A stretch of 64,000 nt of DNA from Chloroflexales bacterium ZM16-3 (GTDB lineage: Bacteria; Chloroflexota; Chloroflexia; Chloroflexales; Chloroflexaceae), in the NCBI GenBank assembly GCA_004138175.2, contig RYFE02000001.1, forward strand, positions 1 through 64,000. Reading direction: 5' to 3'. A program made the translations under genes and the position numbers. Positions 1 through 64,000 of this stretch are shown here, piece by piece (within the stretch, counting starts at the first letter, position 1; every line of letters starts with the position of its first letter). The notes under the pieces are model-generated. The model was not told the DNA's origin. It saw only the letters and a list, made by a program, of their open reading frames with translations, and did not search any database.

Positions 1-1
1 C

Positions 2-43
2 GCAGCGCCGATCCTACTGGCGGAGCATCCGCTGGGAACCTAG
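2..43 (+). CDS. 3' end of an unidentified gene (partial)
   Basis: One forward frame is open from the left edge and reads A-A-P-I-L-L-A-E-H-P-L-G-T before a TAG at 41-43. A strong hairpin at 66-100 follows, which would fit a gene end. The fragment is too short to identify a family, and it could be chance reading of non-coding DNA. Confidence 0.3.
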   Translation, partial: AAPILLAEHPLGT

Positions 44-65
44 GTCCATGCACCCCCACCACCGA

Positions 66-100
66 AGAGACGCCCGCGCATAACAAGCGCGGGCGTCTCT
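66..100. terminator. Strong hairpin between convergent gene ends
   Basis: Perfect 14-bp arms (AGAGACGCCCGCGC and its complement) enclose a 7-nt loop. It lies between the possible gene end at 43 and the 3' end of pgsA at 124, so it can serve both strands. No clean T-run follows on either side. The arms resemble the GAGACGCCCC hairpin at 61487-61515, so it may belong to a repeat family. Confidence 0.6.
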
Positions 101-123
101 GTGTGTCTCGCGCCGCTATAAAT

Positions 124-732
124 CTAGTCGGTCGTCGGACGGGGCGACCAGCTGCTGCGAAGAAGTGGCCAGGCGTTCCAGAGGTACTCAAGCCCCGAGA
201 CAATTGTCCAGATCACGGCTAGGGCCATCGGCAGCGGCCAGAGGCTCAGCAGCCAGGCGAGCGACTCGTTCCCGCTGAGGATGCCTCCAGATTCCATGTT
301 CGCCGCAAGCAGCCGCCAGATAATTGCGACCACCTGGATCACGAGCTTCTGCTTGCCGAGCTTCCCTGCTGAGATGACAGTACCCTCGGCGGCCGCGAAT
401 GAGCGCAGCCCTGAGATCACAAACTCGCGCACGATGATGATGAATGCGATCCAGCTGGAGATCATCCCGGCCTGGATCATAGGTAGCAGCGCGCCTGCGA
501 CAAAGATCTTGTCGCTGATAGTGTCGAGAAAGATCCCAAGCGGCGAGACGACCTTGAGCCGACGGGCGATCCTCCCGTCGGCCATGTCGCTGAGTGCCAT
601 AACCAATAAGAGGAGAACGGCCCATAGGTAGAAGCTCGGGCTGCCATCAAGGATGAGCCAGACAAGCATCGGGGTGGTGATGATTCGAAACAGGCCGAGG
701 AGGTTTGGAAGGCTGCGGGCGCTGAAAAGCAT
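124..732 (-). CDS. pgsA: CDP-diacylglycerol-glycerol-3-phosphate 3-phosphatidyltransferase
   Basis: This integral membrane enzyme makes phosphatidylglycerol-phosphate from CDP-diacylglycerol and glycerol-3-phosphate, the committed step of acidic phospholipid synthesis. The CDP-alcohol phosphotransferase signature D-x2-D-G-x2-A-R-x8-G-x3-D-x3-D is complete (DMADGRIAR then GIFLDTISD). Several hydrophobic segments follow, and the 202-residue length is normal. I chose the ATG at 732 because AGGA lies 10 nt upstream and the N-terminus then reads MLFSARSLPNLLGLFRI, typical of the family. An in-frame ATG at 807 would add 25 unlikely residues. The subtype (PgsA rather than another CDP-alcohol transferase) is inferred from overall resemblance. 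Confidence 0.88.
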   Translation of the reverse strand: MLFSARSLPNLLGLFRIITTPMLVWLILDGSPSFYLWAVLLLLVMALSDMADGRIARRLKVVSPLGIFLDTISDKIFVAGALLPMIQAGMISSWIAFIIIVREFVISGLRSFAAAEGTVISAGKLGKQKLVIQVVAIIWRLLAANMESGGILSGNESLAWLLSLWPLPMALAVIWTIVSGLEYLWNAWPLLRSSWSPRPTTD

Positions 733-807
733 ACCGTCTATATCCTGTCGTGGCACATAATATCGCCATGGCGCCAGGCGCGGTGGGCTACAGGTGCCTG
801 TCGCCAT

Positions 808-1227
808 GGCGATTATAGCACCTTCCGTGTGCTACGCGCCCCAAGCCCTGCTTGGATGGCAGAGCTGTTGCAAGGGATCTGGTGCTTCGTCCCAGACCCG
901 GTTTTTTATTAGGTTTGGGCGGCGAAGCCGCCCGCGCACCCCCACCGAGAGGTGACGTTGTAACAGCCCAGGTTCTCTCTGCCCTGACTGAGTGGTTCAA
1001 AGGCCGTGTGGTATAATTCATCAGCCTATAAGCACCATCGTAGTGCGTCGAATTAGCATAGCGCTCTCCACGTAGCGTACCTCGGCGTGGCTTATCGAAC
1101 AGCGTCTTGCCTACATCGCCCTAGGTTATCTCCAGACTTTCTCATATGCCTGCTTACCCCACGCGACGATGAGTGGCCTGCTCTGTCTGAGCGTCACATC
1201 GCATAGCGAATCTACTACCTGTTCTAT
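808..1227. other. Non-coding gap with a GC hairpin and a possible promoter
   Basis: No convincing gene is present in these 420 bp. A short hairpin GGGCGGC-GAA-GCCGCCC lies at 917-933, next to a T-rich stretch at 901-910. A TATAAT hexamer stands at 1012-1017, about 215 nt before the 7TM gene, but no good -35 box lies at the right spacing. The rest shows nothing I recognise. Confidence 0.5.
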
Positions 1228-3147
1228 ATGACTACCGTTCTTGAGCAACTAAATCAGCTGCTCTCCGCAGCCGTGCTGATTGTAACGTTCTCGCTGCTCA
1301 CCTACATCACCCTGCAAAACTGGCGTAACGATATCACTCGCGCGCTTAGCCTTTTGCTCGGGGGTGTGGTTGTCGTCTACGGTGGTGATCTGCTGCTGTC
1401 GCATACCAGCGCTCCTGCGACGATGCTCTTCCTGGGCCGCAGCCAGTGGTTTGGGATCACCCTTGTTCCAGCGGCATATATCCATTTGGCGAATGCGCTC
1501 TTTGCCCTGAGCTCACATCGGGCGATCGCCGAGCGGATGCGCTGGCATGTGTGGTTGGCCTATGGCGCGAGCGCGGCATACCTGATGCTGGTGCTGCTGG
1601 GCACTGATCTGATTGTCAGCGGTGATATCCCCAACGGCCCGGTCGCACAGTTTAGCGCCGGGCCGCTCTTTTGGTCTTTTTGCCTCTTCTTTCTGGTCGG
1701 AATCGTGATCACCCTGGCCGCAGTGATTGACTCTTGGCGCAGCGCGCTCACGCCCGCCCAGCGCCGCCGTATGAGCTACCTCGGCGCAACCTTCGCCGCA
1801 CCTGCTATCGGCGTATTCCCGTTTCTGGTGATCGGGACGCCGACCCTCATCCCCGATAACGCGATCTTGATTTTGCAGGAGATCGCCAGCCTGATCGTCA
1901 TCATTATGATTACAGTGATGACCTATAGCGTGGCATTTCATGGCGTGCTCCTGCCTGATCGTCTGATCAAGCAGGACTTTATTCGCTGGTGGCTCTATGG
2001 CCCCTTTGTCGGCATCATGATCATCCTGTTCATTCAGACGATGCCCTTCTTTGAGCGCTTGCTGGGGCTGCCGAGCGATACGCTGATCACCTTTGGTGTG
2101 ATGATTATGACAGTGCTCATGCCAATCTTTGTGAGCAGAGTGAAGCCATACCTCGACGCCCTGGTTTATCTCCAGGATCATGACGAGATTGACTACCTGC
2201 GCAACCTGCCGCGCAGCACCTTTACTCGTGCCGATCTGCGCTCGCTGCTGGAGAATGCGCTGGTGGCGATCTGTGGTGCTCTCCGTGTGGAGACAGGGTT
2301 TGTGATCGCCCCTGGCGACGGTGGCTTTATGGTGAAGGCGATCTCTGGCGCTCGGCGCGAGGTGAAGCGCTTTGTGGGCGAGTACCCGCTGAATACGTTG
2401 CTGCCGCAGGTGGAGCAGCTACCGGCCCATGGCCCCGATGGCCTGATGCCGACGGATGCCTTCCTGACCTGCGGGGGCTTCTGCCTGTTGCCCCTGCGCA
2501 GTCCCGATGGGCACTTTCTTGGAGCGCTTGGTGTGGCCTACCCTCCGGAGCAGCTGCGCCAGGGGAGCTCGCTCGACTCGAGCGTACGCCACCTGATCGG
2601 CGTGCTCGCCCACCAGATGGAGCTGGCGCTCTCTACCGTACAGATGCAGCAGCTGATCTTTGATGCTCTGCGCGGCCTCGGCCCCGAGATGCAGTCGCTC
2701 CAGCAGCTCTCCTCGCGGATTGAGCAGGCGACCTCGGGCGATCTGGTGAAGATCGATAACGATGTGGTTATGAACCCGGACTTTCCGCAGCTTGTCAAAG
2801 ATGCGTTGACGCAGTTCTGGGGCGGGCCGAAGCTCTCTGATAGCCCGCTGCTTGGCATGCGAACGGTGCAGCGGATCCTCGATCAGCAGGGAGGTAGCCC
2901 GACCCGTGCGCTGCAGGCGGTGCTGCGCCAGGCGATTGCGAATCTGCGACCGGATGAGCAGCTTGACCAATCGGCGCAGGAATGGCTGCTCTATAACTTG
3001 CTAGAAGGTCGTTTTCTTCAACGTAAGACTGTTCGCGATGTGGCGAACCGTCTGGCGATGAGTGAGTCGGACTTCTATCGTAAACAGCGGATCGCCGTTG
3101 AGGAAGTTGCGCGGCAGCTGACCTTGATGGAGGATGGCGAGTCATGA
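1228..3147 (+). CDS. Membrane 7TM-GAF-like receptor with C-terminal helix-turn-helix
   Basis: The 639-residue protein begins with seven hydrophobic helices (about residues 11-237) resembling the histidine-kinase N-terminal 7TM sensor, plus two more at about 253-302. A cytoplasmic GAF-like region follows at about 315-480. There is no H-box and no N/G-box, so it is not a kinase. The last 60 residues (RKTVRDVANRLAMSESDFYRKQ and following) look like a helix-turn-helix. It may therefore be a membrane-embedded one-component regulator, or may pass its signal to the next gene, a receiver whose ATG overlaps this TGA by 4 nt (ATGA). The ligand is unknown. The 7TM assignment is fairly secure; DNA binding is inference. 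Confidence 0.7.
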   Translation: MTTVLEQLNQLLSAAVLIVTFSLLTYITLQNWRNDITRALSLLLGGVVVVYGGDLLLSHTSAPATMLFLGRSQWFGITLVPAAYIHLANALFALSSHRAIAERMRWHVWLAYGASAAYLMLVLLGTDLIVSGDIPNGPVAQFSAGPLFWSFCLFFLVGIVITLAAVIDSWRSALTPAQRRRMSYLGATFAAPAIGVFPFLVIGTPTLIPDNAILILQEIASLIVIIMITVMTYSVAFHGVLLPDRLIKQDFIRWWLYGPFVGIMIILFIQTMPFFERLLGLPSDTLITFGVMIMTVLMPIFVSRVKPYLDALVYLQDHDEIDYLRNLPRSTFTRADLRSLLENALVAICGALRVETGFVIAPGDGGFMVKAISGARREVKRFVGEYPLNTLLPQVEQLPAHGPDGLMPTDAFLTCGGFCLLPLRSPDGHFLGALGVAYPPEQLRQGSSLDSSVRHLIGVLAHQMELALSTVQMQQLIFDALRGLGPEMQSLQQLSSRIEQATSGDLVKIDNDVVMNPDFPQLVKDALTQFWGGPKLSDSPLLGMRTVQRILDQQGGSPTRALQAVLRQAIANLRPDEQLDQSAQEWLLYNLLEGRFLQRKTVRDVANRLAMSESDFYRKQRIAVEEVARQLTLMEDGES

Positions 3148-3515
3148 AGGTGCTTCTGGCCGAGGACGAGCCTGATATTCAGTTGATCACACGCCTGGCT
3201 CTTGAGGATGCGGGCTGCTTGGTTGTGGCGGTCAACGATGGGCAGGCTGCCCTAGAGAGTGCGCAGTCTGAGCCATTTGATGTGGTGCTGCTCGATGTCA
3301 TGATGCCGCGGATCGATGGCTTTACCACGTGCGCGCGCCTGCACGCCAATCCGCAGACGCGTGATCTGCCGGTGATCTTCCTGACGGCGAAGTCGCAGGA
3401 GCTTGAGGTTGAGCGCGGGCTGGCGATCGGTGCGCGGGGCTATATTGTGAAGCCGTTTGATGTTTTTAGCCTGATTGATCGGATCGCTGACATCCTTGGG
3501 GATCGTGCTGTATAG
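3144..3515 (+). CDS. Single-domain response regulator (CheY-like receiver)
   Basis: This 123-residue protein is only a receiver domain: acidic pair E7/D8, phospho-acceptor D51 in VVLLDVMMP, the FLTAKS threonine and the conserved lysine in YIVKPFD. No output domain is attached. Its start overlaps the stop of the 7TM gene by 4 nt, which implies translational coupling. The hybrid kinase follows 84 nt later. It probably relays phosphate from one of the kinases in this cluster; the partner is not determined. Confidence 0.9.
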   Translation: MKVLLAEDEPDIQLITRLALEDAGCLVVAVNDGQAALESAQSEPFDVVLLDVMMPRIDGFTTCARLHANPQTRDLPVIFLTAKSQELEVERGLAIGARGYIVKPFDVFSLIDRIADILGDRAV

Positions 3516-3599
3516 CGCTGTTCGCGAGGTGCAGGTCGGCAATGGGCCATGATCATACCACCACGCGTACCATCATCAGACGGAGGGGGCGCTGCCGAG

Positions 3600-6509
3600 A
3601 TGACGCGGGCGGCGCTGATTGACTCTCTGGGGTCGGCTACCTTGCGCGTGCTCTACGCGGCGAGCGGGCAGCTCGCGCGCTGCAAGAGCCGTACCGAGGT
3701 GTACGATGCAGTGGTCGGCTGCGCCCAGAAGCTGATTGGCGGCGCGGCGGCCTTCTTTATCCCTGGTCATCACTCTGGCCTGCTTCATCTCGCGGCTGGC
3801 CTGCGCCTGTCCGACACGACGCCAACGGAGATTAGTGCGCCACTTCAGTGGCTGGCGATGCTCTATGAGCACGGCTCAGTGGTGCGTAGCGATACGGAGG
3901 CTGTTGCGCAGAGCCCGCTCGCGCTGCTTTCGGAGCGCATGGCCTATGGCAGAGTGGTGGTTGCGCTGCCGGTAATGGGGGCGGCCCAGCATTACGGGTT
4001 GCTCGTCCTGGTGCCCCAGGTGATGCCGCTCACGGCATCACAGGAGGCTGCGCTGCTCGCCCTGTCTGGCGATGCCTCCATGGCCCTCGACCGGATTCTC
4101 CAGATCGAAGGCGTCTGGCGCGATGCCGATGTGAGCGGCTCGAACCGTGTCCTTGCCGCCGTCAATGCAGTGACGGATATTGGACTGCTCTACAGCAACC
4201 TGCTTGACCAGATGGTCGGGGCGATTCTTGCACAGATCTTGAGCGTGCTCGGCCTTGCCGGTGGGGCGATCCTGCTTTATAACGAACAGTCGGAGGATCT
4301 GGAGCTGACGGTTGTGCTTCCCGGCCCTAGTATCGGGAGCCGCGGCGCCGAGATGATCGCTCTCTGGCAGCCCACGCTGCTCGCGCAGAGCGCGGCTGAG
4401 GCCCGCAATGCGGCCAATCATGGCCAGTTGGCTGTGGTCATCGCCGAGGGCGATGCGGCGATCTCCTCTGTGCTCCAGTCTGCCGGGGTCGCTCAGCTGA
4501 TCAGCGTGCCGCTGCTTGCTGGTGGCTGGCTGACCGGTGTGCTCCAGGTGATCAGCACCCGCGAGTCTCCCGTTGATGATCAGCAGGTGCAGATTCTGCA
4601 TATTCTTGCCAGGCAGACGGCGGTGGCGATTGAGAACGCCCGCCTCTTCGCCCAGACTCGCAATGATCAGGAGCGGATGAGCGCTGTGGTGGATGCAACG
4701 AATGATGCCATCCTGATGCTCGATGAGCGCCGGCGGGTGATGATTATGAACCGGCGGGCGCGCTTCTTCTTCGGCCTCTCTGAGCGTGAGCTTCAGGAGA
4801 AAGATCTTGATCAGCTTGGCGCGCTCTTCCACCGGATCTTCGAGGACTCGCTGCGTTTCCAGGGCTGGCTGCGCCAGTTGCTGCGCTCCGCCACCGAGCG
4901 GGCGGTGGAGGATTTTCGGATCATCCGCCCCGAGCCTCGCCTGCTTCAGTGCTTCTCCGCGCCGGTGATGGATATTCACGACCGCTACCTCGGGCGAATC
5001 CTGGTCTTTCGCGACATCACCAGAGAGCGTGAGATGGAGCGTATGAAGAGCGACTTCGTCTCTAATGTCTCGCACGAACTGCGCACGCCCCTGACGAGTA
5101 TCCAGGGCGCGCTCCAGTTGGTGCTCGGGCCGCCACGGGGCGGTCGGGTCGGCATAGCCGACGGGATTCCGAAGCGCGCACGCGATCTCCTGACGATCTC
5201 GCTGAACAATACCGAGCGGCTGATCCGGCTGATCAACGATCTGCTCGATATCGCCAAGATCGAGCAGGGCCGCATCCAGCTGCGGCGTGAGGCGCTGGCA
5301 CCCGAGGATCTATGTCGCGACGCGGCGGCGGAGATGAGCGCCTTCGCCAATAACCGCGGGATCGCCATCGACGTTGATCTACAGACTAGGATGCCGAAGG
5401 TGTTCGCCGATGGCGACCGCTCGGCCCAGATTATGGTGAATCTGATCTCAAACGCGATCAAGTTCTCGGCTCAAGGCCAGCGGGTGCTGCTCGGTGCGCG
5501 TCACGAGGGGGCGACGATCTGCTTTACGGTGCGCGATTGGGGCCGTGGGATCGCCCGCGAAGACCAGGGGCGCCTGTTTCAGAAGTTTCAGCAGATCGAT
5601 AGCTCGGCGACGCGCGATGTTGGGGGAACCGGCCTGGGTCTGGCTATCTCGAAGGCGTTGGTCGAGGAGCAGGGCGGCCGGATCTGGCTCGATAGCGAGC
5701 CAGGGAAGGGCAGCACCTTTAGCTTTACCCTGCCGGTGATCCCCGAGGCCGAGCAGTTTGTGGATCTCGGTGTTCCGCATCCGCTGGCGCTCCTTTGTTG
5801 CCTTGGTTGGGCCAGCGCTGCCGTGGAGGCTGGGTTGCGCAAGGCTGGCTGGGAGATTTATGAGGCTGCGGATCTGGCGATGATTCCGGCTTTAGCTCAG
5901 GCCACTCCTCCCGATATTCTGATCATCGCTCTGCCACCCGATGATTCTGCCGCCGCAGCCTTGCTTGATGGGCTCGCTGCTGATGAGGCGACCCATATGG
6001 CTCTCGTGCTGGCAGTGGGCACCGGCGGCGCTCGGAATCGCCCAAGGGTGGTTCTGCTACCGCCCGATGCCTCGCCCGATACGATTATTGAGGGGGCTGT
6101 CTCGGCGATGGCTATGCGCCAGCCGCATATCCTGGTGGTTGATGATGACCCGTATGTGCGCCCGGTGCTGGTGCGGCTGCTCCAGCGCCACGGCCTGCGC
6201 GTAACGAATGTGGGTGATGGGTTCTCCGCGCTGGCGGCTATTGAGCGGGTGCGCCCTGATGTGGTGTTGCTCGATGTGAAGATGCCCGGCATTGATGGGA
6301 CAGAGGTGCTGCGCCGGATCAAGGAGAACCCGGCCACAGCCGCGACCCGTGTGATCATCCTGACCGCCAACGACCTCGGCGACTCGCTTCAGTCTCAGGT
6401 GATGCAGCTGGGGGCCAATGGCTACCTTGAGAAGCCGATCACCTACGAGCGACTGATCAGCGCTGTGATGGCGGCGGTTGTGCCTGATGAGGGCGCGTAT
6501 GGACACTAG
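3600..6509 (+). CDS. Hybrid histidine kinase GAF-GAF-PAS-HisKA-HATPase-REC
   Basis: This soluble sensor kinase has two GAF domains (about 20-165 and 185-350), a PAS domain (about 360-475), HisKA with phospho-histidine H492 in SHELRTPL, and an HATPase with N-box NLISNAIKF and G-boxes GRGIA and GTGLGL. A degenerate receiver-like segment (about 735-840) lacks the acceptor aspartate, and a full receiver with D892 ends the protein. No transmembrane segment is seen. I prefer the ATG at 3600 because GGAGGGGG lies 10 nt upstream; an in-frame ATG at 3549 has no ribosome site. The next gene starts inside its last codons. Ligands of the GAF and PAS domains cannot be read from sequence. Confidence 0.9.
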   Translation: MTRAALIDSLGSATLRVLYAASGQLARCKSRTEVYDAVVGCAQKLIGGAAAFFIPGHHSGLLHLAAGLRLSDTTPTEISAPLQWLAMLYEHGSVVRSDTEAVAQSPLALLSERMAYGRVVVALPVMGAAQHYGLLVLVPQVMPLTASQEAALLALSGDASMALDRILQIEGVWRDADVSGSNRVLAAVNAVTDIGLLYSNLLDQMVGAILAQILSVLGLAGGAILLYNEQSEDLELTVVLPGPSIGSRGAEMIALWQPTLLAQSAAEARNAANHGQLAVVIAEGDAAISSVLQSAGVAQLISVPLLAGGWLTGVLQVISTRESPVDDQQVQILHILARQTAVAIENARLFAQTRNDQERMSAVVDATNDAILMLDERRRVMIMNRRARFFFGLSERELQEKDLDQLGALFHRIFEDSLRFQGWLRQLLRSATERAVEDFRIIRPEPRLLQCFSAPVMDIHDRYLGRILVFRDITREREMERMKSDFVSNVSHELRTPLTSIQGALQLVLGPPRGGRVGIADGIPKRARDLLTISLNNTERLIRLINDLLDIAKIEQGRIQLRREALAPEDLCRDAAAEMSAFANNRGIAIDVDLQTRMPKVFADGDRSAQIMVNLISNAIKFSAQGQRVLLGARHEGATICFTVRDWGRGIAREDQGRLFQKFQQIDSSATRDVGGTGLGLAISKALVEEQGGRIWLDSEPGKGSTFSFTLPVIPEAEQFVDLGVPHPLALLCCLGWASAAVEAGLRKAGWEIYEAADLAMIPALAQATPPDILIIALPPDDSAAAALLDGLAADEATHMALVLAVGTGGARNRPRVVLLPPDASPDTIIEGAVSAMAMRQPHILVVDDDPYVRPVLVRLLQRHGLRVTNVGDGFSALAAIERVRPDVVLLDVKMPGIDGTEVLRRIKENPATAATRVIILTANDLGDSLQSQVMQLGANGYLEKPITYERLISAVMAAVVPDEGAYGH

Positions 6510-8100
6510 CTCCTCGGATCTGGATCGCTTCATCCATAGCCTGATCTCGCCGCTGACGGCGCTTCAGGGCGCGGTCGGCCTCTTGCGGCGCGCGGACGGG
6601 GATACGCAGCGTGCGCTGATTCTTCTGGCCACGATCGAGCGCAATGTCGAGCGGTTGCGCGTCGCCTGTGATCAGATTTTGAACCACGCCGAGCTGGCTG
6701 GCGACTCTATCCAGATCGCGCTGCCGACGGAAATGATCGGTGCGGCGAACCCGCATGATCATCCTCCCACCCAACCGCAGCCGCAGGAGTTGCCGGCGGC
6801 TCCTGACCGCGCGGTTGAAGTTTCTCATGTGGTACTTCCGCCTGAACCTGCGTTGCTGCTGCTGCTTGTGCGCCCTGAGGCAGTTGCGCCGTCGCTTCGC
6901 GAGGCGATGGAGATGCGTGGGCACCGCCTGATCTGGGCGCAGCACACGAGCGATGGGATCGATATGGCGCGGCAGTTCCGGCCAGGGTTGATCATCCTCG
7001 ACCTGCAGCTCGATTCTCAGGCGTATCTGGCGCTGCATATTCTTGGCGAGGATCCGGAGACGAAGATGATCCCGCTGGTGCTGCTGGATGACTCTGCGGG
7101 GGTGGATGGCCTCAATGATGCACGGCTGTTGGATGAGATTGATGCCAGCCTTGATGGTGCCAGCAGCCTACAGCGATCCCGACAGCATATTCTGATTGTG
7201 GATGATGAGCCGGATATTGCCGAGCTGATCGCCGCACAGTTTGCGGGTGAGGGCTACCTGACGACCGTGGTAGACAGCGGCACCGAGGTGCTGCGGATCG
7301 TGCGTGAGCAGCCGTTCGACCTGATCTTGCTCGACCTGCTGCTGCCGGATATCGATGGCTTTACGGTGCTCGGCGGCTTACGGGTGCAGCCTGAGACCCA
7401 GCTCACCCCGATCATTCTGCTGTCGGCGATCAACTCGCCGGCCGACAAGGTGCGCGGCCTACAGCTTGGTGCCGACGACTATATTACTAAGCCCTTCAGC
7501 GCTGCCGAGCTGAACGCGCGGGTGCAAGCGGCGATGCGGCGCAGCGAGCGCGAGGGTGGGGCAAACCCATCCACCCGCCTTCCCGGCAATATTGCGATTG
7601 AGCGGGCGATCAGCCAGCGGATTGATCACCACGATAGCAACTTTGCGGTGTGCTACTGCGATATCGACAACTTCAAGGCATACAACGACACCTACGGCTT
7701 CCTCAAGGGAGACGCGGTGATCCAGCGGACGGCGCAGATCTTGCTCGATACCGTGCGCGAGTACGGTAACCCAGACGATTTTGTGGGCCATATTGGCGGC
7801 GATGACTTTGTGGTTATTACGAGCCTTGATCGGCTTGACCAGGTGTGCGGTAAGGTGCTTGAGCGATTCGACGCCACCGCCCCCCTGCTCTATGATCGTG
7901 AGGCCCGCACGCGGGGCTTTATTCGTGGCGAGGATCGCCAGGGCCGCCTGACAACCTTCCCGCTGGTGAGCCTCTCGATTATCGCGGTCAGCTCGCGGCT
8001 CCGGCCCTTCAGCCACCCCGGCGAGGTGGCCCAGCGCTCGGTGGAGTCGAAGAAGCGGGCGAAGTTCATCCCCGGCAGCATTCTTGTTATTGAGGAGTGA
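6499..8100 (+). CDS. Receiver-GGDDF protein with orphan DHp-like N-terminus
   Basis: This 533-residue protein overlaps the upstream kinase gene by 11 nt. The chosen ATG has GAGGG just upstream. Residues 8-70 resemble a HisKA dimerisation helix: the H-box histidine remains (HSLISPL against HELRTPL), but no ATPase domain follows. A receiver-like segment without clear acceptor (about 115-215) comes next, then a complete receiver with D279. The C-terminus is a GGDEF-type domain with GGDDF at 433-437, where a catalytic acidic position is Asp instead of Glu, and with an insert after it. It may be a weak or inactive diguanylate cyclase or a c-di-GMP/GTP sensor; activity is uncertain. Confidence 0.82.
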   Translation: MDTSSSDLDRFIHSLISPLTALQGAVGLLRRADGDTQRALILLATIERNVERLRVACDQILNHAELAGDSIQIALPTEMIGAANPHDHPPTQPQPQELPAAPDRAVEVSHVVLPPEPALLLLLVRPEAVAPSLREAMEMRGHRLIWAQHTSDGIDMARQFRPGLIILDLQLDSQAYLALHILGEDPETKMIPLVLLDDSAGVDGLNDARLLDEIDASLDGASSLQRSRQHILIVDDEPDIAELIAAQFAGEGYLTTVVDSGTEVLRIVREQPFDLILLDLLLPDIDGFTVLGGLRVQPETQLTPIILLSAINSPADKVRGLQLGADDYITKPFSAAELNARVQAAMRRSEREGGANPSTRLPGNIAIERAISQRIDHHDSNFAVCYCDIDNFKAYNDTYGFLKGDAVIQRTAQILLDTVREYGNPDDFVGHIGGDDFVVITSLDRLDQVCGKVLERFDATAPLLYDREARTRGFIRGEDRQGRLTTFPLVSLSIIAVSSRLRPFSHPGEVAQRSVESKKRAKFIPGSILVIEE

Positions 8101-8237
8101 GCCACGTTACGGCATATCGCTCTCCGCCAGGGAATTGTCAGCGGAGATTAATCTTCTTTAATTGCGGTTAAGATGCGTACCTGATACGATGGGCGTAGCA
8201 ATACATTACCCCCAAGCAATGCCCAAGGCGCCATCGT

Positions 8238-10889
8238 ATGCTCCGTCTGCATTCGAGCATCCAGCAGAAGATCCTGGTGCTACTCCTGGGCCTGTCACTC
8301 CCGCCGCTGTTCCTTGTGGGCTGGCTGGGGCTGACGGGCCTTTCGCGCGCCCGCGATACGGCGGTGAATGAGGGTATCAGCGCCCTCCAGAGCCAGGCCG
8401 AGTCTACGCTGGTCCTGCGCGCCCGTGAGAAGGCTAAGCTCTATGATGTCTCGCTGGCCGGGATCGCCCAGCAGGTCGAGGGCATCGCCAGTTACGCCGA
8501 GGATATCGCTGGCGATCCCCCGCCCGCTCCCGGCAGCGCACGGGTCTGGGTTGCGCCGGCACCTAGCCCCGCGCTGCTCGCCCACTACGCCTCGCAGGTC
8601 GCCTACGCGCAGCAGCTCATCCCCCTGCTCCAGTCGATGGTGAGACACACCCCTCTCGTGAGTATCGGCTACGTCGGGCTAGAGCAGGGCGGCGTGATCG
8701 CCTTCGACAAGGACGAGGTGATCGACAATCTGCTTGCTATCCAGCCCTTCGACCCGCGCGAGCGGCCTTGGTATACCCAGGCCCGCGATGCGAAGGGGAC
8801 TGTCTGGACGGACGCCTATGTGGATGCGAACACGGGAGATCTGACCACCACCTGCGCCACGCCGATCTATGATGATCAGGGCAATTTGATCGGTGTGGTC
8901 GCCTTCGATCTGCTGCTGAGCACCATTCAGCAGGATCTGCTCACGGTTGATATTGGGAAGAATGGCTACGCCTTCATGCTCAATACGGTGGGCGATGTGG
9001 TTGTGCGGCCCGACCTGACCGCTGAGAACGCCCACTGGAACGAGCCGTTACGCACCGAGAACTTGCTCAACTCGCCAAGTGAGGATCTGCGCATACTCGC
9101 GCAGCGCATGATCAACCACCAGGTTGGCATTGAGCCGATGAACTATAATGGCCAGCCGACCTATATTGCCTACGCGCCGATACCTACGGCTGGCTGGAGT
9201 GTGGGCATGGTCATTCCGGCAGACGCGATCATCGAGCCTGCCCTGATTACTGGCCAGCGCATCGGCGATAGCCAGGATCGCCTGCGGAATCAGGTGGTCG
9301 TCTTGCTAGGGCTGATCGCCGTAGGGATTGGACTTGGGAGTCTGCTGCTTACACACTCCTTCACTCGACCGATCCTGTCCCTCCAGCGCGGCGTGCGGGC
9401 AGTGGCTGACGGTCAGCTCGACCAGCGCCTGCCCCGCGCCGGCAACGATGAGATCGGTGATCTGGTTGATGCCTTCAACGTGATGACTGGCGCGCTTCAG
9501 GAGAAGGTGGCCGAGCTTGAGACGAACGCTCGCCAGCTGGCGACCCTCAATGTTGTCTCCAACGAGCTGAAGAGTATCCTTGATCTGCCTGAGCTGCTTG
9601 GTGCCATCCCTGACGCCGTTTGCATGCGCTTTGGCTTCGACCGCACCGCTCTCTACCTGCTTGAGGGCGATCTGCTGCGGGTGGTGTCTGCCTCGTTTGG
9701 GACGGGCAACGAGCACGATGCTACCTACTTTATGGAGGTGGCTAACGCCAAACCGCTGCGGATCGACGGCGGGACGGTGGAGGCCGATGTAGTGCGCAGC
9801 GGCAAGGCGGTGATTGTGAATGACCCCTGGCACCACCCACGGGTTGATCCGCACAAACAGGCGGCCTCGGCCAGCCACTCCTATGTCCAGGTGCCGATTG
9901 TCGGTCGCGACGATCAGGTGATCGGCCTGCTCTCGGCCGACTACCATCTGACCCAGCGTAGCATCCAGCCTCAGGACGCCAGCCAGCTGCTGATGTTCGC
10001 CAACATGGTCGGCCTGACCATCCAGAATGTGCAGCTCTACACCGACCTGGAGCGCCTCGTGGCCCAGCGTACCGAGGAGCTGCGCAAGGCGCTCGACTGC
10101 GCCCAGCTGGCTGATCGGCGCAAGAGCGACTTCTTGACCGGCATCTCGCACGAGCTGCGCACGCCGCTGAACGCGATCATCGGATTCTCGGCGGTGCTGA
10201 TTGATGACCTGGATGGCCCGCTGACCCCAATGCAGCGTGAGGATGCACAGAGTATTAACCGCAATGGCCGCTTCCTGCTGCATCTGATCAATGAGCTGCT
10301 TGACCTCTCGCGGATCGAGGCCGGCTATTTGGACCTCGACCTGGGAAAGGTCGATCTTCGCGCTATCGTGGGGGAAGTTGCTGACACGATGCAGGCGCTG
10401 CTGCGTGATCGCGAGGTGAGCCTGAATCATACGCTGCCGGTTGATCTGCCGCCAGTATATGCCGACGCAGACCGGGTGCGCCAGATTATGCTGAACCTGC
10501 TCTCGAATGCGGTAAAATTCACCGAGCGTGGCACGATCACCGTGAGCGCCATCACCCTCGATACGCTAGGCGACAGCGGTCAGGTGCTGCCATATGTTGT
10601 CGTCAGTGTGCGCGACACCGGCATCGGAGTTCCGCCTGATCGACAGCACGATATCTTCGAGGAGTTCGTTCAGATCCACGCGAGACGATCACGACAGCGC
10701 GGCACTGGGCTTGGCCTAGCGATCGTCCGTCGGCTTGTGGAGGCGCACCACGGGAAGATTTGGGTCGAGAGCACGCCAAATGAGGGCAGCACCTTTAGTT
10801 TTACCTTGCCTGTGATGCAGGGGACAGAGAATAGAGGACAGGTGACAGGAAGTGAGCCAGCAGCTATCCCAGCTTTGCTTTCGCAGTAG
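8238..10889 (+). CDS. Transmembrane sensor kinase Cache-HAMP-GAF-HisKA-HATPase
   Basis: The protein has 883 residues. An N-terminal transmembrane helix (about 11-35) is followed by an extracytoplasmic double-Cache domain (about 45-335; motifs RPWYTQARD and AYVDANTGDL), a second helix (about 350-372), HAMP (about 373-425), a GAF domain (about 440-615), HisKA with H638 in SHELRTPLN, and an HATPase with NLLSNAVKF and GTGLGLA. Cache domains bind small extracellular metabolites; the ligand is unknown. The last 25 residues beyond the ATPase fold are encoded by a GACAGG-rich repeat (about 10829-10856) like those found between genes, so the tail probably grew from repeat DNA. Confidence 0.9.
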   Translation: MLRLHSSIQQKILVLLLGLSLPPLFLVGWLGLTGLSRARDTAVNEGISALQSQAESTLVLRAREKAKLYDVSLAGIAQQVEGIASYAEDIAGDPPPAPGSARVWVAPAPSPALLAHYASQVAYAQQLIPLLQSMVRHTPLVSIGYVGLEQGGVIAFDKDEVIDNLLAIQPFDPRERPWYTQARDAKGTVWTDAYVDANTGDLTTTCATPIYDDQGNLIGVVAFDLLLSTIQQDLLTVDIGKNGYAFMLNTVGDVVVRPDLTAENAHWNEPLRTENLLNSPSEDLRILAQRMINHQVGIEPMNYNGQPTYIAYAPIPTAGWSVGMVIPADAIIEPALITGQRIGDSQDRLRNQVVVLLGLIAVGIGLGSLLLTHSFTRPILSLQRGVRAVADGQLDQRLPRAGNDEIGDLVDAFNVMTGALQEKVAELETNARQLATLNVVSNELKSILDLPELLGAIPDAVCMRFGFDRTALYLLEGDLLRVVSASFGTGNEHDATYFMEVANAKPLRIDGGTVEADVVRSGKAVIVNDPWHHPRVDPHKQAASASHSYVQVPIVGRDDQVIGLLSADYHLTQRSIQPQDASQLLMFANMVGLTIQNVQLYTDLERLVAQRTEELRKALDCAQLADRRKSDFLTGISHELRTPLNAIIGFSAVLIDDLDGPLTPMQREDAQSINRNGRFLLHLINELLDLSRIEAGYLDLDLGKVDLRAIVGEVADTMQALLRDREVSLNHTLPVDLPPVYADADRVRQIMLNLLSNAVKFTERGTITVSAITLDTLGDSGQVLPYVVVSVRDTGIGVPPDRQHDIFEEFVQIHARRSRQRGTGLGLAIVRRLVEAHHGKIWVESTPNEGSTFSFTLPVMQGTENRGQVTGSEPAAIPALLSQ

Positions 10890-10931
10890 CCACATCCACC
10901 CTGTGCCCTATACCCTGTACACTGTACTTTA

Positions 10932-12128
10932 ATGATGAGCGAAGCGCAGCAGCAGAAAATCCTCTACATTGAGGACAACCGAGACAACCAGCGGCTCGTC
11001 CAGCGCGTGCTGGGTGCGCGCGCCTACACGGTGCTGATCGCCGAGGATGGCCCGAGCGGCGTGGCGATGGCCCGCGAGTTGCTGCCTGCCCTCATCCTCG
11101 TTGACCTGGCTATCCCCGGGCTCGATGGCTACGAGACAACGACACGGCTGCGCAGCCTGCCGCACCTGGATGCGGTGCCGATCATCGCGCTGACCGCCGA
11201 CGGATCGTTTCATTCACGTGAGCGGGCAATGGTGGCTGGATGCGACGGCTATTTGATCAAGCCGATCGACACGCGCCAGCTGCCGGGGCAGATCGCCGAG
11301 TTTATCGGCGGTCGTCGCGACAAGATCTCGTCCAGCACCGACGAGGCTAGCGTGTTGCGGGCCTATAATCAGAAGCTGGTGGAGCGGCTAGAGCAGCGGG
11401 TGCGCGAGCTGAGCACAGCCAACGCCGAGCTTCAGGAGCTTGACCAACTGAAGAGCCAGTTCCTTGCCACGCTCTCTCACGAGCTGCGTACCCCGCTCAC
11501 CTCGCTGCTCGGCTATATCGAGCTCTTTGATCGTGGGATGCTTGGCGAGCTGAGCAGCCCTCAGAATGAGGCGATCAAGGTGATGCGCCGCAGCGGCGAT
11601 GTTCTGTCGCAGCAACTCAACAACCTGCTCTATTTTCAGGAGCTGCGCACGCGCAGCTTCCACTTGCGCTCCATTCATCCGCAGGACATCCTACGCCAGA
11701 TCGTTGCGATCTTCCAGGAGCGCGCCGAGGACGCTGGGCTGCGCTTTGAGGTGCTTGCTAGCGAAGTCGCGCCTATTCAGGCCGACTCTAGCGGTTTGGA
11801 GCAGATGATTCGTAGCCTGCTCGATAACGCGGTCAAGTTCACTCCGCACGGCGGACGATTGCGACTGGTTCTCCACGACGAGCCCTCGCGCCTGATCATT
11901 CGCGTTGAGGACAGCGGGATCGGTATCGCCCCAGAGTACCAGGAGAAGATCTTCCTGCCCTTCTACCAGATTGATAGCTCGCTGGCCCGCAGCCAGACCG
12001 GCAGCGGCCTGGGCCTCGCAATCGTGCGACACGTGGTACATGCTCATGGCGGCCAGGTCACGGTGCGTAGCATCCCCGGCAAGGGCAGCATGTTTACCGT
12101 TGTTCTCCCGCGCTCCTCTTTGCGGTAA
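10932..12128 (+). CDS. Receiver-histidine kinase (REC-HisKA-HATPase)
   Basis: This 398-residue protein has an N-terminal receiver (acidic E14/D15, acceptor D58, lysine in YLIKPID), a short coiled coil at about 135-170, HisKA with H183 in SHELRTPLT, and an HATPase with the N-box LLDNAVKF and GSGLGLA. Such receiver-first kinases are usually middle relays that take phosphate from an upstream kinase. It is the last of the six-gene signalling cluster. The gap before it (10890-10931) contains CCCTGTA-like heptamer repeats and no clear ribosome site. Confidence 0.9.
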   Translation: MMSEAQQQKILYIEDNRDNQRLVQRVLGARAYTVLIAEDGPSGVAMARELLPALILVDLAIPGLDGYETTTRLRSLPHLDAVPIIALTADGSFHSRERAMVAGCDGYLIKPIDTRQLPGQIAEFIGGRRDKISSSTDEASVLRAYNQKLVERLEQRVRELSTANAELQELDQLKSQFLATLSHELRTPLTSLLGYIELFDRGMLGELSSPQNEAIKVMRRSGDVLSQQLNNLLYFQELRTRSFHLRSIHPQDILRQIVAIFQERAEDAGLRFEVLASEVAPIQADSSGLEQMIRSLLDNAVKFTPHGGRLRLVLHDEPSRLIIRVEDSGIGIAPEYQEKIFLPFYQIDSSLARSQTGSGLGLAIVRHVVHAHGGQVTVRSIPGKGSMFTVVLPRSSLR

Positions 12129-12170
12129 TGTTGAGACAAGGGTACAGGCTGAGCGCTTCAACCTTCAACA

Positions 12171-14561
12171 TTATTTATATATCCTCTGGTACGCCGCGTA
12201 GAACCCGTAGATCGCCTTGATGTAGCCCTTCGTCTCGGGGAAGTCCACGCCCTCGGTGAAGAGGTCGGGGTCTGCCACGCTGCTGCCGTTGGCCCAGCGC
12301 ATGGCGTTGCCGAGCCCGCCGTTGTAGGCGGCCAGGGCGGCCTGGACGCTGCCTTCCATATTGCCGATCCGTTCGGCCAGGTAGAATGCCCCGAAGCGCA
12401 CGCTCACCGCTGGGCGGTACAGGTCGTCTAGGCTGAAGTCGGTCACTCCCAGGTTCTGGGCGATGCCCTGGCCGGTCTCGGGCATCACCTGGCCCAGGCC
12501 GCGCGCACCGACCCACGAGGTCGCCCCTGGGTCGAACAGGCTCTCCTGGCGTAGCAGGGCGTAGAACAGGCGCGGGTCGAGATCGCGCTCGGCCGACTGC
12601 TGGCTCACGAGGCCGGTGTAGGGCGTGGGGAAGAGCAGCCGGTCGATGACCTGGGGCGTCTCGTTGTCGGCAGGCGCTAGGCGGGCGAGGCGCGCGGCCA
12701 CCCGCAGGGCCGCGTAGGGCACGCCCTGGCTATGCGCCAGGCGGGCCAGCTCAGCCAGGCGGGGCGGGTCTTCGCCCCAGCGCTCGGCGGCGGCCATCCA
12801 CTCATTGCGCGACTCGCTGCTCAGGCCAACCTCGGCGAGCAAGGTGGCTCGGCGCACGAAGCCATCGCCCTCGACACCAAGATCCGCAGGCGCGAGCGCG
12901 GCCTCCTGGCCGGGCCATGAGCGCACCCATGCCCGTAGGGCGTCCCACTCATCATCGCCGAGGGGCGCGTCGAGCGGGAGGCTGCCCTGGGCGATGCCGC
13001 CAAGCTCCTCGGCGGCGCGGGCGCCGTAGTAGCTGGTCGGGTCTGCCGCCAGCGCGACGTGGAAGAGGTCGTCGGCGGCGGACTCATCGCCCTGGGCGCG
13101 GGCCGCGCGCCCGGCCCAGAAGGCGGCCTGGGCCTGGGTCTCACCCGTGCGCTCATCGGCGAGGATCTGCCATGCGTCGCGGGCCTCGGCGTAGCGGGCG
13201 GCGACAAACAGCTCCAGCCCAGCGCTGTGCAGCGCGTCGGCGGCCTGGTCGCTCTGCGGGTAACGCTTTCCGATGTCCAGGCGGATGGCGCGGGCGCCAT
13301 CGCCATCACCGAGTCGCTCGCGTAGCAGGGCCGCGCGATCCAGCGCCTCGGGGGCGCGCGGATCGTCGGGGTAGGCTGTGGCGTACTCCTGGTATGCCTG
13401 ACTGGCACGATCAGCCTCACCGCTCTGGCCGAGGGTCTGGATCCAGTCGAGCTGAGCCTGCCTTCCCGCCTCGCCGTCCGGGCTGAGCGCGCCAGCATCG
13501 GCCAATGCCTGGAGGGCGGCGGGGAAGTCGCTCTGGGCGCGCAGGGCCAGGCCGCGCAGGCGGCGCAGCTCTACGCCGGTCTCCTGGTCGGTCTCCTGGG
13601 CGATAGCGAGATCGAGCTGAGCCACAGCATCGGGCCAGCGCCCTGCGCTCATAAAAATCCCACCGGCGGCGGCGGCGCTCAGGGCCGGGTCGGCGGCGGC
13701 GAGCAGCTGATCGGCGGCGGAAGCGGCCTCCGGTGTGCTGGGCGCGTTGGCGACGATCTGGCGCAGCCATGCGCCTGCCCGGTCGCCTTGTCCGATCTCC
13801 TGGGCCAGGGCTACCGCTTGGCTGAGGATGCGCGCCCGGTAGGTCGGCGTCTCAGCCAGGGCGAGCAGCTCATCGTACAGATCTAGCCCAACCTCGGGGC
13901 TGCCAAGCTGCCGGTGCAGGCCGATCGCCCGCTCGAAGCTGCCCGCTCGCTCGCCGCGCACAATGTCCGCGCGGGCGGCGTGCTCGTAGGCGGTGGCGGC
14001 CTCGGCCTGCTGGTCGGCGGCGGCCAGCTGGGCCGCCTGGCGCATGGCCGCGTAGGGCTCCAGGGGCGCGGCCAGGTTGCGGTAGCGCTGGTAGGCGGCA
14101 GCGGCGGCAGCGTGGTCGCCGGCCTCCTCGGAGCAGCGGGCCAGCCAGAAGATCGCCGGGGCGCGCAGCGCGTCGTCCACCGGCTCCTCGACAAAGGGGC
14201 GCAGCAGCTCGGCGGCCGATGTCCAGCGCCCACGGCGGGCGAAGCTCTCGGCTAGGTAGAAGCGGGCCTGGCGCGCCTCGGGCGCGTCGGGGTAGAGCTG
14301 GAGCAGGGCGCTGAGGTCAGCGCCGACCGCGTCATCCTCACCGACCGTGCGGGAGTCCATCGCCCGGCTGAAGAGCACCGGCGCGGACGGGGCCGCCGTG
14401 GGCGCGGGCGAGGGTATGGGGGGCTGGGTCGGAACCGCGCTCAGAGCCGAGGGTGCGGCGGGAGCGATGGTATCGGGAGAGGGTGCGTCGATCACCTCGC
14501 AGCTCGCCAGAAAGACGGCTAGGGCGAGGAGGTGGAACGCCCGCATGATTCGGTTTCGCAT
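12171..14561 (-). CDS. Lipoprotein lytic transglycosylase with TPR-like solenoid
   Basis: This 796-residue protein resembles Slt70-type murein transglycosylases. The N-terminus has a lipoprotein signal ending in the lipobox LASC (Cys21), then a Pro/Ala-rich linker and a long alpha-helical TPR-like superhelix (about 65-630). The C-terminal SLT domain contains RQESLFDP with catalytic E673, followed by ARGLGQVMPETG and AYNGG. It cleaves the MurNAc-GlcNAc bond of peptidoglycan and would act at the outer face of the membrane. It lies 52 nt downstream of nrtR in the same direction. ATGs at 14561 and 14546 are both possible. Confidence 0.88.
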   Translation of the reverse strand: MRNRIMRAFHLLALAVFLASCEVIDAPSPDTIAPAAPSALSAVPTQPPIPSPAPTAAPSAPVLFSRAMDSRTVGEDDAVGADLSALLQLYPDAPEARQARFYLAESFARRGRWTSAAELLRPFVEEPVDDALRAPAIFWLARCSEEAGDHAAAAAAYQRYRNLAAPLEPYAAMRQAAQLAAADQQAEAATAYEHAARADIVRGERAGSFERAIGLHRQLGSPEVGLDLYDELLALAETPTYRARILSQAVALAQEIGQGDRAGAWLRQIVANAPSTPEAASAADQLLAAADPALSAAAAGGIFMSAGRWPDAVAQLDLAIAQETDQETGVELRRLRGLALRAQSDFPAALQALADAGALSPDGEAGRQAQLDWIQTLGQSGEADRASQAYQEYATAYPDDPRAPEALDRAALLRERLGDGDGARAIRLDIGKRYPQSDQAADALHSAGLELFVAARYAEARDAWQILADERTGETQAQAAFWAGRAARAQGDESAADDLFHVALAADPTSYYGARAAEELGGIAQGSLPLDAPLGDDEWDALRAWVRSWPGQEAALAPADLGVEGDGFVRRATLLAEVGLSSESRNEWMAAAERWGEDPPRLAELARLAHSQGVPYAALRVAARLARLAPADNETPQVIDRLLFPTPYTGLVSQQSAERDLDPRLFYALLRQESLFDPGATSWVGARGLGQVMPETGQGIAQNLGVTDFSLDDLYRPAVSVRFGAFYLAERIGNMEGSVQAALAAYNGGLGNAMRWANGSSVADPDLFTEGVDFPETKGYIKAIYGFYAAYQRIYK

Positions 14562-14613
14562 GCGGGCATCTTACCATGCCTTCCTCCCTCCTTCGCATCT
14601 TTCGCGATCCAAA

Positions 14614-15348
14614 CTACTTCGTGTTCCCGGCCCGGTCCTCGCGCCAGCGGAAGACGAACTGCTTATCGCCTGCGCGGTCGTGCTTAAAGCGCCAGAGTCT
14701 CGTTGGTCGTCCGCGCCCCTCGCGCATCTGGGTTGTCTCCTCCAGCAGCCCTGCCTCCTTGATTTTGCGGTAGAAGTTGCCTTTGTCGAGCTCCTCTCCG
14801 AGGATCTGCTCATAGGTGTGCTTCAGTTCTAGGATCGAGAAGAGCTCTGGCAATAGCTGGAAGGCCAGGGTGGTGTACTCCAGCTTCGAGCGCAGCCGCG
14901 AGACCGCAAAGGCCAGGATCTGCTCGTGGTCGAAGGCCAGATCCCTGGGGAGCGCGCTCACCGGGAACCAGCGCACATCGTGGCTCTCGTCGCTCACCCG
15001 CAGGTGCTGGGCGTCGAAGCGCACTAGGGCGATGTAGGCCACGCTGATCACGCGCGTGCGCGGGTCGCGCCCGACATCCCCGAAGGTGAAGAGCTGCTCG
15101 ATGTACAGGTCGCGGACGCCCGTCTCCTCCTCAAGCTCGCGGCGGGCCGCCTGCTCCAGCGACTCGTCCATGTTGATGAAGCCGCCCGGTATGGCCCAGT
15201 GCCCCTCGTACGGCCAGCGCTTCCGCTGCACGAGCAGGACGTGTAGCTCGCGCTCAATCAGGGTGAAGATGACGACGTCTACCGTCACCGATGGGCGGTC
15301 GTACCGCGATGCGTCGTATGTGGTGGCTGTCTCTTCGCGCTCCTCCAT
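14614..15348 (-). CDS. nrtR: NrtR family transcriptional regulator (Nudix plus winged helix)
   Basis: This 244-residue protein has a Nudix domain with the box G-x5-E-x7-R-E-L-x-E-E-x-G (from GGFINMDES to EETGV) and a C-terminal winged helix (about 165-235; LDKGNFYRKIKEAGLLEET, GRGRPTRLWRF). This is the NrtR architecture. Characterised members repress NAD biosynthesis genes and are controlled by ADP-ribose or related nucleotides. The start at 15348 has AGGAG 7 nt upstream; a start at 15411 would lie upstream of the expected transcript start. The promoter contains an operator (15363-15385) shared with the nicotinamidase gene at 40851, so autoregulation is likely. The effector and any residual Nudix activity are unknown. 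Confidence 0.9.
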   Translation of the reverse strand: MEEREETATTYDASRYDRPSVTVDVVIFTLIERELHVLLVQRKRWPYEGHWAIPGGFINMDESLEQAARRELEEETGVRDLYIEQLFTFGDVGRDPRTRVISVAYIALVRFDAQHLRVSDESHDVRWFPVSALPRDLAFDHEQILAFAVSRLRSKLEYTTLAFQLLPELFSILELKHTYEQILGEELDKGNFYRKIKEAGLLEETTQMREGRGRPTRLWRFKHDRAGDKQFVFRWREDRAGNTK

Positions 15349-15362
15349 CGTGGTGCTCCTGT

Positions 15363-15385
15363 AATAGTGTTTAATGTACACTATT
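15363..15385. promoter_or_regulatory. NrtR operator upstream of nrtR
   Basis: Perfect inverted repeat AATAGTGT-N7-ACACTATT. It overlaps the -10 box of the nrtR promoter by 3 nt. The core TAGTGT-N7-ACACTA is identical to the site before the nicotinamidase gene at 40809-40831, with a different spacer sequence. Confidence 0.85.
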
Positions 15386-15411
15386 TTAGAGGCTCCACAG
15401 CATCTTGTCAA
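15383..15411 (-). promoter_or_regulatory. Sigma-70 type promoter of nrtR
   Basis: On the minus strand TTGACA (15406-15411) is followed by a 17-nt spacer and TAAAAT (15383-15388). The transcript would start near 15376, inside the operator. This rules out starts further upstream and supports the ATG at 15348. Confidence 0.82.
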
Positions 15412-15485
15412 GGGCTTCGCTCAGGAGGCAGGGGTCGGGAGGCGGGAGGAGAGTCCAAAGCTCATCACAGCCATCATCAGAACTG

Positions 15486-15522
15486 AGCCCAACCCCCAAC
15501 CCCCAACCCCCAGCCCCTACTA
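15486..15522. repeat. CCCCCAA heptamer repeat at a gene end
   Basis: About four units of a 7-nt motif (CCCCCAA with variants) sit directly against the stop codon of the SirB1-like gene. The same heptamer recurs at 17502-17537 against the rpe stop codon. Confidence 0.75.
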
Positions 15523-16362
15523 ATTCAGCGGCGCCACCTTGCCGAGCAGCTCCTTGGCGAAGGCGCGGATCTGAGCGATATCACTGGCGGTCGGGTTCTG
15601 GCGAGCGTAGCGCTCCAGATCATCCAGGGCGGCGTAGACGTTACCGGCGCGGAAGCGCAGCAGCCCGCGGTCGCGCAGCTCGCCAGGGTCGCCGCTATCG
15701 AGCAGCAGGAGCCGCTCGACGCTCGCCAGGGCGCGCGTCACATCATCTTGGGCCAGGTAGGTTTGCTTGAGGTTCCGCAGGATGCGGGAGAGGATCGCGC
15801 CGCTTGAGGGCGGCGTCATCAGCCACTTCACCAGCTCAGGCCGCACCTCGCTGTGGAACATGCCGATCTGGCGCTCACAGTCGGCCTGGCTCCACAGCGC
15901 CCCGCTGCTAAACGGGTCGATGTAGAGATCCTGGGGCTCGGCGCTGTAGCGCACAATAAAGTGGCCGGGGAGGGCCACGCCGCTGAGGGGCAGCCCGAGC
16001 CGCCAGCCGACCTCCATATACACCAGCGAGAGCATAATCGGCAGTCCGCTGCGCCGCCGCAGCACCTGATCGAGGTGGCTGTTGGAGGGGTCGGGCCGCT
16101 CGTAGCTGCTCAGGTCGCCGTGGAATCCCTGGTCGCCGAAGAGGTAGCGGTTAATGGCCGAGATACGGCCTCGGGGATCGCCGATCTCGCCAACCTGAGT
16201 GCGCAGGTCATCGGCGAAACCGTCGAGCACCGCCAGCTGAACGCGCGGGTCGGGGCCGCCGCGATCCTCCCAGGCGATCATCAGGGCCGCCTCCGCCAGG
16301 GGCACGCGCTGGTCGGACTGGCTGATCATGCTGTGGAAGAGTCGGCGGGCCTGGTGGGGCAT
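15520..16362 (-). CDS. SirB1/transglutaminase-like family protein with TPR tail
   Basis: This 280-residue protein resembles the SirB1 (UPF0162) family: a transglutaminase-like fold in the first two thirds (AINRYLFGDQGFHGD, RRRSGLPIMLSLVYMEVGWRLGLP, GVALPGHFIVRY) and helical TPR-like repeats after about residue 195. The biochemical role of the family is poorly known. The start at 16362 is chosen because a reading from 16413 would translate a heptamer repeat. Glucokinase lies upstream in the same direction, separated by the heptamer palindrome at 16370-16428. Confidence 0.8.
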   Translation of the reverse strand: MPHQARRLFHSMISQSDQRVPLAEAALMIAWEDRGGPDPRVQLAVLDGFADDLRTQVGEIGDPRGRISAINRYLFGDQGFHGDLSSYERPDPSNSHLDQVLRRRSGLPIMLSLVYMEVGWRLGLPLSGVALPGHFIVRYSAEPQDLYIDPFSSGALWSQADCERQIGMFHSEVRPELVKWLMTPPSSGAILSRILRNLKQTYLAQDDVTRALASVERLLLLDSGDPGELRDRGLLRFRAGNVYAALDDLERYARQNPTASDIAQIRAFAKELLGKVAPLN

Positions 16363-16369
16363 AGGTGGG

Positions 16370-16428
16370 ATTGCAGATTGCAGATTGCAGATTGTGGATT
16401 GTTCAATCTGCAATCTACAATCTGCAAT
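16370..16428. repeat. Heptamer palindrome, TTGCAGA type
   Basis: About four tandem copies of the 7-nt unit TTGCAGA on the left face an inverted set on the right. The arms are about 25 bp with one mismatch. The element fills almost the whole gap between the glucokinase stop and the start of the SirB1-like gene. Confidence 0.9.
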
Positions 16429-16432
16429 GGCA

Positions 16433-17413
16433 TCAGGTTAGGGCGAATGAGGCGGCCCCGAGCAGCGCTGCCTTCGAGTTAAGGATGACATGGATCGGAA
16501 TGGAGTCGAGCAGATCGCGGAAGCGGCCCTTCTCGCGGAAGGCGGCCAGGAATCGTGGGTGGCGCAGCTGCTCAAGGATGCGCGGCGGGATGCCGCCGCC
16601 GATGTAGATCCCGCCGGTGGCGAGCACTTTGAGGGCCAGGTTGCCCGCCTCGGAGCCGAGGATGTTGACGAACGTCTCGATGGTGGCCACACAGGCCGGG
16701 CATGGCGCGGACGGGTCAAGGGCGAAGCGCACAATCACCGGCGTCGGGTCGGCGTCGTCGGCGAGGGCCGCCGCGACCTCCGGCGTCTCCCGCTCGAAGA
16801 CGCGGTCGCGGAAGTAGCCATAGATATTGGGTATCCCCAGGCCCGAGCAGACCCGCTCGTAGCTGACATGGCCGAGCTTTGCCTGGAGGTAGCGCAGCAG
16901 CTCCAGCTCATCGGTGGTGTTCGGGCCAAAGCTGGCGTGTCCGCCCTCGGAGGGGTGCGCCTTGTAGCGGCTGCCGTCCCAGGTGAGGAATGCCTCGCCG
17001 AGGCCGGTGCCGGGGGCGATCACGCCGATGGCACCGCCCGCCTCCGCAGTGCCCTCGTTCAGGGTGGCGATATCCGTCGGCTCCAGGATGCGCACGGCGT
17101 GGCCAATTGACTCCAGATCGTTGAGCAGATGCACCGCCCCAAAGCCCAGTCGCTCGCGGATGGCGGCGGCATCGATCATCCATGGTAGGTTTGTGACCGA
17201 GGCGCGCCCCGCAACCACCGGCCCAGCCACCCCGAAGCATGCCACCTCGACCGCAGCCGGGTTGGCGGCCATAAACTCCTGGATAATAAGCTCCAGGCTG
17301 CCATAGTCCGCGCTCGGGAAGGTCGCCTCCGCCAGCGGCGTGTGGGCACCCGCACCCAGCGAAAACAAGGCCAGGATCGTCTTCGTGCCGCCGATATCGC
17401 CTGCCAGGATCAT
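16433..17413 (-). CDS. glk: Glucokinase (Glk family)
   Basis: This 326-residue cytoplasmic sugar kinase phosphorylates glucose with ATP. The N-terminal phosphate-binding loop LAGDIGGTKTILALF, the sugar-binding segment LNDLESIGHAV, GVIAPGTGLGEAFL and SEGGHASFGP are those of bacterial glucokinase (PF02685 type). I start it at 17413 (MILAGDIGG); the longer reading to 17485 is translated repeat. It sits in a carbohydrate group with rpe and rpiA on the same strand. Substrate specificity for glucose is by family. Confidence 0.88.
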   Translation of the reverse strand: MILAGDIGGTKTILALFSLGAGAHTPLAEATFPSADYGSLELIIQEFMAANPAAVEVACFGVAGPVVAGRASVTNLPWMIDAAAIRERLGFGAVHLLNDLESIGHAVRILEPTDIATLNEGTAEAGGAIGVIAPGTGLGEAFLTWDGSRYKAHPSEGGHASFGPNTTDELELLRYLQAKLGHVSYERVCSGLGIPNIYGYFRDRVFERETPEVAAALADDADPTPVIVRFALDPSAPCPACVATIETFVNILGSEAGNLALKVLATGGIYIGGGIPPRILEQLRHPRFLAAFREKGRFRDLLDSIPIHVILNSKAALLGAASFALT

Positions 17414-17414
17414 A

Positions 17415-17537
17415 ATTGCAGATTTCAGATTGTAGATTGCAGATTGAGCGCTGTGGAGCATGTCTCGCGTGCGCCCAATCTGCACTCAGCCAGTGTGAGC
17501 CAACCCAACCCCCAACCTCTAACCCCCAACCCCCAAC
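17415..17537. repeat. Composite heptamer repeats between rpe and glk
   Basis: TTGCAGA-type units at 17415-17446 face a short inverted remnant (CAATCTGCA, 17476-17484). They are followed by CCCCCAA-type units at 17502-17537 that abut the rpe stop codon. Two different heptamers share one gap. Confidence 0.8.
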
Positions 17538-18208
17538 TAAGACCCGAGCGCCTGCTGGAGCTCGGCAATCGTCTCGGCGCGGCTGCGGCCAGGGGCGTAG
17601 ACCGCCGACCCGGTCACCGCCGAGGTTGCCCCGGCGTCGCGGACGGTGGCGATCAGGCTCTTGTTGACGCCGCCGTCCACCTGGAGCACGACATCACTCA
17701 GGCCGCGCTCGTCGATCATGCGCCGCGCCCGCTTGAGCTTATCCAGGCTCGCTGGGATGAACTTCTGCCCGCCGAATCCTGGGTTGACGCTCATGATCAG
17801 CAGCAGGTTCAGGTCGGGGAGCACCTCTTCAACGGCGGACAGGGGCGTGGCCGGGTTGAGCGCCACGCCTGGCCGCTTGCCCAGGCTGCGGATGTGCTGC
17901 ACTGTGCGATGCAGGTGGGTGCATGCCTCGGCGTGAACCGTGATGTAGTCGCAGCCAGCGGCGGCGAACTCCTCGACGTAGTTGTCGGGGTCGGCGATCA
18001 TCAGGTGGGCATCGACAATCGCCTCATAGCGCTCGGCGATCGGCTTGAGGGAGCGCACCAGCATCGGCCCGAAGCTGATGTTGGGCACAAAGCGGCCGTC
18101 CATCACATCCAGGTGGAGCCAGCGGATGCCGGCCTCGAAGGCTTCCGTCACCTCTTCACCGAGGCGGGCGAAATCGGCGGTGAGAATTGATGGGGCAATG
18201 TGAAACAT
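17537..18208 (-). CDS. rpe: Ribulose-phosphate 3-epimerase
   Basis: This 223-residue TIM-barrel enzyme interconverts ribulose-5-phosphate and xylulose-5-phosphate in the pentose phosphate or Calvin pathway. Family motifs are present: APSILTADFARLGEE, HLDVMDGRFVPNISFG, DAHLMIADPD, MSVNPGFGGQKFI and VDGGVN. The metal-binding His and Asp residues of HLDVMD and DAHLM are intact. The start at 18208 gives the normal family N-terminus MFHIAPSIL. It lies just downstream of rpiA, the neighbouring step of the pathway. Confidence 0.95.
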   Translation of the reverse strand: MFHIAPSILTADFARLGEEVTEAFEAGIRWLHLDVMDGRFVPNISFGPMLVRSLKPIAERYEAIVDAHLMIADPDNYVEEFAAAGCDYITVHAEACTHLHRTVQHIRSLGKRPGVALNPATPLSAVEEVLPDLNLLLIMSVNPGFGGQKFIPASLDKLKRARRMIDERGLSDVVLQVDGGVNKSLIATVRDAGATSAVTGSAVYAPGRSRAETIAELQQALGS

Positions 18209-18223
18209 AGGATAGGAGTGGTG

Positions 18224-18299
18224 AATGATTAATGTTGAATGTTGAATGTCTGATGCAGGTTGTCCGGCATTCAACATTCAGCATTCAGCATTAATCATT
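18224..18299. repeat. Heptamer palindrome, TTGAATG type, overlapping the rpiA stop
   Basis: Tandem 7-nt units (AATGTTG/TTGAATG) on the left at 18224-18248 face inverted units at 18268-18299. The right arm overlaps the rpiA stop codon (18295-18297), so the element starts exactly at the gene end. It may act as a hairpin between rpiA and rpe. Confidence 0.85.
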
Positions 18300-18993
18300 T
18301 CTGTATATGGCGAATTCCATCGGCTCCGGCGACGATCAGGTCGGTGGCCATGCCCAGGAAGAGACCGTGTTCAACGACTCCGGCGCGGACCGAGAGCTGA
18401 ACGGCCAGGGTTTCCAGGTCATTGATCGGGCCAAAGTGACAGTCGAGCAGGTAGTTGCCCTGGTCGGTGATCAGCGGCGAGCCGTCATCCTGGCGGCGCA
18501 GCCGCACTTCCGCGCCGAGGGTAGTGATCCAGCGGGCCTGGGCGCTCCAGCCGAACGGCACCACCTCAATCGGCACGAAATAGTTTGTGCCGAGCTTTGG
18601 CGATAGCTTCGCCTCGTCTACAATAATCACCTCGCGCAGGCTCGACTGGGCGACAATCTTCTCGCGCAGCAGGGCCGCACCGCCGCCCTTGATCAGGTTG
18701 AGCTGTGGGTCTACCTCATCGGCCCCGTCAATCGTCAGGTCGATCTGCGCCGGATCTTCCAGACTCGTTAGGGGGATGCCAAGCCGCCGGGCCTCCTCCT
18801 CAACCCGAAGGGCGCAAGGCACGCCAACAACATCGTGCAGGTCGCCGCTGGCCAGCAGGGCACCGATCCGCCTGACCGCGTGGATGGCGGTGCTTCCCAC
18901 GCCCAACCCGACAACCATCCCTGGCTTCACCAGCGTAACCGCCTGTTCGGCAGCCAGCCGCTTGAGCTCATCACGCCGTGCCGTGTCGCTCAC
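18295..18993 (-). CDS. rpiA: Ribose-5-phosphate isomerase A
   Basis: This 232-residue enzyme converts ribose-5-phosphate to ribulose-5-phosphate. Motifs [34 protein letters not shown] and the C-terminal [14 protein letters not shown] are characteristic. The start is a GTG at 18993 with GGGAG 6 nt upstream. The upstream stretch in the same frame is repeat and spacer sequence, not protein. With rpe and glk it forms a sugar-phosphate group on the minus strand. Confidence 0.93.
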
Positions 18994-19089
18994 TACAAAC
19001 TCCCATCTTGATATGCGCCGTGCCCCCGAATTGTACACTAGATTGCGCCCACATGAATCAAGATTAGGGCTGTCGCCCAAAACGCCTGC

Positions 19090-19140
19090 GTTGTTTTGCA
19101 GAAATGTGCCAGCATCGCTGGCACATTTCTGCAAGACAAC
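19090..19140. terminator. Long hairpin between the PBP gene and rpiA
   Basis: Arms of 24 bp (one T-G wobble) enclose the 3-nt loop ATC; the core arm contains TTGCAGAAATGTGCCAGC. It lies 30 nt beyond the stop of the penicillin-binding protein gene and about 100 nt before rpiA. There is no T-run, so it may be a repeat acting as a transcription barrier. Confidence 0.65.
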
Positions 19141-19170
19141 AAGGATTTCGAGAGATCTGCGGCCTTCACC

Positions 19171-22100
19171 CTACCCGCCGGGAGGTGTCGGCAGGCCCGG
19201 CGGCGCAGGGAATGGCAGCGGGTTGTTTGGCGAGGCGGCATCTGTGGGCGCTGGCTGCGGCTGCCCGCTGTCGGGCGGCGTTGGCTGATCCGGGCCGGGG
19301 TCGGGGGATCTCACCCCCAGCACCACCGTCGTGCCCGGCAAGATCCAGTCGCCGGGAGCGGGCAGGGTGCTCACGATGGTGTAGGGCGCAAAGCGATCAT
19401 AGTCGCCTGGGATTCTCTCGCGGGTCTGGTAGTCCACATAGATCTGGTCAGCGCCGACGCCAAGGGTGGCCAGAAGTTCTTTCGCCTGGTTCTCGCCGAG
19501 GCGCTTGAGATCCGGCATCAGGATCGCGCCGAACACCGGCGGCACCGGGGTGGGCGGCTCGAACATGGCCGGGTCGCAGAGCGGCAGGGCGTCTATAGCC
19601 GCGCTGCCGCTCGTAGCGGCGCTGCCGTCGGGCGGCGGGCTGCCGTCGGGCGAGAGGCTCGGGTTGGCCGATCCGCCGTTCCAGACATAGCGCACCTTCT
19701 CGTCTGGGTCGGGCGGCGGCGTCTTCCAGATATAGATCTGCTGGGCCAGGCCGTCGGGGTAGGTCTGCCCCTCAATCGGGCGGCAGTACTGGCCCTGCCT
19801 GAGCCCTCCCAGGTCAGGCGCGGCATTCTCAGGATTCGTGCCGTCGGGGGCATTCGACGGGATGGCCGTGCTGATCTGGAGGGTGCCATCGCTGGCCCAC
19901 TCCTCTGGCGCGGGGATGCGGATCAGCGCAACCTTCTCGAAGGCCACGCAGGACACCTTTAGCGCGGCCAGCTTCTGGTCAAGCTCGGGGCCGGGCGGCA
20001 GCGTGTTTGTCGGCGTGATCATGGCCGTGAGCATTGGCTTTGTAAACAGCTCCTCGCTGTAGCCGCCGAAGGGGCCGGGCAGCGGACAGATCGGCTTCCG
20101 CATCACCGAGCCGTCCTCCGGGAGGGTGAAATCGGTCGGGATCTGCTGGCCGTCGAACGGCTCCGAGAAGAGCTCGCGGTAGCGCGGCTTCTCCCTGATC
20201 CAGACGAAGATCTCCTCCATCACATTGCGCCAGATGATGCCGCCGCCGGTGAGGCTCTCGACCTTCTCGGTAGGCTCGTTGTTGTTGTTGCCCGTCCAGA
20301 CGCCCACCGTCACAAAGGGCGTGAACCCGGCCGCCCAGGCGTCGCGCCAGTCGTTGGAGGTGCCGGTCTTCACGGCGGCGGGCAGGCTCAGCTTGAGCTG
20401 GCTGTTCAGCCCCCACACCGGCGCGCGCGCGCGGTCATCGCTCATCATGTCGGTGATGATCGCCACCAGATCGGGCTCGACCACCTGGTCGCCCGCTGTC
20501 GGTTGGAAGCGCTCTAGGACGCGACCGGTGCCGTCGCTGATCTCTAGGATCGACACGGGCGGGTGGTAGTGACCGCCGCTGGCTAGCGTGTTGTAGGACG
20601 TGGTCAGCTCCAGGGGCGTGACCTCGCCGCCGCCGAGGGTTAGCGAGAGGCCGTAGAAGCCCTCGCCGCGCTTGAGGCCGGTCTTCACGCCGACCCGGTC
20701 GAGCAGATCCAGGTCGTTCTTGATCCCGCCCATCTTCAGCGCCTTGACGGCGGGCATATTTAGCGAGTTGGCCAGGGCGTTGCGCATACGCACCGGCCCG
20801 TTGAAGCGCGCGTTATAGTTGAGTGGCGCGTACCACTGGCCCCCGCTGAGCGGGAACTCGGTGGGCACATCCCAGATCACCGTGTCGGGGGTGATGCCCT
20901 GCTCCATCGCCGAGAGGTAGGTGAAGGGCTTGAGGGCTGACCCCGGCTGTCGCTCGCGGGTCGCCACATTTACCTGGCCGTCGAGGACATTGCCGGACTC
21001 GCCCCTCGTCGATGTTGGTGTGATAGCGTTATAGTCGATGCTGCCGACCATGGACAGGATCTGGCCGGTGTTGGGCTGCATCACCACCACGGCGGCGTTA
21101 TGGATATTGCGCGACTGGAGCTCGGCGATACGATCAGCCGCCTTCTGCTGCACCATCATCTGGAGTTCGAGGTCGAGCGTGGTCGTGATCCGCAGTCCGC
21201 CGCCAGTGAGTGCGTCTTGCCCATAGCGCTCCTGGATGAGGTCGCGCACATAGAAGACGAAGTGCGGCGCGTTGAGCGGCACCTCCTGGGGGGCGAAGCG
21301 CAGCGGCTGGGCGATGGCGGCGTGGGCCTCATCGGCGCTCACATACCCATCCTCCACCATGCGCCGCAGCACCGCAACCTGACGCCAGCGTGGCGCGCTG
21401 AGGTTGGCCGGTAGCTCGTAGGTGTCCAGCTCCCAGCCCTCGCCGAGGCGCACGCCCGGCAGGAAGCCGCCCTGGGCGTCTCGCTCCAGGTAGTTAATTG
21501 GGTTGTAGACGCTGGGCAGCTGGGGGAGACCGGCGAGGAGCGATGCCTGGTTCAGGTTCAGATCCTTCGCCTTCACCCCAAAGTAGACCTCGCTGGCCGC
21601 CTCGATCCCGTATGCTAGGTTGCCGTAGAAATTCTCGTTTAGGTAGAGGTCGAGGATCTGCGACTTGTCGTAGACCTTATCGAGCTCCTGGGCGAGGATG
21701 ATCTCCTTCATCTTGCGCTCGTAGCGCTTCTCGGGGGCGCGCTCCTCGACGGTGAGCACACTGTTCTTGATCACCTGCTGGGTGATCGTCGATGCGCCGC
21801 CTGTCTCCGAGCCAGCCTGTAGGCTATTCATGGCCGTGCGCACGATGCCGCTCAGATCGATGCCCTGGTTCGTGAAGAAGGACTTATCCTCGACGGCGAC
21901 GGTGGCCCAGATCAGCAGCGGCGAGATCTCGTCGAAGCTGACATTGGTGCGCTTGCCTGCGTCGAAGAACTCGTAGAGCAGGGTGCCGTTGCGGTCGTAG
22001 ATCCGCGAGGTCTGGAAGAGGTTACGGCTGCCAAGCGCATCGAGGCGCGGCTTGAGGCTGGCGGCCGTCTGCGCGTAGGAGCCATAGGCCACGCTGAGTA

Positions 22101-22278
22101 GCCCGGCACCCGAGAGCCCTATAAGCACGGCCATGGCTGCGAGGATCTGGGCGAAGAAGCGGGGCAGATGGGATGCGGGGGCGGCCTTACGCCGCAGCAG
22201 ACGAGGGTGGGCCGGGCGGCGCTGCGCTGCGTTGCCGGCGTAGGTTCGGCGCCTGAAGCGATCACGAAACAGTGACAT
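19171..22278 (-). CDS. Class A penicillin-binding protein with PASTA-like C-terminus
   Basis: This 1035-residue bifunctional murein synthase has a short basic cytoplasmic N-terminus and one transmembrane helix (about 42-66). The GT51 glycosyltransferase has E130 in VEDKSFF, then GGASTITQQVIKN and KEIILAQELD. The transpeptidase has S447-A-L-K450, an SLN motif and KTGTSND. A Pro/Ser-rich spacer leads to a PASTA-like module (ILMPDLKRLGENQAKELLA and following) and a Pro-rich tail. It polymerises and cross-links peptidoglycan outside the membrane. The start at 22278 has AGGG upstream; 22335 is possible but lacks support. It is transcribed divergently from the Ser/Thr kinase at 22527. Confidence 0.92.
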   Translation of the reverse strand: MSLFRDRFRRRTYAGNAAQRRPAHPRLLRRKAAPASHLPRFFAQILAAMAVLIGLSGAGLLSVAYGSYAQTAASLKPRLDALGSRNLFQTSRIYDRNGTLLYEFFDAGKRTNVSFDEISPLLIWATVAVEDKSFFTNQGIDLSGIVRTAMNSLQAGSETGGASTITQQVIKNSVLTVEERAPEKRYERKMKEIILAQELDKVYDKSQILDLYLNENFYGNLAYGIEAASEVYFGVKAKDLNLNQASLLAGLPQLPSVYNPINYLERDAQGGFLPGVRLGEGWELDTYELPANLSAPRWRQVAVLRRMVEDGYVSADEAHAAIAQPLRFAPQEVPLNAPHFVFYVRDLIQERYGQDALTGGGLRITTTLDLELQMMVQQKAADRIAELQSRNIHNAAVVVMQPNTGQILSMVGSIDYNAITPTSTRGESGNVLDGQVNVATRERQPGSALKPFTYLSAMEQGITPDTVIWDVPTEFPLSGGQWYAPLNYNARFNGPVRMRNALANSLNMPAVKALKMGGIKNDLDLLDRVGVKTGLKRGEGFYGLSLTLGGGEVTPLELTTSYNTLASGGHYHPPVSILEISDGTGRVLERFQPTAGDQVVEPDLVAIITDMMSDDRARAPVWGLNSQLKLSLPAAVKTGTSNDWRDAWAAGFTPFVTVGVWTGNNNNEPTEKVESLTGGGIIWRNVMEEIFVWIREKPRYRELFSEPFDGQQIPTDFTLPEDGSVMRKPICPLPGPFGGYSEELFTKPMLTAMITPTNTLPPGPELDQKLAALKVSCVAFEKVALIRIPAPEEWASDGTLQISTAIPSNAPDGTNPENAAPDLGGLRQGQYCRPIEGQTYPDGLAQQIYIWKTPPPDPDEKVRYVWNGGSANPSLSPDGSPPPDGSAATSGSAAIDALPLCDPAMFEPPTPVPPVFGAILMPDLKRLGENQAKELLATLGVGADQIYVDYQTRERIPGDYDRFAPYTIVSTLPAPGDWILPGTTVVLGVRSPDPGPDQPTPPDSGQPQPAPTDAASPNNPLPFPAPPGLPTPPGG

Positions 22279-22526
22279 GAGCCCTATCTGGGTGCAGGGT
22301 GCAGGCTCCGCCTGACGCCTACAGCATGAGATCAATCCCTACGGACTCGCCGGAGCGAGAGCCGCCAAAGTATACCATGGCGCAGATGTACGCCGCCTGA
22401 GAGAAGAATGATGGGAGCACGACCGTTGCCCCGCCTGATCGACGCTGTACCCTGCGTTCATGTAAAGGCTGAGTATGATAAAATACCTACTAGGCGCTTA
22501 GAAAGCCTTGCAAGCGGGCTGATCTC

Positions 22527-24524
22527 ATGCTGAGAACACTCATCAACCAGCGCCTCGGTCGCTACATGATCGCAGAGCTCCTTGGGCGCGGCGGCATGGC
22601 GGCCGTCTACCGCGCTACCGACACGGTGCTTCAGCGCGATGTAGCACTCAAGATACTCTACCCGCAGTATGGCGATGACCAGTCCCTCGTCGAGCGCTTT
22701 AGCCGCGAGGCGATCACCGCCGCCGCCCTTGAACACCCGCATATTGTCCCGGTCTACGATGTCGGTGAGCATGATGGCATGGCCTACATCGCGATGAAGC
22801 TGCTCAGCGGTGAGACCCTTCAGGATCGCCTGCTGCGGGCCGGGGCAATCAGCCCCGACGCGCTCTGCCAGATCCTGCGGCCCGTGGCCGACGCGCTCGA
22901 TTATGCGCACAGCCGAGGCGTTATCCACCGCGATATTAAGCCGGGGAACATCTTCCTGATCCAGACGGCATCCGGCCCGCCCCAGGTGATGCTGACCGAC
23001 TTCGGCATCGCCAAGCGGCTCGACGCCCCCGGCCTCACCACCACTGGTGCCCTGATTGGCACGCCCGACTACATGGCCCCCGAGCAGATCGCCGGTAAAC
23101 AGGTGGACGCCCGCACCGATGTGTACGCTCTGGGGATGCTGGCCTACCGCGCGCTCACCGGGCGGCGCGCCTTCGAGGGCAGCACGCAGGATGTGTTAAT
23201 GGGCCATCTCTACAGCCAGCCGCCGCCGCCGAGCAGCGTCGCCCCTGACCTGCCATCCTCACTCGATCCAGTGCTGCTGCGTGCTGTGGCGAGTGATGCG
23301 ACCGCCCGTTTCCCCAGCGCTAGTGCGTTCGTCCAGGCCATCGATGCGGCCAGAGGAGCGCAGGCCATCGTCGTTGGTCGTCCTCCGGCTCTCCCCCCGA
23401 TTGTCCATGCGCCCGCCACCCCGCTCCCCACAATTAACAGCGCGCCGACGATGGTCAACCCGGCGATCCAGATCGCCCAGACACAGCCGCCTTCTCTTGC
23501 GCCAGTGCAGAGCACAGGCACCCGCTCTGCAACGACTCATACGACTATCGCCTCGGCAGGCCGGCAGCCTGCACAGGCAGACTCACGCGGCAGTGCCGCG
23601 CCCTGGATTCTGGCGATCATCCTGGCCCTTGTGGCCGGCGGGCTCGCGGTCGCCCTGGGTTTTTTGGTCGGTAGTCGGCAGGGCAGCTCCGTCGCCGGTG
23701 TCGGGCTGGCGGGCGCGACTGCGACGACAAGCCCGACGCCGAGCATCACCGCTGTGCCGACCCTTGAAGATACGGCCACCCCCGACCGAACTGAGGGGGC
23801 CGTCGGGGTGCCTCCTGTGGAGCCTGAGCCGAGTACGCCCACCGCTGAGCCGCCGAGCCCGACGCTCGGCCAGCCTCTCGCCCCGCCCGCCCCGTCGGCG
23901 ACGGCGGAGTCAATCGTGATCACATCGCCGACGGGGACAGCTACGCCATCGCCCACAGCAACGGTGGAGCCAACTGCCACCGCATCGCCGACGCCAACAG
24001 CCGATTGCACCGAGGGGATGCTCCAGGGCGGCTTTGGTCAGCTCTACCGCGAGAATGTGTCGGTGCGCAGCAAGCTGGGCTGCCCGCAGGCGGGTGAGCG
24101 GGCTGGCGATGGCTCAGTGCAGTTTTTTGTCGGCGGCACGATGGTCTACTGGGGGCTGAACCCGACCAGCCTGCGCGATACGATCATCGTCCTCTTAGGT
24201 CTCGATGGCGGCACCTACACCCTAGTGACGGACACCGAGGCAGCGGGCTACCCGGAGCCGCCGCCGAGCGAGGACCCGAACGCCCCTGTTCGTGGATTTG
24301 GCCGGATCTACTTTGGGAGGCCGGGGGTGGCATCGGCGATGGGCGCATGGAAGAGCCCCGAGATCGAGCTGAAGGGGGAGGATCAGGGGGTGATCCAGCT
24401 CTTCGACGGCGGCACGATGATATACACACCGATTTACAAGCAGCCGGGGGCGGGCGCGCAAGCGATCTTTGTACTCTATGCAGATGGGTCATTTGAAAGG
24501 TATAATGATCAACCTGTGAGGTAG
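22527..24524 (+). CDS. Membrane Ser/Thr protein kinase with novel ectodomain
   Basis: The 665-residue protein has an N-terminal Hanks-type kinase (about 10-275) with G-loop LGRGGMA, K42, HRDIKPGN with D136, DFG with D158 and APEQ. A Pro/Thr linker follows, then one transmembrane helix (about 356-378). Outside is a Thr/Pro-rich stalk and a C-terminal domain with two related halves (about 490-660; GGFGQLYREN and RGFGRIYFGR, each followed by a FxGGTM motif). I do not recognise that domain, and it is not PASTA. By analogy with PknB-type kinases it may sense the cell wall, and the divergent penicillin-binding protein supports that, but this is inference. Confidence 0.88.
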   Translation: MLRTLINQRLGRYMIAELLGRGGMAAVYRATDTVLQRDVALKILYPQYGDDQSLVERFSREAITAAALEHPHIVPVYDVGEHDGMAYIAMKLLSGETLQDRLLRAGAISPDALCQILRPVADALDYAHSRGVIHRDIKPGNIFLIQTASGPPQVMLTDFGIAKRLDAPGLTTTGALIGTPDYMAPEQIAGKQVDARTDVYALGMLAYRALTGRRAFEGSTQDVLMGHLYSQPPPPSSVAPDLPSSLDPVLLRAVASDATARFPSASAFVQAIDAARGAQAIVVGRPPALPPIVHAPATPLPTINSAPTMVNPAIQIAQTQPPSLAPVQSTGTRSATTHTTIASAGRQPAQADSRGSAAPWILAIILALVAGGLAVALGFLVGSRQGSSVAGVGLAGATATTSPTPSITAVPTLEDTATPDRTEGAVGVPPVEPEPSTPTAEPPSPTLGQPLAPPAPSATAESIVITSPTGTATPSPTATVEPTATASPTPTADCTEGMLQGGFGQLYRENVSVRSKLGCPQAGERAGDGSVQFFVGGTMVYWGLNPTSLRDTIIVLLGLDGGTYTLVTDTEAAGYPEPPPSEDPNAPVRGFGRIYFGRPGVASAMGAWKSPEIELKGEDQGVIQLFDGGTMIYTPIYKQPGAGAQAIFVLYADGSFERYNDQPVR

Positions 24525-24581
24525 CTCTGCAACGTATCGCCCGACAGCATCCGAGAAGAATCACACAGAGCAGACATTGCT

Positions 24582-27500
24582 ATGACAGAGGTTGCCCAAC
24601 GAAGAAGTGCGGCGGAGCCAGGGATGGCCCTCCTACCGCTCAAGTTCGCCCCGCCGCCCGTACGCAGCGAGGTGTTGCTGCGACCCGATCTTCAGGCGCT
24701 GCTGGCCGAGGTACGGCTGAGGGCGGCGACGCTGGTGACTGCACCGGCAGGCTATGGCAAGACGACCCTACTCACCCAGTGGGTTGCCGAGCTTACGCGT
24801 ACCGGGGCCGATGTCTGCTGGCTCAGCCTCGACGCGGGCGACAGCGCCCCGGCGCTGCTGCTGGCCTACCTGATCAACACGTTCCAGAACCATCAGCCCG
24901 ACGTGGGCGAGCAGGCGTGGCGCATCCTCCAGAGCGCCGCCGACCTTAGACGAGACTGGCCGCTGGTGGCTGGCGCGCTGATCAGCGAGCTCCAGAGTGA
25001 TCTCACCACACCGACCTTTCTGATCATCGACGACTTCCACCTGATTGCCGACGGCCCGATTACCGGTGCGCTTCTGGGCTACCTGCTGCGCACCGCCCCC
25101 CCGGCCCTGCATATCGTTGTCGCCTCGCGCCGGCCGGTGGGCATTGCGCCGCTGCCGCGGATGCGCGCCGAGGGCGAGCTTGTGGAGGTGGAGCAATCTG
25201 ACCTCTCGCTGGCCTGGGGTGAGGCGGCGGCTCTGCTTGAGCGCAGCGGGGTGAGCCTGGATGCCGAGGATCTCCAGCTGCTGCTGGCTCGCACCGAGGG
25301 CTGGGTGCTCAGCGTGCAGCTGGCCGCGCGCGCCCTGGTTCGCCAAGCCCCCGAGCAGCGCAAGGCATACCTCCATGCTCTCGACAGCAATCAGCAGCAT
25401 CTCTTCGACTACCTGGCCTCCGAAGTGATGGCTGACCTGCCAGCCGACCTGATCGCCTTCCTGTCCCGCGCCGCCCTTTCCGATCAGGTAGAGGGCTCCA
25501 TCCTGGCCGAGGCGCTGCCGCTGCCCGAGGCCGACCAGATGCTTGCCCGCAGCCTCCAGCTTGGCCTTCCGATCACCGTCGTCGATAGCAGCGACGACGA
25601 CGGGCGCAGCTACCGCTTTCATCCGCTCTGGCAGCGCCTCCTGCGCGAGCGCGCCGAGGAGATTTACACAAAGGCTGAGCTGATTGAGCTCCACCGCCGC
25701 TATGGCCATGCATTCGAGCGGCGCGGCCAGCTGGAGACCGCCCTGAGCCACTACGCTCAGGCCGATGATAACCAGGCGATCGCCCGTGCCCTGCGCGAGC
25801 TGGCATGGCCGTTGATCAATACGCCGCAGCGCGACAGCATTCGCGCCTGGATCGGGCGGCTGCCAGCCGAACTGCGCGACAGCGACCCCGAACTGCTGCA
25901 CATGTGGGGGCAGAGCCTCGCCGTCGCCAGCGGCAATAAGGCTCTTGCCGTGATCAGCCGGGCCGCTGAGATCTACCAGGCCCAGGGGAATGCTCAGCGC
26001 GAGTTACGCGCCCTGAGCGACATGGCCGCCCTCATATCGTGGGAGGATCGCCCCGTCGATTTTGCTGCTGTCTGCGTGCGGGCGGTGCGCGCCGCTAACC
26101 TTAACCGTGACGCATGGGCGCGCGGCGCGGCGATGGCGAGTGTTGCAGCCCTGCTCTACAGTCGTGGACGCTACGCCGCTGCCCTGCGTGTGGCTGGCCA
26201 CGCCACCCGCCACCCCCGTGGCACCTTCTGGCAGTGGCTCCTGGCCATGATCGTCAGCTCCATCCAGATCCAGCAGGGCTATCCTGCCGCCGCCCTCGCC
26301 ACGATCAGCGCCGCTCTGGAGATTCCTCAGGTTGACCGCGACGACCGCCTGCGCCAGCACCTGCTCCGGCTCCAGGCGATTGCCTTCTACCTCCAGGGCC
26401 AGACTCTCGACGCCACCGGGGTTGCACTTGATGCCCATGATCGCCTGAGCGACTTCTCGAACGAGGGCGTGATCGGTAGCAGCGCCTTCTTCCTTGGTCT
26501 GCTGATGCTTGACCAGGGGCGGCCCGAGGAGGCAGCCACCTATCTGGCCCGTGCCAGAGTGGTGGGGAACCGCGCTGCTGACGACGCCCTCCTGGCCCGT
26601 ATCCAGGTGCTTGAATCCTACGCTCTGCTCAAGGCCGACCAGCCCGCCCAGGCTGCAGAGACTGCTGTCAACCTGCTGCGCCAGATACGCACGGCAAATG
26701 TCGATGCGGTCGGTGATCGCTATCTCCCCCGCAGCAATGCAGATGGCGGAGAGTCGCCCTTCGTCGCTCTGGCGACCCACGACCTCTGGATGCAGATCCT
26801 GCTCCTCGTCGCCCTTGGTGAGGGCGGTGAGACCGAGCGCGCGGCCGCTCTCGCCGACGATCTTGTCGCCGAGATGTCGCAGCGCGGGGACGGGCTCTTC
26901 CTGGCCCTCGCCCGCTTCTACCGGGCCTCGCTTTTCCGGCAACGCGGTGATGAGCAGCGCTTCAACGAGGATATGCAGGCCGGATGGCAGATCTGTGAGG
27001 AGCATCGATTCGGCTACCTCCCCTTCCTCCCCCCGGCTGTCATTGAGGCCGCAGCGGCCCAGGATCTCCAGGTGGGGGTCGCGACCCGCGTGGTGGGCGA
27101 GGTGCTGCGCCGTCAGTTGCCCGCCGAGGCGCCCAGCCTGCTGCTGCGCATGCTTGATACCGGCCCCAGCCCCAACGCCCGCGTGCGCATCGCTGAGCTT
27201 CTCGGCGACGCCGGTTCTGCCTCGGCCTACTCGGCGCTGCGCGCTATGCTGAAGGATCGCTACGGCCCCGTGCGTCTCGCCGCCGAGCACGCTCTGGAGC
27301 GCCTCGTCTACCGGCCTCCCTATACGCTCCGCATCCGCAGCCTGGGTGGCTTTGGCGTCTGGCGCGGTGAGGTGGAGATTCGCGACCGCGACTGGCGTAG
27401 CGTTAAGGCCCGCCAGCTCCTTCAGTTGCTCCTTGTCGAGCGCGGGCGTATGCTGCCCCGCGACCGGATCATGGACATGCTCTGGCCCGGTCTAGAGGCC

Positions 27501-28109
27501 GAGGCGGCAGCCAACAACCTGCGCGTCACCCTCTCGCGGCTCACCAAGGCGATCGAACCCAACCGCCCGGAGGGTGCGCCCACCTACTACGTCGTTCAGC
27601 AGAGCGATACCTACGGCTTTAACGTCGAGAGCGACCATATCTACGACACGACCGAGTTCTCGGCTAGGGCCGACCAGGCCCGCAGCGCCTTCCAGCGTGG
27701 TCATCGCGACGAAGCCCTCACCCTCTACCGGCGAGCCATCGAGCTCTATGGCGGCACCTTCCTGCCCGACTGCCTGTACGATGACTGGTCGGTGGTGGAG
27801 CGCGAGCGCCTGAGTCTGCTGTTCACCGAGGTGTCGCTGCGGCTTGGGGCGATGCTGATTGAAGATGGACACCCCCATGAGGCGATCGGCCTCGCCTGGC
27901 GCGTCCTAGAGTATGATCAGGCCCAAGAGGAGGCATACCAGCTGCTGATGCGGGCCTACGGCGGCCTCGGCGAGCGCAGCACAGCCCTCCGGCTCTACGC
28001 CCGCTGTGTTGCGGCGCTAGAGCAGGATCTCGGGGTCGAGCCGCTGCCGGAGACGGTGGCGATCTACAACCAGGTGAAGGGCGGGGCTGATCTGCTCCGA
28101 GGCAGCTAG
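24582..28109 (+). CDS. MalT-like NTPase / BTAD (SARP-type) transcriptional activator
   Basis: This 1175-residue regulator has an N-terminal STAND/MalT-type NTPase (about 15-360) with Walker A APAGYGKTTLLTQW and Walker B FLIIDDFHLI. A long TPR-like helical region (about 370-880) and a short HEAT-like stretch (about 865-905) follow. An OmpR-like winged helix (about 910-1005; LGGFGVWRGE, LLQLLLVERGRMLPRD) and a bacterial transcriptional activator domain (about 1015-1165) end the protein. Such proteins bind an inducer and ATP, oligomerise and activate promoters. Target genes are unknown. It lies 57 nt downstream of the Ser/Thr kinase and could be cotranscribed with it. Confidence 0.88.
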   Translation: MTEVAQRRSAAEPGMALLPLKFAPPPVRSEVLLRPDLQALLAEVRLRAATLVTAPAGYGKTTLLTQWVAELTRTGADVCWLSLDAGDSAPALLLAYLINTFQNHQPDVGEQAWRILQSAADLRRDWPLVAGALISELQSDLTTPTFLIIDDFHLIADGPITGALLGYLLRTAPPALHIVVASRRPVGIAPLPRMRAEGELVEVEQSDLSLAWGEAAALLERSGVSLDAEDLQLLLARTEGWVLSVQLAARALVRQAPEQRKAYLHALDSNQQHLFDYLASEVMADLPADLIAFLSRAALSDQVEGSILAEALPLPEADQMLARSLQLGLPITVVDSSDDDGRSYRFHPLWQRLLRERAEEIYTKAELIELHRRYGHAFERRGQLETALSHYAQADDNQAIARALRELAWPLINTPQRDSIRAWIGRLPAELRDSDPELLHMWGQSLAVASGNKALAVISRAAEIYQAQGNAQRELRALSDMAALISWEDRPVDFAAVCVRAVRAANLNRDAWARGAAMASVAALLYSRGRYAAALRVAGHATRHPRGTFWQWLLAMIVSSIQIQQGYPAAALATISAALEIPQVDRDDRLRQHLLRLQAIAFYLQGQTLDATGVALDAHDRLSDFSNEGVIGSSAFFLGLLMLDQGRPEEAATYLARARVVGNRAADDALLARIQVLESYALLKADQPAQAAETAVNLLRQIRTANVDAVGDRYLPRSNADGGESPFVALATHDLWMQILLLVALGEGGETERAAALADDLVAEMSQRGDGLFLALARFYRASLFRQRGDEQRFNEDMQAGWQICEEHRFGYLPFLPPAVIEAAAAQDLQVGVATRVVGEVLRRQLPAEAPSLLLRMLDTGPSPNARVRIAELLGDAGSASAYSALRAMLKDRYGPVRLAAEHALERLVYRPPYTLRIRSLGGFGVWRGEVEIRDRDWRSVKARQLLQLLLVERGRMLPRDRIMDMLWPGLEAEAAANNLRVTLSRLTKAIEPNRPEGAPTYYVVQQSDTYGFNVESDHIYDTTEFSARADQARSAFQRGHRDEALTLYRRAIELYGGTFLPDCLYDDWSVVERERLSLLFTEVSLRLGAMLIEDGHPHEAIGLAWRVLEYDQAQEEAYQLLMRAYGGLGERSTALRLYARCVAALEQDLGVEPLPETVAIYNQVKGGADLLRGS

Positions 28110-28234
28110 CCTGAGCATGTGTAGGCAGCAGGGTTCCGGGGCGGTTTAGCAGGGTTGGGGAGCGGAATGGGTGAGCGCGGGGGAGACGTGCGCGAGGGGG
28201 GACTACCTGCTGCCTGAATCTCGAAGTGATATGG

Positions 28235-28453
28235 TTATTCGACCGTCCGCGCGGGCTCGAAGGTGAACTCTCTACTGCCGTAGCTGCTCAGATGGTTCGT
28301 GATAAAGGCCACCGCCTGCGCGAGCTCGTCGATCTGCTGCTCGGCACCGCTGGCAACATGCTGAATGCGCCCCCGCCACTGGGGCGGTTCAGCTCGCGAC
28401 TCATCAGAGACTACAATGCGCAAGAGGAACGACTCGATCCTTCGCGTTGCCAT
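28235..28453 (-). CDS. Small conserved-looking protein (72 residues)
   Basis: From the ATG at 28453 the protein reads MATRRIESFLLRIVVSDE..., with the segment PPQWRGRIQHVASG and the tail LAQAVAFITNHL. AGAGGGAA lies 6 nt upstream, a good ribosome site. The pattern (inner strand, W-R-G-x-I-Q-H-V, then a helix) resembles short uncharacterised proteins I associate with Chloroflexota and cyanobacteria. No function can be given. It is convergent with the BTAD regulator gene and divergent from leuB. Confidence 0.65.
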   Translation of the reverse strand: MATRRIESFLLRIVVSDESRAEPPQWRGRIQHVASGAEQQIDELAQAVAFITNHLSSYGSREFTFEPARTVE

Positions 28454-28773
28454 AGATTCCCTCTCTGTACGGCTTCTCTGGTGATATGCGTTGGAGCGTA
28501 GCCGTCTGTACCTAGCGCCAGTATATGAGCTAAAAGTTACCCGCTCGTTACCACCATCGAGATAAGGGAACAGCAAACAGCGGATAGGGAGCGGCTTTAG
28601 AGGGTCAGCAGGCAATATACGCCTGTGAATAGTAAAGCGGCTCTAGCCATTCGCGAACGTATGGTATCATCGGTGAGATTTGTGCAGAGGGTATAGAGAA
28701 TAGCTGATTTAAGGCGATGGAATAACCTGTCCCCTGCCCCCTGCCCCCTGCCCCTTTGTAGAGAGAGGTTGAC
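28454..28773. other. Divergent promoter region before leuB with CCCCTGC heptamers
   Basis: This 320-bp gap separates the small minus-strand gene from leuB and must hold both promoters, but I see no near-consensus pair. At 28726-28756 there are about four tandem CCCCTGC heptamers, ending 18 nt before the leuB start. No further gene is recognised. Confidence 0.55.
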
Positions 28774-29844
28774 GTGGACTACACAATCACCGCCCTGCCG
28801 GGCGACGGTATCGGCCCCGAGGTGGTGGCCGAGGCGACGAAGACGCTCTACGCCGTGGGCGCGCGCTACGGCCACAGCTTCCAGATCCGCGAGGCGCTGA
28901 TCGGCGGCATTGCTATCGACCAGACCGGCTCGCCCCTGCCCGATGAGACGGTCGCCGCCTGCCGTGCGGGCGGCGCGGTGCTGCTGGGCGCTGTCGGCGG
29001 CCCGAAGTGGGACGACCCCAACGCCAAGGTGCGCCCTGAGCAGGGTCTGCTCGGCATCCGCAAGGCCCTCGGCCTCTACGCCAACCTGCGCCCCGTCACT
29101 GTCCACCCGCTGCTGATCGACGCCTCGCCCCTGCGCCCCGAGCGCCTCGCCGGCGTGGATCTGATGGTCGTGCGCGAGCTCACCGGCGGGATCTACTTCG
29201 GCGAGAAACGCCGCGACCGCGACGCGCACGGCGAGTGGGCCAGCGACCTGTGCATCTACAGTCAGGCTGAGGTCGAGCGGATTGTGCGCCTGGCCGCCGG
29301 CCTGGCCCGCGAGCGCAATGGTCATCTGACCCTGGTCGATAAGGCGAACGTCCTAGAGACAAGTCGGCTCTGGCGCAGCATCACGACGAAGATCATGCGC
29401 GAGGAGTTCTCCGACCTGCAGTTCGACTGGATGCTGGTGGATGCCTGCGCCATGCACCTGCTGCGCCGGCCGAGCGACTTCGACGTGATCGTCACCGAGA
29501 ATATGTTCGGCGACATCCTCACCGACGAGGCATCGATGCTGGCTGGCTCGATGGGCATGCTGCCAAGCGCCTCGCTCGGCGCGGGCCAGATGGGGCTCTA
29601 CGAGCCGATCCATGGCAGTGCGCCTGACATCGCTGGCCAGGGCAAGGCCAACCCCCTGGGCACCATCCTCAGCGCCGCCCTGCTCCTGCGCCACTCCTTC
29701 GGCCTAGAGGCCGAGGCCCGCGCCGTCGAGTCGGCAGCCTCCGCCGTCCTGGAGGCTGGCATCGTCACCGGCGACATCGCCCGCGGCGACCAGCGCGCCC
29801 GCAGCACCGCCGAGGTCGGCGACGCCGTAGCGAGCAGAATATAA
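28774..29844 (+). CDS. leuB: 3-isopropylmalate dehydrogenase
   Basis: This 356-residue enzyme oxidatively decarboxylates 3-isopropylmalate with NAD in leucine synthesis. Motifs include [33 protein letters not shown]-like residues, [12 protein letters not shown] with the catalytic Tyr, [13 protein letters not shown] with the catalytic Lys, and [10 protein letters not shown] with metal-binding Asp. It starts with GTG at 28774, preceded by GAGAGG. leuC and leuD are not adjacent. A large palindrome interrupted by two MITE copies follows the stop codon. Confidence 0.95.
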
Positions 29845-29867
29845 AAACGAATAGGCAGCGAATAAAC

Positions 29868-29990
29868 GCAATACCGCAGAAGTAACTCTGTCACCCATGT
29901 CACGCTGAGCGCAGCGAAGCGTCCCGGTCGGGATTCTTCGCTGCGCTCAGAATGACAGAACACTTCACAGGGTTACTTCTGCGGTATTGC
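29868..29990. mobile_element. MITE-like element, copy 1
   Basis: This 123-bp non-coding element has terminal inverted repeats GCAATACCGCAGAAGTAAC and an inner palindrome around TGAGCGCAGCGAAG...CTTCGCTGCGCTCA. It is flanked on both sides by the 8-bp direct repeat GAATAAAC (29860-29867 and 29991-29998), which looks like a target duplication. No transposase is encoded. Confidence 0.85.
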
Positions 29991-29998
29991 GAATAAAC

Positions 29999-30121
29999 GT
30001 AATACCGCAGAAGTAACCCTGTCACCCATGTCACGCTGAGCGCAGCGAAGCGTCCCGGCCGGGATTCTTCGCTGCGCTCAGAATGACAGAACACTTCACA
30101 GGGTTACTTCTGCGGTATTGC
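29999..30121. mobile_element. MITE-like element, copy 2 (tandem)
   Basis: Nearly identical to copy 1, differing at a few bases including the second terminal base (GTAATACC instead of GCAATACC). It is followed by GAATAAAC at 30122-30129, so the period is exactly 131 bp. It could be a second insertion at the same target or a tandem duplication of copy 1 plus its target repeat. Confidence 0.85.
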
Positions 30122-30184
30122 GAATAAACGAATAGGGTATTGGAACCCTATTCGTTTATTCGCTGCCTATTCGTTATCCCCAGC

Positions 30185-30403
30185 CTACACGAACCCGCGA
30201 CCAGCGCTCTTGGTGATGCGGACATCCAGGCTGCCGGCGAATGCCTTGAGGCTCTCGGCATCAAGGGCCTCAAGGGCATTCAGCTCATCAGGGGTCAGGT
30301 CGTAGCCTTTACATGCCTCGTGGGCGTTATCGATCAGCTGTTGGCGAAATGCGGCGTCGGTGACGGCGCGGCCGATGATCTGCTGGACAGCTTCCTGCGA
30401 CAT
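30185..30403 (-). CDS. NHLP-leader-like small protein (Os1348/Franean1_4349-type, putative RiPP precursor)
   Basis: The 72-residue protein reads MSQEAVQQIIGRAVTDAAFR, then a QQLIDNAHEACKGYDLTPDEL segment split by no gaps, LNALEALDAESLKAFAGSLD, and a short tail VRITKSAGRGFV. This pattern (IGRAxTDxxFRxxL, xxYDLTPxExxAL, DAExLxxFA) matches my memory of nitrile-hydratase-leader-like small proteins, some of which are precursors of modified peptides. The tail after the leader is only about 12 residues, with no Cys. The gene starts 5 nt after the stop of the cyclase-ATPase gene, with AGGAG overlapping that stop, so the two are certainly cotranscribed. No maturation or export enzyme is nearby. The function is unknown. 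Confidence 0.62.
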   Translation of the reverse strand: MSQEAVQQIIGRAVTDAAFRQQLIDNAHEACKGYDLTPDELNALEALDAESLKAFAGSLDVRITKSAGRGFV

Positions 30404-30408
30404 GGGTG

Positions 30409-33400
30409 TTACTCCTGTTTCTCATTGACGGTGCGCTGCGCCGCAATCCGGCTCAGCTCAGCGTTGGCTCCAATCCGGCGGAATGTCTCCTCTGCCTGCC
30501 TAAGATACGCATCTGATGCCGCAGGGTTTCGCACGGTCAGGTATTTGCCATGACGGCTCCAGGTGCGTGCCAGCTCGAAACTGCTGCGGATATCGTGAAA
30601 GACAGACTCGGCGACGCGAAAGTGATCCTCGGCAGGCAATCCCTGTAACTCGGCGATCTGTCCGGCTAGGCGACGGGCTAGGCCATAGTCTAATCGGCTG
30701 CCCAGCTGATCGGCGAGGCTGGCTGCACGTGCGGCCCCGTCTGCGGCGCGGGCCAGGATCTCGGGCTGCGCACCCGCTGCCCCCACGAGCATGTCGGCCT
30801 CAGCAATCGCGTAGGTTGCCTCGACCAGGAGCTGCGGCACCTGGATGTCTTCGGCGATCTGGTGGGCCTGCTCAGCAAGATCGCGTGCGGATGCGGGGTC
30901 GCCCTGGGCATTGTGTGTGAGCGCCATCAGCGCCAGCGTATTGCCAAGCTGGTAGCTGGCGCTCTGATCACGGTAGATCGTGATTGCCTGCTCGTAGTAG
31001 ACCCCGGACTGTGCCCAGTCGCCACGGTTATAGCTCACCAGCCCAAGCGTGTCGCAGGTCTGCGCGATGCCAAGCTGGTCGCCCATCTCATCGCAGAGCG
31101 CCCCGGCATCCCGACATGCCTGCGCGGCCTCGTCGTAGCGATCGAGCCGGTAGTAGGCATAGGCAGCGTTAAGCAGCACGCTACCGAGCATATATTTTGT
31201 TTGCACCTTACGGGCCAGATCCTCGGCCCGCTCGTAGCACATGATTGCTCGTTCGTAGTCGCTCTGGAGCTGGGCTAGGTAGCCGAGGTTGTTGTGCGAC
31301 TTGCTACATCCGAAGAGGTCGTCGATCGCCTCCTGGGCTGCCAGGGCGTTCTCGAAGTGGAAGCGGGCCTGGTCGTACTGGCCGCGCATTCCATGGATGG
31401 TGCCGATCTGCTGCTGGAGGTCGGCCTCGATCCGCTCGTCCTCGGCGCTACGCCGGTCGTTGCGGATCTTGGCCAGGCCGACCTGGCAGATCTCAAGGGC
31501 CTGGTCGTACTCGCCAAGGCGGCGCAGCACGAGGCCCATATCGGCGTAGATCGCCGAGAGCAGCAGAGGCGGCACCGCGTTGATGGCTGCCTCGCAGGTC
31601 GCCTCGGCCTGGTGCAGCTTCTCCAGGGCCTCGCCGTAGCGCCCCTGCTTCTCCAGTGCGTCGCCCCAGGAGCGCAGCACCTCGGCGCTGACGGCAGGCG
31701 GGAGTCGGGAGTCGGGAGTCGGGAGTCGGGAGTCGGGAGTTGGGGGTTGGAGATCAGCGGCCCCGACTCCTGACTCCTGAGACGGGAGTCGGGAGTCAGG
31801 AGTTGGGGGTTGGAGATCAGCGGCCCCGACTCCTGACTCCTGACTCCTGACTCCCAGGATCGCCGCATACTCCTGCTGGGCCTCATCGTAGCGGCCGAGG
31901 GTGCAGAGCACGTCGCCGAGGGCCTCGCGGGCCTCCCATGCGCGTGAGCTGTTGGGGGTTTCGGCCAGGGCCTCTAGCGCCCAGCGGTAGGACTGGATGG
32001 CCTGCTCGTTAGCGTAGTCGTCGCGGGCGATGTGGCCGGACAGTAGCAGGTAGGGCACGGCCCGCTCGGGCGTGTCGCTGTGGCGGTAGTGGTGGGCCAG
32101 CAGGAAGATCGCTGTGCCGTTGCTGCGGGCGGCCCGGCTCATCACCGAGCCGTTGCGCCCAATCTGCACCAGGTAGTTCTTGCCGTCGTCGCCATACTCG
32201 GCCCGCACCTGCACAAGGTCGTCGCGGTAGCGCTGCTCCAGGTACTCGCCGATGCGGCGGTGTAGCTCGCGCCTCCTCGCGTAGAGCAGGCTCTGGTAGA
32301 CCACCTCCTGCATGAGGCCGTGGCGGAAGAGGTGAACCTGCTCAGGGATCTCACGCTCCATGCTGGTGAGATCCTGGGCATCGAGATGAGCAAGCTGGAG
32401 GAGCAGGGCCGAATGTTCTTCCAGGTGGATCGACTGGAGCAGGCCGACGGGGAAGCGCTGGCCGATCACGGCGGCGACGCGCAGGATGGAGCGCGAGCGC
32501 TCATCGAGGCGATCGATGCGGGCGAGCATGAGGCCGCTTAGGCTGTCGGGCAGGGTGTCCAAACCGGCGTTGCTGCTGCGCACGGCGCGCAGCAACTCCT
32601 CTAGGAAGAGCGGGTTCCCAGCGGCGCGGGCGACGAGCTGGCCGCGCAGCTCGTCGCTGAGGGGGGCGTCTCCGGCAAGCCTGTCCAGCAGGGCCGCGCA
32701 ATCCGTAGCGGGCAGATCGTTCAACTCCAGCTCAGCGGCATCATCGCCCTGGGGGCCGCCGCCCCAGTCGAGTTGGCTGCGGTGCAGGCCGAGCAGGAGC
32801 AGCGGCGCATCCTCAAGGTTTGCGGCCACATACTGCCAGAGGTCGAGCGAGACCTGGTCGGCCCAGTGGAGGTTATCGAAGATGACGAGCAGCCCGCCGT
32901 CGGTGCGGGCGGCGGTCTGGAGCAGCGCGTTGATCATCTCGAAGCGGCGGGCCTGGCGCTGCTGCGGGTCGAGGGCGCGGACGATTAGGGTGTCCTCAAC
33001 CTCGATCCGCACTAGCTCGGACAGGAGGGGCAGCCAGTCGTCGGCGGGGATGTCGGCGGCCTCCATGGCCGAGCCGAGCTTCGCGGCCCGAACCTCGTGC
33101 CCGTCCGCCGGGGCGATCCCGCAGAGGTCGCGCAGCAGTTCGCCCCAGGGCGTATAGGGCGTGTTGGTGTTGAAGGAGAGGCAGCGCACCTGGATAGTGT
33201 GGAGGTCGGGGTTTACGTCGAGCAGGGCGGCGGCCAGGCGACTCTTCCCGATGCCGGCCTCGCCGCTGACCCGCACGACCCGGCCCTCGCCGGTGCGGAC
33301 GGCGGCAAGGTGCTCGCGCAGCCAGAAGAGCTCCTCTTCACGCCCGACCAGAGGCTGGGCGGGCGGCGCATCGGCGGCGGCGCGGACGCTCTCGCTCGTG

Positions 33401-34941
33401 AGGCGTAGCAGCTGTAGGGGCTCGGCTTTGCCCTTCACCGCCACCAGTTCCGGGCTGTCGCAGCAAAGCGCGTGGCCGATCAGGGCGGCGGTGGCCGCCG
33501 AGCAGCGCACCTCGCCCCAGTCAGTCTTCACCATCACCCGCGCGGCCACATTCACCGCGTCGCCCATTACCGTGTACTCTTTGCGCTCGGCGGTGCCCAC
33601 ATTCCCGGCAAAGACATTGCCGGTGTTCAGGCCGATTCTCAATTGCAGATTGCAGATTGTAGGTTGCAGATTTGGGCCGGAGCTCGGATCAAGCAGAGCG
33701 CCAATCTGCAATCTGCAATCTGCAATTTGCAATTGCATAGCAAGGGCGGCGCGAGCGGCCCGCTCGGCGTGGTCCTCGTAGGCGATGGGAGCGCCGAAGA
33801 CGGCCAGGAGCTTATCGCCCTCGTCGGCAAGGTCGAGCTTGTTGACGAAGCCGCCATACTGCTGCACCACGGTCTGGATGGGGCGCAGGAAGGCGTCTAC
33901 CACAGCGGCGGCGCGATCTGCAGGCAGTTGCTCAACTTGCTCGCTGAGCCCGAGCACCTGGGCGAAGAGCACCGTGACTGGGCGCAGGTCGGCCTCGACC
34001 ACGGGGCGCTGCGGGTCGGCCAGAATGCGCAGGACGAGGCTGGGCGGCAAGTAGGGGCTGATGCGGTCGATCTGCCCGGCGATACGGCTTAGGGCGGCTA
34101 GGCTAAAGCTGGTGAGCGGCTCATCAGGAGGCGGCGGGGAGATCGGGGCAGTTGCCCGTAGGTCGCGCACACGCACGTAGCCCTCGGCCACCTCTTCGCC
34201 CAGGGCGTCGGCGGCGACGGTGGCCCAGGCATGCGGGCCGAGCACCAGCTCGCCACGCCCGCCGTAGCCCTCAGCCAGGGCGACGCCGTTGACCGTGTGG
34301 CCCATGGCGCTGTAGCGCAGAGCCTGGGGATGTCCGGCGCTCACCAGGGCCACTCGCCCACGTTCTACGCCGATGTGCATACTCAGGGGGAAGGTTCCCA
34401 CGCCTGCCACGTGGCGCTGGAAGTCGCTTAGCTCGCGCAGCAGATCGAGGGCGGTGGCCGTGGCGGCGTGGGTGTGGTTTGGACCCTCGAAGAGCACCAG
34501 CAGGGCGTCGCCGCCAAAGGTGATCAGGTCGCCGCCGGCCCGCTGGATGATGCTAATCATCGTGCCGAAGTAGCTGTTGAGGGTGTCGGTGACAAGCTCG
34601 GTGCCCTCGCGACCGAGGGCTGAGAGGCGCTCGGCGAGGGCGGTGGAGCCGCTGACATCGGCGAAGAGCAGGGAACCCTCGACCCACTCTAGCCAGGGTT
34701 GCGCGCTGGCGTCAGCAAGCTGGCGCTGGAGCAGGCGGCGCGGCAGGTAGGTGCTAATAGCGTAGCGGGCGCTGGCGATCTGGGCGGCGGCGGCGAAGCG
34801 GTCGGGGTCGCGCGCGGTGCCGTCGAGCAGCCGGTCGGCCAGCTCGGCGTCAAGGTATCGGCGCAGCGGGGTGTCGATGGCGCGGGTGGGTGCGGCGTCC
34901 TGGCCGGCTACTGCATTCAGCATGTGATCGGCGTGAGACAT
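30409..34941 (-). CDS. Double class III cyclase - AAA ATPase - TPR signalling protein
   Basis: This 1510-residue protein has two cyclase homology domains. The first (about 88-265) keeps both metal aspartates, D95 in FADVSG and D145 in FGGD. The second (about 320-515) has FAQV, so Q328 replaces the first Asp, while D376 remains; it is probably regulatory. A 32-residue repeat-encoded insert (403-434) lies in the second domain. An AAA-type ATPase follows, with Walker A SGEAGIGKSRL near 559-569 and Walker B LLVIFDNLHWAD. The C-terminal third (about 950-1450) is TPR-like and contains a second repeat insert (about 1029-1081). Whether it makes cAMP is not known. It is followed after 5 nt by the NHLP-like gene. 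Confidence 0.88.
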   Translation of the reverse strand: MSHADHMLNAVAGQDAAPTRAIDTPLRRYLDAELADRLLDGTARDPDRFAAAAQIASARYAISTYLPRRLLQRQLADASAQPWLEWVEGSLLFADVSGSTALAERLSALGREGTELVTDTLNSYFGTMISIIQRAGGDLITFGGDALLVLFEGPNHTHAATATALDLLRELSDFQRHVAGVGTFPLSMHIGVERGRVALVSAGHPQALRYSAMGHTVNGVALAEGYGGRGELVLGPHAWATVAADALGEEVAEGYVRVRDLRATAPISPPPPDEPLTSFSLAALSRIAGQIDRISPYLPPSLVLRILADPQRPVVEADLRPVTVLFAQVLGLSEQVEQLPADRAAAVVDAFLRPIQTVVQQYGGFVNKLDLADEGDKLLAVFGAPIAYEDHAERAARAALAMQLQIADCRLQIGALLDPSSGPNLQPTICNLQLRIGLNTGNVFAGNVGTAERKEYTVMGDAVNVAARVMVKTDWGEVRCSAATAALIGHALCCDSPELVAVKGKAEPLQLLRLTSESVRAAADAPPAQPLVGREEELFWLREHLAAVRTGEGRVVRVSGEAGIGKSRLAAALLDVNPDLHTIQVRCLSFNTNTPYTPWGELLRDLCGIAPADGHEVRAAKLGSAMEAADIPADDWLPLLSELVRIEVEDTLIVRALDPQQRQARRFEMINALLQTAARTDGGLLVIFDNLHWADQVSLDLWQYVAANLEDAPLLLLGLHRSQLDWGGGPQGDDAAELELNDLPATDCAALLDRLAGDAPLSDELRGQLVARAAGNPLFLEELLRAVRSSNAGLDTLPDSLSGLMLARIDRLDERSRSILRVAAVIGQRFPVGLLQSIHLEEHSALLLQLAHLDAQDLTSMEREIPEQVHLFRHGLMQEVVYQSLLYARRRELHRRIGEYLEQRYRDDLVQVRAEYGDDGKNYLVQIGRNGSVMSRAARSNGTAIFLLAHHYRHSDTPERAVPYLLLSGHIARDDYANEQAIQSYRWALEALAETPNSSRAWEAREALGDVLCTLGRYDEAQQEYAAILGVRSQESGVGAADLQPPTPDSRLPSQESGVGAADLQPPTPDSRLPTPDSRLPPAVSAEVLRSWGDALEKQGRYGEALEKLHQAEATCEAAINAVPPLLLSAIYADMGLVLRRLGEYDQALEICQVGLAKIRNDRRSAEDERIEADLQQQIGTIHGMRGQYDQARFHFENALAAQEAIDDLFGCSKSHNNLGYLAQLQSDYERAIMCYERAEDLARKVQTKYMLGSVLLNAAYAYYRLDRYDEAAQACRDAGALCDEMGDQLGIAQTCDTLGLVSYNRGDWAQSGVYYEQAITIYRDQSASYQLGNTLALMALTHNAQGDPASARDLAEQAHQIAEDIQVPQLLVEATYAIAEADMLVGAAGAQPEILARAADGAARAASLADQLGSRLDYGLARRLAGQIAELQGLPAEDHFRVAESVFHDIRSSFELARTWSRHGKYLTVRNPAASDAYLRQAEETFRRIGANAELSRIAAQRTVNEKQE
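31700..31855. repeat. GGGAGTC heptamer element inside the cyclase-ATPase gene
   Basis: The 156-bp block (exactly 52 codons) consists of GGGAGTC heptamers, a TTGGGGG stretch and inverted GACTCCT units. A segment containing GTTGGAGATCAGCGGCCCC occurs twice. It lies in the TPR region and keeps the frame open; the translation is low-complexity (TPDSRLP repeated). Confidence 0.9.
33640..33735. repeat. TTGCAGA heptamer palindrome inside cyclase domain 2
   Basis: The left arm (33640-33671) and inverted right arm (33702-33735) are the same heptamer family as at 16370-16428, around a unique 30-bp centre. The 96 bp correspond exactly to codons 403-434 of the gene and fall between the A-L-A-M helix and the RIGLNTG strand of the cyclase fold. 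Confidence 0.92.
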
Positions 34942-35365
34942 CGCGCTCCGCTAGGGATAGGGAACAGGGAACAGGGGACAGGGGACAGGGAAGCAAGGTG
35001 GCCACCGCTATGCAATGGCTCGCCTGTACCGTGTACGCTATTCCCTTGTTGAAGGCCACTGCTACAGGCCATTATATACCTGTCGCGCCGGTGGCGCTGC
35101 TTCTTTCGTTGGATCTCTGGGGTTGCCTTCTGATTTAACGACAGGGAGATGACAATTCGATGACAGGGGGGGAGCTGTTGCCCTACAAAATGGTACTGCG
35201 TCGCGGACATATGCTGATTTCGTTGGCACATGCCCACAGCGCAATAGAAAGATTCCGGGGGCCGCAGGCCCCAAACAGCAGTATGTATCGCGCCGGTGGC
35301 GGGGTTGTGGCGGGCGGAGCCCGCCTTAAACCCCGCCTATCGAGGTGGCAGCGCCGGAGCGCGCG
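34942..35365. other. Gap between cyphA-type gene and cyclase gene, repeats only
   Basis: At 34953-34992 there are five GGGAACA/GGGGACA heptamers, 12 nt upstream of the cyclase-ATPase start. A hairpin lies at 35298-35337. I see no gene in these 424 bp and no clear promoter for the large gene. Confidence 0.55.
35298..35337. terminator. Two-tier GC hairpin downstream of cyanophycin synthetase
   Basis: Outer arms GGCGGGGTT/AACCCCGCC enclose inner arms GGCGGGC-GGA-GCCCGCC (35309-35325). It lies 29 nt beyond the 3' end of the cyanophycin synthetase gene. There is no T-run, so the terminator role is inferred from position. Confidence 0.55.
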
Positions 35366-38032
35366 TCAGCGCGCGTCTTTCCCAAAGTAGATAACTTCCT
35401 TCCACACCCCCGTGATGTCGTCAGCGAAGAGCACCACCAGGTCGCCGGGCTCGGCGATGCTGAGTGCGTGGCGGGTGGCCTCGATCTCGTCGAGCACGGT
35501 GATAATCTGCTCGGCGGGCATACTGGCGGCGGCGGGCGCGCGCATGAGGGCGGCGATCTCGCCGGGTGCCCGCCCGCGCCGGTCGTCGTCCTCTTTGAGG
35601 ATGAGCGTGTCGAACATCGTCCCGGCGATTGCGCCGACCTCCTGGATATCTACGTCGCGGCGGTCGCCGGGGGCCGAGGCCATGCCGATCACGCGCTGGT
35701 AGGAGGGCCGCAGCCGCTCGATCAGGTCGCGCATGGCATGGAAGGCGGCCGGGTTGTGGCCGTAGTCTACTAGCACGCGGAAGGGGTGCTCGTCAAAGAT
35801 GTTTAGTCGGCCGGGAGCCTGATAGAAGCTGGTGGTGAAGGTGCGCAGCCCCTGGCGGATGTTCTCGACGCTGACCCCGTGGGCGTAGGCGACCGCCGTG
35901 GCGGCTAGGGCGTTGGCTACGTTATGGCGCGCCTTGCCCTCCAGGGTCGCCGGGATGAGGTGTGTCCAGAGCAGCGGGATGTACTGCTCCTCGTCGTAGA
36001 TGGCGATCATCTCGCCGCGCACGCCGGGCTGGAGCACCACGGCCACCCCGCCGTCGGCGATGTGCTGCTTCACCAGGTCGCTGGCCGTCTCGCCGCCGTG
36101 CATGCTGAAGTAGACGATGCGGCCCTCGGCGCTCTTGGCCATGGCGGCCACCAGCGGGTCGTCGGCGTTGAGCACGCTGGCCCCGTCGTCGCGGACGATC
36201 TCGACAATCAGCGCCTTGACCTCGGCCAGATCCTCCAGCGAGTTGACCCCGCGCAGGCCGAGGTGGTCGGCGCTGATATTGAGCACGCAGCCGACGTCGC
36301 ACTTGTCGAAGCCGATGCCCTCGCGCAAGATCCCGCCGCGAGCCGTCTCCAGCACCGCCGCGTCGACGGTGGGATCCTTGAGCACCATGCGCGCCGACCA
36401 GGGGCCGGTCATGTCGCCCTTCATGTAGATCTGGCCGTCGATATAGATCCCGTCGGTGGTGGTCAGGCCGACGCGGGCGCCGGTCATCTTCAGGATGTGG
36501 GCGACCATGCGGGCGGTGGTGGTCTTGCCGTTGGTGCCGGTGATCGCCATGATCGGCACACGCGAGGGCGTGCCGCGCGGGAAGAGCATGTCGATCACGT
36601 TGCGGGCGACATTGCGCGGGGTGCCCTCGGAGGGCTGAAGGTGCATGCGGAAGCCGGGGCCGGCATTAACCTCGACGATGCCGCCGCCAACCTCGCGCAG
36701 GGGCTGGGTGATGTCGGGGGTGATGATGTCGATCCCGGCGATGTCGAGGCCGACGATCAGGGCGGCGCGGCGGGCGATCTCGCGGGTCTCGTAGTGGATC
36801 TCGGTGGTGCGATCGATCGCGGTGCCGCCGGTGGAGAGGTTGGCGGTGCTGGCCAGGGAGAAGCGCTCGTCGGGCGGCAGCACCGTGTCGAGGGTGTATC
36901 CGGCCCGCAGGAGCAGCAGATCGGACTGGTGGTTGAGCTTGATCTTCGTCAGCACCTTCTCGTGGCCAAAGCCACGGCGCGGGTCGCTGTTAACGATCTC
37001 GATCAGCTCGGCGATGCTGTGCTCACCGTCGCCGATCACGTGGGCGGGGACGCGCTCGGCCACCGCCACCACCTCGCCGTTGATCACCAGGACGCGGTAG
37101 TCTTTGCCGTGCAGGAAGGTCTCGACAAGGACAGATGAGCTGTACTCGGCGGCGATCTCGTAGGCGTGGGCGACCTCCTCAGCGCTGTTGAGGTTGAGCG
37201 AGATGCCACGGCCATGGGAGACATCGAGCGGCTTGACGACCAGCGGGAAACCGAGGCGCTCGGCGGCGGCGGCGGCGGCCTCGGCCGAGCGCACCAGCTT
37301 GTGGCGCGGGGTGGGCACGCCAACTTCGGACAGCAGAGCGATGGTTAGCTCCTTGTCGGAGGCCGTCTCCACGGCGATATTGCTGGTCTGGCCGGTGACA
37401 GAGGCGCGGATGCGCTGCTGGTACTTGCCGTAGCCGAGCTGAACGAGGCTGTGCTGGTCGAGCCGGATAGCGGGGATGTCGCGCCTGCGGGCCTCGTGTA
37501 CCAGCGAGGCGGTGGTGGGGCCGAGGACAATGTCCTGGGCGCGGGCGATCAGGTCGTCGCGCTCGGCGGCGAAGTCGAAGGCGGCGCGCTCATCGGCGGG
37601 CATGCTGCTGGGCAGATCGGGCGGCAGCAGCGAGCGGATGAGGCGCAGTGCCAGGTCGCCGGACTCACGGCCGACCTGCTCCTCGGCGTAGGAGTAGACC
37701 ACATAGTAGACTCCGGGCCGGTCGTGTACCGAGCGGGTCTTGCCATAGGTGACATCGGTGCCGGCGAGGCACTGGAGCTCGATGGCGATATGCTCGGTGA
37801 TATGGCCGATCCAGGTGCCCTCATAGAGACGGCGGATGAAGCCGCCGGGCTCGCCGTAGGAGCAGCCGTGTTCGTGGAGGGTGGGGACAAGCGCAACCAG
37901 CGCATTGGTAAAGCCGGGGAGTTGCGTGGAGGGATACTCCTCAAGCTCCTCCAAGTCGAGCGTCATCCGGATCACAGGTCGGTAGCCGTAGGGGTTAGGG
38001 CCGCGGTACACCCGCACTTCTTCCACGCGCAT
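35366..38032 (-). CDS. cphA: Cyanophycin synthetase
   Basis: This 888-residue enzyme polymerises Asp and Arg into cyanophycin, a nitrogen reserve, using ATP. The three expected parts are present: an N-domain (about 1-165), an ATP-grasp domain (about 220-470; VVKPLDVSHGRGISLNL, EVNAGPGFRMHLQPSEG) and a Mur-ligase-like domain (about 485-880) with the P-loop ITGTNGKTTTARM, LETARGGILREG and DYGHNPAAFHAM. Length and order match CphA1. The start at 38032 reads MRVEEVRVYRGPNPYG, normal for the family. No cyanophycinase or second cphA lies in the window. Confidence 0.95.
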   Translation of the reverse strand: MRVEEVRVYRGPNPYGYRPVIRMTLDLEELEEYPSTQLPGFTNALVALVPTLHEHGCSYGEPGGFIRRLYEGTWIGHITEHIAIELQCLAGTDVTYGKTRSVHDRPGVYYVVYSYAEEQVGRESGDLALRLIRSLLPPDLPSSMPADERAAFDFAAERDDLIARAQDIVLGPTTASLVHEARRRDIPAIRLDQHSLVQLGYGKYQQRIRASVTGQTSNIAVETASDKELTIALLSEVGVPTPRHKLVRSAEAAAAAAERLGFPLVVKPLDVSHGRGISLNLNSAEEVAHAYEIAAEYSSSVLVETFLHGKDYRVLVINGEVVAVAERVPAHVIGDGEHSIAELIEIVNSDPRRGFGHEKVLTKIKLNHQSDLLLLRAGYTLDTVLPPDERFSLASTANLSTGGTAIDRTTEIHYETREIARRAALIVGLDIAGIDIITPDITQPLREVGGGIVEVNAGPGFRMHLQPSEGTPRNVARNVIDMLFPRGTPSRVPIMAITGTNGKTTTARMVAHILKMTGARVGLTTTDGIYIDGQIYMKGDMTGPWSARMVLKDPTVDAAVLETARGGILREGIGFDKCDVGCVLNISADHLGLRGVNSLEDLAEVKALIVEIVRDDGASVLNADDPLVAAMAKSAEGRIVYFSMHGGETASDLVKQHIADGGVAVVLQPGVRGEMIAIYDEEQYIPLLWTHLIPATLEGKARHNVANALAATAVAYAHGVSVENIRQGLRTFTTSFYQAPGRLNIFDEHPFRVLVDYGHNPAAFHAMRDLIERLRPSYQRVIGMASAPGDRRDVDIQEVGAIAGTMFDTLILKEDDDRRGRAPGEIAALMRAPAAASMPAEQIITVLDEIEATRHALSIAEPGDLVVLFADDITGVWKEVIYFGKDAR

Positions 38033-38082
38033 AGCACTCTCCAGATTCGATAGGGTACGGCGAAGCCCACGCCAATATCGAT

Positions 38083-38125
38083 CAATGATGGGGGTGAGCG
38101 GCGCAGCCGCTCACCCCCATCATTG
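38083..38125. terminator. Perfect 20-bp hairpin between cphA and the beta-helix gene
   Basis: Arms of 20 bp (starting CAATGATGGGGGTGAGC) enclose the 3-nt loop GCA. It starts 10 nt past the 3' end of the beta-helix protein gene on the minus strand. No T-run follows; the GGGGTGAGC arm resembles the hairpin at 51649-51678, so it is likely a repeat family member. Confidence 0.7.
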
Positions 38126-38135
38126 TATCGATAGA

Positions 38136-39821
38136 TTATTTATTCGGCGCGCAGGGCGGTGGCTCAGTCAGCCAGGGCGCAAAGAGGATATTGCTGCCTA
38201 CAGAGTCGCCGCGACCGTCGGCGTTCGCATCGGGCTCGTAGGGGCCAGAGGAATCGCCCCACCAGTTGTTGCGCATATCGAGCATCACCTCGCTGGTGGC
38301 CCCTCGGCCAAGGCCATACTTGAGGTAGACCGGGATGATCGGCGGGACATGCTCGTCGAGGAAGTTGTTCTCGAATGTCAGGCTAAATGGCGGGACGCCG
38401 TTCGGAGCAACCTGCAAGGTCTGCGTGCGCAGGCCAAAGCCGAGCCCATCGCCGACGAGGGCGTTACAGGCGACGCTGCCCTGGAGCGGGCCATTGGTGA
38501 TCATCTGGAGATTTGGCGTGCCGCCACGGAACAGGTTGCCGGAGATATCGAAGATAAGCGTGCTGAAGGTGCTCTGGTTAGCGAAGCGCACCATCGGCGC
38601 GCCGTCGCTGAGGCGGTTGCCGCCGATGCGGTTGTTTCGTAGCGTGACATACGTACCACGGGCGTAGGAGCCATCGAGGGCGGCGCCAAAGGGCACATCG
38701 TTGCCAGACACCTCGGTTTCCCGCACCTCAAGCTTCGTATCCGTCACCAGGATGCCGCCGCCGTTATCGACAAAGCGGCTGTTGCGGACAACCAGCTCGC
38801 TGCTATCGACCGCCATCACCGTGCCGCCGGCCCCGCCGCCGTACACCTCAGTGTTCTCCATCACAATGAAGCTGCCGGGCCGCCCGAAGATGCCGCTCCA
38901 GCGGGCGCGGGTGCTGCCCAGGAAGCGCACTGACTGGCCGGGCAGCCCCAGCGCCAGCAGGCGCGCGCCATCCACATAGATCGAGATGCCGGGGTCGATC
39001 CGCACCTCCACGCCAGGCTCGATGATCAGCTCAGCGCCGGGCGCGAGCTGCACATCATTGTGCAATATGATCGGGCTGTTGCCGGTAGACCAGCGCACAT
39101 TGCCACGCAGCACATCGACCGGCGGAGAAGTTGGGAGCACGGGCGCGGGCGTGGCCGTGGGCGGCGGCTCCTTCGGCTGATCCGGGAAGCTGGTGGGCTG
39201 CGGCGGAATCGTGGGCACAAAGGGCGGGCTCGTGGGCTGCGGGGCATCCGTTGGTGCCGGCGGGAAGGTCGGCGGGCTGGTGGGCTGCTGGCCGCCGGCA
39301 GCGGGCTGCGTCGGTATCACCGCGATCTGCACCGTCGCCGTCCTCACCGCAGGGCTGAAGGTGGGCTGGGTCGGAGGCGTGCCATCCGGCTCGGGGTAGG
39401 GGTTGTCTTCTGGCGTTGGCGAGTCGAGCGACAGGGCCGTCTCACCTTCAAGGTTATAGGTTGCCGTCACGGTCTCATCGATGGCAGTGGTACTCGGCAC
39501 ATTCTCGGGGCTCGGGTATGCCGAGTCCGTAGGAACGGCAGCGACATTAGCGGTCGTCGGATCAGGGTAGCTCGCTGCATCGGTAGCCCCTGGCACAGGG
39601 CTAGATTCCCCGTTCGCGTCGCCGACAGGCGTCTGCGCGCTAGCCGAAGCCGTCTGCGCGAGCTGTGCCGTCCGCGTGCCGGAGTTCGGCGTGAAGAGAA
39701 ATGTCAGCGCAACGGCGATGATAAGAAAAGCCAGCGCACCGACGAGAAGCAGTGTGTCACGACTAAAGCGCGGGCCTGAGGGTGAGGGGTGATCGGGCTG
39801 CGGCGATTCGTCCTGAGACAC
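38136..39821 (-). CDS. Membrane-anchored protein with right-handed beta-helix domain
   Basis: This 561-residue protein has a hydrophilic N-terminus, one transmembrane anchor (about 23-45; TLLLVGALAFLIIAVALTFLF), a long Pro/Thr/Ser-rich stalk (about 46-235) and a C-terminal parallel beta-helix region (about 240-550), seen as repeated strands such as VVRNSRFVDNGGGILV, EVRETEVSGND and VTLRNNRIGGN. Such domains often bind or cleave polysaccharides, but no catalytic motif is recognised. It would be exported and cell-surface bound. The segment DMRNNWWGDSSGPYEPD near the end is common in NosD-like beta-helix proteins. Confidence 0.78.
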   Translation of the reverse strand: MSQDESPQPDHPSPSGPRFSRDTLLLVGALAFLIIAVALTFLFTPNSGTRTAQLAQTASASAQTPVGDANGESSPVPGATDAASYPDPTTANVAAVPTDSAYPSPENVPSTTAIDETVTATYNLEGETALSLDSPTPEDNPYPEPDGTPPTQPTFSPAVRTATVQIAVIPTQPAAGGQQPTSPPTFPPAPTDAPQPTSPPFVPTIPPQPTSFPDQPKEPPPTATPAPVLPTSPPVDVLRGNVRWSTGNSPIILHNDVQLAPGAELIIEPGVEVRIDPGISIYVDGARLLALGLPGQSVRFLGSTRARWSGIFGRPGSFIVMENTEVYGGGAGGTVMAVDSSELVVRNSRFVDNGGGILVTDTKLEVRETEVSGNDVPFGAALDGSYARGTYVTLRNNRIGGNRLSDGAPMVRFANQSTFSTLIFDISGNLFRGGTPNLQMITNGPLQGSVACNALVGDGLGFGLRTQTLQVAPNGVPPFSLTFENNFLDEHVPPIIPVYLKYGLGRGATSEVMLDMRNNWWGDSSGPYEPDANADGRGDSVGSNILFAPWLTEPPPCAPNK

Positions 39822-39890
39822 GAAGGCGCTCCACGATTAAGAGGCGGATGTGCGTTGCATCTTACCATAGGCAAAGGGCAATAGGCAACC

Positions 39891-40020
39891 AGGAGTCGAG
39901 GGTTGGGGGTTGGGAGTCGGGAGTCGGGAGTTGGGAGTCGGGAGTCGGACTCCGAAATTCTCCCCTCATTTGCGGCTCGACCACTGACTCCCGACTCTCG
40001 ACTCCCGACTCCCAACCTCC
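39891..40020. repeat. GGGAGTC heptamer palindrome downstream of phoU
   Basis: Left tandem units (GGGAGTC, some GGGAGTT) at 39891-39950 face inverted CGACTCC units at 39982-40020, with a 30-bp unique centre. It starts 5 nt past the 3' end of phoU and ends about 70 nt before the beta-helix gene start. Same family as 31700-31855 and 50461-50690. Confidence 0.88.
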
Positions 40021-40025
40021 CAAGA

Positions 40026-40685
40026 TCAGTTCAGAGACTCAACGCTATTGGTGGCCAGAAAGATCACCCGCTCGCCGATATTCGTGGCGCGGTCGGCGGA
40101 GCGCTCAAAGGCGTGGATCACATCGAGCATGTCAATTGCCGCCTCGATCTTCTCTGGGTCAGACTTTGCCATAGCGATGATCTCGGCGCGCAGCTGATCC
40201 TCAAGATCGTCCACACGCTCGTCGCTCTCTGTTAGGCTATGAGCGAGGGCAGAGTCCTGGCGGAGAAATGCTTCTAGGCTCGTGTTCACCATCTGGACGG
40301 TGAGCGTTGCCATCTCCTTAATCGAGGGCGGTGGGGTGACAAAGGACGGGCGGCGGGTGGCCCGGCGCACACGGCGGGCGATGATGTTCGCATAGTCGCC
40401 GATCCGCTCAAGCTCGCCAGCAATTGCTGTGACGACTGTGATCAGCCGCAGGTCGCTGGCAACAATCGGCTGCTGGGTGGCCAGCAGATGGATGGTGCGC
40501 TCTTCAAGGGCGCGCCAGGCATCATCGATCTGGACATCATCGTTGATGATCTGTGTCGCCGCCGCAGAGTCCCATGTGTCGAGGCTGGCGATTGCTCGCA
40601 GGAGAGCTTGCTCGACCATGCTGCCGAGCCGAAGGAGATCCTCGCGCAGGCTGCCGATCTGACGTGTGTAGCGCTCGCGAACCAT
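40026..40685 (-). CDS. phoU: Phosphate signalling protein PhoU
   Basis: This 219-residue all-helical protein has the two PhoU half-repeats (about 5-95 and 110-205), with ELERIGDYANIIARR and FERSADRATNIGERV, the metal-binding E/D-rich motifs of the family. PhoU links the Pst transporter to the PhoR kinase and limits phosphate uptake. No pst or pho genes are adjacent. The start at 40685 has GAGGAG upstream; the longer ATG at 40709 lacks support. Confidence 0.9.
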   Translation of the reverse strand: MVRERYTRQIGSLREDLLRLGSMVEQALLRAIASLDTWDSAAATQIINDDVQIDDAWRALEERTIHLLATQQPIVASDLRLITVVTAIAGELERIGDYANIIARRVRRATRRPSFVTPPPSIKEMATLTVQMVNTSLEAFLRQDSALAHSLTESDERVDDLEDQLRAEIIAMAKSDPEKIEAAIDMLDVIHAFERSADRATNIGERVIFLATNSVESLN

Positions 40686-40781
40686 TGGTCTCTTCTCCTC
40701 ATCCCACAATGGTGCAGCTACCGAGCCCGCTGCTCATAAACTGCCCATAGGATAGCATAGTTTCCTGGGCGGCGCAGGGTC

Positions 40782-40810
40782 TTGACATCCTCTGTTCCGG
40801 CTGTTATAAT
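40782..40810 (+). promoter_or_regulatory. Perfect consensus promoter of pncA
   Basis: TTGACA (40782-40787), a 17-nt spacer and TATAAT (40805-40810): both hexamers match the sigma-70 consensus completely. The -10 box shares its last two bases with the NrtR operator, so repressor binding would block the polymerase. Confidence 0.93.
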
Positions 40811-40831
40811 TAGTGTCAATTATACACTAAT
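40809..40831. promoter_or_regulatory. NrtR operator upstream of pncA
   Basis: Perfect inverted repeat ATTAGTGT-N7-ACACTAAT. The core TAGTGT-N7-ACACTA is the same as at 15363-15385 before nrtR. It covers the region just after the -10 box, where transcription starts. Confidence 0.88.
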
Positions 40832-40850
40832 AGAGAGCTGGAGGTGAGTA

Positions 40851-41564
40851 ATGACCCGCACCATGAACCTGACAACCACAGCCGCGCCTTTCCTGAGCTA
40901 CCTGGATAGTTGGTATACCAACCTACCGAGCGCCGATCTTGCCACGATTGTCGGCGATGCGCCGGAGCGCGTGGCGGTCTTCTCCATCGACATGATCAAT
41001 GGGTTCTGCAAGCAGGGGCCGCTCGCCGGGCCACGGGTCGCTGCCCTGATCCCGGCGGTGGTTGACACCTTCACCCGTGCCCACGCGCTTGGCGTGCGCA
41101 GCCTTGTGCTCACCCAGGACACCCACGACCCGAACACGCCGGAGTTCGGCTTCTACCCGCCGCACTGCGTGGCCGGCACACCCGAGAGCCAGGCGGTGTC
41201 TGAGCTGGCCGAGCTGCCCTTCGCCGACCAGATCACCACCATCGAGAAGAACTCGCTGAGCTCGCACCTGGGCACAACCCTGGGCACTTGGATGGCCGAG
41301 CACCCGCAGATTGACACCTTCATCATCGTGGGCGACTGCACCGATCTGTGCGTGTTTAGCGCGGCGATGCACCTGCGTCTAGAGGCCAACGCCCTGAATC
41401 TCAAGCGGCGGGTGATCGTCCCCGCCGCCGCTGTGGATACCTTCGATACGCCGGTCGATGTCGCTCAGAGCCTGGGGATCATGGCTCACGACGGCGATCT
41501 GCATCACGTTCTGTTCCTGCACAACATGGCCCAGAACGGGGTCGAGGTGGTGACGATGGTGTAG
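40851..41564 (+). CDS. pncA: Nicotinamidase / isochorismatase-family hydrolase
   Basis: This 237-residue cysteine hydrolase most likely converts nicotinamide to nicotinate in NAD salvage. The catalytic triad is visible: D47 (VFSIDMINGF), K133 (IEKNSLSS) and C167 (GDCTDLCV). The metal site of nicotinamidases, D90-x-H92 and H105, is also present (TQDTHD, PPHCVAGT). A strong ribosome site GGAGGTGA precedes the ATG. The NrtR operator in its promoter supports the NAD role over other isochorismatase-like activities. An extra 40 residues at the N-terminus are unusual. The TAG lies inside a hairpin. Confidence 0.87.
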   Translation: MTRTMNLTTTAAPFLSYLDSWYTNLPSADLATIVGDAPERVAVFSIDMINGFCKQGPLAGPRVAALIPAVVDTFTRAHALGVRSLVLTQDTHDPNTPEFGFYPPHCVAGTPESQAVSELAELPFADQITTIEKNSLSSHLGTTLGTWMAEHPQIDTFIIVGDCTDLCVFSAAMHLRLEANALNLKRRVIVPAAAVDTFDTPVDVAQSLGIMAHDGDLHHVLFLHNMAQNGVEVVTMV

Positions 41565-41626
41565 GGGCGCGTCGTGACGCGCCCCGTGGTGACGATGGTA
41601 TAGGAGCGTGTCGTGACGCGCCCCTA
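41562..41626. terminator. Tandem hairpins between pncA and the aminotransferase gene
   Basis: Two copies of a TAGGGGCGCGTCGTGACGCGCCCC-like hairpin lie at 41564-41585 and 41601-41625. The first includes the pncA stop codon, the second reaches the stop codon of the convergent aminotransferase gene. They share the segment GTGGTGACGATGGT, suggesting a duplication of the pncA end. A bidirectional terminator is likely. Confidence 0.7.
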
Positions 41627-42817
41627 CATGCTGCGCATTGCTTTGCCGATGCGGGCGACACCCTCCTGGATCTGATCGGCGGACAGGAAGCTGAAGGCGA
41701 GCCGGATGGCGTCATCGCCCTGCCCGTTGGCGTAGCAGTTCACGCCGGGCAGGAAGGAGACGCCCTCGCGGGCGGCCCGATCAACCAGGGCCGTGGCCCC
41801 CATACCATGAGGGAGCTTGCACCAGACGAAGAAGCCGCCGTCGGGGCGATCTGCCTGCACCTCGCGGGGAAACTCGCGGGCGATCGCCTCGATCATCACG
41901 TCGCACTTCTGGCGGTAGTGCTCGCGCAGCTGGGCGATGTGGGCCTCTAGGCGGCCCTCAGCGGCGTAGCGGGCGATCACGCGGGTGAGAAATGGCCCGC
42001 TGTCGCCCTCGTGCTTGAACATGTTCAGCCGCTCGATGATCTCGGGGCGGGCGTAGGCCCATCCCACCCGCACGCCGGGGGCGAGGATCTTCGAGTAGGT
42101 GCAGACCCGCACCACCCAGCCCTCGGCGTCGAGCGAGGCCAGGGTCGGCAGGTCGTCTCCCCGAAAGCGCAGCTCGCCGTAGGCATCGTCTTCAACCACC
42201 AGCACCCCGTACTCGGCGGCCAATGACACCAGGCGCTGCCGACGGGCGAGGGACATCGTCACCCCGCTGGGGTTGTGGAATGTCGGGATGGTATAGATGA
42301 ACTTCGGCCGCACCCCGCGCGCCGCCAGGTCACGCAGAGTCACCTCCAGGGCGTCCACATCCATGCCCTCATGGTCAGTCGGCACCGTCACCAGGTTGGC
42401 CCCCGACATCACGAAGCGGCGCACCGCCCCCATAAAGCTTGGCCCCTCGATGATCACGGTGTCGCCCCGGTCGATGAAGACCTCGGGGAGGAGGGCCAGG
42501 ATCTGGCTAGAACCGTAGCCGACCAGGATATTCTCGGGCTCGGCCTCAACACCCTGGGCGCGCAGGCGACCCACCACCTGCTCGGTGAGCCCGGCGAAGG
42601 ATTGCCCGTAGTTTAGGGCGTCCGGCGCGTCGTCGGCCAGCACTGCCGCCGTGGCGGCGGCCAGCTCATCTCGCGGGAAGAGGTCAGGGTCGGCCAGGCC
42701 GTAGGTTAGGCTTAGCAGGGGCGACTGATCGGCCTGGGCCGCACCCTTGAGCGTCGGCATGGCGTCTCTGGCGCGAGCGGCGTATAGTGAGTCGAGCAAG
42801 GGTAGTTTGGCGGGCAT
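41624..42817 (-). CDS. PLP-dependent aminotransferase (class I/II, 2-aminoadipate-type)
   Basis: This 397-residue fold-type I enzyme resembles the LysN / 2-aminoadipate and MocR-like aminotransferase group. Key segments are the N-terminal LTYGLADPDLFP, VGYGSSQILALL, FIYTIPTFHNPSGVTMS, EDDAYGELRF and the PLP lysine in YSKILAPGVRVGW; the substrate-carboxylate Arg is in DAIRLAFSF. The start at 42817 has AAGGA 7 nt upstream; earlier codons in this frame are non-coding. The substrate is not determined. Confidence 0.82.
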   Translation of the reverse strand: MPAKLPLLDSLYAARARDAMPTLKGAAQADQSPLLSLTYGLADPDLFPRDELAAATAAVLADDAPDALNYGQSFAGLTEQVVGRLRAQGVEAEPENILVGYGSSQILALLPEVFIDRGDTVIIEGPSFMGAVRRFVMSGANLVTVPTDHEGMDVDALEVTLRDLAARGVRPKFIYTIPTFHNPSGVTMSLARRQRLVSLAAEYGVLVVEDDAYGELRFRGDDLPTLASLDAEGWVVRVCTYSKILAPGVRVGWAYARPEIIERLNMFKHEGDSGPFLTRVIARYAAEGRLEAHIAQLREHYRQKCDVMIEAIAREFPREVQADRPDGGFFVWCKLPHGMGATALVDRAAREGVSFLPGVNCYANGQGDDAIRLAFSFLSADQIQEGVARIGKAMRSM

Positions 42818-43224
42818 CGTCATTTCCTTTTTGCTGCTGTGAGAGGCTTTTTTGAACCATGCGACAACTGGCGGTTGGCTATCAACGAGCGGCTGCTGTC
42901 GGCTTTCGAGCATACCACGATTCGCCCGGTTAACGCGGCACGGGCTGCGGGAGGCAGGGCTAGTGCAACAGCCCCCCAACTGGCGACTGGAAGTCGCGCC
43001 AGCGGGGCGCGCTGCGCCGGGCGTCGGCCTGCGCCGACGCCGGAACCGCCCGCGAAGGCGGGCGGCTGGCCGCAGGCCCCCGTGACGCGGCTTCAGCCGC
43101 CCGCTGCAAGATCAAGCCTATTTGCAGCGCCCGGTGAAGGGCTTTATACTGGAAACCTAGAATATGCAGCGCTCAATCTGCAATCTGCAATCTGCAATCT
43201 GTAAGCGCGCCCTGGGAGTGACTG
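42818..43224. other. Hairpin-rich gap upstream of argS
   Basis: No gene is recognised in these 407 bp. The middle (about 42960-43115) is a mosaic of short GC hairpins, for example GCGACTGGAAGTCGC, a CGTCGGC/GCCGACG pair and CCCGC-gaag-GCGGG. At 43174-43201 there are four CAATCTG heptamers (one arm only), ending 23 nt before argS. I looked for a T-box and saw none of its conserved core. Confidence 0.5.
43174..43201. repeat. CAATCTG heptamer repeat before argS
   Basis: Four tandem 7-nt units of the same family as 16370-16428, without an inverted partner. They end just before the GGGAG ribosome site of argS. Confidence 0.85.
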
Positions 43225-44949
43225 ATGGACTACGCCCTCGAACGCTTCACCGAAGAGGTGAAGGCGGTGATCGCTGCGACAGGCCGGGTACCTCTGGCCC
43301 TGATTGAGACGGCGACGCCGAAGCCAAATATCCCTGCCGATCTGGCCTTCCCGGCCTTCCGCGCGGCCAAGGAGCTGAAGGTGCCGCCGCCGCAGCTGGC
43401 CGCCGAGCTGGCCGCCGCGATCAGCATCCCCGAGCGGTCGCTGATCGGTAAGGTCGAGGCGGCCGGGCCGTTCCTCAACTTCAGCATGCACCCGCAGCGC
43501 ATGGCCGAGGCTGTGCTCGCCGAGATCACGGCTGGGGCTGAGGGCTATGGTCGGCAGGCCGACGGTGCCGGTAAGGCGATTGTGATCGACTACTCGGCCC
43601 CGAACATTGCCAAGCGCATGCACGTGGGCCACATCCGCAGCACGATCATTGGCCAGAGCCTGGTGAACATCTTCCGCGCCCTGGGCTACAGCGTGGTCGG
43701 CGACAACCACCTGGGCGACTGGGGCAAGCAGTTCGGCGTAGTGCTGGCATCGATCGCGCAGGATGGTCGGCCCGACGCCGAGGGCGAGGCCGCGCTTGAG
43801 GCGCTTGAGGCCCAGTACTCTCGCTACGCCGCCGCCGCCAAGGATCGCCCCGAGCTCGACGATGAGGCCCGCCGCTGGTCGCTGCTGCTTGAGCAGGGCG
43901 ACGCCCACGCCCGTGATCTGTGGCAGTGGTGTGTGGATCTGACGATGCGGGCGGCCCAGCGTAACTATGATCGTCTGGGCGTGCATATTGACCACGCCTA
44001 TGGCGAGAGCTTCTACGAGACGATGCTCCCGGGCGTGATCAGCGAGGCGCTGGAGCATGGCGTGGCCTTCCGCGAGGAGGGCGGCGCGGTGGTGATCGAG
44101 AATCTCAGCAGCCTGCCAACTTTCCTGCTCCAGCGCAGCGACGGCGGCACGCTGTATATGACTCGTGACGTGGCCACGGTGCTCTTTCGGCTGAAGGAGT
44201 TTCACCCCTCGCGGATCGTCTATGTGATCGGCGAGCCGCAGGCGCTGCATATGCGCCAGCTCTTCGCCCTGACGAAGGCGATGGGCTATGGCCAGGGCGT
44301 GGATCTTGTCCATGTGGCCTTCGGCACCGTGTTCGATGCCAGCGGACAGCCCCTCTCCACCCGGCGCGGCAATATGGTCTACCTAGAGAGCCTGCTCGAC
44401 GAGGCGGTGGCGCGGGCGCGGGCGGTGGTGGAGAAGAAGAGCCCCGAGCTGCCCGAGGACGAGAAGGCTGCCGTGGCCGAGTCCGTCGGCGTGGGCGCGG
44501 TGGTCTATAACGACCTGTACCAGGACACGAAGCGGAATATTACGCTGGACTGGGAGCGCATGCTGGCCACCGAGGGCAACAGCGCAACCTACCTGCAGTA
44601 CTCGCACGCGCGCTGCCGCTCGATCCTGCGGCGGGCCGCCGAGGAGGGCGCGGCTGTGCAGGGCGACGCATCGCTGCTGACTCACCCGGCCGAGACGGGC
44701 TTGATCAAGCATCTGGCCCGGCTGCCCGAGGCGCTGCGCGAGGCGGGCGCGCGCTACGCGCCCTTCGTGATCGCCGACTGGTGCTACACTACTGCCCGTG
44801 AGTTTGGTGTCTTCTTCGAGCAGTGCCCGGTGCTCAAGGCCGAGAGCGCCGATCTGCGTGCGGCTCGCCTAGCCCTGGTGGCGGCCACCGCCCACGCGCT
44901 GAAGGCTGGCCTGGGCCTGCTGGGGATCAGGGCACCCGAGCGGATGTGA
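43225..44949 (+). CDS. argS: Arginyl-tRNA synthetase
   Basis: This 574-residue class I enzyme charges tRNA-Arg. The N-terminal Add1 domain (about 1-110) is followed by the HIGH-type motif in SAPNIAKRMHVGHIRSTIIG, typical of ArgRS. The catalytic core contains DNHLGDWGKQFGVV and VVDLVHVAFGTV-like residues, with PLSTRRGN in place of KMSKS. The DALR anticodon-binding domain (about 455-574; YLQYSHARCRSILRRA) ends at a canonical R-M. GGGAG lies 6 nt before the ATG. Confidence 0.95.
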   Translation: MDYALERFTEEVKAVIAATGRVPLALIETATPKPNIPADLAFPAFRAAKELKVPPPQLAAELAAAISIPERSLIGKVEAAGPFLNFSMHPQRMAEAVLAEITAGAEGYGRQADGAGKAIVIDYSAPNIAKRMHVGHIRSTIIGQSLVNIFRALGYSVVGDNHLGDWGKQFGVVLASIAQDGRPDAEGEAALEALEAQYSRYAAAAKDRPELDDEARRWSLLLEQGDAHARDLWQWCVDLTMRAAQRNYDRLGVHIDHAYGESFYETMLPGVISEALEHGVAFREEGGAVVIENLSSLPTFLLQRSDGGTLYMTRDVATVLFRLKEFHPSRIVYVIGEPQALHMRQLFALTKAMGYGQGVDLVHVAFGTVFDASGQPLSTRRGNMVYLESLLDEAVARARAVVEKKSPELPEDEKAAVAESVGVGAVVYNDLYQDTKRNITLDWERMLATEGNSATYLQYSHARCRSILRRAAEEGAAVQGDASLLTHPAETGLIKHLARLPEALREAGARYAPFVIADWCYTTAREFGVFFEQCPVLKAESADLRAARLALVAATAHALKAGLGLLGIRAPERM

Positions 44950-44966
44950 TATCGCCGGGTGGTGTT

Positions 44967-44994
44967 GTGGGGGCGCAGTGCGCTGCGCCCCTAC
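44967..44994. terminator. Hairpin between argS and the HAD gene
   Basis: Arms GTGGGGGCGCAG and CTGCGCCCCTAC (one mismatch) with the 4-nt loop TGCG, 18 nt after the argS stop. It belongs to the GTAGGGGCG hairpin family seen after several genes here. No T-run. Confidence 0.6.
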
Positions 44995-45021
44995 GGCGGC
45001 CCTACGAGTGTATGGAGATAT

Positions 45022-45819
45022 ATGCTTAACCTGGCGACGATCCGCGCGGTGCTGTTCGATATGGACGGGGTGCTCTACCGGGGCACGCAGATGTTGCCGG
45101 GTGTCCCGGAGCTGCTGTCCTTTCTGGACGAGCGCGGCGTGGGATATGCCTGCATCACCAACAATGCCTCGATGACTCCTGGCCAGTACGAGGAGAAGCT
45201 GGGCGTGATGGGGATCGCTATGTCGGCGCGGATGGTGCTTACCTCGGCGCTGGCCACCGCCCGCTATCTGCGCGACGCCTACCCGCGCGGCACCCGCGTC
45301 ATGATCGTCGGTATGCGCGGACTGCGCGAGGCTCTGCTCGACGATGGCTACTTTGTCGAGGATCGCTCGGCCCCTGATGTAGTTGTGCAGGGTGCCGACT
45401 TCGAGCTGACCTACGCCACCCTCAAGGAGGCGACCCTGGCCATCCGCCGGGGGGCGCGCTTTGTCGCCACCAACCCCGACCGCACCTTCCCCTCGGAGGA
45501 GGGGCTCATCCCTGGTGCCGGGGCGACGACGGCCGCGCTGGTGGCTGCCACCGATGTGCAGCCCCTGGTGATCGGTAAGCCTGCGCCTACCATGTTTCTG
45601 GTGGCCGCCGAGATGATCGGCGTCACGCCGGCGCAGACTCTGGTGATCGGCGACCGGCTCGATACCGATATCGCTGGGGCGAACAGCGCCGGCATGCCAA
45701 GCGCCATGGTGCTCACCGGCGTCTCCCGCCGCGAGGATGTCGGCTCCGGCCCCGGTGTGCCTGACCTGATTGTCGATGACCTCCCCGCGCTCCTGGCGGC
45801 ATGGGGCGGCTCACGCTGA
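45022..45819 (+). CDS. HAD-IIA family phosphatase (NagD/PGPase-like)
   Basis: This 265-residue hydrolase has HAD motif I LFDMDGVLYRG (nucleophile and acid Asp), motif II ITNNAS, motif III lysine in VIGKPAPTMF and motif IV GDRLDTDIAGA, with the C2-type cap between motifs II and III. NagD-like enzymes dephosphorylate nucleotides, phosphoglycolate or p-nitrophenyl phosphate. The substrate here cannot be told. I chose the ATG at 45022 since the earlier ATG at 44959 would translate a hairpin repeat. The next gene overlaps its stop by one base. Confidence 0.88.
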   Translation: MLNLATIRAVLFDMDGVLYRGTQMLPGVPELLSFLDERGVGYACITNNASMTPGQYEEKLGVMGIAMSARMVLTSALATARYLRDAYPRGTRVMIVGMRGLREALLDDGYFVEDRSAPDVVVQGADFELTYATLKEATLAIRRGARFVATNPDRTFPSEEGLIPGAGATTAALVAATDVQPLVIGKPAPTMFLVAAEMIGVTPAQTLVIGDRLDTDIAGANSAGMPSAMVLTGVSRREDVGSGPGVPDLIVDDLPALLAAWGGSR

Positions 45820-46694
45820 TGGCGGCCCACTCGCCAAACCCGCCCCTGCTGGTCGCCTACGACCGCGCCCGCGCCTGCGATCTGCTGCGCAGCTCGACGG
45901 CCCATGGCCTGCGCGACGCGCTGCGCGGCGGGCGATTCGGCGATGCCCTCTCGCCCGCCGACCGCGCTGAGCTCGATGAGTTGCTCACCGCCTGGGTCCA
46001 GCGCGCCCTCGGCAGTGTCTTTCTGCGCGACGCCCTGCTGGTTGATGGGCAGCGCGGCCCGCGGGCCTTTGGCCTGATCTGCGCATGCATGACTCGGGCC
46101 TATGCCCCGCTGCCAACGAACTTGGCCGACACGCTGCGCACCTGTGGGTCGGCCGACCTGTCGCTCGGCGACCTGTCTGGTATGGCGCTCCGCGACCCCG
46201 CGCTGGCGCGGCTGGCCGACCTGGCGGGGCGCGAGGGGCTCTCGGTCGCCTTGCTCGACCAGCCAGTTGGCTACCCGCCCCCTGCTGATTTGGACAGCCT
46301 GCTGCCTGCTCCTCTTGCGCGCCAGACATTCCCCGCTGATGCGTTTGAGCCACCAGTTGGGGTGCGTCGGAGCCTCGCCGTTGCCCTGGTGGTGGCCGGC
46401 ATGACGCTGCTGATCGTGCCCATGCTAGGCGGTTCCATCCCCGAGCATCCGGCGGGCCTGCCCCTGGCCCTGATCACGCTCGCGCTTATGGTCGGCATCC
46501 GGGCCAGGTGGCTCGGCTTCGTCGGCGCCCTCTGCATGTGGCTCGTGCCCAACCTGCCGGGCTTTCGGCATAGCAGTGGCCTGATCGAGCTGCTGCCCTC
46601 TCTTCCGCTGCTCATCGTCGGCATGGCACTGCTCATCCTCGACCGCCGCGTCCGCGCGCTGTGGGTATGGGTGCGCCAGCAGGTCGGTCGGTAG
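45819..46694 (+). CDS. Uncharacterised protein with C-terminal membrane segments
   Basis: This 291-residue protein is not recognised. Residues 1-180 are soluble and helical. The C-terminal part has three to four hydrophobic helices (about 186-205, 211-228, 232-245 and 255-277), ending in a basic tail. The ATG overlaps the HAD stop (TGATG), so the two are translationally coupled. Codon use matches the neighbours. Confidence 0.7.
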   Translation: MAAHSPNPPLLVAYDRARACDLLRSSTAHGLRDALRGGRFGDALSPADRAELDELLTAWVQRALGSVFLRDALLVDGQRGPRAFGLICACMTRAYAPLPTNLADTLRTCGSADLSLGDLSGMALRDPALARLADLAGREGLSVALLDQPVGYPPPADLDSLLPAPLARQTFPADAFEPPVGVRRSLAVALVVAGMTLLIVPMLGGSIPEHPAGLPLALITLALMVGIRARWLGFVGALCMWLVPNLPGFRHSSGLIELLPSLPLLIVGMALLILDRRVRALWVWVRQQVGR

Positions 46695-46708
46695 CTGGCT
46701 GTGGCCTG

Positions 46709-47377
46709 TTATTCGCTCCCCCTGCGTATGCCATCGCGATCACTGATCCAGCGGAACACGCCGATGCAGAACGCCATCCATGCCAGCCCCCCTGCGATAC
46801 CTCCAAGGACATCGCTGGGGTAGTGGGCGGTGAGGTAGAGCCGGGTTAAGGAGATATGCCCAACGAGCAGCACTGTGGCAATGACTAGGTATCGTGTCAA
46901 CCGCCGATTACGTGCGTCCTGGCTGATAATGTAGGTGAGTAGACCGTAGGCCACGAGCGCCAGCATGGTGTGTCCGCTGGGGAAACCCGTGCTCACCTCT
47001 AGCACGTCAGGGTGCCCTACCATTGGTCGCACGGTCTCAAAGTGTCCTTTGATCAGCCGATTGATGATGATGGCCCCCCCCACCGTTGTAACCCAGAGCA
47101 CAAGCATAGCCCACGAGCGGCGAAGCGTGATAACACCGGTTACGATAACGGCGGTGATCACGACACCCTCGTAGCCGAGGCGAGTTGACTGATACATAAA
47201 CCAGTGGAGCCATGTGATCTTCCAGAAAGGGGTGTCGTCAAAAAAGTTGCCCACCGCAAAGTCCATCGACATCAGCGGCCCAGGGCTTTGAATGGCAATA
47301 GATAGAATGAGGAAGATCACAAACGAGGCCAGGCTGATGATAAACCATGAGTGTGGGCGTAATGTGCGTAATGACAT
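46709..47377 (-). CDS. PAP2-family membrane phosphatase
   Basis: This 222-residue protein has five to six transmembrane helices and the three-part PAP2 signature: K-x6-R-P (KGHFETVRP), P-S-G-H (FPSGHTML) and S-R-x5-H-x3-D in the variant SLTRLYLTAHYPSDVLGG. Such enzymes dephosphorylate undecaprenyl pyrophosphate, phosphatidate or phosphatidylglycerol phosphate at the outer membrane face. With pgsA elsewhere in the window a PG-phosphate role is possible, but a BacA-like lipid carrier role fits equally. Confidence 0.88.
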   Translation of the reverse strand: MSLRTLRPHSWFIISLASFVIFLILSIAIQSPGPLMSMDFAVGNFFDDTPFWKITWLHWFMYQSTRLGYEGVVITAVIVTGVITLRRSWAMLVLWVTTVGGAIIINRLIKGHFETVRPMVGHPDVLEVSTGFPSGHTMLALVAYGLLTYIISQDARNRRLTRYLVIATVLLVGHISLTRLYLTAHYPSDVLGGIAGGLAWMAFCIGVFRWISDRDGIRRGSE

Positions 47378-47486
47378 ATAACTCGCAATGGCTAAGACCC
47401 ACGATGTAGCGGGTACGCGATAGATTTCTTCAATTATACAGGGGGTTGAGGGGCAGTACCTATCTTATCTGGTGGCTCACTCCGCT

Positions 47487-47546
47487 CGCATCTTGTGATG
47501 ATAGGCGCAATCGATTCGCATCTTGCGATGATAGGCGCAATCGATC
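47487..47546. repeat. Two tandem 30-bp repeats
   Basis: The unit CGCATCTTGYGATGATAGGC followed by GCAATCGATY occurs twice head to tail with two differences. It contains the inverted pair CATCTTG/CGATGAT only loosely. It lies in the gap between the PAP2 gene and the tyrS promoter. Function unknown. Confidence 0.8.
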
Positions 47547-47597
47547 TGCTTGCCGCTATACGAGCGCGCTGCGGCAGACATACGGCGTCAGGCTCGG

Positions 47598-47627
47598 TTG
47601 ACACTCGCGCGCCCGCCGTGCTACTAT
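47598..47627 (+). promoter_or_regulatory. Probable tyrS promoter
   Basis: TTGACA (47598-47603) is a perfect -35 box; TACTAT (47622-47627), 18 nt later, is a fair -10 box. A transcript would start near 47634 and carry a leader of about 180 nt before tyrS. Confidence 0.65.
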
Positions 47628-47763
47628 AGCTTGAAGCGATGACCCTTAGCCTAAAGCGATGAGCGTGTGTAAGAAGAGCCTTTCACACCGCCAGTGCTGC
47701 CGCAGCACCTCTTACCGTCCCGCATAGGGGGTCGCGTGAGTCGCAGCGTCGGCATGAGCGCAA

Positions 47764-47793
47764 GAGCGTGGACGCAGCGTCCGCGTTCTTTTT
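47764..47793 (+). terminator. Intrinsic terminator in the tyrS leader (candidate attenuator)
   Basis: An 11-bp stem with two wobble pairs (GAGCGTGGACG / CGTCCGCGTTC, 3-nt loop) is followed at once by TTTTT. It lies inside the leader, 20 nt before the tyrS ATG, so transcription must read through it. Upstream GCGTC (47746-47750) can pair with GACGC (47771-47775) in the stem, a possible antiterminator. Confidence 0.7.
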
Positions 47794-47812
47794 GTGCGTA
47801 TGGAGCTTGCAA

Positions 47813-48985
47813 ATGGATATTAATGAACTGCTGACCCGCGGCGTTGCGGAGGTGATTGTCGAGTCGGAGCTGCGCCAGCGTCTGACTAGCGGGGAGTCCC
47901 TGCGACTCAAGCAGGGCTTTGACCCGACGAAGCCCGATATGCATATCGGCCACGCCGTGGGACTGCGCAAGCTGCGCAAGTTTCAGGAGGCTGGCCATCA
48001 GGTGGTGCTGATCGTCGGCGACTGGACGGCCCAGATCGGCGATCCGAGCGGTCGCGATGAGACTCGCCCGCGCCTCGACGCGCCCACCGTGCGCGCCAAC
48101 GCCGAGATCTTCATGCAGCAGTTCTTCCGCGTGGTCGACCGCGACCGCACTGAGGTGCGCTGGCAGAGCGAGTGGTTCGGCGAGTTTAAGCTGGAGCAGG
48201 CCCTCGACCTGGCCGGTCGCTTCACCCTGGCCCAGATGCTCGCCCACGAGACCTTCCGCCGCCGCTATGATGAGGGCGCTAAGCTCACCATCCTTGAGCT
48301 GATGTACCCGATGCTCCAGGGCTACGACTCGGTGGCGATTAAGTCGGATGTGGAGTTCGGCGGCACCGACCAGAAGTTTAACAACTTGGCTGGCCGCGAG
48401 CTGATGGGCCAGCTCGGCATGCGCCCCCAGCATGTGTTGCTGGTGCCGCTCATCCCCGGCACCGATGGCCGTAAGATGGGCAAGACCTTTCATAATACGG
48501 TTGACATAACCCTGGCACCCGCAGAAATGCTGGGCAAGATCATGTCGATGAGTGACGAGGTGCTGCCGCTCTACTTCGAGGTGCTCACCGATGTGTCGCT
48601 GGCCGAGCTGGCCGAGATCCGCCTTGGCTTGGCGGATGGCACGGTGAAGCCGCGTGACCTGAAGATGCGCCTGGCCCGCGAGGTGGTGGGCCAGTTCCAC
48701 AGCCCGGCCGACGCCGTGGCCGCTGAGGATGCCTTTGTGCGCCAGTTCGTCCAGCGCGAGCTGCCCACGGATATCCCCGAGCACGCCCTAGATGCACCCG
48801 CCGGCATTGTTGACCTGATGGTCGCCGCTGGGCTGGCTGCTTCCAAGGGCGAGGCCCGCCGCCTGATCGACGGCGGCGGCGTGCGCGTAGCTGGCGATCG
48901 GGTCGAGGGCTACGACCTGAGCCTGTCCCCCGGTGCGGGCGTGGTCGTCCAGGTCGGGCGGCGTAAGTTCGTGCGCGTGGTGTAG
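47813..48985 (+). CDS. tyrS: Tyrosyl-tRNA synthetase
   Basis: This 390-residue class I enzyme charges tRNA-Tyr. It has the HIGH motif MHIGHAV, GDWTAQIGDPSGRDETRP, the tyrosine-binding segment MYPMLQGYDSV, GGTDQKFNN and a KMSKS variant (GRKMGKTFHN), with an S4 RNA-binding domain at about 325-390. This is the TyrZ-like form. GGAG lies 7 nt before the ATG at 47813; the open frame back to 47768 runs through the terminator hairpin and is not coding. Confidence 0.95.
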   Translation: MDINELLTRGVAEVIVESELRQRLTSGESLRLKQGFDPTKPDMHIGHAVGLRKLRKFQEAGHQVVLIVGDWTAQIGDPSGRDETRPRLDAPTVRANAEIFMQQFFRVVDRDRTEVRWQSEWFGEFKLEQALDLAGRFTLAQMLAHETFRRRYDEGAKLTILELMYPMLQGYDSVAIKSDVEFGGTDQKFNNLAGRELMGQLGMRPQHVLLVPLIPGTDGRKMGKTFHNTVDITLAPAEMLGKIMSMSDEVLPLYFEVLTDVSLAELAEIRLGLADGTVKPRDLKMRLAREVVGQFHSPADAVAAEDAFVRQFVQRELPTDIPEHALDAPAGIVDLMVAAGLAASKGEARRLIDGGGVRVAGDRVEGYDLSLSPGAGVVVQVGRRKFVRVV

Positions 48986-49007
48986 AATGTAATATGAAGG
49001 GACTGTT

Positions 49008-50462
49008 ATGCAGATCTCGGTTCGTGTTGGAGACATGCTGCGCGAGCCCGCCGATCTGGCGGTGCTTGCGATGTTCGAGGATATGGCGCTGCCTCCGGCC
49101 CTCAGCGGGCTGCTGGAGCCTGGCGACTTCGCGGGTAAGGCGAAGCAGTCGCTGCTGCTCTACCCGCGCGGGGCGGCGGTGCCACGCCGCCTGCTGCTCC
49201 TTGGCCTCGGTAAGGCTGGCTCGCTCTCGCTAGACGGGGTGCGCCAGGCGGCCGCCCTCGCCGCCCAGAAGGCCCAGGATCTGAAGGTGGCCGCTTTCTC
49301 CTTCGCTCTTCCAGCCAGCATGTCCCTTGCCGCCGCCGCCGCCGGGCAGGCATTCGCCGAGGGCGCCGAGCTTGGGCTCTACAGCTTCCTGCGCTATAAG
49401 ACATCGCCCAGCGAGAGCGCCGATGTGACGGCGGCGACCCTCTTTGTCGATGCGGACGCCGATCTCTTCCAGTCCGGCGTCGCCGTTGGCCTGGCAGTAT
49501 CCGGCGGCGTCGCGCTCGCCCGCGACCTCGCCAACGGCCCAGGCAACGACATCACGCCCACGGCCCTCGGCGAGACGGCCATCGATCTCGGCGAGCGCCA
49601 CGGATTCCGCGTGACGGTGCTCGACAAGGCGCAGCTCACCGAGCAGGGCTTCCACGGCATTCTGGCCGTGGGCCAGGGCTCGGCCCAGGAGCCGCGCTTT
49701 ATTGTGATGGAGCACGGCAGCGCCGCCGAGGGCGCGCCCACCGTCTGCCTGGTCGGCAAGGGCATCACCTTCGACACCGGCGGCATCAGCATCAAGCCGG
49801 CTGCGAACATGGACGACATGAAGATGGACATGGGCGGCGCGGCGGCTGTTCTCGGTGCGATGCAGGTTGTCGGCGAGCTGAAGCTGCCGCTCCACGTCGT
49901 CGGCATCGTCTGCTCGGCCGAGAATATGCCCAGCGCCACGGCCTACAAGCCCGGCGACATCATCAGAACCCTGAGCGGCAAGACGGTCGAGGTGCTCAAC
50001 ACCGACGCCGAGGGCAGGATCGTCCTGGCCGACGGGCTGTTCTACGCCCAGCGCTACAGCCCGGCCGCGATCGTGGATCTGGCCACCCTCACCGGGGCGA
50101 TCATGGTGGCCCTTGGCCCCCACGCCATCGGCATGATGGGCACCAGCCAGGATCTGGCTGACCGGCTGGCGGCGGCCGGCGAGACTACCTCTGAGCGGGT
50201 CTGGCAGCTGCCGCTGTGGGACGAGTACCGCGACATGATGAAGAGCGAGATCGCCGACCTGAAGAACACCGGCGGGCGTTTCGGCGGGGCGATCACCGCC
50301 GGGGGCTTCCTGTCGGCCTTTGTGGGCGACCACCCCTGGGTTCATCTCGACATTGCTGGGACGGCCTGGGTCGAGCGGGCGACACGGCCCTACTACGCCA
50401 GGGGTGCCACTGGGATCGGCGTGCGCCTGCTCGTCGAGCTGCTGCGCGGGTATGTCGGTTAG
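49008..50462 (+). CDS. pepA: Leucyl aminopeptidase (M17 family)
   Basis: This 484-residue cytosolic metallo-exopeptidase removes N-terminal residues from peptides. The catalytic C-terminal half carries the M17 signature NTDAEGRIVLADGL, VGKGITFDTGGISIKP with metal-binding Lys and Asp, and MKMDMGGAAAVLG. The N-terminal half (about 1-165) is the usual less conserved domain. It lies 22 nt after tyrS in the same direction and is probably cotranscribed. GGGA precedes the ATG. The stop codon touches a GGGAGTC heptamer repeat. Confidence 0.94.
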   Translation: MQISVRVGDMLREPADLAVLAMFEDMALPPALSGLLEPGDFAGKAKQSLLLYPRGAAVPRRLLLLGLGKAGSLSLDGVRQAAALAAQKAQDLKVAAFSFALPASMSLAAAAAGQAFAEGAELGLYSFLRYKTSPSESADVTAATLFVDADADLFQSGVAVGLAVSGGVALARDLANGPGNDITPTALGETAIDLGERHGFRVTVLDKAQLTEQGFHGILAVGQGSAQEPRFIVMEHGSAAEGAPTVCLVGKGITFDTGGISIKPAANMDDMKMDMGGAAAVLGAMQVVGELKLPLHVVGIVCSAENMPSATAYKPGDIIRTLSGKTVEVLNTDAEGRIVLADGLFYAQRYSPAAIVDLATLTGAIMVALGPHAIGMMGTSQDLADRLAAAGETTSERVWQLPLWDEYRDMMKSEIADLKNTGGRFGGAITAGGFLSAFVGDHPWVHLDIAGTAWVERATRPYYARGATGIGVRLLVELLRGYVG

Positions 50463-50690
50463 GAGTCGGGAGTCGGGAGTCGGGAGTCGGGGGCGGGCCG
50501 CGGACGAAGCAATCTATGCAAGAATTATATACATTTTGGCAATACCGCAGAAGTAACGCTGTGAGGCGTCCTGTCATTCTGAGCGAAGCGAAGAATCCCG
50601 GCCGGGACCCTTCGCTTCGCTCAGGGTGACAGCGTTACTTATGCTCTATTGCATATTTTGGCTCCCGACTCCCGACTCCCGACTCCTCAT
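50461..50690. repeat. GGGAGTC heptamer palindrome interrupted by a MITE
   Basis: The left arm AGGAGTC(GGGAGTC)n at 50461-50491 faces the exact complement CTCCCGACTCCCGACTCC...T at about 50663-50688 (about 26 bp). The 114-bp MITE copy 3 and unique spacer lie between. This is the same arrangement as downstream of leuB. Confidence 0.88.
50539..50652. mobile_element. MITE-like element, copy 3 (inverted core)
   Basis: The 114-bp element starts GCAATACCGCAGAAGTAAC and ends GTTACTTATGCTCTATTGC. Its core (GTCATTCTGAGCGAAGCGAA and its complement) is in the opposite orientation to copies 1 and 2. Flanks are ACATTTTG and ATATTTTG, 7 of 8 identical, consistent with an 8-bp target duplication. Confidence 0.82.
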
Positions 50691-50743
50691 TGCATAGAGA
50701 GGCCCCAGGTCAGCTACCCACCGCGCCTAAAGATACGCATTCT

Positions 50744-51652
50744 ATGAACAACGATGTCTTCTTTGTCCGCTTCTGGGGCACGCGCGGCAGCTTCCCGGTG
50801 CCCGGACCCAGCACGCTGCGCTTCGGCGGCAACACCACCTGCGTCGAGGTGCAGGCCGGCCCGCACACCCTGATCCTCGATGCCGGCACAGGGATTATCA
50901 ACCTCGGCCACGATCTGCTGCGCCGCGCGCGGGAGTCGGGGGGCGCACCCATTCGGGCCACGCTGCTGCTTACCCACATGCACCACGACCACACCCAGGG
51001 CTTCCCCTACTTCCCTCCGGCCTATATCGGTACGAGCGTGCTCTACATTCTCGGGCCGCGCACCTTCGAGCAGGATCTGGAGGAGACGCTGAACCATGCG
51101 GTGCTGCCGCCGAGCTTCCCCGTGAGCCTGCACGACCTGCCCTCGCTCAAGATCGTCCGCAGCCTGCAAGAGACGGAGACGGTGCTGATCGACGGGCGGG
51201 ACAGCGAGCCGCGCATCCAGAACATCTACCGCGAGCAGATTGTCACCGGCCCCGACACCCTGCGCGTGCGTATCCTCAAGAGCTACGCCCATCCGCGCAG
51301 CGGGGTCTACATCTACCGGATCGAGTGGCGCGGCCGCTCGCTGGTGTTCGCCAGCGACACCGAGGGCTATGTGGACGTTGATCAGCGCCTGGTTCACTTC
51401 GCCCGCGACACCGACCTGATCATCCACGATGCTCAGTACGCCGCCGCAGACTACGCATCCAAGCAGGGCTGGGGCCACAGCACCCCGGAGATGGCCTGCG
51501 CGGTGGCGAAGATGGCGGGAGCCCGTCGGCTGGTGCTCTTCCATCACGAGCCGCGCTACGACGACGTGCGGATCGCCGAGCTTGAGCGCGAGGCCCAGAA
51601 GTTCTTCCATGAGGCCCAGGCGGCCTTCGAAGGGCTGGAAATTGCGCTGTAG
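50744..51652 (+). CDS. MBL-fold metallohydrolase
   Basis: This 302-residue protein has the metallo-beta-lactamase signature T-H-M-H-H-D-H (LLLTHMHHDHTQGF), an N-terminal FWGTRGSFPVPGP strand, FASDTEGYV with the metal-bridging Asp and a C-terminal FHHEP. The GTRGS N-terminus resembles phosphodiesterase-like or RNase Z-like members, some of which act on cyclic nucleotides, but the substrate is undetermined. The start at 50744 (MNNDVFFVRFWGTRG) excludes a 54-nt repeat-flanking extension. Confidence 0.85.
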   Translation: MNNDVFFVRFWGTRGSFPVPGPSTLRFGGNTTCVEVQAGPHTLILDAGTGIINLGHDLLRRARESGGAPIRATLLLTHMHHDHTQGFPYFPPAYIGTSVLYILGPRTFEQDLEETLNHAVLPPSFPVSLHDLPSLKIVRSLQETETVLIDGRDSEPRIQNIYREQIVTGPDTLRVRILKSYAHPRSGVYIYRIEWRGRSLVFASDTEGYVDVDQRLVHFARDTDLIIHDAQYAAADYASKQGWGHSTPEMACAVAKMAGARRLVLFHHEPRYDDVRIAELEREAQKFFHEAQAAFEGLEIAL

Positions 51653-51678
51653 GGGTGAGCCCGTGTGCTCACCCCTAC
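51649..51678. terminator. Bidirectional hairpin between MBL and ZIP genes
   Basis: Perfect 12-bp arms GTAGGGGTGAGC / GCTCACCCCTAC with a 6-nt loop. The left arm contains the MBL gene's stop codon and the right arm reaches the ZIP gene's 3' end, so it lies exactly between convergent genes. Confidence 0.75.
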
Positions 51679-52427
51679 GCGGCGGGCGTGGCGACGACCA
51701 TCTCGATCAGGAACAGGATCAGGAAGCCGAGGAAGAAGGATGCGGTCATCAGCGGCGTGTCGGGGATCTTGTGGGCCTCGACCAGCAGTTCCTCGGTGAC
51801 GAGGTAGAGCAGGGCCACGGCGCCGAAGGAGAGCACGCCTTCGAGCCAGGGGCCGGAGAGGCCGGACAGCAGCGTGGCACCGATCAGCGCACCGACCACG
51901 ATCATTAGTGCCAGGCCGGTGATCGTCGCCAGCATGCGACCGCGCGGCGCGCCGGCCTTAGCGAGTACCGCCGCCGTCGAGAGGCCAAGGAAAAGCACCT
52001 CAAGAGTTAGTGCCGCCGTGAGCAGCAGTCCGGTCTGGGCTCCCGCCGCGAAGCCGACCCCAACCAGCAACCCATCCATGAGCAGGTCGACGCCAATGGT
52101 GATCAGCATCGTGGTGGGCAGTGCGCCCCCAGTCCCGGCCTCGCCCTCGCCATGCCCGCCCCCCATCCGCTCGCTCAGCTCCTTGATCCCAAGCATGGCC
52201 ACGACGCCGAGCGAGAAGCCGATGATCGCAGGGACCAGCGAGTGCTCGCGCATGATCTCCGGCAGCACTTCGCCGGCGACGGCCGCGAACACCACTCCGG
52301 CGGCAAAATGTTGAACGTAGCCCTGAACGCGCTCGCCCGGCGTGCGGATGCTGGCGATGAACCCACCGATGATTGCGGCGATGACTGGAATGGATGCGTA
52401 GCCAAGCACGGATAGAAGCTGTCCCAT
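51675..52427 (-). CDS. ZIP-family divalent metal transporter
   Basis: This 250-residue protein has about eight transmembrane helices. HFAAGVVFAAVAGEVLPEI carries the metal-binding His/Glu residues of ZIP helix 4, and TIGVDLLMDGLLVGVGFA corresponds to helix 5. A His-rich loop (GGGHGEGEAG) lies between helices 3 and 4 as usual. It likely takes up zinc or another divalent metal across the cytoplasmic membrane. Substrate specificity is not visible. Confidence 0.83.
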   Translation of the reverse strand: MGQLLSVLGYASIPVIAAIIGGFIASIRTPGERVQGYVQHFAAGVVFAAVAGEVLPEIMREHSLVPAIIGFSLGVVAMLGIKELSERMGGGHGEGEAGTGGALPTTMLITIGVDLLMDGLLVGVGFAAGAQTGLLLTAALTLEVLFLGLSTAAVLAKAGAPRGRMLATITGLALMIVVGALIGATLLSGLSGPWLEGVLSFGAVALLYLVTEELLVEAHKIPDTPLMTASFFLGFLILFLIEMVVATPAA

Positions 52428-52461
52428 GATGGTGATAGTCCTTATCCCTTAGGCATAGGAG

Positions 52462-52492
52462 AAAGGGGCACCGGTATGGTCGGTGCCCCTTT
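52462..52492. terminator. lon terminator
   Basis: Perfect 12-bp arms AAAGGGGCACCG / CGGTGCCCCTTT with a 7-nt loop; the arm ends in TTT on either strand. It lies 22 nt beyond the lon stop. Confidence 0.75.
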
Positions 52493-52514
52493 CGTGTTCT
52501 GCAAGCAGCAAACC

Positions 52515-54974
52515 CTAGTGTGTCACTACCGGCGTGGGCGTGGGCGTCTCCACCACGACCGGGTTCAGGGCCACCTTCAGCACCTCGTCCATCGACGTGA
52601 CCGGGATCAGGTTGAGATCCTGGCGTACCTTCTCAGGCAGTTCGACGATGTCCTTGGCGTTCTCCTTGGGCAGAATGAAGGTGCGGATGCCCGCACGGTG
52701 GGCGGCCAGGGTCTTCTCCTTCAGGCCACCAATGCCGAGCACTTTGCCGCGTAGCGTGACCTCGCCCGTCATGGCGACATCGCGGCGCACCGGTCGGCCA
52801 GTCATCGCGCTGATCAGCGCGGTTGTCAGGGTGATCCCTGCCGAGGGGCCATCCTTGGGCACTGCACCCTCGGGCACGTGGATGTGGATGTTGTGCTCCT
52901 CGAAGTAGTTCGTGTCGATGCCGAGCTGGTCGGCCTTCGAGCGAACGTAGGAGACGGCGGCCTGGGCGCTCTCCTTCATCACATCGCCGAGCTGCCCAGT
53001 GAGCAAGAGACCGCCCTTGCCCTTCACCGGCAGCACCTCAATGCTGAGGATATCGCCGCCAGCGCTCGTCCAGGCGACGCCAGTGGCAACGCCAATCTCG
53101 TCGCGCTCCTCGGCTAGGCCGTAGGTGAAGCGCTCGGGGCCAAGGTAGGTGGACACATCGGCGGTGTCGATCACGTAGGTATCCTGGGGCGTAGGGGCGC
53201 CCGGCTCGCCGGCCGAGGCGACCTTGCGGGCCACCTTGCGGCAGAGCGTGGCCAGCTCACGCTCCAGGTTACGCACGCCGGCCTCGCGGGTGTACTCGCG
53301 CACAAGCTTGAGCACCGCGCCGTCGGTGATCTCTAGCTGCTCGGTCTTGAGTCCATGGAACTCGCGCTGCTTGGGCACCAGGAATCCGCGGGCGATGCCG
53401 AGCTTCTCATCCTCGGTGTAGCCGCCAATCTCAATGATCTCCATACGGTCGCGCAGGGGGCTGGGGATGGGCTCCAGCTGGTTTGCGGTGGCGATGAAGA
53501 TCACCTTGCTCAGGTCGAAGGGGATCTCTAGGTAGTGGTCGCTGAAGGTGCTGTTCTGCTCAGGGTCCAGCACCTCAAGCAGGGCCGAGGTCGGGTCGCC
53601 ACGGAAGTCGGTGCCGACCTTGTCCACCTCATCGAGCACATAGACCGGGCTGTTAGACTTGACGCTCTTCATTCCCTGGATGACGCGGCCGGGCATAGCA
53701 CCGATATAGGTGCGGCGGTGGCCGCGGATCTCAGCCTCGTCGCGCACGCCGCCGAGGCTGGTGCGGATGAACTGGCGGTTTAGTGCGCGGGAGATGCTGC
53801 GACCGAGGCTCGTCTTGCCGACGCCGGGCGGGCCGACGAAGCAGAGGATGGGGCTGCGCATCTTATTGCCGGCCAGCTTGCGCACGGCCAGGAACTCCAG
53901 GATGCGCTCCTTGACCCGCTCCAGGCCAAAGTGATCCTCGTCGAGCACCTTCTGCGCCTCGGCGATGCTGATCTCGGCGTGCTCCTCCTCGGCCCAGGGC
54001 AGGTTAATGATCCAGTCGAGGTAGGTGCGGATAACGCCAGCCTCGGGGCTGCTCATGCCCTGCTGGGCCAGGCGCTTAACCTCGTGAAGGGCCTGGTTCT
54101 TCACATAGTCGGGGGCGCTGAGCTCGGCCACCTTGCGGCGCAGCTCATCGATCGGGTCGTCGCTCTCGTCATCTTCGCCCAGCTCGCGGCGGATGACGCG
54201 CATCTGCTCGCGCAGGAAGTACTCGCGCTGGCTCTGGTCGAGCACCTCTTTGGTGTCCTGCTGGATCTTGGCGCGCAGCTTGAGCAGCTCAAGCTGGCGG
54301 GCCAGAACCATGTTGGCCTTGCGCAGGCGATCCACCGGGTCGAGGGTGTTGAGCACCTCCAGGCGATCCTTGAAGTCGAAGGCCGGCCCCCACGTGACGA
54401 TATCGGCCAGGTGGCCAGGGCGCTCGATGCGATGCACGAACTGCACCGCCTCCTGTGGCACCTCGCCCAGGTGATCGACGAACTCGTCCACCTGCTGCTT
54501 GACCGTCTCCATCAGCGCCTGGATCTCCATCCCGTCCTCGTCGATGTCAAAGACCGGCAGGCAGCGCACGCGGTAGAAGGGCTGGATCTGCATGGCGCTG
54601 TTGATAATAGCGCGGTGCAGACCTTCTAGGATCACGCGGGCGGTGCCATCGGGGAGCTTGGCGAACTCCTCCAGGCGCGCGATCACGCCAGTGGGCGGGA
54701 GCTGCTGCGACTGGTTGCTCTTGTAGCCCTCCAGCTCGCTCTCGCGCACAAAGATCAGCAGCACCTCGTGATCTTCGTCCCATGCCCGCTCCATGGCCCG
54801 GTACGACTTGCCCTGGGGAACCTGTAGCGGGATGGTCATGTGTGGCATGATCACCATCTCGCCAAGCACCACGAGCGGGAGGAGGCGCTCATCGTTTTCC
54901 GTATCCTCAGCTGGCAGGCCGCTGCCCTCCAGCATTACGGCGGTATCATCCAGTGGTTGCATCTCATCGCTCAT
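52515..54974 (-). CDS. lon: ATP-dependent protease Lon
   Basis: This 819-residue LonA protease degrades misfolded and regulatory proteins in the cytoplasm. It has an N-terminal substrate domain (about 30-225), coiled coil (about 225-330), an AAA+ module with Walker A GPPGVGKTSLG and Walker B VYVLDEVDK, and a protease domain with catalytic S711 in KDGPSAG and K754 in LKEKT, spaced 43 as in other Lon proteins. AGGA precedes the ATG. A TATAAA motif about 20 nt further upstream could be the -10. The Thr/Pro-rich last 12 residues are unusual. Confidence 0.96.
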   Translation of the reverse strand: MSDEMQPLDDTAVMLEGSGLPAEDTENDERLLPLVVLGEMVIMPHMTIPLQVPQGKSYRAMERAWDEDHEVLLIFVRESELEGYKSNQSQQLPPTGVIARLEEFAKLPDGTARVILEGLHRAIINSAMQIQPFYRVRCLPVFDIDEDGMEIQALMETVKQQVDEFVDHLGEVPQEAVQFVHRIERPGHLADIVTWGPAFDFKDRLEVLNTLDPVDRLRKANMVLARQLELLKLRAKIQQDTKEVLDQSQREYFLREQMRVIRRELGEDDESDDPIDELRRKVAELSAPDYVKNQALHEVKRLAQQGMSSPEAGVIRTYLDWIINLPWAEEEHAEISIAEAQKVLDEDHFGLERVKERILEFLAVRKLAGNKMRSPILCFVGPPGVGKTSLGRSISRALNRQFIRTSLGGVRDEAEIRGHRRTYIGAMPGRVIQGMKSVKSNSPVYVLDEVDKVGTDFRGDPTSALLEVLDPEQNSTFSDHYLEIPFDLSKVIFIATANQLEPIPSPLRDRMEIIEIGGYTEDEKLGIARGFLVPKQREFHGLKTEQLEITDGAVLKLVREYTREAGVRNLERELATLCRKVARKVASAGEPGAPTPQDTYVIDTADVSTYLGPERFTYGLAEERDEIGVATGVAWTSAGGDILSIEVLPVKGKGGLLLTGQLGDVMKESAQAAVSYVRSKADQLGIDTNYFEEHNIHIHVPEGAVPKDGPSAGITLTTALISAMTGRPVRRDVAMTGEVTLRGKVLGIGGLKEKTLAAHRAGIRTFILPKENAKDIVELPEKVRQDLNLIPVTSMDEVLKVALNPVVVETPTPTPVVTH

Positions 54975-55008
54975 GAAACTGTGTCCTCGCTTTATAGTGG
55001 ATTGTTGG

Positions 55009-55030
55009 GCCGCAGCGCGCTGCGTCCTTA
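55009..55030. repeat. GGGCCGCAGCGCGCTGCGTCC hairpin upstream of lon
   Basis: Imperfect hairpin, arms built on CGCAG-CGCG-CTGCG, the same design as the hairpins at 44967 and 58743. It lies between the ABC exporter remnant's stop and the lon promoter region and could terminate whatever is transcribed from marR. Confidence 0.5.
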
Positions 55031-55039
55031 CATGGGTGC

Positions 55040-55153
55040 CTAGTTTAGTTCCGCCAGTAACGGCATCAGTTCTCTATCCTCCTCGCGGAACTGCATCCGG
55101 TAGAGTTGGGCGTAGAGTCCGCCCCTGGCGATCAGCTCGGTGTGGGTGCCACA
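55040..55153 (-). pseudogene. 3' remnant of an ABC exporter gene
   Basis: The last 37 codons of this open frame read CGTHTELIARGGLYAQLYRM then QFREED and on to a stop. This is the typical end of an MsbA/MDR-type ABC exporter ATPase (G-T-H-x-E-L-x-A-R-G-G-L-Y-A-x-L-Y). Nothing of the transmembrane domain, Walker A or signature motif is present; upstream lies the marR stop at 55194. The rest of the gene has been deleted, with the junction near 55155-55190. Confidence 0.78.
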
Positions 55154-55193
55154 CCTGTCTCTTTTTGCATGTTGACTTTTGTGTGTTGCATTC

Positions 55194-55703
55194 TCAGGCC
55201 AGCCTGCCGCCCTCGCCGCGCTCAGTGACCCGTACCATGCCGGAGAGCACCTGGTCGAGGATCTGCATGAAGGTGTCAATCTCCTGCTCACTCAGCTGCC
55301 CAAGGGCCATCTGCATCTGCTCGCGGCGGGCCTGGCGAACCTCGGAGATGAGCTCGATGCCGCGTGTGGTGATGACGACCATTACCTGGCGGCGGTCGCG
55401 CTCGTGGCGGGTGCGTTCGACGAGCTGCTTCTCGGCGAGGCGGTCGACGACGCCGGTGAGCGACGCCGCAGACTGGTGGGTCGCATCCGCAAGGTCGGAC
55501 ATCTTGCACTCCTCGCCGACCTGATGCAGGTGGATGAGGGTGTAGAATTGTGGCAGCGTGATCCGGAAGCGCTCCTCATCGAGGAGCTGCATAAACTGGC
55601 GCTGAGCGAGCCAGCTGATCTGCATGATCGCCCGCTCGATCTCCTCAAGGGTGCTGTGCTCGGCAGTTCGCGCTGTCTGCGGCTCTTGGCGGGCAGAGGG
55701 CAT
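55194..55703 (-). CDS. MarR family transcriptional regulator
   Basis: This 169-residue protein has the MarR winged helix: TLPQFYTLIHLHQVG, MSDLADATHQSAASLTGVVDRL (recognition helix) and VERTRHERDRRQVMVVIT (the wing). MarR proteins bind palindromic operators as dimers and are released by small phenolic or lipophilic ligands. The gene once preceded an ABC exporter (remnant at 55040-55153), a common arrangement for drug efflux control. A palindromic site lies just upstream. Confidence 0.9.
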   Translation of the reverse strand: MPSARQEPQTARTAEHSTLEEIERAIMQISWLAQRQFMQLLDEERFRITLPQFYTLIHLHQVGEECKMSDLADATHQSAASLTGVVDRLAEKQLVERTRHERDRRQVMVVITTRGIELISEVRQARREQMQMALGQLSEQEIDTFMQILDQVLSGMVRVTERGEGGRLA

Positions 55704-55728
55704 ACCGCTGTCCTATTCTCACGGCCTT

Positions 55729-55755
55729 TGATATTTAATACTGTTGAGTATATCA
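55729..55755. promoter_or_regulatory. Candidate MarR operator
   Basis: Nested inverted repeats TGATAT...ATATCA with an inner ATACT-GTTG-AGTAT, in an AT-rich patch 26 nt upstream of marR. On the minus strand it contains TATACT, a possible -10 box. Binding by the MarR protein is inference. Confidence 0.5.
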
Positions 55756-55789
55756 CCCCTTAAGGATCATGACAAGACCAAGCTACTGC

Positions 55790-55833
55790 GACGCTTCGCT
55801 TCGCTCAACGTGACAGGGCGAGTTCTTATTGGC
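55790..55833. mobile_element. Half copy of the MITE-like element
   Basis: GACGCTTCGCTTCGCTCAACG followed by TGACAGGGCGAGTTCTTATTGGC resembles the right half of MITE copy 3 (CTTCGCTTCGCTCAGGGTGACA...TATTGC). No left half or clear target duplication is seen. Confidence 0.5.
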
Positions 55834-55873
55834 TTTAGGTGTGGGATTTCAGCCTCTCCAGGGCGTTGGGGGC

Positions 55874-55941
55874 GACGAACGACGAACGACCAACGACCAA
55901 CGATGCCTTCGTCGTTGGTCGTTGGTCGTTCGTCGTTCGTC
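55874..55941. repeat. Perfect 30-bp-arm heptamer palindrome, CGAACGA type
   Basis: Left units (GACGAAC, GACCAAC; 55874-55903) and their exact complement (55912-55941) enclose an 8-nt loop. It lies 44 nt beyond the thioesterase gene's 3' end. A single-armed relative lies at 60534-60567. Confidence 0.92.
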
Positions 55942-55984
55942 TATGATGCCTTACTATGTGCCAGGGGCTCAGTCGTTCAGCCGC

Positions 55985-56458
55985 TCAGCCTCCCATGCGC
56001 ATCGCCTCTGGCAGCTGTACGGCTATCACCTCGCCGCGCACGCAGATCTCGCCCGCTGCGACGATCCAAGCCTCGACGACGACCTTGCGGCCCTTGACCT
56101 CCTTCACGCGCCCCCGGATCTCCAGGGCGTCGCCGAGTGGTGTCGGGCGCAGGTAGCTCACCTGGAGCGATCCCGTCACGAAGCGCAGGGCTGGCTCGCT
56201 GCCCATCTCCCGCCCTGCGGCCCGGTACGCGGCGGCGGATGCCGTCCCGGTGCCGTGGCAGTCGATCAGCGAGGCCAGCAGGCCGCCGTAGACATAGCCC
56301 GGCACAGCGGTGTGGTAGGGCTGTGGCGTGAACCATGCAACGGTCTCATCGCCATCCCAGTGGCTCTTGATCTGGTGGCCGTGCTCGTTCAGCCGACCGC
56401 AACCGTAGCAGTGGCTGAGCTCGTCGGGGTAGTGGTCTTGGAAGGCCAGGTCAGACAT
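55985..56458 (-). CDS. PaaI-like hotdog-fold thioesterase
   Basis: This 157-residue protein has the PaaI-type hotdog pattern: YGCGRLNEHG, VPGYVYGGLLASLIDCHGTGTA (central helix with the HGG-like Y-G-G), and a long C-terminal sheet VSYLRPTPLGDALEIRGRV...VVVEAWI. These enzymes hydrolyse acyl-CoA thioesters; the acyl group is unknown. The start at 56458 has AGAGGA upstream, overlapping the end of the NifX-like gene 13 nt away. Confidence 0.83.
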   Translation of the reverse strand: MSDLAFQDHYPDELSHCYGCGRLNEHGHQIKSHWDGDETVAWFTPQPYHTAVPGYVYGGLLASLIDCHGTGTASAAAYRAAGREMGSEPALRFVTGSLQVSYLRPTPLGDALEIRGRVKEVKGRKVVVEAWIVAAGEICVRGEVIAVQLPEAMRMGG

Positions 56459-56471
56459 CGGTGTCTTCCTC

Positions 56472-56855
56472 TCAGTGTACAAGCTCGATCATGTCGGTGA
56501 GCTGCCCGTTCAGGAACTGCGTGACGGCCAGGTTGACGGTCTGGGTCTGGGTGCGGATGGCCTTCTTTCCTCCGCTGCGCAGGCGCTGGTCCATCCCTGC
56601 GCCCATCCCTCCAACGATCACAACATCGCAGTCGGCGATCTCGGCTAGCATCGTATCATGCTCCGGGTTGGCGTGCCCGTGCTCGTGATCATGTCCGTGA
56701 TCATGTCCGTGCTCGTGCCCGTGGCAGTTGGACTTGGCCCGAAGCTCGCGGGCGGTCTCCTGTCCATCCTCAATGCTGACAATCACATACTGGTGGGCAC
56801 GTCCGAAGTGGCGGCTGATTGTGGTTCCGTTGTTGCTAACAATGGCGATCTTCAT
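56472..56855 (-). CDS. NifX/NifB-type dinitrogenase cofactor-like protein with His-rich loop
   Basis: This 127-residue protein resembles the dinitrogenase iron-molybdenum cofactor family (PF02579): KIAIVSNNGTTISRHFGRAHQYVIV at the start and CDVVIVGGMGAGMDQRLRSGG in the second half. Residues about 44-68 are very rich in His/Asp (HGHEHGHDHGHDHEHGH), probably a metal-binding loop. No nif genes are nearby, so a general Fe-S or metal cofactor role is more likely. The preceding AT-rich region (56910-56965) probably holds the promoter. Confidence 0.8.
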   Translation of the reverse strand: MKIAIVSNNGTTISRHFGRAHQYVIVSIEDGQETARELRAKSNCHGHEHGHDHGHDHEHGHANPEHDTMLAEIADCDVVIVGGMGAGMDQRLRSGGKKAIRTQTQTVNLAVTQFLNGQLTDMIELVH

Positions 56856-57086
56856 GCAGGTGTTTTGCTTTTCGTTATGCGGCGGTGCCACGGCCGTCAA
56901 ACGGCCAAAAGTAGTATAACCAAAATAATAGTTCTTAAGGTGTAAAATAGATAAATATAATCGGTATTCTGGTTGTGTTATGACAACGAGGCCCGCGCCT
57001 ATTTCCGCCTCTAGCCTGAGTTCGCGACGGCGCACATGCTGCTACACTCGTGCTACTGCGGTTGCATTGTCACCAGGGAGGCCGGT

Positions 57087-58442
57087 ATGTCGATGAAGCC
57101 CCATCAGCTGATCGTGCCGTGGAAGGGCGACAAGCGGTTCACCGCGATCGCCAAGCGCGCCGCCGCGCTGAAGAAGGCGGGGCTGGACGCCGAGGGTATC
57201 CTGGCGGCGATCAGGGCTGAGTTCGGCTCCCCGCCCGAGCTGCTCGGCCTGCGTGAGCAGCCCGCTTCAGCCGCGATCTTCGGCACGGTGGGCGAGGATG
57301 TGGGCGCGGGCGGGGCCGACATCGAGCCGGGTGCTCTGGCTCAGCTCCAGTTGGCTCTGCGCCTGCCGATCGCCGACTGCGGCGCACTTATGCCTGACGC
57401 CCATGTTGGCTACGCCCTGCCGATTGGCGGCGTCTTCCGCGCCCACCGCGCTGTCGCCCCGGCCATGGTCGGCGTCGATATCGCCTGCCGCATGATGCTG
57501 ACGGTCTTCGAGACGCCGCCCGACGAGCTGATGCGGCGGCGCGATGAGCTGTTCCGCACGCTCAAGGGCGTGACGACCTTTGGGGCCGGGGCGAGGCGCG
57601 AGCACGCCGCCGACCACGCGGTGCTGGATGACCCGCGCTGGGGGGCGACCGGCCAGCTGCGCGGGCTGCGCCAGAAGGCCGCCGACCAGCTTGGCACCTC
57701 GGGCAGCGGCAACCACTTCGCCGAGCTGGTGGTGGGCGAGCGGCTCCAGGAGCTGTTGCCCGGCGCGCCTGAGCGCTTCAGCGGCCTGCTCACCCATAGC
57801 GGCTCGCGCGGGGTTGGCTACGCTGTGGCCAACCACTATATGCGTGTGGCCGCCCAAGAGACGGCGCGCGTCGCCAAGGTGCCGCGCTACTACGAGTGGC
57901 TCGACCTCGACAGCGAGGCTGGCCAGGAGTACTGGACGGCGATGGAGCTCTGCGGGGCCTACGCCAGCGCCAACCACCATGTCATCCACGAGCTGTTCGC
58001 CCGCCGGAGCAAGCTCCCGGTGGCCGCACAGGTGGAGAACCATCACAACTTCGCCTGGCGCGAGGGCGACCTGGTCACCCACCGCAAGGGGGCGACCCCG
58101 GCCGAGGCGGGCGTGCTCGGGCTGATCCCGGGCAGCATGGGCACCAGCTCCTACGTGGTGGTGGGGAAGGGGAACCCCGGCTCGCTGATGAGCAGCTCGC
58201 ACGGGGCGGGCCGGCGCGGCTCGCGCACATGGGCCAAGAATACGATATCCATGGGCGATGTGCGGCACGACCTCGCCGCCCGTGATATCCTGGTCGAGGG
58301 GCTCTCGGCCGATGAGTCGCCCCTGGCCTATAAAGATATCGAGCGGGTGATGGCCATTCAAGAGTCGGCCGGGCTGCTAGAGCGGGTCGCCCGCATGCGC
58401 CCGGTGGCCGTGCTGATGGCTGGCGAGCCAGGCGAGGACTAG
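57087..58442 (+). CDS. rtcB: RNA ligase RtcB family protein
   Basis: This 451-residue enzyme joins RNA 2',3'-cyclic phosphate or 3'-phosphate to 5'-OH ends using GTP and Mn. Metal and guanylylation motifs are present: MPDAHVGYALPIGGV, GVDIACRMM, SGSGNHFAEL, SSSHGAGRRGSR with the guanylylated His, and THSGSRGVG. The start at 57087 has GGGAGG 5 nt upstream. No archease or RtcA gene is adjacent, and the small coiled-coil gene follows. It may work in RNA repair. Confidence 0.9.
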   Translation: MSMKPHQLIVPWKGDKRFTAIAKRAAALKKAGLDAEGILAAIRAEFGSPPELLGLREQPASAAIFGTVGEDVGAGGADIEPGALAQLQLALRLPIADCGALMPDAHVGYALPIGGVFRAHRAVAPAMVGVDIACRMMLTVFETPPDELMRRRDELFRTLKGVTTFGAGARREHAADHAVLDDPRWGATGQLRGLRQKAADQLGTSGSGNHFAELVVGERLQELLPGAPERFSGLLTHSGSRGVGYAVANHYMRVAAQETARVAKVPRYYEWLDLDSEAGQEYWTAMELCGAYASANHHVIHELFARRSKLPVAAQVENHHNFAWREGDLVTHRKGATPAEAGVLGLIPGSMGTSSYVVVGKGNPGSLMSSSHGAGRRGSRTWAKNTISMGDVRHDLAARDILVEGLSADESPLAYKDIERVMAIQESAGLLERVARMRPVAVLMAGEPGED

Positions 58443-58532
58443 AGCACTGAGGTGATGAGGTGCTGAGGCACTGAGGGGGCGGTTTTGGCAGTGGGGCGGG
58501 GCGGCGCGCCGCCCCGACAGGAGGTGAGGTCT

Positions 58533-58745
58533 ATGGAGAATACAGACGAGTGGGCGAACCAGCTTGAGGAGGCTGAGGCGAAGATCGCCGAGGCATACGA
58601 GATCCTGTCCGCCCTGCGCCAGGAGCTGCGGGACGCGGGCAAGAAGCAGGACGCCAGCGCGATCGGTGAGGCGGTGGACCGGCTGGCCCGCTACGGGCGG
58701 CTGTTTCAGGACATTCGGGCGAGCTGGGAGGATCCGGATCAATAG
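58533..58745 (+). CDS. Small coiled-coil protein (70 residues)
   Basis: The ATG at 58533 is preceded by GGAGGTGA at ideal spacing, which strongly supports translation. The protein is highly charged and helical (WANQLEEAEAKIAEAYEIL, DRLARYGRLFQDI) and looks like a short coiled coil. No family is recognised. It lies 90 nt after rtcB in the same direction, and its stop is inside the hairpin at 58743. Confidence 0.65.
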   Translation: MENTDEWANQLEEAEAKIAEAYEILSALRQELRDAGKKQDASAIGEAVDRLARYGRLFQDIRASWEDPDQ

Positions 58746-58768
58746 GGACGCAGCACGCTGCGTCCCTA
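58743..58768. terminator. Hairpin including the stop of the small gene
   Basis: Perfect 11-bp arms TAGGGACGCAG / CTGCGTCCCTA with loop CACG. The left arm starts with the TAG stop codon. The convergent malic enzyme gene ends 17 nt further on. Confidence 0.7.
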
Positions 58769-58784
58769 CAACGCTCCTACGTGA

Positions 58785-60503
58785 TCACACCGGCAGCAGT
58801 CGGGTGTAGTGCGGCTCCCACATCAGCTCGTCGATGCGGCGGGCCAGATCCTCAGGCTCGCAGGGGTCGGCCACGCCGGCGCGCTGGGCCTCGGCACCGA
58901 CGGCCAGGGCGACATGGCGCGAGGCGACGCGCACGTCCTCTAGGGCGGGGTAGAGCGAGGCGGCCGGGTCCTTGCGGGCGGGCGAGAGCGCGCTGAGCGC
59001 ACGTGCGGCGGCCACGAACATGCCGTCGGTGACGCGGCGTGCCCCCGATGCCAGCACGCCAAGGCCGACGCCGGGGAAGATGAAGACGTTGTTGCACTGG
59101 CCGATTGTCACCGTTCGGTCGCCGAAGGGCACCGGCGCGTAGGGGCTGCCGGTGGCGATCAGGGCGCGGCCATCCGTCCAGGCCAGCAGGTCGGCGGGGA
59201 CGGCCTCGCTCTTCGAGGTCGGGTTGGAGATCGGGAAGATGATCGGTCGATCCACATTGCTGGCCATCTCGCGCACCAAGGGTTCGTCGAAGGCACCGGG
59301 CTGCGCGGCCGCGCCGATCAGGATGCCCGGTTGCACGTTGTGGACGATCTCGGCGAGGGTGACGGGGCCGGACTCGGTGCGCTCCCAGCGGTCGGTGCAG
59401 TCCGCCGGGCGGGCGTAGGTCACCTTGAAGGGCTCGTCGCTCAGGTCGTTGCGCCCGGCGTGAACCAGGCCGCGGCTATCGACCAGCCAGATCATGGCGC
59501 GGGCCTCCTCGGGCGTCGCGCCGTCGGCGCACATGGCGGCCACGATCTGATCGCAGATGCCGTGGACGGACGAGCCGGCGCCGAGCATAACGATGCGCTG
59601 CTCGCGCAGCGGCACATCGGCCACATCGGTGGCCGCCATTAGGCCGGCCAAGGTTACGGCGCCAGTGCCCTGGATGTCGTCGTTGAAGGTGCAGAGCCGG
59701 TCGCGGTAGCGATCCAGCAGGGTGGCGGCATTCTGCTTGGCGAAGTCCTCCCACTGGAGGATGGCGTCGGGGAAGACCCGCATCACCGCCGTGACAAACG
59801 CCTCAATGAAGGCTCTGTAGGCCGAGCCGCGCACGCGCTCGTGCCGCCAGCCGAGGTAGAGCGGGTCGTCCAGCAGCTCGCGGTTGTTGGTTCCCACATC
59901 GAGGGTGATCGGTAGGGTGGTGGAGGGGTAGATTCCGGCGCAGAGCGTGTAGAGCGAGAGCTTGCCGATCGGGATACCCATCCCGCCAATGCCGAGGTCG
60001 CCCAGGCCAAGGATGCGCTCGCCGTCGGTGACGACGATCACGCGCACGTCGGGGTGTGGTGCGTTGCGCAGCATCTGCTCGATCAATAGGGCGTCGGGGT
60101 AGGCGATGTAGAGGCCGCGCGGGCGACGGTAGATATGGCTGTAGTGCTGCGAGGCGGCCCCGACGATGGGGGTGTAGACGATTGGCATCATCTCGGCGAC
60201 GTGGGCTAGCAGCAGCCGGTAGAAGAGTACCTCGTTGCGATCCTGGAGCCCGGTTAGAAATACATAGCGCTCCAGGTCGTCGGTCTTCTGGCAGTAGTTC
60301 GCATAGGTGCGAACGATCTGCTCGTCCATGGTGGCGACGTGGGGCGGCAGGAGGCCGATCAGGCCGAGCTCGCGGCGCTCCTCCTCGCTGAACGCACTAC
60401 CTTTGTTCAGCATTGGTGTGTCGAGGATCTGGTGCCCACGCAGCGCGACCCGCAGGCTGGTCGTGCTATCGTGCTCAGGGCGGGTGGGTTCGGGAGTGCT
60501 CAT
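58785..60503 (-). CDS. NAD-dependent malic enzyme
   Basis: This 572-residue enzyme decarboxylates malate to pyruvate with NAD(P). It has the N-terminal malic domain ([17 protein letters not shown], with catalytic Tyr; [29 protein letters not shown]-like WEDFAKQNA) and the NAD-binding domain ([37 protein letters not shown]). The length fits the larger bacterial/eukaryotic ME type. The start at 60503 removes a repeat-encoded extension. The cofactor choice is by resemblance. Confidence 0.93.
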
Positions 60504-60533
60504 TGGTTGATCTCGCTCTCTATAAGTATCCGT

Positions 60534-60567
60534 GAACGACGAACGACGAACGACAAACGACGAATGA
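60534..60567. repeat. CGAACGA heptamer repeat upstream of the malic enzyme gene
   Basis: About five tandem AACGACG units without an inverted partner, 30 nt upstream of the malic enzyme start. Same family as 55874-55941. Confidence 0.85.
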
Positions 60568-60724
60568 TAGCCCGCATGATCGTCATTGATCCGGTATTCG
60601 TCGATAAGATAAGAGATCGTTATATGGTGATGATCAACTGTAGCACGTCGCGCAAGGGCGCAGCCGAAGGATCTGATCATCGGCTGTAGCGTTCTAGTAA
60701 CGCGGTGGTGATCAGCGGCTAAAC

Positions 60725-60759
60725 CCTGGTATGATAGCGGCTGCCGCTATCATACCAGG
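60725..60759. promoter_or_regulatory. 17-bp-arm palindrome over a ribosome binding site
   Basis: Perfect arms starting CCTGGTATGATAGCGGC around one central base. The right arm ends in AGG of the AGGAG ribosome site (60757-60761) of the downstream gene. As RNA it could hide that site; as DNA it could be an operator. Confidence 0.6.
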
Positions 60760-60768
60760 AGATCTGTG

Positions 60769-61455
60769 ATGTCCCGCTGCCTGATCATCGTCGCCAAGGC
60801 CCCCGTCGCCGGCATATCTAAGACGCGGCTGAGCGCCGGGGTTGGCACCGAGCGCGCCGTCGAGATCTCCCGCTGCTTCCTGGAGGATGCGGTGGCCTTG
60901 TCTCGCCAGATCACAGGTTGCCAGACGGCCTTCTCGTTCTGGCCTGTCGAGTCCGCACCCTATTTCGTCGCGCTACACCCGGCCGCCCTGCTGCTGCCCC
61001 AGCGCGGCGAGAGCTTTGGCGCGAGGCTGCATGACGCCGTCGTGCAGGCTGCTGGCTATGGCTACGATGAGATCGCGCTGCTCGCGGGCGACGCCCCCGG
61101 CCTGTCTGCGCAGATCATTGAGGCTGCCTTCAGCTCTCTGGCCGACTCTCCCGCCGTGATCGGGCCTGCCGAGGATGGCGGCTACTACCTGCTCGGCATG
61201 CGCGAGCCGCAGCCGACACTCTTCCACCCCGGCATCGCCTGGGGCACCCATACGGTGGCCGCGCAAACCTGCGCCGCCGCTGAGGCCGTCGGCCTGGCTA
61301 TGGCCACACTGCCCATGTGGTACGACGTTGACACCGCCGCCGACCTCGCCCGGCTCCACGCCGACCTGCGGGCCAGCCGCGCCCACGCGCCCGCCACCTA
61401 CGCCGCCCTGGAGCGATTGCAGGTTGCAGGTTGCAGGTTGCAGATTGTAGATTGA
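60769..61455 (+). CDS. DUF2064 / TIGR04282-type glycosyltransferase-like protein
   Basis: This 228-residue protein matches the DUF2064 nucleotide-diphospho-sugar transferase-like family: IIVAKAPVAGISKTRLS at the start, QRGESFGARLHDAV, LLAGDAPGLSAQIIEAAF, GPAEDGGYYLLGM and MWYDVDTAADLARL. Some members act in arsenosugar or related glycolipid pathways; the role here is unknown. ATG at 60769 has AGGAG 7 nt upstream. The last 12 residues (LQVAGCRLQIVD) and the stop come from a heptamer repeat. Confidence 0.82.
   Translation: MSRCLIIVAKAPVAGISKTRLSAGVGTERAVEISRCFLEDAVALSRQITGCQTAFSFWPVESAPYFVALHPAALLLPQRGESFGARLHDAVVQAAGYGYDEIALLAGDAPGLSAQIIEAAFSSLADSPAVIGPAEDGGYYLLGMREPQPTLFHPGIAWGTHTVAAQTCAAAEAVGLAMATLPMWYDVDTAADLARLHADLRASRAHAPATYAALERLQVAGCRLQIVD
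61416..61454. repeat. TTGCAGG heptamers forming the 3' end of a gene
   Basis: Five tandem units (TTGCAGG to TTGTAGA) run from inside the DUF2064 gene into its TGA stop. Only one arm is present. Confidence 0.88.
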
Positions 61456-61486
61456 ACACAGCAATCCTGATTCTTCCGGCGTGCGG

Positions 61487-61515
61487 GTAGAGACGCCCCG
61501 GCGGGGCGTCTCTAC
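61487..61515. terminator. Hairpin between convergent genes
   Basis: Perfect 14-bp arms starting GTAGAGACGCCCCG with a single central base. It lies between the DUF2064 gene (ends 61455) and the UspA gene (3' end 61540). Family resemblance to 66-100. Confidence 0.7.
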
Positions 61516-61539
61516 GGCATTGCAATGGGCAATACGCGT

Positions 61540-62487
61540 CTACCCGGCAATTAGCAGCGGCACTGCGCTCGCCTGACTCACCTTCTCGGCCGTGCCGCCG
61601 AGGAAGGCCGGCAGGGCGCCGCCGAGCCCGTGGCGCCCGATCACGATCATGTCAATGTGCTTGCGCGCCGCCTCCTCGACAATCTCCTCGGCCACGTGGC
61701 CGACCGGCACGGTGGTCGTCACATGTTTGCCCACGTGGCGGGTGATCTGTTCGGCGGTGCGGTCGAGGTAGCCGAAGGCCAGCTCGCGCAGCCTCCCGGT
61801 GGCCTCGCTCGCGGTGAGCGTGGCGATTGGAGAATCGACCGGGTCGATCACCTGGGCCAGCAGCATATCGGCATGTGCCGCCCGCGCGAGGCTGGTGGCC
61901 AGGGGCAGCGCCCGCTCCGCCGTGAGCGAGCCGTCGAGCGCCACCATGATCCGCCGCAGCGCCGGTTCAGTCGCCGGGGACTCCCCGGTCTTCGCGCCAC
62001 GGGCCACCAGCACCGGGTGCCCGGTGGCCTGGAGCACCCTGGTGGTGACGCTGCCCAGCGCCCAGCGCAGCAGCCCGCCCTTGCCGTGGGTGGCCATCAC
62101 GATGATGCTGTCGGTGTAGCGGGCGGCGGCGCTCACGATCTGCTCGGCCGGCATGCCGAATGCCACGGCGTAGTCTATGTTTTTGGCGTGCGCCATAATC
62201 GCCTCTGCCTGGTGCTCCAGGTAGGTCTCGGCCTCGGCCTGGAGCGCCTCCTGCATCGCCTCGGCCTGCTCGTCAGGGTCGCCGAGTGTGTCGCCGGCGG
62301 CCCCAAGGAGCACCGCCTCGTGGCGCACCAAGCTCGATACCACTGAGGGCGGGATGACTCGCAGCAGGTGGACGCTGGTTGGCGCTAGGGTGGCCAGCAT
62401 ACGGGCGAGCGGGATCGCCTGCTCGGCCAGGGGTGATCCGTCGAGCGGCACGAGCAGGTTGAGCGACGATAGTGTCTGCGTTGACAT
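61540..62487 (-). CDS. Tandem universal stress protein (UspA x2)
   Basis: This 315-residue protein holds two UspA domains (about 9-163 and 178-315), each starting with a LVPLDGS or MVALDGS strand and ending with the ATP-binding G-x2-G-x9-G-S/T pattern (THGKGGLLRWALGSVT; GRHGLGGALPAFLGGT). Usp proteins bind ATP and help in stress survival. AAGGAG precedes the ATG at good spacing. No partner gene is evident. Confidence 0.92.
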   Translation of the reverse strand: MSTQTLSSLNLLVPLDGSPLAEQAIPLARMLATLAPTSVHLLRVIPPSVVSSLVRHEAVLLGAAGDTLGDPDEQAEAMQEALQAEAETYLEHQAEAIMAHAKNIDYAVAFGMPAEQIVSAAARYTDSIIVMATHGKGGLLRWALGSVTTRVLQATGHPVLVARGAKTGESPATEPALRRIMVALDGSLTAERALPLATSLARAAHADMLLAQVIDPVDSPIATLTASEATGRLRELAFGYLDRTAEQITRHVGKHVTTTVPVGHVAEEIVEEAARKHIDMIVIGRHGLGGALPAFLGGTAEKVSQASAVPLLIAG

Positions 62488-62773
62488 ACCGGTTTCTCCT
62501 TGCTACACATATGATGATCATGAGCGACCTATAGCGCTCTCCAGGTATCTGCCTCTGTCTCCAGGCGCGATCTGCCATGCCCTCTGCCTTGGAAAGGCTA
62601 TCCGGGGCGAGGGTGAGAGCGCCTGGCTGGCCTCGGTGTGAGGCGCGGCAGGATGAGAGAGAGAACGCCCAGTGTGGCCTGAGCATAGCAGGCGGCTCGG
62701 CCATTGTGAGAGAAGAGCTTTACACTTCGGGGGAGCATCTCGTATCTATGCCCGCGCCCGAGTTGATAGCGTC

Positions 62774-64000
62774 TCACCGATCATTGAGCGGCTGAATCTC
62801 TATGCGCCAGAGATCGATCGCGCCGCCATGCGGGCCGTAGAGCCGCAGCTCAAACCTGGCCGAGCGGTCGCTCGCCCTCGGGATAACACAGATAGTGTGG
62901 AGCCGCCGCTGGGCCTCGCTTGCCGGGAGCCCGCCCGCCGCCAGCACAGCGCGCCCGCCCGCCTTGCCGACGAGCGCGCACTCCCAGCCTAGCCGCTCCC
63001 CCGGCGTGTAGTCGAGCGCCACCGCGTAGGCACCCGGCTGGATGGCCCCGCGCGGCCCGGCGGCAACATACCTCTCGCCCCGCCGCAGCTCCAGATCGAC
63101 ACCCAGCACAGCCGGGCGGATCGCGGGCGGCATCTGCCAGGTGGCCCCGACCGCTGTGATGGCGAAGACTCTCCACAGGGCGAGGCATGCCTGGCCCCGC
63201 CGTCGCAGCGCGCAGATGCCCGTGAGCGTCAGGCAGACGATCATGCCGCCGAAGATCCAGTTGGCCGTCGCGCGTGCGGCCACTTCGGGGTCTTGGAACG
63301 ACGGCAGCCAGCGCGCCCGCTGGATTGGCGTGAGGTCGAGGAAGTCGGCGTAGGGGTTGCTGTCCATCCAGCTCGCCGCAGCGTGGGGCGGCGTCGTGTA
63401 GGTGTAGGCATTGGGGATCAGCACCTTGGCGGCGAAGACGCCCTCCAGCATAATCGCCACGGCCAGCGCGGCGGCCGCCAGCGAACCCAGCCCCCTCTGG
63501 CGCAGGTGGCGGATCGCGTAGAGCAGCGGGAAGCACCACAGCAGAGCGACGGCCCAGAAGAACCTGCCGGCGAACGAGGTGCCGCCGTACCAGTTGGTGT
63601 GGGCCGCGCTGGGTAGCAGCACCATCAGGTAGATCGCGCCGCAGGCCAGGGCCAGCCGTCGATCCTCCGCTGCGAAGATCGCTAGCCCGAACACCCCCAG
63701 CAGGAAGGTCGGAGCCTGGAAGAAGATCCCTTGCATGCGATCCAGGTGCAGCCCCACGGCGATCATTGCGACCCTGCCGAGGTCGCCCGTCGCATCTCCA
63801 GGCTGGTACGGCCCGAGGATCGATCCGAAAGCGCGCAGGTTGTACATGCCGAGGGCGGCGACCGAGGCGGCCAGCAGGATGGCGGGGATGGCCGATCTCG
63901 CTGCCCCCCCTCTCCCGCACGTGGGAGAGGGGGCCGGGGGGTGAGGGCGAATCGCCCGCAGTGCGTACAGCAGCGCCAGCAGCGCGGCGGGCGGTAGAAA
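62774..64000 (-). CDS. Membrane protein, glycosyltransferase-39-like (5' end beyond window)
   Basis: The frame is open from the right edge to a stop at 62774, about 408 residues. Hydrophobic helices are seen at about residues 4-18, 35-51, 76-110, 120-140, 155-175 and 250-275, followed by a soluble C-terminal beta-rich domain of about 120 residues. The segment HTNWYGGTSFAGRFFW recalls the N-W-x-G-G-x-S-x-G-x-R motif of large bacterial membrane mannosyltransferase-like proteins. An internal stretch (RPHPPAPSPTCGRGGAA) is encoded by a CCCTCTCCC repeat hairpin. The start lies outside the window and the substrate is unknown. Confidence 0.65.
   Translation of the reverse strand, partial: FLPPAALLALLYALRAIRPHPPAPSPTCGRGGAARSAIPAILLAASVAALGMYNLRAFGSILGPYQPGDATGDLGRVAMIAVGLHLDRMQGIFFQAPTFLLGVFGLAIFAAEDRRLALACGAIYLMVLLPSAAHTNWYGGTSFAGRFFWAVALLWCFPLLYAIRHLRQRGLGSLAAAALAVAIMLEGVFAAKVLIPNAYTYTTPPHAAASWMDSNPYADFLDLTPIQRARWLPSFQDPEVAARATANWIFGGMIVCLTLTGICALRRRGQACLALWRVFAITAVGATWQMPPAIRPAVLGVDLELRRGERYVAAGPRGAIQPGAYAVALDYTPGERLGWECALVGKAGGRAVLAAGGLPASEAQRRLHTICVIPRASDRSARFELRLYGPHGGAIDLWRIEIQPLNDR
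63905..63947. repeat. CCCCCTCTCCC hairpin repeat inside a coding region
   Basis: Perfect 11-bp arms (63906-63916 and 63923-63933) with loop GCACGT, followed by GGCCGGGGGGTGAGGG. It resembles a repeat commonly found between genes in GC-rich bacteria. Here it is read in frame within the membrane protein. Confidence 0.75.

What the first reader, a model, noticed from the sequence alone, without database searches (positions are those of the whole stretch)
40782..40831. Nicotinamidase gene carries the same operator 25 kb away, on a perfect consensus promoter
Seen: TTGACA-N17-TATAAT followed by ATTAGTGT-N7-ACACTAAT. The core TAGTGT-N7-ACACTA equals the nrtR site and sits at the same place relative to the -10 box. 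Two independent matches of 12 fixed bases at the same promoter position are very unlikely by chance. This defines a local NrtR regulon (pncA, nrtR) and supports the nicotinamidase call for a protein that could otherwise be any isochorismatase-like hydrolase.
Basis: partly seen in the sequence, partly recalled or inferred. Interest (0 to 1): 0.75.

Follow-up and report, generated by a model that had tools for sequence, protein, structure and literature searches.

The report
NAD-repressor (NrtR) operator at nicotinamidase promoter

Summary
In detail: window 40782-40831 holds TTGACA-N17-TATAAT followed at once by TAGTGTCAATTATACACTA, and an exact match to the 12 fixed bases (TAGTGT-N7-ACACTA) lies at 15365-15383 before nrtR. 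The whole genome has five exact sites (about 0.02-0.06 expected). Four precede nrtR, pncA, pncB and the nadA-nadB-nadC operon; the fifth lies in a duplicated segment. In some 36 related genomes, 88 of 100 sites examined precede nrtR, pncA, pncB, a second NaPRTase-like gene or nadA. At nrtR, pncA and pncB the operator almost always starts at the last base of the -10 box or the base after it. In the order, pncA either has its own operator or lies downstream of nrtR, sometimes as nrtR-nadE-pncA; four of 40 loci show neither. The likely mechanism is NrtR repression by covering the -10/+1 region. Binding and the effector are not shown. This is a new member of a known kind (NrtR regulon). The unexpected part is that pairs of the same palindrome are conserved before an uncharacterised J-domain/VWA/PurA-like operon, and in four genomes before a vault-protein-like gene, which would extend NrtR control beyond NAD synthesis.

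The parts
40782..40810 (+). sigma-70-type promoter of pncA: TTGACA-N17-TATAAT
   Evidence: geometry conserved in relatives
40811..40829 (.). predicted NrtR operator TAGTGTCAATTATACACTA, starting directly after the -10 box and covering the presumed transcription start
40840..40847 (+). probable ribosome-binding site GGAGGTGA
   Evidence: read; inference
40851..41564 (+). pncA: isochorismatase-fold hydrolase, probable nicotinamidase (237 aa; D47, K133, C167; D90, H92, H105)
   Evidence: context
14614..15348 (-). nrtR: Nudix domain plus NrtR winged helix, with an intact Nudix box (ATG start inferred; the listed ORF runs from a TTG at 15411)
15365..15383 (.). predicted NrtR operator at nrtR itself (autoregulation): TAGTGTTTAATGTACACTA
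15383..15411 (-). nrtR promoter TTGACA-N17-TAAAAT; the last T of the -10 is the first T of the operator

Best explanation
The palindrome is an operator of the Nudix-type repressor NrtR encoded 25 kb away. NrtR probably binds as a dimer over the -10/+1 region of the pncA promoter and blocks RNA polymerase. The same switch sits on nrtR itself (autorepression), on pncB and on the nadABC operon, so one regulator would hold back both the recycling of nicotinamide and nicotinate and the making of NAD from aspartate. By analogy with characterised NrtR proteins, a NAD-derived ligand such as ADP-ribose would release it. Shown here: the sites, their positions and their conservation. Inferred: binding, repression, ligand, and nicotinamidase activity.
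For: Four of the five exact sites in the genome precede nrtR, pncA, pncB and nadABC, against about 0.02-0.06 exact sites expected. In related genomes 83 of 100 listed sites precede orthologues of nrtR (30), nadA (23), pncA (17) or pncB (13), and 5 more precede a second NaPRTase-like gene. The promoter-operator geometry is conserved at nrtR, pncA and pncB. NrtR is present in 60 of 61 relatives. pncA usually has its own operator or lies downstream of nrtR, in places as nrtR-nadE-pncA; only one of 40 Chloroflexales loci shows both and four show neither.
Against: No binding or expression data. Pattern-based search misses degenerate sites. Three stand-alone Chloroflexales pncA copies show no nearby site (L281, L282, L293; L293 is close to a contig end), and L313 shows neither a site nor nrtR. 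L281 lies on a contig of the same length as the pncA contig of G009, the one genome without a detected nrtR, yet G009 keeps exact sites. At nadA the operator does not sit at a recognisable -10, so the mechanism there may differ.
Confidence: 0.92

Rival explanations
1. The palindrome is bound by a different repressor that happens to control NAD genes and nrtR.
For: The same palindrome, in pairs, also precedes non-NAD genes, so a second regulator with a similar site is possible.
Against: The site lies at the promoter of nrtR itself in nearly every same-family genome where nrtR was located, and nrtR is present in 60 of 61 relatives and often next to pncA. NrdR, whose box resembles the centre of the paired sites, is not supported: ACACWA-N4-TWGTGT occurs once in this genome, only within the pair before the J-domain/VWA operon.
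Confidence: 0.06
2. The match is chance or an artefact of a repeated element.
For: One of the five exact sites (C49:10329) lies in a segment with a second copy 4.6 kb away.
Against: Expected count about 0.02-0.06 per genome against 5 found; position at pncA conserved in relatives.
Confidence: 0.01
3. The operator is real, but the downstream enzyme is another cysteine hydrolase (for example a maleamate or carbamoylsarcosine-type amidase) rather than a nicotinamidase.
For: The best fold and sequence matches include non-nicotinamidases; the NCBIfam nicotinamidase model scores 21 bits against a cut-off of 174.
Against: Shared control with pncB, nadABC and nrtR; nrtR-nadE-pncA gene order; conserved D/K/C and D-x-H...H residues and a PPHC-x-x-GT motif.
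Confidence: 0.1

Closest known systems
NrtR regulons of NAD metabolism (Rodionov et al. 2008, cited in PMC4666351; M. smegmatis NrtR, PMC6800001)
   Same: Nudix plus winged-helix regulator; palindrome with a 7-bp centre (GTTTTCGA-N7-TCGAAAAC in M. smegmatis); autorepression; nadABC control; ADP-ribose as ligand in characterised members
   Different: Different half-site (TAGTGT); pncA and pncB are predicted direct targets; the Nudix box is intact, whereas PMC4666351 calls it impaired in NAD-type NrtRs; possible extra targets outside NAD synthesis
AraR of Bacteroides (NrtR family, PMC4666351)
   Same: Same protein family and domain order; PDB 5bs6 is the second-best sequence match
   Different: AraR controls arabinose genes; here the targets are NAD genes
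Bacterial nicotinamidase PncA (PDB 3pl1, 3s2s, 5zn8)
   Same: Isochorismatase fold, candidate D/K/C triad, D-x-H...PPHC metal-site motif
   Different: Low overall similarity; longer N-terminus; activity untested

Membership tests
NrtR regulator family | N-terminal Nudix domain plus C-terminal NrtR winged helix | tested here: met
   PF00293 1.8e-24 and PF21906 3.5e-22; NCBIfam NrtR model 200 bits, below its cut-off of 400; closest solved structure 3gz5
NrtR regulon of NAD metabolism | Palindromic operator shared by nrtR and NAD biosynthesis or salvage genes | tested here: met
NrtR regulon of NAD metabolism | Direct binding of NrtR to the operator and release by a NAD-derived ligand | not testable with these tools
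   needs a binding assay
Nicotinamidase (PncA) | Isochorismatase fold with Asp-Lys-Cys triad and metal ligands | tested here: met
   D47, K133, C167, D90, H92 and H105 invariant in 23 orthologues; residue roles assigned by comparison with PDB 3pl1 and 3eef; fold matches
Nicotinamidase (PncA) | Scores above the curated nicotinamidase family cut-off | tested here: not met
   NF008623: 21 bits against a cut-off of 174
Nicotinamidase (PncA) | Hydrolysis of nicotinamide to nicotinate | not testable with these tools
   enzyme assay needed
NrdR box | Tandem ACACWATATMTWGTGT-type boxes (consensus from memory) before ribonucleotide reductase genes | tested here: not met
   ACACWA-N4-TWGTGT occurs once in this genome, only before the J-domain/VWA operon

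The most novel reading that the evidence does not exclude
NrtR in Chloroflexales controls more than NAD synthesis. Paired operators of the same palindrome are conserved at the promoter of an uncharacterised operon (J-domain/kinase-like protein, VWA-like protein, adenylosuccinate-synthetase paralogue) in all nine genomes with an essentially full-length VWA gene, with degraded copies in two more, and at a major-vault-protein/band-7-like gene in four. NAD status would then switch on an unknown NAD- or ADP-ribose-linked system.
Probability: 0.5. Interest if true: 0.65.

Novelty: new member of a known kind. Interest (0 to 1): 0.4.

Why it matters
It gives a compact, testable NAD regulon for Chloroflexales and assigns an ambiguous hydrolase as the probable nicotinamidase by regulation and gene order. 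It also shows how a gene of an nrtR-nadE-pncA operon, once separated from nrtR, can carry its own copy of the operator (direction of change inferred). The paired sites at genes outside NAD synthesis point to an unexplored system that may respond to NAD or ADP-ribose.

Tried and rejected
Chance: rejected. NrdR as binder of the paired sites: not supported. A riboswitch in the nadA leader: no meaningful Rfam match, though the leader folds better than shuffles (z -2.9). The fifth genomic site (C49:10329) as a regulon member: rejected, duplicated segment. Identity of the hydrolase from fold alone: inconclusive. The AlphaFold model of the VWA-like protein was too poor to use (pLDDT 48). The NrtR founding paper is not held. 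RegPrecise 3.0 has a Chloroflexi collection, but whether it lists NrtR could not be checked.

Full report
What is there. At 40782-40831 the window reads TTGACA-N17-TATAAT immediately followed by TAGTGTCAATTATACACTA, then a Shine-Dalgarno-like GGAGGTGA and an ATG at 40851. An exact match to the same 12 fixed bases lies at 15365-15383, before nrtR on the minus strand, where the promoter is TTGACA-N17-TAAAAT and the operator shares its first T with the -10 box. The two sites differ by one base pair in register.

More than chance. The genome (6.27 Mb, 127 contigs) has five exact sites and none of the reversed pattern; a Markov estimate is 0.019 per genome and an independent-base model gives 0.063. 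Besides nrtR and pncA, one site precedes a nicotinate phosphoribosyltransferase (NF006695, 608 bits) with TTGACA-N16-TATAAT, and one precedes nadA-nadB-nadC, whose leader also holds two one-mismatch sites. The fifth is inside a segment with a second copy 4.6 kb away on the same contig and is discounted.

Comparative test. Relatives in the same family mostly carry 2-5 exact sites each, while the reversed control mostly gives 0-1. Of 100 distinct sites whose surroundings were read, 83 lie just before orthologues of nrtR (30), nadA (23), pncA (17) or pncB (13) (the one duplicated entry removed), and five more precede a second NaPRTase-like gene. The list of sites was cut off by the tool, so this is a sample. 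At nrtR, pncA and pncB the operator almost always starts at the last base of the -10 hexamer or the next base, with a TTGACA-type -35 16-18 bp upstream. That places the operator over the presumed start of transcription, which fits repression by blocking polymerase. At nadA the geometry differs, and a promoter with TTGACA-N17-TATACT can be read upstream, so the sites may act from within the leader.

Gene context of pncA. In related families pncA sits close downstream of nrtR, in several genomes with a glutamine-dependent NAD synthetase between them, and one operator-like palindrome stands before nrtR. Among 40 Chloroflexales-type loci (L274-L313) pncA has either its own site with at most one mismatch or nrtR upstream in the same locus; one has both and four have neither: L281, L282, L293 and L313. 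L281 lies on a contig of the same length (75,934 bases) as the pncA contig of G009, the one genome in which no NrtR was found. The motif also appears before pncA homologues in some Anaerolineae and Thermoflexia records.

The enzyme. Pfam places it in the isochorismatase family. The candidate triad D47, K133, C167 and the metal-site residues D90, H92, H105 are invariant in 23 orthologues (residue roles assigned by alignment to PDB 3pl1 and 3eef). The AlphaFold model (pLDDT 82) matches the cysteine-hydrolase superfamily, nicotinamidases included, but sequence and fold do not single out nicotinamidase, and the NCBIfam model is far below its cut-off. The nicotinamidase call therefore rests mainly on regulation and context.

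The regulator. The protein has a Nudix domain and the NrtR winged helix. Its Nudix box (GFINMDESLEQAARRELEEETGV) matches the full consensus, as it does in nearly all relatives in which the script could read it (the script stopped before finishing its list). PMC4666351 describes the box as impaired in NAD-type NrtRs, so an enzymatically active NrtR is possible here. In characterised members ADP-ribose releases the protein from DNA (PMC4666351, PMC6800001); this is assumed, not shown, here.

An unexpected extension. Pairs of the same palindrome, 21-25 bp apart start to start, lie at the promoter of an operon with a J-domain/kinase-like protein, a VWA-like protein without a Pfam match (the name rests on my reading of a MIDAS-like FDVTGSM motif), and an adenylosuccinate-synthetase paralogue (a second, canonical PurA is present). 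The pairs, some with one or two mismatches, occur in all nine genomes with an essentially full-length VWA orthologue and, in degraded form, in G010 and G006, where the gene is split or a remnant; a 46-aa fragment in G027 has none. In the window's genus the second site directly follows a TATACT -10 box, as at pncA. Similar pairs precede a major-vault/band-7-like gene in G000, G004, G007 and G015 and an Hsp70-like gene in G015 and G026. Whether NrtR binds these is open.

Verdict. Observation confirmed, interpretation supported and enlarged; a new member of the known NrtR-regulon kind, with a lead toward non-NAD targets.

Noticed in passing
L221 1-4000 (G000:C78) and L235-L246: Paired NrtR-like palindromes conserved before an uncharacterised operon: J-domain/kinase-like, VWA-like and adenylosuccinate-synthetase-like genes.
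   Followed up: partly
L222 6588-8040 (G000:C2), L248, L249, L250: Paired palindromes before a gene with major-vault shoulder/band-7 similarity, in four genomes; absent before the homologues in family f3.
   Followed up: partly
L224, L225: Paired palindromes overlapping the -10 of an Hsp70-like gene in two related genomes (G026, G015).
   Followed up: partly
L227 7033, L228 1628, L230 7810: Exact sites before short ORFs that begin with hydrophobic, membrane-like segments, in three relatives.
   Followed up: no
L008 2142-2310: The nadA leader folds better than shuffles (z -2.9) and carries short GC-rich hairpins followed by T-runs, also seen in relatives; no Rfam family.
   Followed up: partly
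window 14614-15348: The NrtR Nudix box matches the full catalytic consensus, in contrast to the impaired box reported for NAD-type NrtRs.
   Followed up: partly
L183, L181, L188, L194, L195: A second, diverged NaPRTase-like gene carries the operator in five relatives.
   Followed up: partly
window 39885-40030: Runs of GGGAGTCGGGAGTTGGGAGTCGG-type short repeats in an intergenic region, with an inverted copy nearby.
   Followed up: no
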